Under the pieces are notes generated by a model. It saw nothing but the letters and a program-made list of their open reading frames with translations. It was not told the origin of the DNA and did not search any database. This document shows, in pieces, positions 1-34,848 of a stretch of 34,848 nt of DNA. A program made the position numbers and the translations under genes. Within the stretch, counting starts at the first letter, position 1, and every line of letters begins with the position of its first letter. The DNA comes from Planctomycetota bacterium (GTDB taxonomy: Bacteria > Planctomycetota > UBA1135 > GCA-002686595): the NCBI GenBank assembly GCA_029259595.1, contig JAJDEW010000049.1:1-34848 (forward strand), read 5' to 3'.

Positions 1-63
1 GACGAAGGCGACCGCCTCCTGGCCCTCGCACGCGAGATCGACCCGGACGGGGACTTCGACTGA
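1..63 (+). CDS. C-terminal end of an unidentified protein (cut by window edge)
   Basis: Frame 1 is open from the first base to a TGA at 61-63 and encodes a 20-residue acidic tail ending EIDPDGDFD. GC is high at third positions, as in the neighbours, so this is probably the real 3' end of a plus-strand gene. It converges on the minus-strand genes that begin ending at 73. Too little is present to name a family. Confidence 0.5.
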   Translation, partial: DEGDRLLALAREIDPDGDFD

Positions 64-72
64 GACCGCGCT

Positions 73-189
73 TCAGTCGTCCATGATCCCGAGCCAACGC
101 CGCAGGGTCACGTCGTCGAGCGTGCCGTCGGCGTGCCACGCCCTCAGGGCCCGCGTCACCGAGCCGAACCGCCTACTGTCCTTCTTCAG
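73..189 (-). CDS. Candidate small protein overlapping the sulfatase-like gene's 3' end
   Basis: In the frame one base off the sulfatase-like gene, a minus-strand reading frame runs to a TGA at 73-75 and encodes 38 residues if a CTG at 187-189 is used. The peptide (for example VTRALRAWHADGTLDD, then LRRWLGIMDD) has a balanced composition with Trp, Ile and acidic residues, unlike the Arg/Ala/Pro-rich shadow frames of this genome. It ends 10 bases from the convergent plus-strand stop at 63, a normal gene boundary. Against it: no ATG, GTG or TTG start reaches the whole frame (a GTG exists inside), no ribosome site is clear, and no family is recognised. It could be a small coupled gene or the remnant of a longer C-terminus after a frameshift. 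Confidence 0.25.
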   Translation of the reverse strand: MKKDSRRFGSVTRALRAWHADGTLDDVTLRRWLGIMDD

Positions 190-1660
190 GCGTGTACATC
201 ACCGCCGCACCCTCTTCGTGCAGCATGAGCACCGTCGCCGCGCCGCACTTAAGGCACTTCGAATGCGGGGCGTACTCTTCACGACGGTCGTCAGGGCACT
301 TCCAGGCCCAGTCGTAGGCGCGGAATTCGTCGCCGGGCGGATCGACGAGCCAAGGCTGTTCGTCGCCGAGCAACTCCATGAACTGCACGGACTGCACGGA
401 CGTACGTAGGAAGTTGTCGAACTTCTCGCGCGGGTCTTCGTCCAGGTGATAGAGCTCGCTCTCGTAAGGAAGCGTCGGACGGTAGAGCAGCTTCCAGTCC
501 TCGTTCATCACACAGTAGACGAACTCGTCCTGGGGCCGCTTCCGCAGCATGCCGCGACCATTGCGGTCCCAGACGTTGATGGCCTCCGCGAAGGCAATGC
601 GGGTGCGGTCGCGTTGCCCTTCCATCATCGCGTGCGCGCTCAGGCCGGCGATTCCCTCCGGCGCGGAGAGACCGGCGTAGTGCAGGACGGTGGGAACGAT
701 ATCCACGGTCCGCACCAGCTCGGCGACCTTTCGGCCGGCCGGTAGGCCCGGTCCACGTATCAGGAGCGGAACGCCGATCTCCTCCTGATACAGGACGCGG
801 TGGCCTTCCCAGTCGTGATTCCCGAGCCCCAGCCCGAAGTTCGAGACCACCACGACGATCGTGTTGTCGTAGCGGCCCGTGGCCTTCAAGCCGTCGAGCA
901 GACGCCCGAGCTCTTGGTCGATGTAGGACACCTCGAGGCGGTAGTAGCCCTCGGCGTCGAACTGGCCCGTGGTCCAGGTTCGATCGCGCACGAACTCTCG
1001 AGCGGGTGCGAGCACGCGATCGAAGGCGTCCCAGTAGTGCACCCACAGAAAGGCCGGCTGGTCAGCGGGCAGACTCTCGAGCCGGGCGAGGGCCAGGTCG
1101 GTGGTCTCGTCCGCGCGGCGCTGGTCCTCCTTGCCCCACTGCCCTGCGATGTTCAGCTTCGACTCGACGTCGTCGAAGGTCTCGAAGCCGCGCTCGAAGC
1201 CGTAGGCCTTGGAGGCTGTGAAGCCGCTCGTCACCGCGTGCGTCGCCCAACCCTGCGCCCCGAGCAACGTGGCCAGCGTCGGCACGTCGTCCGGCAGGCG
1301 GTTCGCGGCCTCGGCCGCGATCACGCGCAGCCCGTGCTGGTGATTGAAGCGACCCGTCAGGATCGAGGCGTGGGCCGGCGGCCCGATGGCAGCGCTCGTG
1401 ATCGCGAGCTCGAAGCGCGTGCCCTCGCTCGCGAGCGCGTCCATGTTCGGCGTCACGCCGCCCTCCGGGTCGTAGCACGAGAGCGCGTCGGCGCGCACGC
1501 CTTCCAGGCTGACGAGCAGCACGTCAGGGCGCGCACCGTCCCCTCCCGCGCCCCCGCGCGCCGACTTGGCGGGGCCCGGTTCCGTGGCGGAGTCCGAGCA
1601 CGCGAGAACCAGGAACGGGGCGAAGAACAGGAGGAAGAGACGGGATTGGCGGAGCTTCAT
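173..1660 (-). CDS. Sulfatase-fold lipoprotein with degenerate active site (probable pseudoenzyme)
   Basis: A 495-residue protein of the sulfatase/alkaline phosphatase superfamily. The start at 1660 gives a lipoprotein signal: Met-Lys-Leu-Arg-Gln, a hydrophobic run, and LVLAC with Cys21. The fold is recognisable in PDVLLVSLEGVRADAL, AHASILTGRFNHQHGLR and the late region TIVVVVSNFG...GHRVLYQEE...VPLLIRGPG. Active-site positions are replaced. The metal-ligand Asp of the usual 'D-T-L-R-A-D' strand is Glu, the formylglycine Cys (or Thr/Ser) position is Gly93 (IGPPAH), and the usual 'SDHGE' ligand pair reads 'SNFGL'. A C-terminal segment has three Cys, including CLKC, that could form a small metal-binding knuckle. 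It is probably an envelope lipoprotein that binds rather than cleaves a ligand; loss of activity is inferred. It lies downstream of the M14 peptidase gene on the same strand, 179 bases away. Confidence 0.85.
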   Translation of the reverse strand: MKLRQSRLFLLFFAPFLVLACSDSATEPGPAKSARGGAGGDGARPDVLLVSLEGVRADALSCYDPEGGVTPNMDALASEGTRFELAITSAAIGPPAHASILTGRFNHQHGLRVIAAEAANRLPDDVPTLATLLGAQGWATHAVTSGFTASKAYGFERGFETFDDVESKLNIAGQWGKEDQRRADETTDLALARLESLPADQPAFLWVHYWDAFDRVLAPAREFVRDRTWTTGQFDAEGYYRLEVSYIDQELGRLLDGLKATGRYDNTIVVVVSNFGLGLGNHDWEGHRVLYQEEIGVPLLIRGPGLPAGRKVAELVRTVDIVPTVLHYAGLSAPEGIAGLSAHAMMEGQRDRTRIAFAEAINVWDRNGRGMLRKRPQDEFVYCVMNEDWKLLYRPTLPYESELYHLDEDPREKFDNFLRTSVQSVQFMELLGDEQPWLVDPPGDEFRAYDWAWKCPDDRREEYAPHSKCLKCGAATVLMLHEEGAAVMYTPEEGQ

Positions 1661-1752
1661 GGGCAATGGGCGCGGGCGATTCGCGGAGGGAGGATACGCG
1701 AGGAACAGCACGCGGGCGAGGCTCGGGGCGCGCTCGAACGTCCTGGGCCCGG

Positions 1753-1792
1753 GACGGGCGCTCTCTGGGCGTGCTACGCAGCACGCGCCCGT
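1753..1792 (-). terminator. Hairpin after the M14 peptidase gene
   Basis: Outer arms GACGGGCG (1753-1760) and CGCCCGTC (1785-1792) are complementary, and an overlapping inner pair GGGCGTGCT/AGCACGC offers an alternative fold. It lies about 50 bases past the stop of the minus-strand M14 gene. No U-run follows on the minus strand, so it may be a transcript-end structure rather than a factor-independent terminator. Confidence 0.3.
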
Positions 1793-1839
1793 CGCGTGAG
1801 CAGCGTCGTCGGCTCATTCGCGGCCCCTGCGCTGCGCGG

Positions 1840-2688
1840 CTATTCGCCGGCCGCCCGCGCCGCCGGCGCTTCGAAGCGGATCGCGGTCTCGAGCAGGGCC
1901 CCATAGCGCTCCCACAAGTCCTCGGGCGTCGCGCGCGAGGCTGAACCGGGCAGCTCGATCGTCAAGACCTCGAGCCCGCGATCGACGCCCGCCCAGGAGC
2001 CGAGCGACCCCTTCCGTGCGCCCATGCGCGCCAGAGGCAGCGTCGTGGCCTGCGCGACAGCGCGCGCCAGCTCTTCCGCCGGTCCGTCCCAGTCGATGCG
2101 GTCGGCCGGCTGGTGAAGGCTGACGATCCGCTCGGGCGCATGGCGCAGGACGAGCTCGTGCAACGCGCGGCTCTCGGGAGCGGAGAGCGGTTCGGGTCCT
2201 CCGCGGCGCCGGGTCCAGTTGTCGGCCGGGAAGTTGCGGTTGAGGTCGATGCCCTGCGCATTGAAGCGTCGCTTGGCGTGCACGCCGTCCGGGTTCGCGA
2301 CCGGAACGAGCACGAGCTTGCGATCCGGAAAGGACGCGGGATCCCGCAGCGCCCGGCGCGCCAGCTCGTGAACGAGCGGCGTTCCAGCGGCCTCGTCGCC
2401 GTGGATCGAAGCCAGGACCAACACGCAGAGCTCGCCGGTCCCCAGCACGGCCACCTCGAGCGGGCGACCCTCGACGGAATGCCCGACGACGCTCCAGGCG
2501 ACCGCGACGTCCTCTTGGCGCGCGTCCGCGGCAACGGGCTCGAGCGTCGCCGGGGACTCCGCGACCTCGGAAGGCACGGGGGCGGTGTCGCCCGGCTCGA
2601 CGTGCGGGGCACGACACGCGCCCGCGGCCGCCACGAGGGCGACCGCGAACGACGCCAAGGAGCGAAGAGCGGATCGTGCGTCGGACAT
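1840..2688 (-). CDS. M14-family zinc carboxypeptidase / MpaA-like amidase, exported
   Basis: A 282-residue protein with an N-terminal hydrophobic segment ending near AAAGAC, a likely but imperfect lipobox. The zinc site is visible: His96 and Glu99 in IHGDE, and His192 in SLHQP. The substrate region shows DLNRNFP, and the general-base Glu245 lies in LTIELPGS. The short length, the VEGRPLEV opening and the ARxGARKGSLGSW context resemble the gamma-D-Glu-meso-diaminopimelate amidase MpaA branch of M14 more than the large digestive carboxypeptidases. The probable role is trimming murein peptides or other peptides in the periplasm; the exact substrate is inferred. The ATG at 2686-2688 is the only start that preserves the signal sequence. 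It lies between the DUF1579 gene (98 bases upstream) and the sulfatase-like lipoprotein gene. Confidence 0.85.
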   Translation of the reverse strand: MSDARSALRSLASFAVALVAAAGACRAPHVEPGDTAPVPSEVAESPATLEPVAADARQEDVAVAWSVVGHSVEGRPLEVAVLGTGELCVLVLASIHGDEAAGTPLVHELARRALRDPASFPDRKLVLVPVANPDGVHAKRRFNAQGIDLNRNFPADNWTRRRGGPEPLSAPESRALHELVLRHAPERIVSLHQPADRIDWDGPAEELARAVAQATTLPLARMGARKGSLGSWAGVDRGLEVLTIELPGSASRATPEDLWERYGALLETAIRFEAPAARAAGE

Positions 2689-2786
2689 GGTCTCGAGTCT
2701 GACGACTCGTTCTGCTTCGGAAGCGGTTCGGGGGCGGCCTGCACACGCCGCGCTGCCGCGGGCGCAGGAATCGCCGCCCCTTTCGT

Positions 2787-3284
2787 TCAGGCTTGGCGCA
2801 CGCGCGTGTACACGTGCGTCATCATCTTGAACTCGTTGCCGTCCGGCATCTCCATGAACATCTCGAAGACACGCTCGTCGGGGCTCTTGTGGACCTCGGT
2901 GGTGCGGTAGTTGGCCTCCACCTTCGACATGCAGTCGAAGGCGCGGCCCTTCATCTCGAGCTTGTCGCCCGTGAAGTTGCCCCGGAAGTGGAAGAAGGTC
3001 GGCGACATGGTGTCGATCCAGGTCGAGACGTACTCCTTCTTCTCGGGGTCGTATCCGAGCATGGTCTGGCCCCGGAAAGGCTGGCCCATGAAGTCGGACT
3101 CGTAGACGCTACGAATCCAGAAGTCGCCGAAGGCCTCGATCGTCTCCTTGGCCTCGCTCTCCATCGGAGGCGTGGCGGGGTTCGGATCCATGTAGAACGT
3201 GCTCTTCACCTTCCACACGCCGGCGCTTTCGCGCACCTTGTTGTGCTCGGCGGTCGGCCGGGGAAACTCCATTTCTTCGGACAT
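2787..3284 (-). CDS. DUF1579 family protein
   Basis: A 165-residue soluble protein without a signal peptide. The core matches the DUF1579 pattern: a Trp-containing first strand (GVWKVKSTFYMDPN), FWIRSVYESDFMGQPFRG, MLGYDPEKKEYVSTWID, then alternating beta strands, a likely lipocalin-like beta barrel. The function of the family is unknown. Two ATGs lie close together. The start at 3284 has GGAGG nine bases upstream, whereas the ATG at 3291-3293 almost touches that site, so 3284 is preferred. An in-frame extension upstream is Arg/Pro/Ala-rich and rejected. Confidence 0.85.
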   Translation of the reverse strand: MSEEMEFPRPTAEHNKVRESAGVWKVKSTFYMDPNPATPPMESEAKETIEAFGDFWIRSVYESDFMGQPFRGQTMLGYDPEKKEYVSTWIDTMSPTFFHFRGNFTGDKLEMKGRAFDCMSKVEANYRTTEVHKSPDERVFEMFMEMPDGNEFKMMTHVYTRVRQA

Positions 3285-3603
3285 CGGACTCATCCTCCTC
3301 GAAGGGGCTGGGTAGCGAAGGGAAACAGGGAGGGCACTGTAGCGCCGGCTGGCGGGTCGCGCTGCCCGCGGAGAGCGGATTGGACGCGTACCCAACGCAA
3401 TTCGAACCGCCGCAAGCAGGCAGCAGGCCTTCCTCGCCACTCCGTCATGCCGCTCGAGGAACTCTGTACGACGCGCAGGTCGGGGCCTCCCGGCCGGTGC
3501 ACGCTGGCCGAGGGCGCAAGCGGAAGACAAGCAAGCCGCGGAAGCGCTGTCGGGCCAAGACGTGAAAAAGAGGGCCGCCCGCGAGCGGACGGCCCCCGTC
3601 TCA
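3285..3603. other. Intergenic spacer between DUF1579 gene and an exported-protein gene
   Basis: About 320 bases without a convincing gene. It holds the ribosome site of the DUF1579 gene at its left edge and an intrinsic terminator for the upstream gene at its right edge. In the middle I see no coding pattern, repeat or clear promoter. Confidence 0.6.
3566..3597 (-). terminator. Intrinsic terminator of the 3604-4524 gene
   Basis: On the minus strand GGGCCGTCCG pairs with CGGGCGGCCC (one G-U pair) around a short CTCG-type loop, and is followed by CTCTTTTTC. A GC-rich stem with a U-run starts just past the TGA of the minus-strand exported-protein gene. This is a textbook factor-independent terminator. 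Confidence 0.8.
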
Positions 3604-4524
3604 TCACGGAGTGACGCCGACGAGTTCCAGGCGCTCGCCCGACTCCGGATCCACCTCGAGCACGAGGCCGATCGAAGGGGCGAAGAACTTGAACTCGACG
3701 GCACCGGGTTCGAGCGGCGTGAAGTCGAGCGTCTGCAGGCAGTTCGCGAAGCTCCCGAAGGGCACGTCAACGCTCGCGGCATCATCCAGGAGGGTCGCGG
3801 CGTCCTCGGCCTCGCCCAGTAGGAACTCCTGGCGGTAGGTCGCGCCGACGATCGGGACGGCGGGCATCACGATGCCGGCGCGCGCGCCGTCACGCCCCGA
3901 CTCCCACGAACCGTCCAGGTCGACCAAGAAGCCGTCCTCGTAGTTCATGGAGATCTCACCGAAGTACCAGACGTTGCCGAGCACGTCCTGGGCGAAGTAG
4001 TCGAACGTGTCCTCGATCAGGACACCGTCGATCGTGACCGTGTCCTGCACGACGGTGCACTCGACGCCCTGGATCTCGCGCGTCAGGTCGGTGACCGTGA
4101 CGACGATCACCTCGGTCTCTTCGTCGGTCTCCTTGAGATAGGTCAGCGCGGAGCCCGGAACGAGCGGCATCCAGGGGTTGTCGATCACAGCCACGAAGTC
4201 GGCCGGATCGATGACGGGATCGTAGGCCGCCGGACCGACCAGCTCGCAGAGATCGAGGCGGGAATCGAAGCGATCGCGCGTCTCCGCGAGACCCTCGTGG
4301 AAGGCGAAGAAGGCCTCGGCGATGCAGTGGCCACGCTCGACGGGATCGAGGATGTTGGCGCACCTGCCGAGCGACAGGTAGTAATCGCTGCGAACGCCAT
4401 TGCGCTCGGACTTGCGCGCCTGCAGCGCGCTCAGCTCGCAGACGTCGGTTGGAAACTCGGAAGCGAAGGAGACCGTGGTGAGGGTGACGACCGGCAACAA
4501 GGCCATCGCGAGGGAGACTTTCAT
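3604..4524 (-). CDS. Exported protein of unknown function
   Basis: A 306-residue protein. The start at 4524 gives a clean signal peptide (MKVSLAMALLPVV... ending near VSFA); an upstream in-frame ATG would bury it. Residues from about 25 to 95 contain several Cys (DVCELSALQ, LGRCAN, GHCIAEAF, LDLCELVG). From about 100 on there is a beta-rich domain: NPWMPLVPGSALTY, EIQGVECTVVQDTVTIDG, DYFAQDVLGNVWYFGE, GIVMPAVPIVGATYRQEF, and a closing FFAPSIGLVLEVD. I recall this second half as a conserved exported domain in bacteria with no assigned function. It is probably periplasmic or secreted. It is divergent from the 4774 gene and ends in its own terminator, so it is likely monocistronic. Confidence 0.8.
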   Translation of the reverse strand: MKVSLAMALLPVVTLTTVSFASEFPTDVCELSALQARKSERNGVRSDYYLSLGRCANILDPVERGHCIAEAFFAFHEGLAETRDRFDSRLDLCELVGPAAYDPVIDPADFVAVIDNPWMPLVPGSALTYLKETDEETEVIVVTVTDLTREIQGVECTVVQDTVTIDGVLIEDTFDYFAQDVLGNVWYFGEISMNYEDGFLVDLDGSWESGRDGARAGIVMPAVPIVGATYRQEFLLGEAEDAATLLDDAASVDVPFGSFANCLQTLDFTPLEPGAVEFKFFAPSIGLVLEVDPESGERLELVGVTP

Positions 4525-4581
4525 GGGGATCACTCGTGGATTCGAGGTGTCGAGGATTCGAAGCACGAGGAACGTAGTCCC

Positions 4582-4692
4582 GGTTGCCACAGGGAGAATG
4601 ATGCCCGGATGATGCCGGGCGAATCCCGCCGCAGCTGTAACCCCGCGATAACCGGTAATGCGGGGATAATCTTCGCGCCAGGGGAGGGGTTA
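4582..4692 (+). promoter_or_regulatory. Cobalamin-riboswitch-like leader
   Basis: Blocks resembling the conserved segments of cobalamin riboswitches occur in the right order on the plus strand: GGTTGCC (4582-4588), AGGGAG (4591-4596), GGGCGAATCC (4617-4626), CGCCGCAGCTGTAA (4627-4640, close to the CCGCAACTGTAA block), a hairpin CCCCGC/GCGGGG (4641-4665), and GCCAGGGGA near 4677-4685 at the place of the terminal GCCAGGAGA block. Within it GCCCGG (4603-4608) pairs with CCGGGC (4615-4620). The spacing between the second and third blocks is unusual and several positions differ from consensus. The downstream genes have no evident link to vitamin B12. It could also be an unrelated structured leader. 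Confidence 0.3.
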
Positions 4693-4704
4693 CGATGGAA
4701 GGGA

Positions 4705-4727
4705 GGGGAGCCCGGTCCCGGCTCCCC
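4705..4727 (+). other. Hairpin in the 5' leader of the 4774 gene
   Basis: GGGGAGCC (4705-4712) and GGCTCCCC (4720-4727) form a perfect 8-bp stem with a 7-base loop, 46 bases before the ATG of the exported-protein gene. With no U-run it is more likely a leader or regulatory structure than a terminator. It directly follows the riboswitch-like element and could be its expression platform. Confidence 0.4.
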
Positions 4728-4773
4728 TGCGAAACGCTTTCCGCTTCCAAAGAACAACAGCGGGGTACGAAGC

Positions 4774-5442
4774 ATGCTGAAGCCGACGATTGCACTCATC
4801 GCCCTCTCCCTCTCCATCTACGGCTGGCAGGAGATCGCCCGGCGCGACCCGGTCTTTCGCTTGAAGGAGGAGTCCCTGACGATCGAATACACCGCCACCG
4901 CGAACGAGGCGGTCATCGTCTTCCAGGCGGAAAGCGAGGAGACCCTCCGACGGGTCGAGATCGAGGATCCGAGCGGCAAGCCGATCATGCGCATGTGGGT
5001 CGGTCACGGTCACGACGTCGCGCTGTCCGGCTTCGTGGTCGAGACCGCCGAGTCCTCGCCGGGCGAGATCCTGAGGGTCTATGGCGAGGGTCAGTACCGC
5101 GTCAACGCAAACACGCTCGACGGCTCTCCGGCCTGCGGCGAGGCCGTGCTCTCGCACCAGTTGCTCGAGCCGCCGGCAGTTCTTTACCCCTTCGAGCAAG
5201 CCTTCGACGTTCCCACCGATCTCGTCGTGCAGTGGGTCGCTGACCCGAGCGCGCGTGAATACCGCGTCGTCCTCGAACAGGGCGAGAGTGACACCCTCAG
5301 CGTGCGCCTGCCCGCCGGCTCGAACTCCTTCGCCGTCCCCGCCGGAGTCCTGATGAGCAACCGCGACAGCCACGTCGAAGTGGGCGCGGTCGGCGCGAAC
5401 GGCAACTGCACGCTCGTGGAGATCGAGTTTCGCACGCGCTAG
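4774..5442 (+). CDS. Exported or membrane-anchored protein of unknown function, upstream of a two-component system
   Basis: A 222-residue protein starting at the ATG at 4774 with a hydrophobic segment (LKPTIALIALSLSIYGW), so it is anchored or secreted. Two beta-sandwich-like portions follow: residues about 30-120 (LTIEYTATANEAVIVFQ, RRVEIEDPSGKPIMRM) and 130-222 (PPAVLYPFEQAFDVPTDL, VQWVADPSAREYRVVLEQ). The second looks like a fibronectin-III or similar domain. A Cys pair (PACGEAVL and GNCTLVEI) could form a disulfide. It stops 12 bases before the response regulator start, so it is probably cotranscribed with the two-component genes and may be a periplasmic partner of the sensor; that role is inferred. 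Confidence 0.75.
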   Translation: MLKPTIALIALSLSIYGWQEIARRDPVFRLKEESLTIEYTATANEAVIVFQAESEETLRRVEIEDPSGKPIMRMWVGHGHDVALSGFVVETAESSPGEILRVYGEGQYRVNANTLDGSPACGEAVLSHQLLEPPAVLYPFEQAFDVPTDLVVQWVADPSAREYRVVLEQGESDTLSVRLPAGSNSFAVPAGVLMSNRDSHVEVGAVGANGNCTLVEIEFRTR

Positions 5443-5454
5443 CTCGGGGATGTG

Positions 5455-6129
5455 ATGCGGTTGCTCTTGGTCGAGGACTCCCTGAATCTGCGTGAGTCGC
5501 TACGAATCGGTCTGACCCGCGAGGGCTTCTCCGTGGACGTGGCGGGCGACGGCCGAACAGGCCTCGACCATGCCCGCAACAACCCCTACGACGTCATCGT
5601 GCTCGACCTCATGCTGCCGCAGCTGGACGGGCTCGGCGTCCTGGCCGGCTTGCGTCAGGGCGAGCGTCGGCCCCACGTCCTGATCCTGACGGCGCGCGAC
5701 CGCGTCGAGGACCGCGTCAAGGGTCTGAACGCCGGTGCGGACGACTACCTGGTCAAGCCCTTCTCGTTCGAAGAGCTCCTGGCGCGGCTGCACGCGCTGG
5801 TGCGACGACGCTATGGCGAGACCGACACGCGCGTTGCGGTCGGCGAGCTCGAGCTCGATACCGTCGCGCGCCGCGCCACGCACGCCGGTAGCGCGCTGGA
5901 GCTGACGTCGCGCGAATACCAGACGCTCGAGTACCTGACCCTGCGGCGCGGCGAGATCGTCTCGCGCGAGGAGATCGAGGACCACGTCTACGGCGTCAAC
6001 AAGTTGCCCTCCAGCAACGCCATCGACTCGACGATCTGCATCCTGCGTTCGAAGCTGGGCGATGCCGGCAGACGCCTGATCCGAACGAAGCGCGGCCAGG
6101 GCTACGTACTGGAAGAGCCGGCCGCGTGA
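5455..6129 (+). CDS. OmpR-family response regulator
   Basis: A 224-residue response regulator. The receiver domain (about 1-115) shows the acidic pair LLVEDS, the phosphoacceptor Asp51 in VLDLMLPQLDG, Thr in LILTARD and Lys in LVKPF. A winged-helix DNA-binding domain follows (about 125-222: LTSREYQTLEYLTLRRG, NAIDSTICILRSKLG, IRTKRGQGYVL), typical of OmpR/PhoB regulators. A GTG at 5452 directly precedes the ATG; the ATG has the better GGGGA spacing. Its stop overlaps the start of the kinase gene by four bases (GTGA), implying translational coupling. The kinase is therefore its cognate partner. Target genes cannot be read from the sequence. Confidence 0.95.
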   Translation: MRLLLVEDSLNLRESLRIGLTREGFSVDVAGDGRTGLDHARNNPYDVIVLDLMLPQLDGLGVLAGLRQGERRPHVLILTARDRVEDRVKGLNAGADDYLVKPFSFEELLARLHALVRRRYGETDTRVAVGELELDTVARRATHAGSALELTSREYQTLEYLTLRRGEIVSREEIEDHVYGVNKLPSSNAIDSTICILRSKLGDAGRRLIRTKRGQGYVLEEPAA

Positions 6130-7679
6130 AGTCGATCCGTACCTTCCTCCTGACGCGGCTCGTGCTCGGGACCGCGGGGCTCTTGGGACTGGCGGCCAGC
6201 ATCGTCTTCGTCATCGTCACGCGCTCGCTCGAGTCGCAGTTCGACCAGAACCTGTCCGACCGCGTCCTGGGCTTCGCCTCGCTCTTCTTCCAGACCGAGA
6301 ACGAGCTCTCGTTCGAGTTTTCGGACGAGCTGATGCCCGAGTACGACCGCGAGGACGAGCCCGCCTACTTCCAGGTCCGTTTCGCGGACGGCGACTGGAT
6401 CGAGGGCTCCAACACGCTGCACGGGGAGCCGCTCGACGTGCCCGTGACGGCCACCTTCGAACCGGTTCACTGGAGCGCCCCGTTACCCGACGGGCGTCAG
6501 GGTCGCTTCGTCGCGCAACTGGTCGAGGTTCACCACGTCTACCCCGAGGAAGGGCCGGGGCGCCCCCAGGCGGCGGTGCTCGAGGTCGTGATCGCGCGCG
6601 GGCGCGAACCGCTGGCGGCCGCCGTGCGCATGGTGCTCGCCAACTGCATCGCCTTTTCGCTGGTCCTGACGGCGCTGGTCGGCTTCCTGTCCTGGCGCTC
6701 GGTCGATCGTGGCCTGGAACCGGCGCACCGCCTGGCCGAGGTCCTGCGTGCGATCCGCGCGGACGACCTGCCCGCTCGGCTCGAGGTGGGCGAGTTGCCG
6801 CGCGAGCTGACGCAGGTCGTCGAGACGACCGACGCCTTGATCCACCGCGTCGATGCGGCGCTCAAGCGTGAGCGCCGGACCACGGCTGACATCGCCCACG
6901 AGCTCCGCACGCCGATCAGCGAGCTCTTGACCGTGGCCGAGGTCGCCCTGCGCAGCGACGTGGCCGACGAAAAGGCGCGCTCGCTCAGCACGGTGCGCGA
7001 CGTCGCCTGGCGCATGGAACGCCTGGTCTCGATCCTGCTCGAGCTGGCGCGACTCGAAGCGGGGACCGAACGCTTCACACCGCGCAAGTTCGACCTGCGC
7101 AACCTGGTCGAGGACCGCCTCCTGCGCCTGCGGCCGATCGGACTCGAGCGCTCACTCTCCGTCTACGACAAGATCGCGCCCGGAAGCACGATCGAAGCGG
7201 ACCCCGAGGTCGTGCGGGTCGTGCTCGGCAACCTGCTCGACAACGCACACGACTATTGTCCGGTCGGCGGAGCGGTGATCTGCCGGCTCGAGGAACGGGA
7301 CGGAAGTTGGCGCCTCGTCATCGAGAACGAAGCGCCCGCGCTGGGGCGCGAGGACCTGGACAAGCTGACCGAACCCTTCTGGCGCGGAGACGCGGCCCGC
7401 AGCGACCGCAACCGCTCGGGGCTCGGATTGGCCTTGTCGCGGGCCCTGGCGGAGCGCGCGGGCCTCGAGCTCGAGCTCGAGCTCGAAGACGGCGTCCTGC
7501 GCGCCGGCCTCCGCCCTAGCGCGACGGCCCGAGCGCGGCGGGCCGAGCCGGGCGCGACCGACCCGGACGACGCCGCTTCACGCGCCAGCCAGTCACGCAC
7601 CAGGCGAGAAGACGCCGGCCGTCGCCCGAGCGCCAACGGCCACCCCAAGCCCTGGCCGCCCGCCGACCGCGCCGGCTGA
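6126..7679 (+). CDS. Two-component sensor histidine kinase
   Basis: A 517-residue membrane kinase starting with GTG that overlaps the response regulator stop. Order: TM1 about 8-30; a roughly 135-residue periplasmic sensor region rich in acidic residues; TM2 about 168-190; HAMP-type linker; dimerisation domain with phosphoacceptor His258 in ADIAHELRTPI; catalytic domain with N box LGNLLDNAHDYCP (about 366-378) and a GLGLALSRALAER box. All catalytic motifs are intact. After the ATPase domain (about residue 460) there is a tail of nearly 60 residues that is Arg/Ala/Pro-rich and low in complexity, unusual for the family. The reading frame may simply have drifted into noncoding GC-rich sequence, or the tail may be a disordered extension. 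Confidence 0.93.
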   Translation: MKSIRTFLLTRLVLGTAGLLGLAASIVFVIVTRSLESQFDQNLSDRVLGFASLFFQTENELSFEFSDELMPEYDREDEPAYFQVRFADGDWIEGSNTLHGEPLDVPVTATFEPVHWSAPLPDGRQGRFVAQLVEVHHVYPEEGPGRPQAAVLEVVIARGREPLAAAVRMVLANCIAFSLVLTALVGFLSWRSVDRGLEPAHRLAEVLRAIRADDLPARLEVGELPRELTQVVETTDALIHRVDAALKRERRTTADIAHELRTPISELLTVAEVALRSDVADEKARSLSTVRDVAWRMERLVSILLELARLEAGTERFTPRKFDLRNLVEDRLLRLRPIGLERSLSVYDKIAPGSTIEADPEVVRVVLGNLLDNAHDYCPVGGAVICRLEERDGSWRLVIENEAPALGREDLDKLTEPFWRGDAARSDRNRSGLGLALSRALAERAGLELELELEDGVLRAGLRPSATARARRAEPGATDPDDAASRASQSRTRREDAGRRPSANGHPKPWPPADRAG

Positions 7680-8057
7680 GCGGCCCCGTCCGCCGCGCGA
7701 CGCCCGACCACGGCCCGGATGTGCCCGGCCTGTCGCTCGCCAGTCCCCAGGCGACGACGGCGCCGGGCACGCTGGCCGGGCACTGACGAAGGACGCGGCC
7801 GAGAGGCCGGCCAGCGGGCGCGAGCTTCTTTCCTGCCGCCTGTCGAGCGCCGACGATGCCAGCTGGTCCACAGGAACGCGGGCGCCATGGCCGATGCAGT
7901 ATCATGCCGCTTCCGCGCGCCACCTCCCCTCTCCCCCTGGCGCTCACGACCGTGCTCCTCCCCTTCTCGATCGACACCAACGCGGCCCGTTCGACCCCGA
8001 CCCCGGGTTGCCCCGTCGCCTTTCCCGCGCCTGGCGCGCGGGCCGGGAGGCCGGCGC
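7680..8057. other. GC-rich spacer between the two-component operon and the glycan-modification operon
   Basis: About 380 bases. Open frames on both strands are Arg/Pro/Ser-rich with no recognisable domain and look like GC shadows. It contains the hairpin at 7771-7815 and, at its right edge, GGGAGG seven bases before the GTG start at 8058. I see no other structure. Confidence 0.5.
7771..7815 (+). terminator. Hairpin downstream of the sensor kinase gene
   Basis: GCTGGCCGG (7771-7779) and CCGGCCAGC (7807-7815) are exact complements with a 27-base loop, followed shortly by a pyrimidine-rich CTTCTTTCC. It lies 92 bases after the kinase stop. The long loop makes it a weak terminator candidate. Confidence 0.3.
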
Positions 8058-8756
8058 GTGCCTGAGGCGAACAAGAACGCCGCAGCGCCGCTGTGGCTCC
8101 GCGTCCGGCACGCCCTCGGACGGGTCCGCCGTGCCTTCACGTGGGAGGTGTTCGACGTCTTCGCCCGGCCGGTCCGAGGCGACGATCGCGCCTTCGCGGC
8201 GCCGCAAGGCTACGCCTTCGGTTGGGGGACGCCCGAGGACGTCGCGGGCTGTGAGGAGCAGCACACCGAGCTCGATGCGCACGAGCGGCGCGAGGGCCTC
8301 ATCAGGCTCTCGTTCGGACACCGCGTGATCGTCGGCAAACACGACGGCCTCGTCGTCTTCACCATGTGGGAGAACCCACGCCACGCCAACGTGCCGGGCC
8401 TGATCAAGCGCCGGCTGCGGCCGGACCAGGCCTTCATCTACAAGGCCTACACGAGCCCCGACCACAGGAAGCGCGGGCTGTACGAGGCCGGGATGCGCTT
8501 CGTCCTGGCCGAGCTCGCGCGGGACGGCAAGGCCGAGCTGGTCGGCTACGCGCACGTGAAGAAGCGCATCTCCCGCAAGGGGCTCGCCGCGCTCGACTTC
8601 ACGAGCCTCGGACGCTTCCATGTCCTGTCCGTCCCCGGCTGGTCGCGCGTCTTCGTCACGAAGGAGCTGCGCGACTCGCTCCCCCAGGACGTCGCGCGCA
8701 CGAACGTGATGCAGGATCCCACCGCCCTCGAAACCGCCGCGACGGAGCGCGTCTGA
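8058..8756 (+). CDS. GNAT-like acyltransferase, first gene of a glycan-modification operon
   Basis: A 232-residue protein. The GTG at 8058 is preferred because GGGAGG lies seven bases upstream; the frame is open much further back, but that extension is Arg/Pro/Ser-rich and not protein-like. The C-terminal half resembles the GNAT acetyl-CoA fold: FIYKAYTSPDHRKRGLYEAG matches the V-x-P-x-x-R-x-x-G acyl-CoA loop, followed by a helix (MRFVLAELARDGKAEL), then VGYAHVKKRISRKGLAALDF, as in acyltransferases acting on sugars or peptides. No signal peptide, so cytoplasmic. Its stop TGA shares one base with the ATG of the next gene. The cluster suggests it acylates a precursor of a surface polysaccharide; the substrate is unknown. 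Confidence 0.75.
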   Translation: MPEANKNAAAPLWLRVRHALGRVRRAFTWEVFDVFARPVRGDDRAFAAPQGYAFGWGTPEDVAGCEEQHTELDAHERREGLIRLSFGHRVIVGKHDGLVVFTMWENPRHANVPGLIKRRLRPDQAFIYKAYTSPDHRKRGLYEAGMRFVLAELARDGKAELVGYAHVKKRISRKGLAALDFTSLGRFHVLSVPGWSRVFVTKELRDSLPQDVARTNVMQDPTALETAATERV

Positions 8757-10954
8757 TGGGGCTTCGCAACCTCGCCCGCATCGTCGGCTTGTTCGGGCTG
8801 TTCGGCTTCGTTTACGGCGGCGCGCGCGCGCTCGTCGACACGTTCACCCAGCGCTTCGTGCGCGAGTTCCAGGCCGGCCTCGAATCGGGCTTGGGCGAGC
8901 GCCTCTCCGCGCTGGCCCAGCGCATCTCGATCGAGAGCCTGGGATTCGCCTCGATCGGCCTCGTCCTCGGCACGCTCGCGGTGCTCTTCGCGCGGCCAGC
9001 AGACGAGGACGACGAGGTTCCGCCCACGCCGACACGCGGCGCGCGCAGCGCCGCTTGGCTCGCCGTCGGCATCGCGGCCTTCACGACCTGGGCCACCTTC
9101 GGCGCCTGGCTCGCGAACGAAGCGCTGCCCTTCCTCGAACCCTGGCCCCTGGTCGGCATCAACCTGGCGGGCTTCGCCGGCTGCTACCTGGCCTTCGCCC
9201 TGTTCACGGCGCTGGCCGCGCGCCTGCCGGGTGCTCCACGCGACGAGCCCGGTGCGCGCGCCGTCGGCGCTTGCACGGCGGCAGGTCTCGCCGCCTGGGC
9301 GGCCTGGAACGCGCCGCACGCCTTCGGATGGGGCATGAAGTCCGTTCCGACGCTGGCGGTCGGCGCGCTGGTCGCCGTCGCAGCGCTCCCGCTCGCCGTA
9401 CTCCTCGGTCGCCTCGCGGTCCGTCCCGCGCGCGCGCTCGCGGATCGCATCACCGCCCGCGGTCGGCTGGTTCCGCTGCCCCTCGCCGTCGGTGTCGGAG
9501 TCGTGGTCGTCGCCGCCACGGCCTGGACGGCACCCTCGTTCACGCTCTCACCGCTGCCGCGCGACGTGCGCTACGCCAAGCTGCCCTCGCGCGGCAAGCT
9601 CGAGACGCCCAACGTCGTCTTCGTCACGATCGACACGCTGCGCGCCGATCACCTGGGCTGCTACGGCTACGAACGTCCGACCTCTCCCTTCCTGGACGCG
9701 CTCGCGGCCAAGGGCACGATCTTCGAGGATGCGGTCGCGGCGGCGGCCTGGACGAAGCCCGCGACGGGGACGATCCTGACCGGGCTCTACCCTTCGCGGC
9801 ACGGCGCGCTCTACCACGGCAGCTCGCTGCAGCTGCCCGAGGGCCACAAGACCCTGGCCGAGTCCTTTCGCGACAGTGACTACGTCACGGCCGGTTTCGT
9901 CACGAACCCGAACCTGAAGAAGGTCTTCGCCTTCGACCGCGGCTTCGACTTTTACTTCGACTCTCCCGTCGAGGACACGGTCACGCTGGCTTCGATCCGC
10001 GCTTCGAGCTTCGGGCGCGCGCTGATGAAGATCCTCCGGCACCAGTTCAACTGGAAGTACGAAAACGACGTCTTCCAGATGAACCGCCACATCCTGACGT
10101 GGCTCGAGGCCAACCGGGAGAACCCGTTCTTCCTGTACCTGCACTACATCGACCCGCACATCCCCTACGCGCCGCCGAAGGAATACCGGGACCGCTTCGC
10201 GCGCGACCTGCGCGGCCTCCCGCTGTTCAACGAGCGCAAGGAGAAGGTCGGCATCGACCTCTACGACGCCGAGATCCGTTACTCGGACGACGGGATGAAG
10301 GAGCTGGTGGAAGGGCTGGAGGCGCTGGGCCTCGACGACACGATCTTCGTGCTGACCTCCGACCACGGCGAGGAGTTCTTCGAGCACGGCGTGCTCGGCC
10401 ACGGTTTCTCGCTCTATCAAGAGGTCGTGCACGTGCCCCTGATCGTGCGGGGTCCGGGCGTCGCCCGCGGTCGGCGCGTGGCGAAGCCCGTCCAGATCCT
10501 CGACCTGGCGGCCACCGTGCTCGAGCTGGCCGGCACCGGCATCACGCGGCTCGGGGACGGCACTTCTTTCGCGAACGCCATGCGCGATCCGCGCTGGAAA
10601 GCCGAGCTGCCCTACTTCCTCGAGAACGAATTCGGCCCGGAGCACACGCAGAACCGTAGTTTCGTCTTCAATGGAGTCCGCAAGGGCGACTGGAAGCTGG
10701 TCCTGACCGAGGAGAACGTCTACTTCCCTCCCGACGACCCCCGCTACGGGCGGGAGGCACTCTACAATCTCGCCGACGACCCCGCAGAACGCGACAACCT
10801 GATCCACGACGTGCAGCACGCCGCTCTCGTTCGCGAGCTGCTGGACAAGCTGCGACAACACTCCGAATTCGTAACCACGACCGGCTTCCGCGACATCGCT
10901 CCCGCGTCCCTCTCCGCCGACGTGGAAAAGAGCCTCAAAGCGCTGGGCTATTGA
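8756..10954 (+). CDS. Membrane-anchored sulfatase/phosphotransferase-family enzyme
   Basis: A 732-residue protein. Residues 1 to about 270 hold several hydrophobic helices (IVGLFGLFGFVYGGARAL, IGLVLGTLAVLFA, AWLAVGIAAFTTWATFG, PLAVGVGVVVVAATAW and others). The rest is a sulfatase-superfamily catalytic domain. The metal Asp293 lies in TIDTLRADHLGCYGY, and Asp536-His537 in TSDHGEEFFEHG, so the metal site is intact. The nucleophile position is Thr333 (WTKPATGTILTG) instead of the Cys that becomes formylglycine. Thr nucleophiles occur in membrane phosphoglycerol and phosphoethanolamine transferases and related phosphodiesterases. This is therefore more likely a phosphotransferase or phosphodiesterase acting on an envelope glycan or lipid than a sulfatase. 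Start: ATG at 8756 with GGAG nine bases upstream, coupled to the GNAT-like gene. Confidence 0.9.
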   Translation: MGLRNLARIVGLFGLFGFVYGGARALVDTFTQRFVREFQAGLESGLGERLSALAQRISIESLGFASIGLVLGTLAVLFARPADEDDEVPPTPTRGARSAAWLAVGIAAFTTWATFGAWLANEALPFLEPWPLVGINLAGFAGCYLAFALFTALAARLPGAPRDEPGARAVGACTAAGLAAWAAWNAPHAFGWGMKSVPTLAVGALVAVAALPLAVLLGRLAVRPARALADRITARGRLVPLPLAVGVGVVVVAATAWTAPSFTLSPLPRDVRYAKLPSRGKLETPNVVFVTIDTLRADHLGCYGYERPTSPFLDALAAKGTIFEDAVAAAAWTKPATGTILTGLYPSRHGALYHGSSLQLPEGHKTLAESFRDSDYVTAGFVTNPNLKKVFAFDRGFDFYFDSPVEDTVTLASIRASSFGRALMKILRHQFNWKYENDVFQMNRHILTWLEANRENPFFLYLHYIDPHIPYAPPKEYRDRFARDLRGLPLFNERKEKVGIDLYDAEIRYSDDGMKELVEGLEALGLDDTIFVLTSDHGEEFFEHGVLGHGFSLYQEVVHVPLIVRGPGVARGRRVAKPVQILDLAATVLELAGTGITRLGDGTSFANAMRDPRWKAELPYFLENEFGPEHTQNRSFVFNGVRKGDWKLVLTEENVYFPPDDPRYGREALYNLADDPAERDNLIHDVQHAALVRELLDKLRQHSEFVTTTGFRDIAPASLSADVEKSLKALGY

Positions 10955-10980
10955 TCTCCCTCCCCAACAGCCTCAACGAG

Positions 10981-11994
10981 ATGGAACGACCGAAGCTCCT
11001 CTTCACGATCGACGTGGAGGAGGACATGCCCGGTTGGGAGATCACCGATCCGATCACGGTGCAGAACGTGTCCGCGCTGCCCATGCTGGCAGACATGTGT
11101 GCCGAGCTCGGAGTCCGGCCGACGTACCTGTGTACGTACCCGGTCATCACCGAGCCGATGTCGGCCAAGGTCATCCATGCCTTGCACCAGCGCGGGGACT
11201 GCGAGATCGGCACGCACCTGCACCCGTGGAACACGCCGCCGTACAAGGGGCTTCCCGGCCGCGACATCGACGAGCGCCAGGTCCCCTACTACCAGTACGA
11301 GCTCGGGCCGCAGCTGTTCCGCGCCAAGCTCGACGTCCTGCACCAGGCCATCACCGAGTTGTGCGGCACCGAACCCGTCTCCTTCCGTGCCGGACGCTTC
11401 GGGATCGACGCCGCGACGCTGGCGATCCTGCCGTCGCTCGGCTATCAGGTCGACAGCTCGGTCACGCCGCTGGAAGAGCACCTCGACGACGACGGCCCTG
11501 ACTTCCGTTCCGCTCCGCAGGCGCCCTACCGACCGTCGGCCGGCGACGTCTCGCGACCGGGCGACCTCCCGATCGTCGAGATCCCGGTCTCGGTGGCCCT
11601 GACCCATCGCTTGCCGCGGCTCTTCACCAAGGCCTTCGTGCACCTGCCCAAGGCGACGCACCTGCGCGGCCTGCTCTCGCGCGACTACCTGCGCATCGTG
11701 GACTTCGCCTGGCTGTATCCGGCGCGCTTCGACCTCGAGCTGATGCGCAAGGCGGCGGCGACCCTGCGCGGCGACAAGAACCCGATCTTCAACGTCTTCA
11801 TCCACTCGAGCGAGCTCATCCCCGGCGCCTCCGGCCGCATCCGCACGGAAGCGGACGTGGCCGGCATCCTGCAGCGCACGCGTGCGATCCTGCGGACGTG
11901 CATCGAGGAGTACGGCGCCGTCCCGCGAACGCTCGGCGAAGCCGGTCGCGAGCTGCGCCCGTCGCTCGGGCTCGAGCCGATCGAAAACGCCTGA
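10981..11994 (+). CDS. Polysaccharide deacetylase (NodB-homology family)
   Basis: A 337-residue protein of the carbohydrate esterase 4 / polysaccharide deacetylase group. Motif 1 is TIDVEED with Asp11 and motif 2 is EIGTHLHPWNTPP with His79 and His81. Motif 3 is the region of SFRAGRFGID, followed by LGYQVDSSVTP. The THLHPW form of motif 2 is seen in deacetylases of surface-polysaccharide clusters. No signal peptide is evident. A TTG at 10951 overlaps the previous stop and would add ten residues; the ATG at 10981 starts right at the first conserved strand and is preferred. It probably removes N-acetyl groups from a glycan, acting with the acyltransferases on either side. The next gene starts two bases after its stop. 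Confidence 0.9.
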   Translation: MERPKLLFTIDVEEDMPGWEITDPITVQNVSALPMLADMCAELGVRPTYLCTYPVITEPMSAKVIHALHQRGDCEIGTHLHPWNTPPYKGLPGRDIDERQVPYYQYELGPQLFRAKLDVLHQAITELCGTEPVSFRAGRFGIDAATLAILPSLGYQVDSSVTPLEEHLDDDGPDFRSAPQAPYRPSAGDVSRPGDLPIVEIPVSVALTHRLPRLFTKAFVHLPKATHLRGLLSRDYLRIVDFAWLYPARFDLELMRKAAATLRGDKNPIFNVFIHSSELIPGASGRIRTEADVAGILQRTRAILRTCIEEYGAVPRTLGEAGRELRPSLGLEPIENA

Positions 11995-11996
11995 AC

Positions 11997-13088
11997 ATGG
12001 GGGGCGCGGGCGAGCTCTCCCCCTGGCGAGGCCTCGACGGATTGCGGCGCGAGCTGGCCGACGTGGGCCCGTTCCTGGCCGGACTCGACGTCGCGGCGCC
12101 CTGCAACGATCCGGCCTGGCTCGTCGCGCACGCCGCAGCCTTCGGGACCGAACCCTTCGGCGTCACGTGGCGCGACGGCGGCGGAGTCCCGCGGGCCTTC
12201 GCCGCCCTGCGCCGCGAACCGCGCCGTGCCGCGTTCGCCCTGCGACGCGCGACCTTCGCGCAAGACGGGACGTTCGACTCGGACTACCTGGAGCTGGCGC
12301 TCGCGCCGGGCTTCGAGCGCGCCGGGCTCGAGCACGTGCTCGATGCGCTCGCGGCCGACCGGACGCTCGACGCCTGCGTCCTCGCGTGCGTGCCCGACGA
12401 CGCGCGCTGGCTGCCCACGCTGCGCTCGCTCCTCGAGGCGCGGCGTCTCCCCCGCCGCGAACGCCCGGTGGCCTGTGCTGCGGCCACGCTGCCCGACTCG
12501 TTCGACGCGTACCTCGCCGCACGCAAGAAGCGCGTGCGCTCGAAGCTGCGTTCCAGCCTGCGCCAAGCCGAACAAGCCGGGGGCGTCTTCGCCTGGTGTA
12601 ACGACGCCGCGTCGCTCGAGCGCCATCTCGAAGGCCTCTTCGACCTGCACGGACGTCGCTGGCGTGCGGCCGGCGAAGACGGCAGCTTCGCCGACGAACG
12701 CCGCCGCCGCTTCTATCTCGAGCTCCTGCCGACCTGCCTCGAGCACGGCAGCCTGCGCCTCTCGCGCCTCGAGCAAGGCGGTCGCCCGATCGCCTACCAG
12801 CTGGGCCTCGTCGCCAACTCGACCTACTTTCAGCTCCAGGAAGGCTACGACCCCGAGCTCGCCGCAACGCGCCCGGGCACCGCTCTGCGGGCCTGGTCGA
12901 TCCGCGAACTGATCGCCCAGGGCACGCGCACGTACGACTTCATGGCCGGCCACACCCGCCACAAGACCGACTGGGGCGGCGAAGCGCGCGCCTGCACGAC
13001 GCTCGCCTTCGCGCTACCGCGCTGGCGAGCGCGGCTGGCGTACGGTCTCCGGCGCCTCCTGGACCGGGGTTCTTCCGACCGACGCTGA
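11997..13088 (+). CDS. CelD/BioF2-like (FemAB-related) GNAT acyltransferase
   Basis: A 363-residue protein with the two-lobed architecture of FemAB/CelD-type acyltransferases. A degenerate N-terminal GNAT lobe (about 20-150) is followed by FDAYLAARKKRVRSKLRSSLRQAEQAGG, the basic helix typical of the Acetyltransf_6 family. The C-terminal GNAT lobe contains RLSRLEQGGRPIAYQLGL, STYFQLQEGYDPELAATRPG and YDFMAGHTRHKTDWGG. Such proteins acylate exopolysaccharide sugars or transfer amino acids in cell-wall pathways. It is the last gene of the plus-strand operon and was probably recruited to the same surface glycan as the deacetylase; the substrate is unknown. The ATG at 11997 is two bases past the deacetylase stop; the upstream in-frame extension is an Arg-rich shadow. 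Confidence 0.82.
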   Translation: MGGAGELSPWRGLDGLRRELADVGPFLAGLDVAAPCNDPAWLVAHAAAFGTEPFGVTWRDGGGVPRAFAALRREPRRAAFALRRATFAQDGTFDSDYLELALAPGFERAGLEHVLDALAADRTLDACVLACVPDDARWLPTLRSLLEARRLPRRERPVACAAATLPDSFDAYLAARKKRVRSKLRSSLRQAEQAGGVFAWCNDAASLERHLEGLFDLHGRRWRAAGEDGSFADERRRRFYLELLPTCLEHGSLRLSRLEQGGRPIAYQLGLVANSTYFQLQEGYDPELAATRPGTALRAWSIRELIAQGTRTYDFMAGHTRHKTDWGGEARACTTLAFALPRWRARLAYGLRRLLDRGSSDRR

Positions 13089-13096
13089 GCTCAGCG
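13083..13096. other. Palindrome between convergent stops
   Basis: CGCTGAGCTCAGCG is a perfect 14-base palindrome covering the stop of the plus-strand acyltransferase and lying six bases from the stop of the convergent minus-strand gene. It has almost no loop and no U-run, so it is at most a weak transcript-end structure. Confidence 0.25.
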
Positions 13097-13101
13097 GCGG
13101 T

Positions 13102-15009
13102 TCAAAACTCGAACTCCGCGAGCCCGGTGCCCAGTCGTTCGACGATTTCCGCCGAACGGCCGGTGCCTTGCTTGCGGTAGCTCCAGACCTCGAAGCCCTG
13201 CTCGGGCCCGATCACCGTGAACGGAATGCCGCCCTCGAAGGCGAAGTCGTAGGCGTCGAAGGATCCGAAGCCGGCCCGGATTCCGCGCCACGCGAGTCCG
13301 ATGACCAGCACTTCGTCCCCAAGCAGCTTCGCCCCCTGTTCGACGCGGAATTCGTGCAGGACGCCAGGAACCTCTTCCCAGACGCCGTTCTCGCGCACGA
13401 ACCCGGAGACCGCCTTGAGGTAGGGATCGTGGGCCACGAGCAGGGCGTTACCGAGTCCGGAAGCAGGCAGGCTGCCGTCGACTTCGAGGTAGCGGCGGTT
13501 CCCGCATTTGGCCGAACGCTCGACCAACCACTCTCGCGAGCGCAGCGCGCTGAAGACCGAGTAGCAGGGAACGTCGAGATTCACGGCGAGCGGAGCGAGC
13601 TCGAGCTCGGGCGGCCCGGGCAAGAGCCTGATGCGACCGAGATCGGCCTCCTCCGCATTCCAGGACGCGTCCGTGCTCCAAGCTTGGAAGCCCGGCGTGG
13701 AGAGCGTCACGTGCGCGACGCGTGGGACGGGGAAGGCGACCTTGGCGCTGGCCTTCGGCGGAGGGACGACGACCGCGTCGAAGCGACCGGCGGCGTCGAG
13801 TGCGACCGTACCGGACCAATCCCAAGCTCGTACCGAATGATCCCCCTCGTAGCGTACGACGACGCCGAGCGAGGAGGGCACCGGACAGGCGCCCTCGTCG
13901 ACCACCAGGCGTCCCCGCAAGCGATTGGGGGCGAGCAACGTCGTCTCCACCACGGAACCCGAGTGCTCGAACAGCGTGCGTCCGTACCGACCGCTCGTGG
14001 GAGAAAACGTCGTGACGCAGTACCGGCCGCCCAGGAGGACCGACTCGAAGCGGACTCGGCCACGCCCCTGGACGGTGCGCTTGCCCCCTCCCTTCTGCTG
14101 GACCCGGTACTCCCCCCACTCGCGCCGGTGAAGGACGGCCGGAGAGCGGTCCAGGTAGCGCAGAGCGACCTCGCAGTCCTCGTCGAACGGCAGCCGCGAC
14201 TCGTCCCAGGTCAAGAGAACCTCGAGCGGAAGTTCGGTCCGAGCCGGGACGTCGGCGGGTGCGATCGACTCGACGATCTGCGCCCCGGAGCTCGGCACCC
14301 ATTCCACGTCGATCACGTGGCCCGAATTCAGGTACACCGTGATCGGCAGCTCGCCTTCTTGCCCCAAGGACTGTCTCAGAGCGGCCACGTCGACCGCCAC
14401 GGCCAGGCCGGTCTCCGTGCGCGCGGCGACGAACGCCTCGCGCAGTCCCGCTCCCAGCAGAGTGTCCCCCGCGATGACATCCCCGATGTCCCACGCGCGG
14501 ATCGAGTCCGGCCCGAGCGGAAGATCGAGGGTCAACGAGCTGTCCGGCTCCAGGGCACAGCGTTCCGCACCGAGCGCGACTCGCGCGGGTCGATGCCCCC
14601 TCGCGACGATCAGGTCGCCGGTCTTCAGCTCATAGGTGGTTGCGGAATCCTCGTCGGCCGCGGTCAAGGGTTGCCAGGCATCTTCGTCCGGCCCCCTGGC
14701 CTCCAACTTTTCGAGCGGAAGACCGAGCGACGACGTCACCCGCACCAGATTGCGCGGCTTCGGTCGGCCGCTCGCGAAGCCCGCGGGGCTTGCGACCGCC
14801 GTGACCCGCTCGGTGGCCAGCGCGGGGAGCTCGCTGCAGGGCGACGCTCCCCACGCCAAGGACGTCGTCTCCGGTGGCACGACGTCCGCGGGCTCGCTCA
14901 CGCTTCGATCGCCACTGGGGAAGATCCCGCCAAAGACGAGCAAGCCCCCGATCAAGGCGAACCCCAAAAGCGCTACGCCGACGCCCCACAGACGCTGGAC
15001 AACGCCCAC
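13102..15009 (-). CDS. Large membrane-anchored extracytoplasmic protein of unknown function
   Basis: A 635-residue protein with one N-terminal transmembrane helix (WGVGVALLGFALIGGLLVFGGIF) and a large outside portion rich in beta strands. Several segments look like Ig-like or carboxypeptidase-regulatory-like repeats (LRGRLVVDEGACPVPSSL, SGTVALDAAGRFDAVVVPP, AHVTLSTPGFQAWS). Cysteines are few and scattered. No catalytic motif is recognised. The start is a GTG three bases after the stop of the small exported-protein gene, so the two are cotranscribed and probably coupled. It may be an adhesion, sensing or structural envelope protein; this is inferred only from topology. The plus-strand gene at 32673 has a similar layout but no obvious sequence similarity. 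Confidence 0.75.
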   Translation of the reverse strand: MGVVQRLWGVGVALLGFALIGGLLVFGGIFPSGDRSVSEPADVVPPETTSLAWGASPCSELPALATERVTAVASPAGFASGRPKPRNLVRVTSSLGLPLEKLEARGPDEDAWQPLTAADEDSATTYELKTGDLIVARGHRPARVALGAERCALEPDSSLTLDLPLGPDSIRAWDIGDVIAGDTLLGAGLREAFVAARTETGLAVAVDVAALRQSLGQEGELPITVYLNSGHVIDVEWVPSSGAQIVESIAPADVPARTELPLEVLLTWDESRLPFDEDCEVALRYLDRSPAVLHRREWGEYRVQQKGGGKRTVQGRGRVRFESVLLGGRYCVTTFSPTSGRYGRTLFEHSGSVVETTLLAPNRLRGRLVVDEGACPVPSSLGVVVRYEGDHSVRAWDWSGTVALDAAGRFDAVVVPPPKASAKVAFPVPRVAHVTLSTPGFQAWSTDASWNAEEADLGRIRLLPGPPELELAPLAVNLDVPCYSVFSALRSREWLVERSAKCGNRRYLEVDGSLPASGLGNALLVAHDPYLKAVSGFVRENGVWEEVPGVLHEFRVEQGAKLLGDEVLVIGLAWRGIRAGFGSFDAYDFAFEGGIPFTVIGPEQGFEVWSYRKQGTGRSAEIVERLGTGLAEFEF

Positions 15010-15012
15010 GGA

Positions 15013-15387
15013 TCAAGACCAGGACAGAGAACCGGTGTACGTCCCGGAACCTCCGGCCGTCGAGCCGAAGATCTCCACCGTGTCTCCTGCTGCTGGCTGA
15101 ACGTCGACGTCGAACGTGACGTCCGGCGTCGAGCTCCCGTTGTCCGTGATCGTGTAGTCGTCGCTGTCGACTCGGACTCCGTTGACCTTGATCTTCGTGA
15201 CGGTCAGGGCACCCGCGCCCGACTCCGTCACTTCGACGGTCGCCGTCGCCTTGTCTCCAGGAGCATTCGTATCCTCAGCTTTGAAGTTCCCCCCCGCAGG
15301 TTGCGGCGGCGCGTTTCCGTTTCCCGCAAAAGCTTCGATCGCAAACAGTGCAACAACGGCAAGCAACAAACTCGTCACAAGACGCAT
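15013..15387 (-). CDS. Small exported beta-rich protein
   Basis: A 124-residue protein with a clear signal peptide (MRLVTSLLLAVVALFAIEAFA). The mature part of about 100 residues is rich in Thr, Asp, Gly and Val in alternating strands (ATATVEVTESGAGALTVT, KIKVNGVRVDSDDYTITD, DVTFDVDVQPAAGDTVEIFG), with no Cys. This suggests a single beta-sandwich domain. No family is recognised. The ATG at 15385-15387 has an excellent ribosome site (GGGAGGAGAGG) immediately upstream, so it may be well expressed. It is the first gene of a two-gene unit with the large membrane-anchored protein at 13102-15009. Confidence 0.75.
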   Translation of the reverse strand: MRLVTSLLLAVVALFAIEAFAGNGNAPPQPAGGNFKAEDTNAPGDKATATVEVTESGAGALTVTKIKVNGVRVDSDDYTITDNGSSTPDVTFDVDVQPAAGDTVEIFGSTAGGSGTYTGSLSWS

Positions 15388-16059
15388 GACCTCTCCTCCC
15401 GAAAATGGTCACAAGAAAAGTATTGAGGAACGGTCAGTCTAAACGACAAGCCGAAAGAGCGTGCGCCAAGCAACCACGATTCAGAAGAAGAACCAACACG
15501 TGACTTCCAACGCATCGAACACGAAACGACGTTCGACCGAGTCACTTCGAACTCGACCGTCTCGTCCTTCAGAGACGGGGACGCGCACGGGCACGCGCGG
15601 CCGCGGACCCGGGGTCAGCTGAACGTTCGGATGGTAACTCTGGCTCCAAGCCTGCTGCAATGGCCCAAATAGGGCTTCTACGCCCTGGATCCCTCGAACG
15701 CCCTACAACGGTGCATTTGAGACATGCAGCTCCAGGCGCCCGCGTCCGCCGTCCGTGGCACACGACACGGTCGGGGCCTGCCAGGCTCGTCGACCGAGAC
15801 ATCTCCGACTTCCGAACGAGCGGCAGACGAGCCGGGCAGCATTCTGTCTATCAGGCATGGCTCGGTATGCATCCCTCGAATCACGCTCTCCATGAACGGA
15901 CGAGTTCCGCGCTTGAACTGTCATATTTACCTTCAGCGCGGGTGCGGTGTCCCCTGGAGCGCAAGCCAGCCAAGCCCCTCAGCCGCGTCACGTGCGGCAT
16001 TGGTGGTGCAGTCCTCATCGAATGCACGGGGGTCGACCGCGGCGGCGCGTGCGCACGAC
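15388..16059. other. Unexplained 670-base spacer
   Basis: This stretch is less GC-rich near 15400-15540 (probably the promoter region of the minus-strand pair) and mixed further right. It contains an inverted repeat CCGTCTC/GAGACGG (15557-15578) and a short GGGC/GCCC hairpin near 15674-15690. Several short open frames exist on both strands, but none has a start with a ribosome site or a recognisable domain. I see no tRNA, attachment site or clear mobile-element end. Confidence 0.5.
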
Positions 16060-16389
16060 TCAGGTCGCGCGCTTCTCGTAGTCGCCGCTCACGAAGGTGA
16101 TGAAGCGGTTGCCTTTGTAGACGACGTAGCCGCCGCGCGGGAGGATGCGGACGGTGACTCCGCGTTCGCCCTCTTCGGTCGTTCCCTTCTTCAGGGCGCG
16201 GCCGAAGTCCTCGAGCGACTTGATGCCGCAGGCGGGGCCCCGTTGGCGCAGGCGCTTCAGGATGTGACCGTTGTGGGCTTCGCGCCAACCGGCCTTCGTC
16301 AGGGCCTCGTGAAACTCGGGACCCGTGATGTCCTTCAGTCGGCGGTTCTTGACGAGGCCGCTGAAGCGGAGGCTGTCGATCTTGGCCAT
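16060..16389 (-). CDS. Small basic protein, possibly a BECR-fold RNase-like domain
   Basis: A 109-residue basic protein starting at 16389 with GAGG seven bases upstream. It overlaps the 3' end of the YiiX-like gene by 55 bases in another frame. The layout is HNGHILKRLRQRGPACGIKS, LEDFGRALKKGT, a strand (GVTVRILPRGG), then YVVYKGNRFITFVSG. The order His...Lys-Arg...Arg-Gly...aliphatic, helix ending in Leu-x-x-Gly, then paired strands recalls small nuclease-like families such as DUF4258 or related toxin folds. The similarity is weak and no catalytic set is proven. No signal peptide. No antitoxin-like partner is adjacent. It may equally be a small conserved protein of other function. Confidence 0.7.
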   Translation of the reverse strand: MAKIDSLRFSGLVKNRRLKDITGPEFHEALTKAGWREAHNGHILKRLRQRGPACGIKSLEDFGRALKKGTTEEGERGVTVRILPRGGYVVYKGNRFITFVSGDYEKRAT

Positions 16390-17564
16390 GTCGTTTCCTC
16401 GGTCTCGCCGGCTCGCCGTCCGCTGGCCTGGTCGGTCTCCGAGCAGGCGGGCGCGTCCGGCAGGAAGGCGGGTCCGTACGCGGCGACGAAACGGCGCGCG
16501 TCGGACAGGTCTACGAGTTTCGCGTCGCGTGCGGCGCCCTTGGTCCATTCCAGGAAGGCTCGTGAGCGCTCGCTGTAGCGGAACAGGCGGGTCGGGTGAA
16601 TGGAGAGGAGGTCGCCGAGCGGAGTCGTCGCTCGCTGCCGTTGCCAGAGCCACTCGTGTGCGGCGCGCAGGGCGAGCCACTGCGATTCGCGCTCATGCCG
16701 GGCCAGGACCGCGATCGTGCGTGCGCCGTTCAGAGCGAGGAAGGCGCCGGGCATCAGGTAGGGCCCCTGTCGGAAGCCGAGCGAACGCATCGCGCGCGCT
16801 GGAGAAGCGCAGGCCGTCGGTGGCGTGAACGCGAGCGCGAATGCGGTCCCTGCGCGGCGCAAGAGCTCTTCGACGTACTCGGAGCAACCCAGCTCGGGAC
16901 GCTCGGGGTCGTGGTAGGGGTCGAAGCGCAGGCCCTCGTCCGCGCTCGCGACGGCCGCGTCGACGAACGCGCCGAGACGTGTTCCGAGGGACAAGCGCAC
17001 GACGGCGATCGCTTCGTAGCGGTCGGCGAAGCGGTCGAAGCGTGTCGGCTCGGCCTCGCCCTGAAAGCGTGAGGCGAAGTCGGGAAACGAGCCCAGGAGG
17101 CGCACGTCGGGCTCGGATTCGTAGACGAACCACTCCTCGTCGCGCGCGACGAGCACGCCCAGGTGGTCCCAGTACGTCGGCTCGGCCAGCGCCAGGGACA
17201 TCGCGAGGCTCTGCGCCTTCGCATTCTTCGCCAGAACGAGGTCGCCGGTCAAAAAGCCACGCGTCGGAGCCGAATCGAGGGCGCGCAGGTGCTTGGGGAG
17301 AACACCGACCTCGGGGTCGAGGTCGTAGCGGCGAAAGAAGCGCTCGCCGAGCGCGAGGCGCTCGACCTCGTCACCGACGAGTTCGCGCAGCGCAGACGGT
17401 GGTTCGTCGAAGTCAGCCGCCGGCAGGCTCGTACGCTGGAGTTCCTCGAGCGCGCGCTTGCCCGCCACGTAACGGATCGGGAAGGTCCCACACCCGCCGA
17501 GGAACACCAGGACGAGCCCCGTGAACCAGGAAGCGAGCGAACGGGCCCCGCGCGAGCTCTTCAA
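16335..17564 (-). CDS. YiiX/YebB-like permuted papain-fold (NlpC/P60-superfamily) lipoprotein
   Basis: A 409-residue protein. The TTG at 17564 overlaps the methyltransferase stop (TTGA) and yields a lipoprotein signal (LKSSRGARSLASWFTG, then VLVFLGGC). The enzyme core matches the YiiX pattern: FLTGDLVLAKNAKAQS, catalytic His134 in YWDHLGVLV, and Cys227 in LGCSEYVEELLRRAG. His before Cys is the circularly permuted order typical of this group. Members hydrolyse amide or ester bonds in the envelope; the specific substrate is unknown. The last ~90 residues add a helical region. It lies directly downstream of the exported methyltransferase and overlaps the small gene after it, so it belongs to a tightly packed minus-strand unit. 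Confidence 0.82.
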   Translation of the reverse strand: MKSSRGARSLASWFTGLVLVFLGGCGTFPIRYVAGKRALEELQRTSLPAADFDEPPSALRELVGDEVERLALGERFFRRYDLDPEVGVLPKHLRALDSAPTRGFLTGDLVLAKNAKAQSLAMSLALAEPTYWDHLGVLVARDEEWFVYESEPDVRLLGSFPDFASRFQGEAEPTRFDRFADRYEAIAVVRLSLGTRLGAFVDAAVASADEGLRFDPYHDPERPELGCSEYVEELLRRAGTAFALAFTPPTACASPARAMRSLGFRQGPYLMPGAFLALNGARTIAVLARHERESQWLALRAAHEWLWQRQRATTPLGDLLSIHPTRLFRYSERSRAFLEWTKGAARDAKLVDLSDARRFVAAYGPAFLPDAPACSETDQASGRRAGETEETTWPRSTASASAASSRTAD

Positions 17565-18259
17565 AGCCGCCGGAACCGCAGGACGTAGTTCTCGCGGAGC
17601 TCGGGCAGATCGAGCTCGGCTTCGAACCGGAAGCCCGCGGCCTCGATCTCCTGGATGAAGACTTCCTTCCCGGCCCGCACGTGGTTCAAGACCCACTCGC
17701 GCGATTCGCCGGGGATGCGCTCGAAGTCGACCACGAAGAGCGTCCCGCCGGCGCGCAGCGCATGGTGCAGGCTGCCCAGCGTCGACTGCGGATACTCGAA
17801 GTGGTGGTAGGTGTCGCAGACGAACGCGACGTCGATCGACGCCTTCGCGAGCGCCACGGTGTTCTCCTGGCAGAGCACGACCTCGACGTTCGACCAGCCT
17901 TCTTCCGCGCGCCGCGCCTCCAGGTGCTCGACGAAGCCGGGCGAGATGTCGACCGCGAAGATCGTTCCCTCCGAGATCCAACGCCGCACCTCGGGCACGA
18001 AGAGCCCCGTCCCCGCGCCGATGTCGGCGAAGTCCGTGTCCGCTTCGAGCTGCAGCGCCGTTACGATCTTGCGGTGGTTCTCCGCGATCTCGCGCGACTC
18101 GCCCTCGAACAACTCGATGTAGCGTTCGAGATCGATGGCCGGATCCAGAAAGCGCTGGTTGACGCCCGGACGAACGCTACCCTCCGCAGGCGGGACGTAA
18201 ACGGGCGGCACCGAGCCGCAGGCCAGGCACAGGAACGCGAGCAGGGCTGCCGCTTTCAT
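17561..18259 (-). CDS. SAM-dependent methyltransferase with an export signal (lipoprotein-like)
   Basis: A 232-residue protein. Starting at the ATG at 18259 (GGAG nine bases upstream, inside the pepN 3' end) it has a signal sequence MKAAALLAFLCLACGS with a lipobox-like LAC. A class I methyltransferase fold follows: a lead-in helix with ENHRKIVTALQLEADT, motif I DFADIGAGTGLFVPEVRR, the acidic residue after strand 2 (IFAVDISPGFVEHLEA), motif IV region DVAFVCDTYHHFEYPQ, and GGTLFVVDFERIPGES. The catalytic fold appears complete. The oddity is an export signal on an enzyme needing S-adenosylmethionine, which is not normally available outside the cytoplasm. The start is two bases after the pepN stop. 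The substrate is unknown. Confidence 0.88.
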   Translation of the reverse strand: MKAAALLAFLCLACGSVPPVYVPPAEGSVRPGVNQRFLDPAIDLERYIELFEGESREIAENHRKIVTALQLEADTDFADIGAGTGLFVPEVRRWISEGTIFAVDISPGFVEHLEARRAEEGWSNVEVVLCQENTVALAKASIDVAFVCDTYHHFEYPQSTLGSLHHALRAGGTLFVVDFERIPGESREWVLNHVRAGKEVFIQEIEAAGFRFEAELDLPELRENYVLRFRRL

Positions 18260-18261
18260 CG

Positions 18262-20913
18262 TCAGCGCTCCAAGCTGCGCGAGACGATCTCGTAGACGTC
18301 CTTCGACAGGTCCTTCGCAGCGGCGATGCGCTCGAGTTGCGCGCGCATCAGATCGCGCCGATCGGCATCGAAGCGCTTCCACGAGTTGAAGCACGAGACC
18401 AGGCGCGACGCCATTTGGGGATTCAGCGCGTTCATCGCGAGCACGTGCTCGGCGACGAAGGCGTAGCCCTTGCCGTCGGCCCCGTGGAAGCGCACCTGGT
18501 TGGCCGCGCCGAAGGCGCCGATCAGGGCCCGTGCGCGGTTGGGGTTTTCGAGCGTGAAGTCCGCGTGACGCGCGAGGCCGATCACGCGCTCGGCCGTGTC
18601 CGGCAGGCTCGAGACCGCTTGCACCGTGAACCACTTGTCGATGACCAGCGCGTCGTCCTTCCAGCGCTCGTAGAAGGCGGCCAGAGCCTCTTCGCGCTCG
18701 CTGCAGTCGATGTCCGACAGGATCACGAGCGCCGCCTGGGCGTCCGTCATGTTGTCGGCGCCCTCGAACTGCCGCCGGACGAGGTCGAGCGACTCGGGAT
18801 CCTCGGCGCTCGCGAGGTAGCGCAGGGCCGTATTCTTCAACCGCCGGCGATCGATCGACGCGCGGTCGATCTCGTAGGGCGCGCCGGTCGCGAGCCGCTC
18901 GTACAGCTCGCCCCAGGTCCCCCGCAGGGAGCGCCCGAGTTCGCGCACGAAGAACACGCGCGCCGCGTGGATCGCGTCGGGATCGACGACGTCGACCAGC
19001 TGCCCCAGCAGCTTCTCCGACGGCAGCGCCACCGCCAGAGCCTTCGACGAACCATCGAGGTCGGGGTCGAGCACGAGCTCGCGGAAGGCCTCGACGACGA
19101 CAGAATCCAGGGCGAGCTCGTGACCCTTGCGCGCGGCCTCGGCGAGCTCGAGCAGGAGCCCCTGCGAGAGCTCCTGGCCCGCGTCCCAGCGGTTGAACGG
19201 GTCGGCGTCGTGGGCCATCAGGAAGGCCAGCTCCTCACGACCGCGCTCGACCTCGAGTCGCACGGGAGCCGAGAAGCCGCGCAGGATCGACGGCACGGGG
19301 CGTTCACGCACGTCGTCGAACGTGAAGGTCGCCTCGTCCGCATTCAGCGCGAGGATCGCGGTCCGCCCGCCGTTCTCGAAGCGCACGGCGTCGCGCGTCG
19401 CGAGCGGCAGGTCGCGCCCGTCCTTTCCGACCAACCCCACGGCCACCGGAATCGGCAGCGGCTGGGGCGGCGCCAAGTTGGGAATCGTCGGGAGCTTCTG
19501 GGAGAGGTGCAGCCGGTAGCGCTTCGCGGCCGCGTCCCATTCGCCCCGCACCGCGACCGTCGGCGTTCCCGCCTGCGAGTACCAGCGCTCGAACTGCGCC
19601 AGGTCCGCACCGTTCGCGTCCGCCATCGCTCCGCGGAAGTCGTCGCACGTGACCGCCTGGCCGTCGTGTCGCTCGAAGTACAGGTCGATCCCCTTGCGGA
19701 AGCCCTTCTGCCCGAACAGCGTGTGATACAGCCGCACGACCTCCGCACCCTTCTCGTACACCGTAACGGTGTAGAAGTTGTTCATCTCGATGTACGACTC
19801 GGGCCGTACCGGGTGTGCCATCGGACCCGCGTCCTCGGCGAACTGGGCCTGACGCAGCATGCGGACGTCGGAGATGCGCTTGACCGGCGCCGAGGTCATG
19901 TCGGCCGTGAACTGCTGGTCGCGGAAGACCGTCAGCCCCTCCTTGAGCGTCAGCTGGAACCAGTCGCGGCAGGTGACGCGATTGCCGGTCCAGTTGTGGA
20001 AGTACTCGTGGCCGATGACGCCCTCGATGCCCTCGTAGTCGTCGTCGGTGGCCGTCTCCGGCCTGGCCAGCACGTACTTCGAGTTGAAGACGTTGAGCCC
20101 CTTGTTCTCCATCGCCCCCATGTTGAAGTCGCTGACCGCGACGATCATGTAGAGGTCCAGGTCGTACTCGAGCCCGAACGTGTCCTCGTCCCACTTCATC
20201 GCCTTCTGCAACGAGCGCATGGCGTGTTCGCACTTGTCGGCGTTCTGCGGCTCGACCCAGATCTCGAGCTTCACCTCGCGGCCCGAGGCGGTGACGTAGC
20301 GGTCCTCGAGGCTGGTGAGTTCACCCGCGACCAGCGCGAAGAGGTAGCAGGGCTTCTTGAACGGGTCGGACCAGCGCACCCAGTGGCGGCCGCCCTCGGC
20401 CTCGCCGGCCTCGATGCGGTTGCCGTTCGAGAGCAGCACGGGAACGCGCGTGCGATCGGCCTCGATCCGCACGGTGTACACCGCCATCACGTCGGGGCGA
20501 TCCAGGAAGTAGGTGATGCGGCGGAAGCCCTCGGCCTCGCACTGCGTGCAGTAGTTGCCCGACGACTTGTACAGGCCCGAGAGGGCCGTGTTCTCCTGCG
20601 GCTTGATCGCGACGACCGTCTCGAGCTCGAACGCGTCCGGAACGTCCGGCAGCGTCAGGGACTCGTCGTCGACCGCGAATCGATCCGCGGGGCGATCGGC
20701 ACCGTCGATGCGCACCGAGCGCAGCTCGAGCGCATCGCCCATGAGCACCAGCGGATCGTCCTTGCCCGCCTCGCTGCTGCGCCGCACCGTCAGGCGCGCG
20801 GTCACGATCGTCACGTTCTCGTTCAGGTCGAAGTCGAGGTCGACGCGATCGATCCAGAAGCTCGGCGGCCGATAGGCCTTGCGGTAGACAGGCTCGGGCT
20901 CGGACGTTCGCAT
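18262..20913 (-). CDS. pepN: Aminopeptidase N (M1 family)
   Basis: An 883-residue M1 metallopeptidase, close to the length of E. coli PepN. It removes N-terminal amino acids from peptides in the cytoplasm. The exopeptidase motif GAMENKGLNVFNSKYVLA lies around residue 265, and the zinc motif HEYFHNWTGNR has His302, Glu303 and His306, followed by TCRDWFQLTLKEGLTVFRDQQF with the third ligand Glu. The YEKGAEVVRLY segment with its Tyr and the long C-terminal helical domain are also PepN-like. The ATG at 20913 has GGAG six bases upstream and begins near the usual family N-terminus; a much longer in-frame extension lacks protein-like composition. It is the first gene of a minus-strand unit with the methyltransferase and YiiX-like genes. 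Confidence 0.97.
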   Translation of the reverse strand: MRTSEPEPVYRKAYRPPSFWIDRVDLDFDLNENVTIVTARLTVRRSSEAGKDDPLVLMGDALELRSVRIDGADRPADRFAVDDESLTLPDVPDAFELETVVAIKPQENTALSGLYKSSGNYCTQCEAEGFRRITYFLDRPDVMAVYTVRIEADRTRVPVLLSNGNRIEAGEAEGGRHWVRWSDPFKKPCYLFALVAGELTSLEDRYVTASGREVKLEIWVEPQNADKCEHAMRSLQKAMKWDEDTFGLEYDLDLYMIVAVSDFNMGAMENKGLNVFNSKYVLARPETATDDDYEGIEGVIGHEYFHNWTGNRVTCRDWFQLTLKEGLTVFRDQQFTADMTSAPVKRISDVRMLRQAQFAEDAGPMAHPVRPESYIEMNNFYTVTVYEKGAEVVRLYHTLFGQKGFRKGIDLYFERHDGQAVTCDDFRGAMADANGADLAQFERWYSQAGTPTVAVRGEWDAAAKRYRLHLSQKLPTIPNLAPPQPLPIPVAVGLVGKDGRDLPLATRDAVRFENGGRTAILALNADEATFTFDDVRERPVPSILRGFSAPVRLEVERGREELAFLMAHDADPFNRWDAGQELSQGLLLELAEAARKGHELALDSVVVEAFRELVLDPDLDGSSKALAVALPSEKLLGQLVDVVDPDAIHAARVFFVRELGRSLRGTWGELYERLATGAPYEIDRASIDRRRLKNTALRYLASAEDPESLDLVRRQFEGADNMTDAQAALVILSDIDCSEREEALAAFYERWKDDALVIDKWFTVQAVSSLPDTAERVIGLARHADFTLENPNRARALIGAFGAANQVRFHGADGKGYAFVAEHVLAMNALNPQMASRLVSCFNSWKRFDADRRDLMRAQLERIAAAKDLSKDVYEIVSRSLER

Positions 20914-21052
20914 GCGGTCTCCAAGAGGACGCGCGTCGAAAGGACGCGCGGTAGGGTGAAGCGAGAGTGCGGGCCGCCGGCGCGAGAGAACCGGGTCCCG
21001 ACGAAGGGGCACCAGGATAGTGGCACGTTCCCTGCCGCGTCGACCGTCGCGC

Positions 21053-21550
21053 TCACGAATCGAGCGAATCGAGGCGCCGGCGGTAGAGAGCTCCGTCAGC
21101 CGCACCGAAGCAGCAGAAGACGACCTCCTCCGGCAGCTCGTTCTCCGCCAGCCAGGCGAGCGCGGTTTCGAACGCGATTTCGCACGCCCGTTCCTTCGGA
21201 AAGCGGAAGACGCCCGTGCTGATGGCCGGGAAGGCCACGGTCCGACAATCCGCTTCGGCCGCGAGCGACAGGCTCGCCGAATAGCACGAAGCGAGCAGCG
21301 CCTCCTCGTTCGCGCTTCCCCCGCGCCAGATCGGGCCGACCGTGTGAATCACGTGCTGCGCGGGGAGTTCGTACGCGCCCGTCATCCGGGCGCCACCCGT
21401 CGGACACCCGCCGAGCGTGCGGCACTCCGCCAGCAGACCCGGCCCGGCCGCACGGTGGATCGCGCCGTCGACGCCGCCGCCTCCGAGCAGGGTCTCGTTC
21501 GCCGCGTTGACGATCGCGTCGACGTCGAGCGTGGTGATGTCCCCCACCAC
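21053..21550 (-). CDS. Macro-domain protein, probable O-acetyl-ADP-ribose deacetylase
   Basis: A stand-alone macro domain of about 165 residues. The ADP-ribose-binding motifs are present: [60 protein letters not shown], and [16 protein letters not shown]. This set matches the YmdB-like group that removes ADP-ribose-linked or O-acetyl groups in the cytoplasm. The first ordinary start is the GTG at 21548-21550, which would leave out the first strand. A CTG at 21569-21571 would give [12 protein letters not shown], the usual family N-terminus, and overlaps the kinase stop as CTGA with GAGG seven bases before it. The true start may therefore be 21571. Cotranscription with the kinase-like gene is likely. 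Confidence 0.9.
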
Positions 21551-21567
21551 GACGCGCAGGCGTGCCT

Positions 21568-23589
21568 TCAGCGCCCCGCCTCGTCGAGGGCTTCGCGCAC
21601 GAGCGACAGCAGGGCGATCGCGTCCCAGGGCTGCACCAACACGTGCTCGGGGGACGCGTCGAAGAGTTCGACCGGCAGGGCCGCACGGGCGTAGCTTCCA
21701 GCGAACAGGATCGGGCGCCCCGGCAAGGCGGCGCGCAAGGCGTCCACGCGCTGCCGGCCATCCGTTCCGACGAGGCCAGGTTCCAGGAGCACGAGGTCGA
21801 TCTCGTCCGCCTTGGCACGCACCAGGGCCTCCACCTCGATCCGACTCGTCGCCTCGAACACGCGATAGCCCGAACGCTCCAGTGCGCGCGCCACCAGCCT
21901 GCGCCCGAACGAATCGCGCTCGACGACGAGCACCGTCTCGGGCCCGCCTTCGTGATCGATCTCGTCCTCGCCCATGACGGGGATGGAGTCCGCCGCTTCG
22001 GGACAGGAGGGCAGAATGACCTGGACCGTCGTGCCAAGGCCCTCGTCCGTCGTCACGCGCACGTCGCCGCCATGGCGCTCGACCAGCGCGAACACGAGCG
22101 GCAAGCCGAGGCCGAGCGCCGCACCATCGTCCTGCGTCGCGCGAGTCGTGAAGAAGGGCTCGAACATCCGCGCCTCGACCTCGCGCGCCATCCCGCGACC
22201 GTCGTCACTGACCGTCAGGACGACGCAGCAGCCGGCGGGTTCGAGGCCGAAGGTCACGCCCAATTCGTCGTCAAGCCGTACGTTCTCGGTCGCGACGACG
22301 ATTCGACCGCGCTCGTGCGTGGCCGCCATGGCGTTCGCGAACAGGGCCGCGAGGATCGCCTCGAGCTCGGCGCGCATTCCCCGCACCGGCTCGACATCAG
22401 GTGCCGCCAGGAACTCGACGGTGACGCCTGAGGTGCCCTCCGGGTGCTCCGCCAGGAAGTCGTCGACGAGCTCGTTCAAGTCGACGGGCTCGAAGGCACC
22501 GAGCGACGGCGGAGCTGTGTGCTCCACGCCCGCGGTGGGACCTGCGAGCGCGCTCCGCTCCGCGGGCTCAGAGCCCTTCTCGCTCGCGGCGCACAGACCC
22601 TCGAGGCGCTCGGTCAGGTCCGATGCGCGTTGGAGATCCTGCGCGAGCCGTGCGAGCTCCGCACGGTTCGATTCCCAGCGTTCGGCCCGGTCCAAGGCCG
22701 TGGCCGCATCGTGCGCGGTGTTCGCGAGCAGCGTGCGGAAGGCACGTCCGACCGAGGCCGCCGCGCGGCCGAGGGCGGTCGTACCACGCGCGCGCGCGTC
22801 GTCGGCGCGGCTCGCGTGCGCGGCTTCGCGCGCGGTGTCACGTTCGGTGAGGTCGATCGCGATCCCGCGCATGCGCACGGCGCGACCGTCGTCACGCGCG
22901 ACGACGCGTCCGCGATCGAGGATGCGGCGCCAGCGTCCGGCGCGGTCGAGCAAGCGGAACTCGGCCTCGTAGATCGAGCTCGCGCCGCGCAGGTGACGCT
23001 CGAGCGAGGCCAGCAAGGCGGCCCGGTCGTCGGGGTGGATCAGATGCTCGAAGGCGCGGGCATGGATGTCATTCGCCCGCGCCGGGCAACCCAGCTCGCG
23101 GGCCCAGGCCGCGGTGAGCTCGAAGCGCTCGCCTGCCAGGTCCCAAGTCCACTCGCCCACGCCGGCCGCCACGGCGAACTCGTCGTCGTGCCGTTCGAGC
23201 GCGGCCGCTTGGATCGCCGGGGCCTCCGCCTTCGCGACGGCTACGCCGAGCGTCCCGGTGATCGCCTCGTTCTCGCCGATCACCGGTTCGACCCAGGCGC
23301 GGAACTCGAGGTCACCCCAGCGCACGCTGAAGGTCACGCGCTCGCCCGCGAAGGCGCAGTCGGTCGCGTGCACGGGCTTGGCCCAGGGCGGCGCGGCGAA
23401 GAAGGTCTCGATCGAACGCCCGAGGAGCTCTTCGGGAGCGAGCCCCGCGGCGGAGAGCGCACCACCGGCGAGCGTCTGCACGCAACGATCCACGTCGGTC
23501 GTCCAAACGACCGTCGGGAGATCGCTCGTGACGAGACGCGCGAGGGCCGGCCAGGGCGGTCGGCGCAGTTGGAGGATGTTCTCGGCCAT
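21568..23589 (-). CDS. PAS-containing hybrid histidine kinase-like protein lacking canonical phosphoacceptors
   Basis: A 673-residue soluble protein. Order: PAS domain (about 15-130), second PAS/PAC (about 140-255, [13 protein letters not shown] to [10 protein letters not shown]), helical region (260-330), HATPase domain (about 385-530: [11 protein letters not shown] box, [24 protein letters not shown]), and a C-terminal receiver-like domain (about 550-673). In the dimerisation helix, 'GRAFRTLL' aligns with the 'AHDFNNLL' box of PAS-type kinases and places Arg282 where His should be; a nearby His293 is not in the usual context. In the receiver, the phosphoacceptor Asp is Glu603 ([10 protein letters not shown]) and the conserved Lys is Gln653 (VLVQPWD). 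It probably binds ATP but relays signals allosterically; that is inferred. It is coupled to the macro-domain gene. Confidence 0.88.
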
Positions 23590-23626
23590 CGGAGAGGCGG
23601 ACGGTTGCGAGAGGCCGAGATGATAA

Positions 23627-23667
23627 GGAGCGGGGCGGGCCGACGCGCTAGCCCGCCGCCCCGCTCC
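23627..23667 (-). terminator. Strong GC hairpin after kgd
   Basis: GGAGCGGGGCGGGC (23627-23640) faces GCCCGCCGCCCCGCTCC (23651-23667) with a 10-base loop. It forms a long, very GC-rich stem between the kgd stop and the kinase-like gene. On the minus strand it is followed by TTATCATCT, a weak U-run. It is likely a terminator for kgd or a 3'-end stabiliser. Confidence 0.55.
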
Positions 23668-23744
23668 GGCCCCGAGCCCCCCTGCAGGGACCGTGGGAGC
23701 CCTTCCAACGGTCAGCGAAGGCCGAATTCCCGCGCGTTCAGAAT

Positions 23745-26700
23745 TCAGGCTTCCTGCAACGCGGTCTCGAAGGCGCGCTTCACGAGGTGCGCCTGCTCCG
23801 CCTGGTGGCGGGTGTAGGAGCCCGTCGCGGGGCTCGGGGACTCGGGCCTTCCAGCGTAACGGACGGTGAGGCCGAGGTCGGCGAAGCGCTGCATGAGGAA
23901 GGGCCAGGCGCCCATGTTGCGCGGCTCCTCCTGGCAGAAGACCAGCTCGGCCGGCTTCAGTCGCTCGAGCACGTCGCGCAGCGCCTTGGCGGGCAGGGGA
24001 TAGAGCTGCTCGAGACGCAGCAGCGCCGTCTCGCGGTCGTCGTTCTCATCGCGGTAGGCGGCCAAGTCGTAGTACACCTTGCCCCACGAAAGGACCGCAC
24101 GCTTCGTCTCCCCCGCGGGCTCGTCGACCATGAGCTCCTGGAATCTTCCGGTGACGAGCTCTTCGATCGGGCTGGCCGCGCGCTTGTCGCGCAGGAGCGA
24201 CTTGGGCGTGAAGATGATCAGCGGGCGCTTCTCGGGCGCGAGACCCTGACGGCGCACGAGGTGGAAGTACTGCGCCGAGGTCGTGCAGTTCGCGACGGTC
24301 ACGTTGCCGCCCGAGCACAGGCCCAGGAAGCGTTCGGGGCGCGCGCTGGAGTGTTCGGGACCCTGACCATCGAAGCCGTGCGGCAGGAGCAGCGTGACAC
24401 CGCTCTTCTGATGCCACTTGGATTCGCCCGACATGATGAACTGGTCGACGGGGATCTGCGCACCGTTGACGAAGTCGCCGAACTGCGCTTCCCACAAGAC
24501 CAGCGCGTCGTTGCGCGCGAGCGAGTAGCCGTACTCGAAGGCCAGGACGGCTTCCTCGGACAGGAGCGAGTCCCAGGCGTCGAAGTCGGCGCCGCCGCGC
24601 GCGACCTCGCGCAAGGGGACGTAGTCGACTTCGGTGACCTGGTCGCGGATCACGGCGTGACGGTGGCTGAACGTGCCGCGACCCGAGTCCTGACCGGCGA
24701 GGCGGATCGACACGGCTTCCTGCAGGAGCGAGCCGAAGGCCAACGTCTCGGCGCAGCCCCAGTCGAGCCCTTGCTCGCCCCGCACCATCTGCTCGCGCCG
24801 CCGTAGTTGACGAAGGAGATTCGGGTGCGTCACGTGCCCCTCGGGCATGCGATTCGTCGAGTCGATCAGATCGACCAGCGTGCTGCGCGCGACTCCGGTC
24901 TCGGGCGAAGGCTCGTTCGTGTAGTCGGCCGGATCGTCGTCGTCGAGGTCGATCACGTCGTCCTCGGACACCTCCGGCGGCTCGAGGTTGCGGGACGTCT
25001 CGAGCGCGGCCGAGAGCTCGGCGTCGAATTTCTCGGCGATCTCGTCGGCCGCACCCTGCTCGATGGCGCCGCGGCGCAGCAGGAGGCTCGTGTAGTTCTC
25101 GCACACGGTCGGGTGCTTGCGGATCTTGGCGTAGAGCACCGGCTGCGTGTAGGCCGGCTCGTCACCCTCGTTGTGGCCCCAGCGCCGGTAGCAGACCATG
25201 TCCACGACGGCGTCCTCGCTGAAGGTCCGCTGGTAGTCGACCGCCACGCGTACGGCCCGCAACACCGACTCCGGATAGTCGCCGTTCGCGTGCAGGATCG
25301 GCGCCTGGATGCTCTTGGCGATGTCCGTGCAGTAGTAGGTCGAGCGCAGGTCGCGCGGACCCGCCGTGAAGCCGATCTGGTTGTTGACGACGAGGTGCAC
25401 GGTCCCGCCGTTGCCGAAGGCGCGCAGGCGCGACATGTTGAAGGTCTCGGCGACGACCCCCTGGCCGCTGAAGGCCGCGTCGCCGTGGATCTGCACGGCG
25501 AGCACGGTCTTGCGATCCGTGTCGCGCGCGGCGTCTTGGTAGGCGCGCGTCATGCCGCACACGACCGGCCCGACGGCCTCGAGGTGGCTCGGGTTCGCGC
25601 ACAACAGGACCTCGACGCTGCGCCCGGTGCGCGTCTGGTACGTCCCGCGTTGACCCAGGTGGTACTTAACGTCGCCCGACCCTTCGGTCGAGAGCGGCAG
25701 AAGCACGCCTTCGAACTCGCGGAAGACCTGCGCATAGGACTTGCCCAGGATGTTCGCGAGCACGTTCAACCGCCCGCGGTGGGCCATACCGACGATGACC
25801 CTCTCGACGCCTTGCTCGGAGGCGCGCTCGATCAGCTCGGCCAGCATCGGGATCAGCGTGTCGGCGCCTTCGAGGGAGAAGCGCTTGTTGCCGACGTACT
25901 TCGTGTGCAGGAAGCGCTCGAAGTTCTCCGCTCGATAGAGCCGTTGCAGGATCTCGAGCCGGTGGTCCTGTGAGAACTCGAATTCGCTCTCGGGGTCCTC
26001 GACCCGCGACCGCAACCAGTGCTTGCGCCCGCGATCGGCGATGTGCATGTACTCGAGCGTCCAGCGCCGGCAGTAGCTGCGCCGCAGGGTCGCGAGGATC
26101 GCGCGCAGCGTCATGTGCTGCTCGCCGTTCATCCCGCCGCACAAGAACTCGCGGTCCAGGTCCCACACCGTGAAGCCGTAGGACGACGGGTCCAGCGACT
26201 CGAGCGGATCGGGGCGGTACTCCAAGGGATCGAGGTCCGCCAGCCGGCTGCCGCGCACGCGATAGGCGGCGATCAGGTCGCCAACCTTGGTCTGCTTCTC
26301 GGTCTCGTCGCCGCGCCGGTGATGATCGCGTTCGCTCCGGAAGGGCTTCCACGGCACGCGCATGGAGTCGAAGACCTCCTGGTAGAAGCCGTCTTCGCCC
26401 CGCAGGAGCTCCTCGACGCGCTTCAGAAAGAGCCCGGACTCCGCGCCCTGGATGACGCGGTGGTCGTAGGTGCTGGTCACGGTCATCACCGGACCGAGCG
26501 CCACGTCCGCCAGCGCGAGCGCCGACGTCCCCGCGACCTGCGCCGGCACACCGATCGCTCCCGTCGCGACGATCGTGCCCTGCCCCTGCATCAGCCGCGG
26601 CACGCTCATCTCGGTTCCGAACCCGCCGGGGTTCGTCAGCGTCACGTGCACGTCCTTGTAGTCGTCGGTCCCGAGCTTGCCGTCGCGCCCGCGCTTCACG

Positions 26701-27329
26701 ACGTCCTCGTAGGCCTCGTGGAACTGCCGGAAGCTCATCGCGTGCGCGCCGTGGATCGCGGGAACGACCAGCATGCGTCCCTTGCCCCCCGGCCCGGGCA
26801 CGTCGATCGCGAGCCCCAGGTTCACGCCGTCGGCGTTCTTGCGGAACGGTTTGCCGTCGATCTCCGTGAACGACGCCAGCATGGCCGGCTGCTCGCGCAA
26901 GGCGCGCACCAGCGCGAAGGCGATCAGGTGCGTGTACGAAGCCTTGCCGAGCGCCCGGAGCTTCATGTGCTCGTTCAGGACGCTGCGGTTTTCCGTCAGG
27001 ACCTTGGCCGCAAGCGTTCGCACCGAGGTAGCCGTCGGCACCTCGAGGCTGGCGCTCATGTTGGCGGCGATCCGCGAGCCGATGCCGCGAATGGGCTCGA
27101 GCAACGGGTCGTCGGCCGCCTGGACCTGGGCCGCGGTCGTCTTCGTCGACGCGGGAGCAGCCTGGGGCGTCGCGCGCTCCTTGGCCGCGGCCGCCGCCTC
27201 CGGATCGAGCCGTTCGAAGAGCTCCTGCCAGCTTTCGTCGACGCTGGCTGCCTCCGCCTTCCAGTCCTCGTAGAGGCCTTGGACGTAGCCGGAATTCACA
27301 CCGTACGCGCTCTCGAAATCGATTCCCAT
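23745..27329 (-). CDS. kgd: Multifunctional 2-oxoglutarate decarboxylase / dehydrogenase E1 with fused succinyltransferase domain
   Basis: A 1194-residue fusion like actinobacterial Kgd (SucA-type E1 joined to an E2 catalytic domain). The N-terminal helix segment (SGYVQGLYEDWKAEAASVDE) is the E1 subunit-binding region. Residues about 75-350 are an E2 acyltransferase domain with the catalytic His290 in DHRVIQGAESG and no lipoyl domain. The rest is the thiamine-diphosphate-dependent E1 (HRGRLNVLANILGKS, GDAAFSGQGVVAETFNMS, HLVVNNQIGFTAGP, MVCYRRWGHNEGDEPAYTQP, SGESKWHQKSGVTLLLPHG). It oxidatively decarboxylates 2-oxoglutarate in the TCA cycle, with the lipoyl-bearing partner supplied from elsewhere. 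The ATG at 27329 starts at the conserved MGIDFESAYG; an upstream extension is unlikely. Monocistronic, divergent from the secreted-protein gene. Confidence 0.95.
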   Translation of the reverse strand: MGIDFESAYGVNSGYVQGLYEDWKAEAASVDESWQELFERLDPEAAAAAKERATPQAAPASTKTTAAQVQAADDPLLEPIRGIGSRIAANMSASLEVPTATSVRTLAAKVLTENRSVLNEHMKLRALGKASYTHLIAFALVRALREQPAMLASFTEIDGKPFRKNADGVNLGLAIDVPGPGGKGRMLVVPAIHGAHAMSFRQFHEAYEDVVKRGRDGKLGTDDYKDVHVTLTNPGGFGTEMSVPRLMQGQGTIVATGAIGVPAQVAGTSALALADVALGPVMTVTSTYDHRVIQGAESGLFLKRVEELLRGEDGFYQEVFDSMRVPWKPFRSERDHHRRGDETEKQTKVGDLIAAYRVRGSRLADLDPLEYRPDPLESLDPSSYGFTVWDLDREFLCGGMNGEQHMTLRAILATLRRSYCRRWTLEYMHIADRGRKHWLRSRVEDPESEFEFSQDHRLEILQRLYRAENFERFLHTKYVGNKRFSLEGADTLIPMLAELIERASEQGVERVIVGMAHRGRLNVLANILGKSYAQVFREFEGVLLPLSTEGSGDVKYHLGQRGTYQTRTGRSVEVLLCANPSHLEAVGPVVCGMTRAYQDAARDTDRKTVLAVQIHGDAAFSGQGVVAETFNMSRLRAFGNGGTVHLVVNNQIGFTAGPRDLRSTYYCTDIAKSIQAPILHANGDYPESVLRAVRVAVDYQRTFSEDAVVDMVCYRRWGHNEGDEPAYTQPVLYAKIRKHPTVCENYTSLLLRRGAIEQGAADEIAEKFDAELSAALETSRNLEPPEVSEDDVIDLDDDDPADYTNEPSPETGVARSTLVDLIDSTNRMPEGHVTHPNLLRQLRRREQMVRGEQGLDWGCAETLAFGSLLQEAVSIRLAGQDSGRGTFSHRHAVIRDQVTEVDYVPLREVARGGADFDAWDSLLSEEAVLAFEYGYSLARNDALVLWEAQFGDFVNGAQIPVDQFIMSGESKWHQKSGVTLLLPHGFDGQGPEHSSARPERFLGLCSGGNVTVANCTTSAQYFHLVRRQGLAPEKRPLIIFTPKSLLRDKRAASPIEELVTGRFQELMVDEPAGETKRAVLSWGKVYYDLAAYRDENDDRETALLRLEQLYPLPAKALRDVLERLKPAELVFCQEEPRNMGAWPFLMQRFADLGLTVRYAGRPESPSPATGSYTRHQAEQAHLVKRAFETALQEA

Positions 27330-27526
27330 GGACTCATCATCGTCAAGCCGGCCCTCGATCGAAAGCCCGAGCTTCGAAGGGCCGGGCTCGTGGGACACCG
27401 ATCCTGCGACCCGTGCCATAATCACGCCTGGTCCGGGCTCCCTGGCGGTCGTCGCCTGCAAGCGCGTCCAGCTCGGCCCGTCCCGCCCCCCCCCTTTCCC
27501 TCAGCCCTCCTCGAGACCCGCCTCTC

Positions 27527-29482
27527 ATGATGCTTTCGAAGTCGACGATTCCCTCTCTCCTCGGCCTGGCGCTCCTGTGCGGCACGACCGGCGCGCAAGC
27601 CAGCAACGACTGCTCCTCGGCCCAGGCCATCTCCGGCACCGGGGGGTTCGGCTTCGACAACTCGAGCGCCACGCAAGACGGGGGCTCGCTCCCCGGCTGC
27701 CCGACGGCCACGCGCGACGTGTGGTTCGCCTGGACGGCTCCGACGTCCGAGTTCTACGAGTTCTCGACCTGCGGCGGAGCCACCTTCGATACGGTCCTCG
27801 CGGCCTATGACGGAACGAGCTGCGGCTCGAGCCCGGTCGCTGCCTGCAACGACGACACCTGCGGCCTGCAGTCGCGCATCGCCTTCACGACCGTCGCGAG
27901 CTCGACCTACCTGATCCGGATCGGCTCGTACCCCGGCGAAGGCGGCGGCACCGGCACCCTGACGATCGATCTCGCCGGCCCGGATCCGTGCGGGATGCCG
28001 GCGACGGGGCCCGACGTCATCGTCGGCGAGCTGCCCTCGGTCGGCAACTACGGTGGCTCCGGCGGCTTCGGCGGCTATTCGATCGGCACGACGTCCTGCA
28101 ACATCGGCACGGCCGAGCTGCAATGGATCGCCGGCAACAACCAACACCCGGTCATCGGGCAAAACTTCTATCGCCTCGAGAACGGGCGTTTCGAGCAGAT
28201 CGGTCTCAGCTGGCTCAAGCACGGCTTCACGGCGCTGCAAGAGAGCCTGTGCTGCAACTGCACGTCGTCGGGCACCGGAACGCGCCTCGGCGTCGGTTGT
28301 TCGGACCCGTACAGCTCGGGCCTGAACGGCAGCCAAGGCGGGCTCGGTCCGCGCTTCGAGGTCAACGCGCACTCGGGCCTGTACAGCTATCCCTTCACCG
28401 GCGCGGGCCAGACCGGCAACGCGACCTACAAGCGCATCCGGGTCGACAACCAGGACCTGAACCCCACCAACCACCCGAGCGCGCTCTACTTCGGCGAGGG
28501 CCACTACATCGCCATGGACGATGCTCTGGCGGGCAACGGCAACAACAACGCCTCGTACGTCCCGCTTCAGGTCGGCAGCTTCTCGGGCGGCGCCTGGGTC
28601 GTGAACACGGCCGGCGCCACCGTCCGCGAGCAGCCCGCCATCATGGCCTGGCAGGCGAACGACGCGAACGTCCAGATCGAGAACGTGCAGGTCCCCAACG
28701 AAGGGCTCTTCCTCGTCGGCAGCAACGCGACCGACAACGGCAACGGCACGTGGCACTACGAATACGCCATCCACAATCTGAACAGCGACGTCTCCGGCGG
28801 CAGCTTCACCGTCCCGGCTCCCGCGAGCGTGACGGTGACCAACATGGGCTTCCACGACGTCGACTACCACTCCGGCGAGCCCTTCGACGGAACCGATTGG
28901 GTCGGCGTCCGCAACGCGAACTCGGTGTCCTGGTCGACCGACAGCTTCGCCACGGACCCCGACGCCAACGCGCTGCGCTGGGGCACGCTCTACAACTTCC
29001 GCTTCGACGCGGACGTGGCTCCCGCCGCGGTCGTCGCCGACCTCGGGTTCTTCAAGCCGCACACGCCGAGCAGCGTCGGCGTCAGCGTGTCCGGCCCGGA
29101 ATGCGGCTCGATCGCCGCCGCCGAAACGGTGCGCGTCGGCTCGCCCCCGAACGCCTCCGCGCTCTTGATCGGCCAGACGAGCGGCCCGGTCATCGGCGCG
29201 ACCTGGGACCCCGTCATCGACCACACGAGCTTCTTCCCCGGCGCGATCGTCGACGTCCTGAACATCAGCCCGAACGCGGTGAACGTGCCGCTCGCCTTCG
29301 GCACGCTCCTGTGCTCGCTGGGCGGTGACATCTTCTTCGCCCTGCCCTCGACGCCCTTCTCGATCGCGATCCCCGACCAGTGCGGGCTCGTGGGGCGCAG
29401 CCTCTGCGCCCAGGGCGGCGCCTACGCCTCGGGTCAGCTGCAGCTGACGAACGCCATCGACCTGGTGCTCGGCAGCCTGTAG
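27527..29482 (+). CDS. Large secreted protein with planctomycete-type C-terminal segment
   Basis: A 651-residue exported protein with a signal peptide ending near GTTGAQA. Residues about 25-150 form a beta-rich PPC-like domain (NDCSSAQAISGTGGFGFDN, DVWFAWTAPTSEFYEFSTC, TFDTVLAAYDGTSC, STYLIRIGSY) with paired Cys. The middle part (about 165-530) is a large Gly/Asn-rich domain with Cys clusters (ESLCCNC) and aromatic beta strands; no catalytic motif is recognised. The C-terminal ~120 residues end in SGQLQLTNAIDLVLGSL, a type of ending I associate with many secreted proteins of Planctomycetota; a sorting or structural role is inferred. Two ATGs are adjacent at 27527 and 27530. The gene has its own terminator and is divergent from kgd. 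Confidence 0.85.
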   Translation: MMLSKSTIPSLLGLALLCGTTGAQASNDCSSAQAISGTGGFGFDNSSATQDGGSLPGCPTATRDVWFAWTAPTSEFYEFSTCGGATFDTVLAAYDGTSCGSSPVAACNDDTCGLQSRIAFTTVASSTYLIRIGSYPGEGGGTGTLTIDLAGPDPCGMPATGPDVIVGELPSVGNYGGSGGFGGYSIGTTSCNIGTAELQWIAGNNQHPVIGQNFYRLENGRFEQIGLSWLKHGFTALQESLCCNCTSSGTGTRLGVGCSDPYSSGLNGSQGGLGPRFEVNAHSGLYSYPFTGAGQTGNATYKRIRVDNQDLNPTNHPSALYFGEGHYIAMDDALAGNGNNNASYVPLQVGSFSGGAWVVNTAGATVREQPAIMAWQANDANVQIENVQVPNEGLFLVGSNATDNGNGTWHYEYAIHNLNSDVSGGSFTVPAPASVTVTNMGFHDVDYHSGEPFDGTDWVGVRNANSVSWSTDSFATDPDANALRWGTLYNFRFDADVAPAAVVADLGFFKPHTPSSVGVSVSGPECGSIAAAETVRVGSPPNASALLIGQTSGPVIGATWDPVIDHTSFFPGAIVDVLNISPNAVNVPLAFGTLLCSLGGDIFFALPSTPFSIAIPDQCGLVGRSLCAQGGAYASGQLQLTNAIDLVLGSL

Positions 29483-29506
29483 CCCCTCGCCCTTCCGGAT
29501 CGAAAC

Positions 29507-29544
29507 GGGCCGGCGTCTTTTCGGAGGCGCCGGCCCGGCTCTTT
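29507..29544 (+). terminator. Intrinsic terminator of the secreted-protein gene
   Basis: GGGCCGGCG (29507-29515) pairs perfectly with CGCCGGCCC (29528-29536) around a 12-base loop and is followed by GGCTCTTT. It begins 24 bases after the plus-strand stop. Good stem with a short U-run. Confidence 0.65.
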
Positions 29545-29661
29545 GCCCGACCGCGGCTCGGGCCCGACCCTCGCACGGCTTACGGCGCGGGCAGGCCGCT
29601 CGCACCCGGCCGCCGCATTACGCCGGCCGAGCGGGCCAGCTCGACCGTCGAACGAACGCGC

Positions 29662-29928
29662 TCAGCCGAAGCGCTTGGCCGCACGCGCGCGGGCCTTGCG
29701 GGCTTCCTGCTCGCGGTTGCGGGCCGGGGCTTGGGTCACGAGGTCGGCCAGCAAGCGTTCCGCGAGGCGTGCCACGTCCTCGACGGCCGCATCGAAGACG
29801 ACTGCGTTGGCCTTGGAGGGCTTGTTGAAGCCGCTCAGCTTGCGCACGAACTGGAGCGAGGCGGCGCGGACCTCGTCCGGCGTCGCGGGCGGGTCGAAGT
29901 TGAAGAGCGTCTTGATGTTGCGGCACAT
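29662..29928 (-). CDS. DUF2277 family protein
   Basis: An 88-residue cytoplasmic protein that matches the DUF2277 family over its whole length: MCRNIKTLFNFDPPATPDEV, RAASLQFVRKLSGFNKPSKA, NAVVFDAAVEDVARLAERLL, then a basic Ala/Arg-rich tail. The Cys at position 2 and the conserved MCRNIKTL opening fix the ATG at 29928; the long upstream extension in frame is an Arg/Pro-rich shadow. The family is small, mostly helical and of unknown function. It lies about 200 bases downstream of the rhodanese gene on the same strand, so it may or may not be cotranscribed with it. Confidence 0.88.
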   Translation of the reverse strand: MCRNIKTLFNFDPPATPDEVRAASLQFVRKLSGFNKPSKANAVVFDAAVEDVARLAERLLADLVTQAPARNREQEARKARARAAKRFG

Positions 29929-30124
29929 GGTTCGGTTCGAAGAGGGCTCAGCGGACGCGCTGGACGTTCGCTCGAACCTGCAAGGATACGCCCAAGGAAC
30001 AGCGGCCGCGTTCAGAGTGCCGCTCCGGACCAGCCTGTCGCGAACAGGGCGATCTCGCTGGGTCGCTTTCCGGACGAGCGCGGGGGCGGCGCCACCGGAT
30101 TCCGTGGCGCCGCGCGCGGGCCGC

Positions 30125-30544
30125 TCACCCCAGGGCGGCCCAGGTCCGGCCCTCGACGGGGTCGGTCGTCGTCGCCAGTCCGGCATCGAGCCAGCCGGGT
30201 TCGACGACGCGCCCGGCGGGGTCGGTCATGCCGTGGTAACCGCCGAGTTGGTTGACGAGGTTGTGGTAGCCGACGCTGGAGAGGATCTCGCAGGCACGCT
30301 GCGAGCGACCGCCGGCCTTTCAGCCGAAGACCAGCTTGTGGTCGGGCTGGAAGTGCTTCTGGATGGCGTCGACGAAGTCCTCGTTGGGCTGCATGCCGAA
30401 GGCCATGCGGAAGGCGATCGGGATGTTGTAGGCCCCGGGGACGTGGCCGGCTTCGAACTCTTCGACGGTGCGGACGTCGACGAAGGTCCAGCCGTCCTGG
30501 ATCAGGGCGTCGACCGCGGCGGGCTTTTCGTTCTGGTAGCTCAT
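30125..30544 (-). CDS. Selenocysteine-containing rhodanese-like sulfurtransferase (TGA at catalytic position)
   Basis: Read with one TGA as an amino acid, the gene encodes 139 residues and ends at the TGA at 30125-30127. Residues 1-74 are a rhodanese N-terminal half (FVDVRTVEEFEAGHVPGAYN, IPIAFRMAFG). Codon 75 (30320-30322) is TGA exactly where the active-site Cys of the Cys-x-x-Gly-x-Arg-Ser loop belongs: LVFG-[TGA]-KAGGRS. The same frame then continues as SQRACEILSSVGY, LVNQLGGYHGM, GRVVEPGWLDAGLA, GRTWAALG, the usual second half and tail of this rhodanese subgroup. A hairpin suited to a SECIS follows the TGA. Single-domain rhodaneses transfer sulfur or selenium via the active-site residue in the cytoplasm. 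The alternatives are a fresh nonsense mutation or a base-call error. No Sec machinery gene lies in this window. Confidence 0.8.
30283..30319 (-). promoter_or_regulatory. Candidate bacterial SECIS element downstream of the in-frame TGA
   Basis: On the minus strand, 14 bases after the TGA, CTCGCAG pairs perfectly with CTGCGAG (plus-strand 30287-30305) around the 5-base loop CGTGC. The distance from TGA to the apical loop is 21 nt. The loop has a G among its first two bases. These properties fit the general bacterial SECIS description: a stem-loop inside the coding region, loop roughly 16-37 nt after UGA, and a G at the start of the loop. The stem also encodes conserved residues RSQRACE, so some of its pairing could be coincidental. 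Confidence 0.6.
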
Positions 30545-30621
30545 GGAAGGTTCCGGGGAAGCGGGGACAGCGCGACAGTGTAGGCGAGACGGAGCGCTCC
30601 GTCTTCGGTTAGCCTCGGGTC

Positions 30622-32265
30622 GTGGTCGGTCGCCCTCGTCGCCGCTCGCCGGGCTTGCTCGCGGGCCTGTGTGCCCTGTTCGCGTGCGCCTGTGGACCGG
30701 GGGAGCCGGCACCCGCGGCTCCTTCCGACGCATCCGGCTCCCCAGCCCCCGGCCGCCGGCTCCTGATCGTCGGCTGGGACGGCGCGACCTTCGGCATCGC
30801 GGATCCGTTGATGGATCTCGGCGCCCTGCCCAACCTGGCGCGGCTCGTGCAAAGCGGAGCGAGCGCGCGGCTCGCGTCCACCCTCGTCCCGATCTCGTCG
30901 GCGGCCTGGGTCGGCGCCATGACGGGACGCAATCCGGCGGGAACCGGCGTCTACGGCTTCTTCGAGCCCGTCGAGGCGACCTACGACGTGCGCCTCACGA
31001 GCTCCCTGTCCAACCGCGCGACCCCGCTCTGGCGCATCCTCACGCGCCGCGGGCTGGGGACGATCGTGTTCGGCGTGCCGCTCACGTATCCGCCCGAGGC
31101 GGTGTTCGGGACGATGGTGGCCGGGATGCTGTCGCCCTTCGACGCGACCTACGCCTATCCCCCCGAGTACACCGACACGCTGCGCGCGCGCGGCTTCGAA
31201 CCCGACCTCTCGACCTGGCGCGAGGAACGGCCGCTGACGATGGAGCACCTCGAAGCGCAACTCGAGCTGAAGCGCGAACTCGTGCTCGAGCTCCTGGCCG
31301 GGGCCGACTGGCGCTGCGCGATCGTCGTCTTCAAGAACCTGGACACCCTGTCGCACCGCTCCTACGGCGACGACTTCGCGCAGCAGGTCGCGCCGTTGTA
31401 CGTCGAGCTCGACCGCGTGCTGGGCGACATGGTCGCCGCCGTCGGAACGGAGACGAACGTACTCGTGATGTCGGACCACGGCTTCCGCCCCTACCGCTTC
31501 GGCTTCAACCTGCACCTGTGGCTCCTCGAGCAGGGCTTCGCGGCGCGCAACGCCACCGCCGAAGACGACGACACGCCGGCCGGCCCCTTGGCGGTGCGCC
31601 GTCCGCTCGAACGCCGCCGCCGGCTCGCGAGCCTCGACTGGTCGCGCACCGAGGTGTACGCCGTCGAGTGCGAGGGCAACTCGGCCGGCCTGCGCCTGAA
31701 CCTCGTGGGGCGCGAGCCCCGGGGCATCGTCAGCGCCGGGCGCGCGGAGTCCGTCCTCGAGCGGCTCGAGACCCGGCTCCTGGACTGGAGAACGCAGGAC
31801 GGCGAAGCGCTCGTGACGCGCGTCGTCCGCTCGACCGCGCTGTACCCAGGCCCCCACCGCGACGCGCTGCCCGACCTCCTGCTCGAGCTCGCGCCGGGCG
31901 TCCAGGCCACCGCCGGCCTGGACGGACTCGTCCTCGGCCAGTACGCGCGCGCGGTGCCCGATCACGACCGCGAAGGCCTGTTCGTCGCCGCCGGCCCCGA
32001 CATCCGGCCGTCGGAAACGCGCGCGGAGGCAGCGATCTTCGACGTGGCCCCCACCGCGCTCGCGCTGCTCGGCCTCCCGGTCTACGCCGAGATGGACGGC
32101 CGCGTGCTCTTGCAGCTCCTCCGCGACACGCCCACAACGCTCACGATCCCCGAAGCCGAAGACCCCTTCCGAAGCAACGCCCCGGGACCCGCCGCCACAC
32201 CCTTCGACGCCAGCGAGCTACGCGAGATCGAACGCAGACTCGAAGCGCTCGGGTACACCGAGTAG
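30622..32265 (+). CDS. Alkaline phosphatase superfamily lipoprotein (type I phosphodiesterase/nucleotide pyrophosphatase-like)
   Basis: A 547-residue protein starting with GTG; the N-terminus is basic then hydrophobic and ends in ALFACACGPGEP, a lipoprotein signal. The enzyme domain shows LLIVGWDGATF with metal Asp53, the nucleophile region PISSAAWVGAMTGRNP with Ser93 at the usual Thr/Ser position, FKNLDTLSHRSYGDDF, and VMSDHGFRPY with Asp285-His286. All metal-binding blocks are intact, so it should be an active phosphodiesterase, phosphatase or related enzyme in the envelope; the substrate is unknown. A short insertion (FAARNATAEDDDTPAGPLAV) and a C-terminal Arg/Glu helix ending ERRLEALGYTE resemble related planctomycete and myxobacterial proteins. 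It is divergent from the rhodanese, with 77 bases between starts. Confidence 0.9.
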   Translation: MVGRPRRRSPGLLAGLCALFACACGPGEPAPAAPSDASGSPAPGRRLLIVGWDGATFGIADPLMDLGALPNLARLVQSGASARLASTLVPISSAAWVGAMTGRNPAGTGVYGFFEPVEATYDVRLTSSLSNRATPLWRILTRRGLGTIVFGVPLTYPPEAVFGTMVAGMLSPFDATYAYPPEYTDTLRARGFEPDLSTWREERPLTMEHLEAQLELKRELVLELLAGADWRCAIVVFKNLDTLSHRSYGDDFAQQVAPLYVELDRVLGDMVAAVGTETNVLVMSDHGFRPYRFGFNLHLWLLEQGFAARNATAEDDDTPAGPLAVRRPLERRRRLASLDWSRTEVYAVECEGNSAGLRLNLVGREPRGIVSAGRAESVLERLETRLLDWRTQDGEALVTRVVRSTALYPGPHRDALPDLLLELAPGVQATAGLDGLVLGQYARAVPDHDREGLFVAAGPDIRPSETRAEAAIFDVAPTALALLGLPVYAEMDGRVLLQLLRDTPTTLTIPEAEDPFRSNAPGPAATPFDASELREIERRLEALGYTE

Positions 32266-32332
32266 CGCGTTCGGCGGCGGCGTCACCGACTCGCTTCCGC
32301 ACCTTCGAGCGCCGCAAGGCCCCAGGTTCAGA

Positions 32333-32374
32333 GATCGCGATGACCTGGCCTTCCGTGAAACGACTCTTTCGCAT
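32333..32374 (-). pseudogene. Remnant of an IS3-family transposase OrfA (N-terminus only)
   Basis: On the minus strand the frame beginning ATG at 32372-32374 reads MRKSRFTEGQVIAI, which matches the first 14 residues of IS3-family OrfA (typically M-K-x-S-R-F-T-E-x-Q-I-I). The similarity stops abruptly; the rest of the frame (SEPGALRRSKVRKRV) is not transposase-like and runs towards the phosphodiesterase gene. It is therefore a truncated insertion-sequence scar at the right side of the 30622-32265 gene. Confidence 0.65.
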
Positions 32375-32376
32375 AG

Positions 32377-32535
32377 CAGCCTGATGGAAAAGTGCTTCGG
32401 ATGCGATGCATGTGACCGGGAGGCCCGGCGGGTGCGCCAGAACGCAGGCGAATCGGTAGATTCGGCGAGGCTCTCGTGTGCCGGCCGGGCTTTCCGGACG
32501 CATACAGCGCGCCGGATGACTTTTTCATCAGGCTG
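32377..32535. mobile_element. 159-base inverted-repeat element (MITE-like) or IS-end pair
   Basis: The left end CAGCCTGATGGAAAAGTG (32377-32394) and the reverse complement of the right end (32518-32535, CAGCCTGATGAAAAAGTC) match at 16 of 18 bases, in inverted orientation. Directly outside both ends stands ATAG (32373-32376 and 32536-32539), a possible 4-base target duplication. The interior has no gene. It lies immediately upstream of the IS3 OrfA remnant, so it may instead be part of that insertion sequence's leader; a 4-base match could also arise by chance. Confidence 0.45.
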
Positions 32536-32672
32536 ATAGGGGTCTCCGGATACGATCTACCCTGAAGTCCAAATTAGAAGTGGTCCGGATTCCGGGGGCT
32601 GCCCCAGTATCGCCAAGGCCTGCCAGCCGTCCAGCATTCGGTGCCGTGCCCTTTGAGCCCCGAGCGTTCTAG

Positions 32673-34712
32673 ATGAAAAAGCGAGCACTTGCTCTTCTGA
32701 TTCTGATGGTTGCTTCGTACTTGATGTATCTGACATTGTGGTCAAACGAGCTTTCGAGCGACAAGAACTCTACGAAGCCCACGACCACGGGACAGCTGTC
32801 TGAGGGCATGTTCGTGTCGCACACGGTGGACCATCGAAGGTTCTTGGAGGATCGGAAGACTGGGGTGAGACAGCCAGAGATTCGCCACAGTCGCACCTCT
32901 GTGTCGGGCTCAATCTGCGTAGGAGATTCTGACACGGACCTCAAACCTTATGAGGGCGAGGGAATCGTTGACTTTGTCCTTTGGTCGGAAAGCGAACAGA
33001 GGGTTGAACGGGTGCCCATCGATGATGGGCGCTGGTCTGTTGGCTTTTCTCAATCCGATTCGCCCAGTGAGCTGGCGCTTTATCCGCAGCACCTTGAATT
33101 GGATGGGCGGGTGGCCAGAGTTCTAGGCTCCGACAAAGTGGATCTCGCGCAGGACCCGCCGACCATAAGAGCGGTTTGGGTTCGGCGCGTACTGCTGCAC
33201 GTTCAAGATGACCATTCCGGAGAAGAGCTGAGCCCAGTCTCCGTCGTCCGATGCCAGAACCGGTTTTCGAGGGTGGTCAAGTCCTTGGTTGACCGTACTG
33301 CGTTGGAGTCTTTGAGGAACGTTCATGGGGAAGGCGCCAGCATCCTCAGCGCAAATACGGACCTTGATTACATGGTCAGCGCCGGAGCCCACCAGCCCCG
33401 ATTCGCTACGGATTGTGACCCAGCTGTCAGGGGGCTCAGCTCGCCTGTTGTTCTGGAAGCGGGTTTGGAGTCGGCACCTGTCTGGGTATCGGCTCCGGGC
33501 TACGCATGGTCGAGATGGGTGATCAGACCTGGCGGGAATGGCGCAGAGGAGCACTGGCTCAAGTTGAAGAAGGCGGGAGACCTAGAAGTGTCGGTCATTG
33601 ATATCCAGGATGAAGATGACCCCCTGTATGTCCGGCTCTATCCCACAAGAAGCTCAGACAATCTCTATTTGCCCATCTTCGAGGAACAGCTTAAAGAAGC
33701 CCAAGCGGAGGTCTTCGTTCATGACCTTCCGACAGGTCATTACCGGGTTCACCTGGAGAGGGGAAGAAGGTTCTCCAGCGCGGCAGTCGTAGCCAACGTC
33801 GAGGCTGGCGTTGAGCCCGGTCGAGCAACAAGAGTAGAGCTATCGGCTCGAGGCCGGCCATTGACAGCAGTGCGAGGCTGCATCATGGTCGCTGCAGACC
33901 TTGACGTACAGCTTCTTCAGACGGTGACGGCAAGACGCTTAGGGGACTACCGGCTCAAGCCCTTGCCTGCCCTTCGAGCATCTCTACACACGTGGAGACA
34001 GGATTCCACGCGGCCCGTAGAGTGTAACTATTCTTGGGAACTGAATGACCTTTCAGAAGGAACCTATCGAGTCGTGGTTGAGCCTCTTCTCTATAGTCAA
34101 GTCATTCGAGTCCCTACGGCGGACGACGTAATCATTGACCTGCGAAGCGTACGGCCTCGGATAGTCCGCTTTGAAGACGCGGACCTCGGGGCGCTCGTCC
34201 AGGTCGATCGTGTTTCGTTCGCCTATGCGAATGCGCGAGAAGAGAACCCCTGTGAGTTCTGTCCAAGGCGCTACGTTTCATCCCCTGAGAACCCCATGCT
34301 ACGCGACATCCCCAACGGAGAGCTCGTCGTCGAGGTGCGGGCCGAGGGTTACGGACGCTCCACACACCGCTTCACGATTGGCGACGATGATGAGGATGTT
34401 GTCGTCAAGCTCGGGCAGGTTGCTAGCGTTGTCGTTGAGTTGGTTGACCGGGAAGGAAAGACAGTGGAGCCCGATGGGGTTGAGTGGCTGCGCGGCCTTG
34501 CATTCCATGACGAAGAAGGGGAACCGTTGGTCGTTCAGGGCTTGCAATCAACGACCAAGGGTTCCGGCTTCACGAACACGGCATACCTTAGGCACTTCGG
34601 AGTCGTCACAATTTCGCAAGACGAAGAGGCCGTAGGTCCACTCTTCGAGCCTGCTTCCATCGCGATTCAACCGGGTAGTCAACTCACGGTCGAACTCCTC
34701 GTGAAGGATTGA
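32673..34712 (+). CDS. Large anchored extracytoplasmic protein of unknown function, atypical base composition
   Basis: A 679-residue protein with an N-terminal hydrophobic helix (ALALLILMVASYLMYLTLW) that acts as signal or anchor. The remainder is beta-rich with several segments like PEGA or carboxypeptidase-regulatory-like repeats (LEVSVIDIQDEDDPLYVRLY, VFVHDLPTGHYRVHLERG, RDIPNGELVVEVRAEGYG, VASVVVELVDREGKTVEPDG). A few Cys are scattered. No catalytic motif is recognised. Its DNA is clearly AT-richer than the rest of the window, with many A/T-ending codons (CTT, GTT, GAA, TCA), and it starts right after an IS3 scar and an inverted-repeat element. This suggests horizontal acquisition. The ribosome site is weak. 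Its layout resembles that of the 13102-15009 gene without obvious sequence identity. Confidence 0.8.
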   Translation: MKKRALALLILMVASYLMYLTLWSNELSSDKNSTKPTTTGQLSEGMFVSHTVDHRRFLEDRKTGVRQPEIRHSRTSVSGSICVGDSDTDLKPYEGEGIVDFVLWSESEQRVERVPIDDGRWSVGFSQSDSPSELALYPQHLELDGRVARVLGSDKVDLAQDPPTIRAVWVRRVLLHVQDDHSGEELSPVSVVRCQNRFSRVVKSLVDRTALESLRNVHGEGASILSANTDLDYMVSAGAHQPRFATDCDPAVRGLSSPVVLEAGLESAPVWVSAPGYAWSRWVIRPGGNGAEEHWLKLKKAGDLEVSVIDIQDEDDPLYVRLYPTRSSDNLYLPIFEEQLKEAQAEVFVHDLPTGHYRVHLERGRRFSSAAVVANVEAGVEPGRATRVELSARGRPLTAVRGCIMVAADLDVQLLQTVTARRLGDYRLKPLPALRASLHTWRQDSTRPVECNYSWELNDLSEGTYRVVVEPLLYSQVIRVPTADDVIIDLRSVRPRIVRFEDADLGALVQVDRVSFAYANAREENPCEFCPRRYVSSPENPMLRDIPNGELVVEVRAEGYGRSTHRFTIGDDDEDVVVKLGQVASVVVELVDREGKTVEPDGVEWLRGLAFHDEEGEPLVVQGLQSTTKGSGFTNTAYLRHFGVVTISQDEEAVGPLFEPASIAIQPGSQLTVELLVKD

Positions 34713-34848
34713 CGCGTGGCCTACCCCCAAGGGAGGGAGAGGGTCAGCATTTGTGGAGAAAGTAGTGTCAGGGTCTTCTTGAAACGACGACGGTCCAACC
34801 TCCAACTTCCTGTACCGTGGATCTCCATCGCACCCTCACCAACTCCGC

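What the first reader, a model, noticed from the sequence alone, without database searches (positions are those of the whole stretch)
30125..30544. Rhodanese whose catalytic cysteine is encoded by TGA: probable selenoprotein
Seen directly: an in-frame TGA at 30320-30322 falls exactly at the active-site position (LVFG-TGA-KAGGRS), and 64 further codons continue the rhodanese domain and its family-type C-terminal tail with no frame shift. A perfect 7-bp hairpin with loop CGTGC lies 14 nt past the TGA, as a bacterial SECIS should. Known: Cys-to-Sec replacement at catalytic positions is the classic sign of a selenoprotein, and to my recollection Sec-containing rhodanese-like proteins have been reported. 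Standard gene callers would truncate this gene at residue 74.
Basis: partly seen in the sequence, partly recalled or inferred. Interest (0 to 1): 0.9.

Follow-up and report, generated by a model that had tools for sequence, protein, structure and literature searches.

The report
Planctomycete rhodanese with selenocysteine active site
In this planctomycete genome a gene of the rhodanese (sulfur-transfer) family has UGA, normally a stop codon, exactly where its relatives encode the catalytic cysteine, and it is likely read as selenocysteine: a further member of a kind already predicted in other bacteria, useful because relatives carry either the UGA or the cysteine version.

Summary
On the minus strand (30544-30125) a 139-codon PF00581 rhodanese has one in-frame TGA (30322-30320, codon 75) at the catalytic-cysteine column, then 64 open codons. 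In its class 35 of 154 genomes carry an orthologue; 7 of the 35 have TGA at this column, 28 have TGC/TGT. The seven TGA genes share a hairpin (7-bp stem, CGUGC loop, 21 nt after the UGA) fitting the published bacterial SECIS model: six form 7 of 7 pairs, one 6; the 28 Cys genes form 0-5 in that register. The host has selA, selB, tRNA-Sec and selD, and its FdhA and SelD also carry in-frame TGA. For the window alone the hairpin is weak evidence (10% of synonymous redraws); conservation across genomes carries the case. Sec-rhodaneses are already catalogued (five forms, PMC13188914), so this is a new member of a known kind. New here: the Sec forms are not one clade (AU p 6e-5), and two congeners differ. 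Sec insertion and sulfurtransferase activity are untested.

The parts
30125..30544 (-). Rhodanese gene, ATG 30544-30542 to stop TGA 30127-30125, 139 codons with TGA at codon 75
   Evidence: PF00581 57.9 bits against a cut-off of 22.2 (on the read-through P0003)
30320..30322 (-). In-frame TGA at the catalytic-cysteine column, predicted Sec codon 75
30287..30305 (-). Predicted SECIS apical hairpin: 7-bp stem 30305-30299 with 30293-30287, loop CGUGC 30298-30294
   Evidence: model limits

Best explanation
This gene encodes a single-domain rhodanese with UGA in place of its catalytic cysteine codon, which the host's selenocysteine machinery likely decodes as selenocysteine, guided by the hairpin just downstream (predicted SECIS). 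Shown: the TGA at that column, the hairpin in the seven TGA-bearing orthologues, and genes for SelA, SelB, SelD and tRNA-Sec in the host. Inferred: SelB binds the hairpin and delivers Sec-tRNA to UGA75, giving the full 139-residue protein; without selenium a 74-residue product would result. Inferred: the selenol in the UxxGxRS loop takes a sulfane sulfur from thiosulfate or a persulfide, holds it as a Se-S intermediate and passes it to a thiol acceptor, i.e. a sulfurtransferase/persulfide relay as in cysteine rhodaneses. UGA is not simply reassigned, since this gene and most window genes end in TGA.
For: TGA at the catalytic column in 7 of 35 orthologues, Cys in the other 28; no other in-frame stop in any of the seven; in the TGA pair G005/G068 changes after the TGA fall mostly on third positions (7, 6 and 26 at positions 1, 2, 3 over 63 codons), so the part after the TGA is under selection as protein; identical hairpin core with CGT 7 of 7 against 59 of 642 Arg codons in window genes and 3 of 47 elsewhere in the seven genes; 6-7 of 7 pairs in TGA genes against 0-5 in Cys genes; bSECIS limits met in the window gene; selB 335.4 bits joined, tRNA-Sec 71.8 bits with TCA anticodon, selA 496.8, selD 316.8, all over cut-off; host FdhA and SelD carry in-frame TGA in NCSRAUHSPTVAG and ACAGUAAK; 17 of 21 window genes end in TGA; rhodanese fold with residue 75 in the active loop, pLDDT 96.8.
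Against: No protein or read data. For the window alone the stem is reached by 10% of synonymous redraws and the 54-nt fold has z -0.25. Covariation is not above shuffles (246 of 500; one two-sided change). The 19-nt hairpin of G033 scores -6.0 kcal/mol, short of the model's -7.5, and G068 lacks the outermost pair. The loop CGUGC does not make the N1-N2 pair that most bSECIS loops have. One Cys gene has an equally long stem in another register (L169), and one Cys gene outside the 35 (L083) also encodes RSQRACE. The sulfur-transfer step rests on family chemistry; no neighbour gene points to a substrate.
Confidence: 0.88

Rival explanations
1. It is a selenoprotein, but the selenol does redox work (peroxide, arsenate or disulfide reduction) and not sulfur transfer.
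For: Most predicted Sec proteins are thought to serve redox functions (PMC9312934 passage); a second cysteine, Cys85, is invariant in the 47 aligned rows.
Against: Loop and fold are those of ordinary single-domain rhodaneses. Cys85 lies inside helix 79-89, ten residues on, belongs to the Cys forms too, and is missing in one orthologue, L034.
Confidence: 0.25
2. Broken gene: the TGA is a nonsense mutation or a sequencing error in a decaying rhodanese.
For: Standard translation stops at residue 74 (one search lists the ORF ending at 30320).
Against: The same column is TGA in seven genomes of six genera; no further stop in any of them and third-position bias after the TGA; the hairpin is kept; the host decodes Sec elsewhere.
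Confidence: 0.03
3. UGA is read by a near-cognate tRNA or is reassigned in this organism, without selenium.
For: Read-through of single UGA codons by near-cognate tRNAs is known in bacteria (recalled).
Against: 17 of 21 window genes end in TGA, the rhodanese's own stop included as a further TGA; the replaced residue is the catalytic Cys and the SECIS-like hairpin goes with the TGA; full Sec machinery is present.
Confidence: 0.03

Closest known systems
Rhodanese-like domain-containing selenoprotein form 2 (PF00581, earlier COG0607; motif UxxG; example MBM9537886.1) in the catalogue of PMC13188914
   Same: Rhodanese domain with one predicted Sec and the UxxG motif (U-K-A-G here)
   Different: The example sequence could not be fetched, so orthology is untested; form 4 has the same UxxG motif
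Single-domain cysteine rhodaneses (Arabidopsis At5g66040, PDB 1tq1; E. coli GlpE, PDB 1gmx)
   Same: Fold and active loop: 1tq1 is the best PDB sequence match (E 4.8e-18, GCQSGGRS against GUKAGGRS); GlpE is among the structural matches
   Different: Cys, not UGA, at the catalytic site; the matches to 1tq1 and GlpE end near residue 105-113, before the family's C-terminal tail
TsoB, rhodanese/DsbD fusion-like selenoprotein (NF045694)
   Same: A rhodanese domain in a predicted selenoprotein
   Different: 572-position two-Sec fusion; the window protein scores 19.7 bits against a cut-off of 805
tRNA 2-selenouridine synthase MnmH (rhodanese domain)
   Same: Short N-terminal similarity over residues 12-43
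   Different: 37.4 bits against a cut-off of 241; MnmH uses selenium as substrate with a Cys rhodanese (recalled)

Membership tests
Bacterial selenoproteins | In-frame UGA at a column where homologues have Cys | tested here: met
   7 TGA and 28 Cys of 35 orthologues; Cys in 46 of 46 aligned database homologues
Bacterial selenoproteins | bSECIS hairpin: 3-9 nt loop, 4-16 bp stem, G in first two loop positions, 16-37 nt from UGA, at most -7.5 kcal/mol | tested here: met
   Window: 5 nt, 7 bp, G at 2 then U, 21 nt, -9.5; of the other six TGA genes, five also reach -7.5 on the 19-nt hairpin and G033 does not (-6.0)
Bacterial selenoproteins | SelA, SelB, tRNA-Sec and SelD in the genome | tested here: met
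Bacterial selenoproteins | Selenocysteine present in the protein | not testable with these tools
   no proteomic data
Single-domain rhodanese (PF00581) | Profile score above cut-off, rhodanese fold, nucleophile in the CxxGxR loop | tested here: met
   57.9 bits against 22.2; fold; loop met with U for C
Single-domain rhodanese (PF00581) | Sulfurtransferase activity | not testable with these tools
   needs enzyme assay
Rhodanese selenoprotein form 2 (COG0607, UxxG) | Rhodanese domain with UxxG motif and one Sec | tested here: met
   U75-K-A-G78; motif list
Rhodanese selenoprotein form 2 (COG0607, UxxG) | Orthology to the listed example MBM9537886.1 | not tested
   sequence not available by accession here
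TsoB (NF045694) | Score above 805 bits, rhodanese/DsbD fusion | tested here: not met
   19.7 bits
tRNA 2-selenouridine synthase MnmH | Score above the curated cut-off (241 bits for NF008750) | tested here: not met
   37.4 bits

The most novel reading that the evidence does not exclude
In one planctomycete family a rhodanese has toggled between selenium and sulfur at its active site at least three times, once within a genus, and in every selenium version found the SECIS RNA dictates the protein: the helix after the active site is locked to SQRACE, nearly codon for codon, and is released when the codon becomes Cys. That is a natural experiment on why an enzyme keeps selenium and on what the RNA signal costs the protein.
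Probability: 0.5. Interest if true: 0.6.

Novelty: new member of a known kind. Interest (0 to 1): 0.45.

Why it matters
Standard gene calling cuts this enzyme at residue 74. Sec-rhodaneses stand in catalogues as predictions, and the passages read here give them no tested function. Here Sec and Cys versions occur in two species of one genus (G033 and G081), with the Sec machinery shown in the window's genome, so the open question of why selenium is kept at an active site could be asked on matched natural enzyme pairs.

Tried and rejected
Rfam RF00031 in the own genome gave nothing, but no control genome rang, so it says nothing; that model is the eukaryotic SECIS (recalled). Fold of the 54-nt region: not stronger than shuffles. 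Covariation: one two-sided change only, not above shuffles. Gene neighbourhood as a clue to substrate: 13 stretches compared; besides the rhodanese, shared neighbours are mainly between congeners (G005/G068, G033/G081), with scattered matches among unfiltered ORFs of others, among them the 1238-aa gene of the window also near the gene in G009; no functional lead. tRNA-Sec as a discriminator: useless, since 58 of 61 relatives have it; the three without are G023 and G035 (Cys orthologues) and G038 (no orthologue); G068 was not in that set. One search read 29 of the 80 loci; in-frame TGA at the column in L081 (the G033 contig) and L092 (G068) only; its codon finder was off register in some rows, so translations and alignment were read instead. 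Eight rows carry TAA or TAG inside the match and were not inspected (probably the genes' own stops). Nonsense mutation, reassigned UGA, TsoB and MnmH: rejected for the reasons given in the other fields.

Full report
WHAT IS THERE. The gene lies on the minus strand, ATG 30544-30542 to stop TGA 30127-30125. With TGA read as Sec it gives 139 residues with one internal TGA, codon 75, in LVFG-U-KAGGRS. It is a PF00581 rhodanese (57.9 bits, cut-off 22.2). AlphaFold2 gives mean pLDDT 96.8 (modelled with Cys for Sec) and places residue 75 between strand 71-74 and helix 79-89; the fold matches rhodaneses, GlpE among them. The best sequence match in the PDB is Arabidopsis At5g66040, GCQSGGRS against GUKAGGRS. 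Standard translation stops after residue 74.

RELATIVES. A search of the 154 held genomes of the class found an orthologue in 35 (E at most 1e-15). These 35 were tabulated: TGA at the catalytic column in 7 (G000, G033, G007, G009, G034, G005, G068; six genera beside nothing else in the window's own genus), TGC or TGT in 28. G068 is read from L092, which has the same contig number and end coordinate. In a sample of 392 genomes of the phylum 64 matched and 4 of these had TGA, all from the window's own family. Of 80 named loci from the genome collection (itself capped) 29 were read: TGA at the column in two planctomycete contigs only, SIAI01000022.1 and NZBA01000050.1. So within what was searched the Sec form is confined to one family of Planctomycetota. 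The 46 database proteins aligned, of 120 listed and 1130 found, have Cys at the column, as expected of ordinary gene calls.

THE HAIRPIN. The TGA is followed by 14 nt and then CTCGCAG-CGTGC-CTGCGAG (30305-30287). The published bacterial model asks for a loop of 3-9 nt, a stem of 4-16 bp, a G in the first two loop positions, 16-37 nt from UGA to loop and at most -7.5 kcal/mol (PMC13188914 section 5, read in full); the window has 5 nt, 7 bp, G at position 2 followed by U, 21 nt and -9.5. Alone this is weak: 1982 of 20000 synonymous redraws have as long a stem, and the 54-nt fold has z -0.25. Across genomes it is strong. The seven TGA genes encode SQRACE there with TCG CAG CGT GCC TG(C/T) GA(G/A), although the window protein shares only 50-55% identity with four of the others and 42-43% with two. 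None of the 28 Cys genes has CAG CGT at that place or encodes SQRACE; one Cys gene outside the 35, L083, does encode SQRACE, with other codons. In the fixed register six TGA genes form 7 of 7 pairs and G068 6; the Cys genes form 0 to 5. Free of register, mean longest stems are 7.3 and 4.6, with one Cys gene (L169) reaching 7. CGT, which puts the U in the loop, is 7 of 7 here, against 59 of 642 Arg codons in window genes and 3 of 47 elsewhere in the seven genes; related genes are not independent draws. G033 has TTCGCAG/CTGTGAA, a change on both sides of the outermost pair plus a G-U; it is the only two-sided change, and shuffles reach that in 246 of 500. The Cys gene of its congener G081 has SARACE and 4 of 7 pairs.

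THE HOST DECODES SEC. selB (641-aa frame, 335.4 bits joined, cut-off 242.25), tRNA-Sec (71.8 bits; TCA anticodon), selA (496.8 bits), selD (316.8 bits with an in-frame TGA). The selD TGA sits in ACAGUAAK, and a formate dehydrogenase alpha (773.8 bits) has TGA in NCSRAUHSPTVAG, both at usual Sec positions (recalled). Of 21 likely window genes, picked by eye, 17 end in TGA and 4 in TAG, so UGA works as a stop. No second copy of the rhodanese shows in the 90%-complete genome at E 1e-3. Of 61 relatives 58 have tRNA-Sec, among them the six TGA genomes in that set.

EVOLUTION. A tree of 34 of the 35 proteins, catalytic and hairpin columns removed, needs four changes between Sec and Cys; well-supported branches force three; holding the seven Sec rows together is rejected (AU p 6.2e-5). 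With those columns kept, four changes, two forced. Long branches (G034, G059, G056, G046) make some placements unsure, and direction of change and horizontal transfer are not resolved. The near-identical hairpin in distant Sec genes suggests one old Sec form lost several times (inference).

HOW IT LIKELY WORKS. SelB would hold Sec-tRNA at UGA75 through the hairpin; the selenol would act as the nucleophile of a rhodanese, taking and handing on sulfane sulfur. The second part rests on the chemistry of Cys rhodaneses (recalled) and the intact loop; a redox role is the main rival. No neighbour gene points to a substrate.

WHAT IS KNOWN. Rhodanese selenoproteins were predicted in the Sargasso Sea and GOS surveys (PMC1088965, PMC2398784; passages) and counted in a bacterial survey (PMC5029168; passages). 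The 2026 catalogue lists five forms, two with the UxxG motif found here (PMC13188914; passages, outline, sections 5 and 8); the 2022 review lists COG0607 forms too (PMC9312934; passages). A 2016 study describes selenoproteins in two planctomycetes, with no 'rhodanese' in its main text (PMC4807772; passages; supplements not opened). The deep-Sep paper's main text has no 'rhodanese' or 'planctomycet' (PMC12013277; word search only). Searches for selenoprotein + planctomycet + rhodanese found two papers and, with planctomycetota from 2020, one of these again; PMC1794560 was looked at in passages, PMC10340089 as a listing only. Other searches: (listings). So this member and its Sec/Cys switching were not met in print in these searches of an open-access library, while the kind is known.

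Noticed in passing
L207 (G000:C64:8279-10276) and L048 (G000:C113:18206-19147): Host formate dehydrogenase alpha and SelD also carry one in-frame TGA each, at NCSRAUHSPTVAG and ACAGUAAK, so the genome has at least three predicted selenoproteins; selD and tRNA-Sec lie about 2.6 kb apart on contig C113.
   Followed up: partly
L161 (G081) and L019 (G033): Two species of one genus differ: TGA with hairpin in G033, TGC without it in G081.
   Followed up: yes
L034 (G059): A Cys orthologue from another family of the order groups with the Sec gene of G009 (99/91, long branch): transfer or long-branch attraction.
   Followed up: no
L026 (G034): The TGA gene of G034 has a very long branch (1.38) and an altered stretch (GIVWNERF, GPPLGV), as if changed in function.
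   Followed up: no
window 23745-27461 (-): 1238-aa ORF that looks like a 2-oxoglutarate dehydrogenase E1 fused to an acyltransferase-like part (recalled, not scanned); a relative lies beside the rhodanese in G009.
   Followed up: no
window 29662-29928 (-): Small ORF beginning MCRNIKTLFNF that resembles DUF2277 proteins (recalled, not scanned).
   Followed up: no
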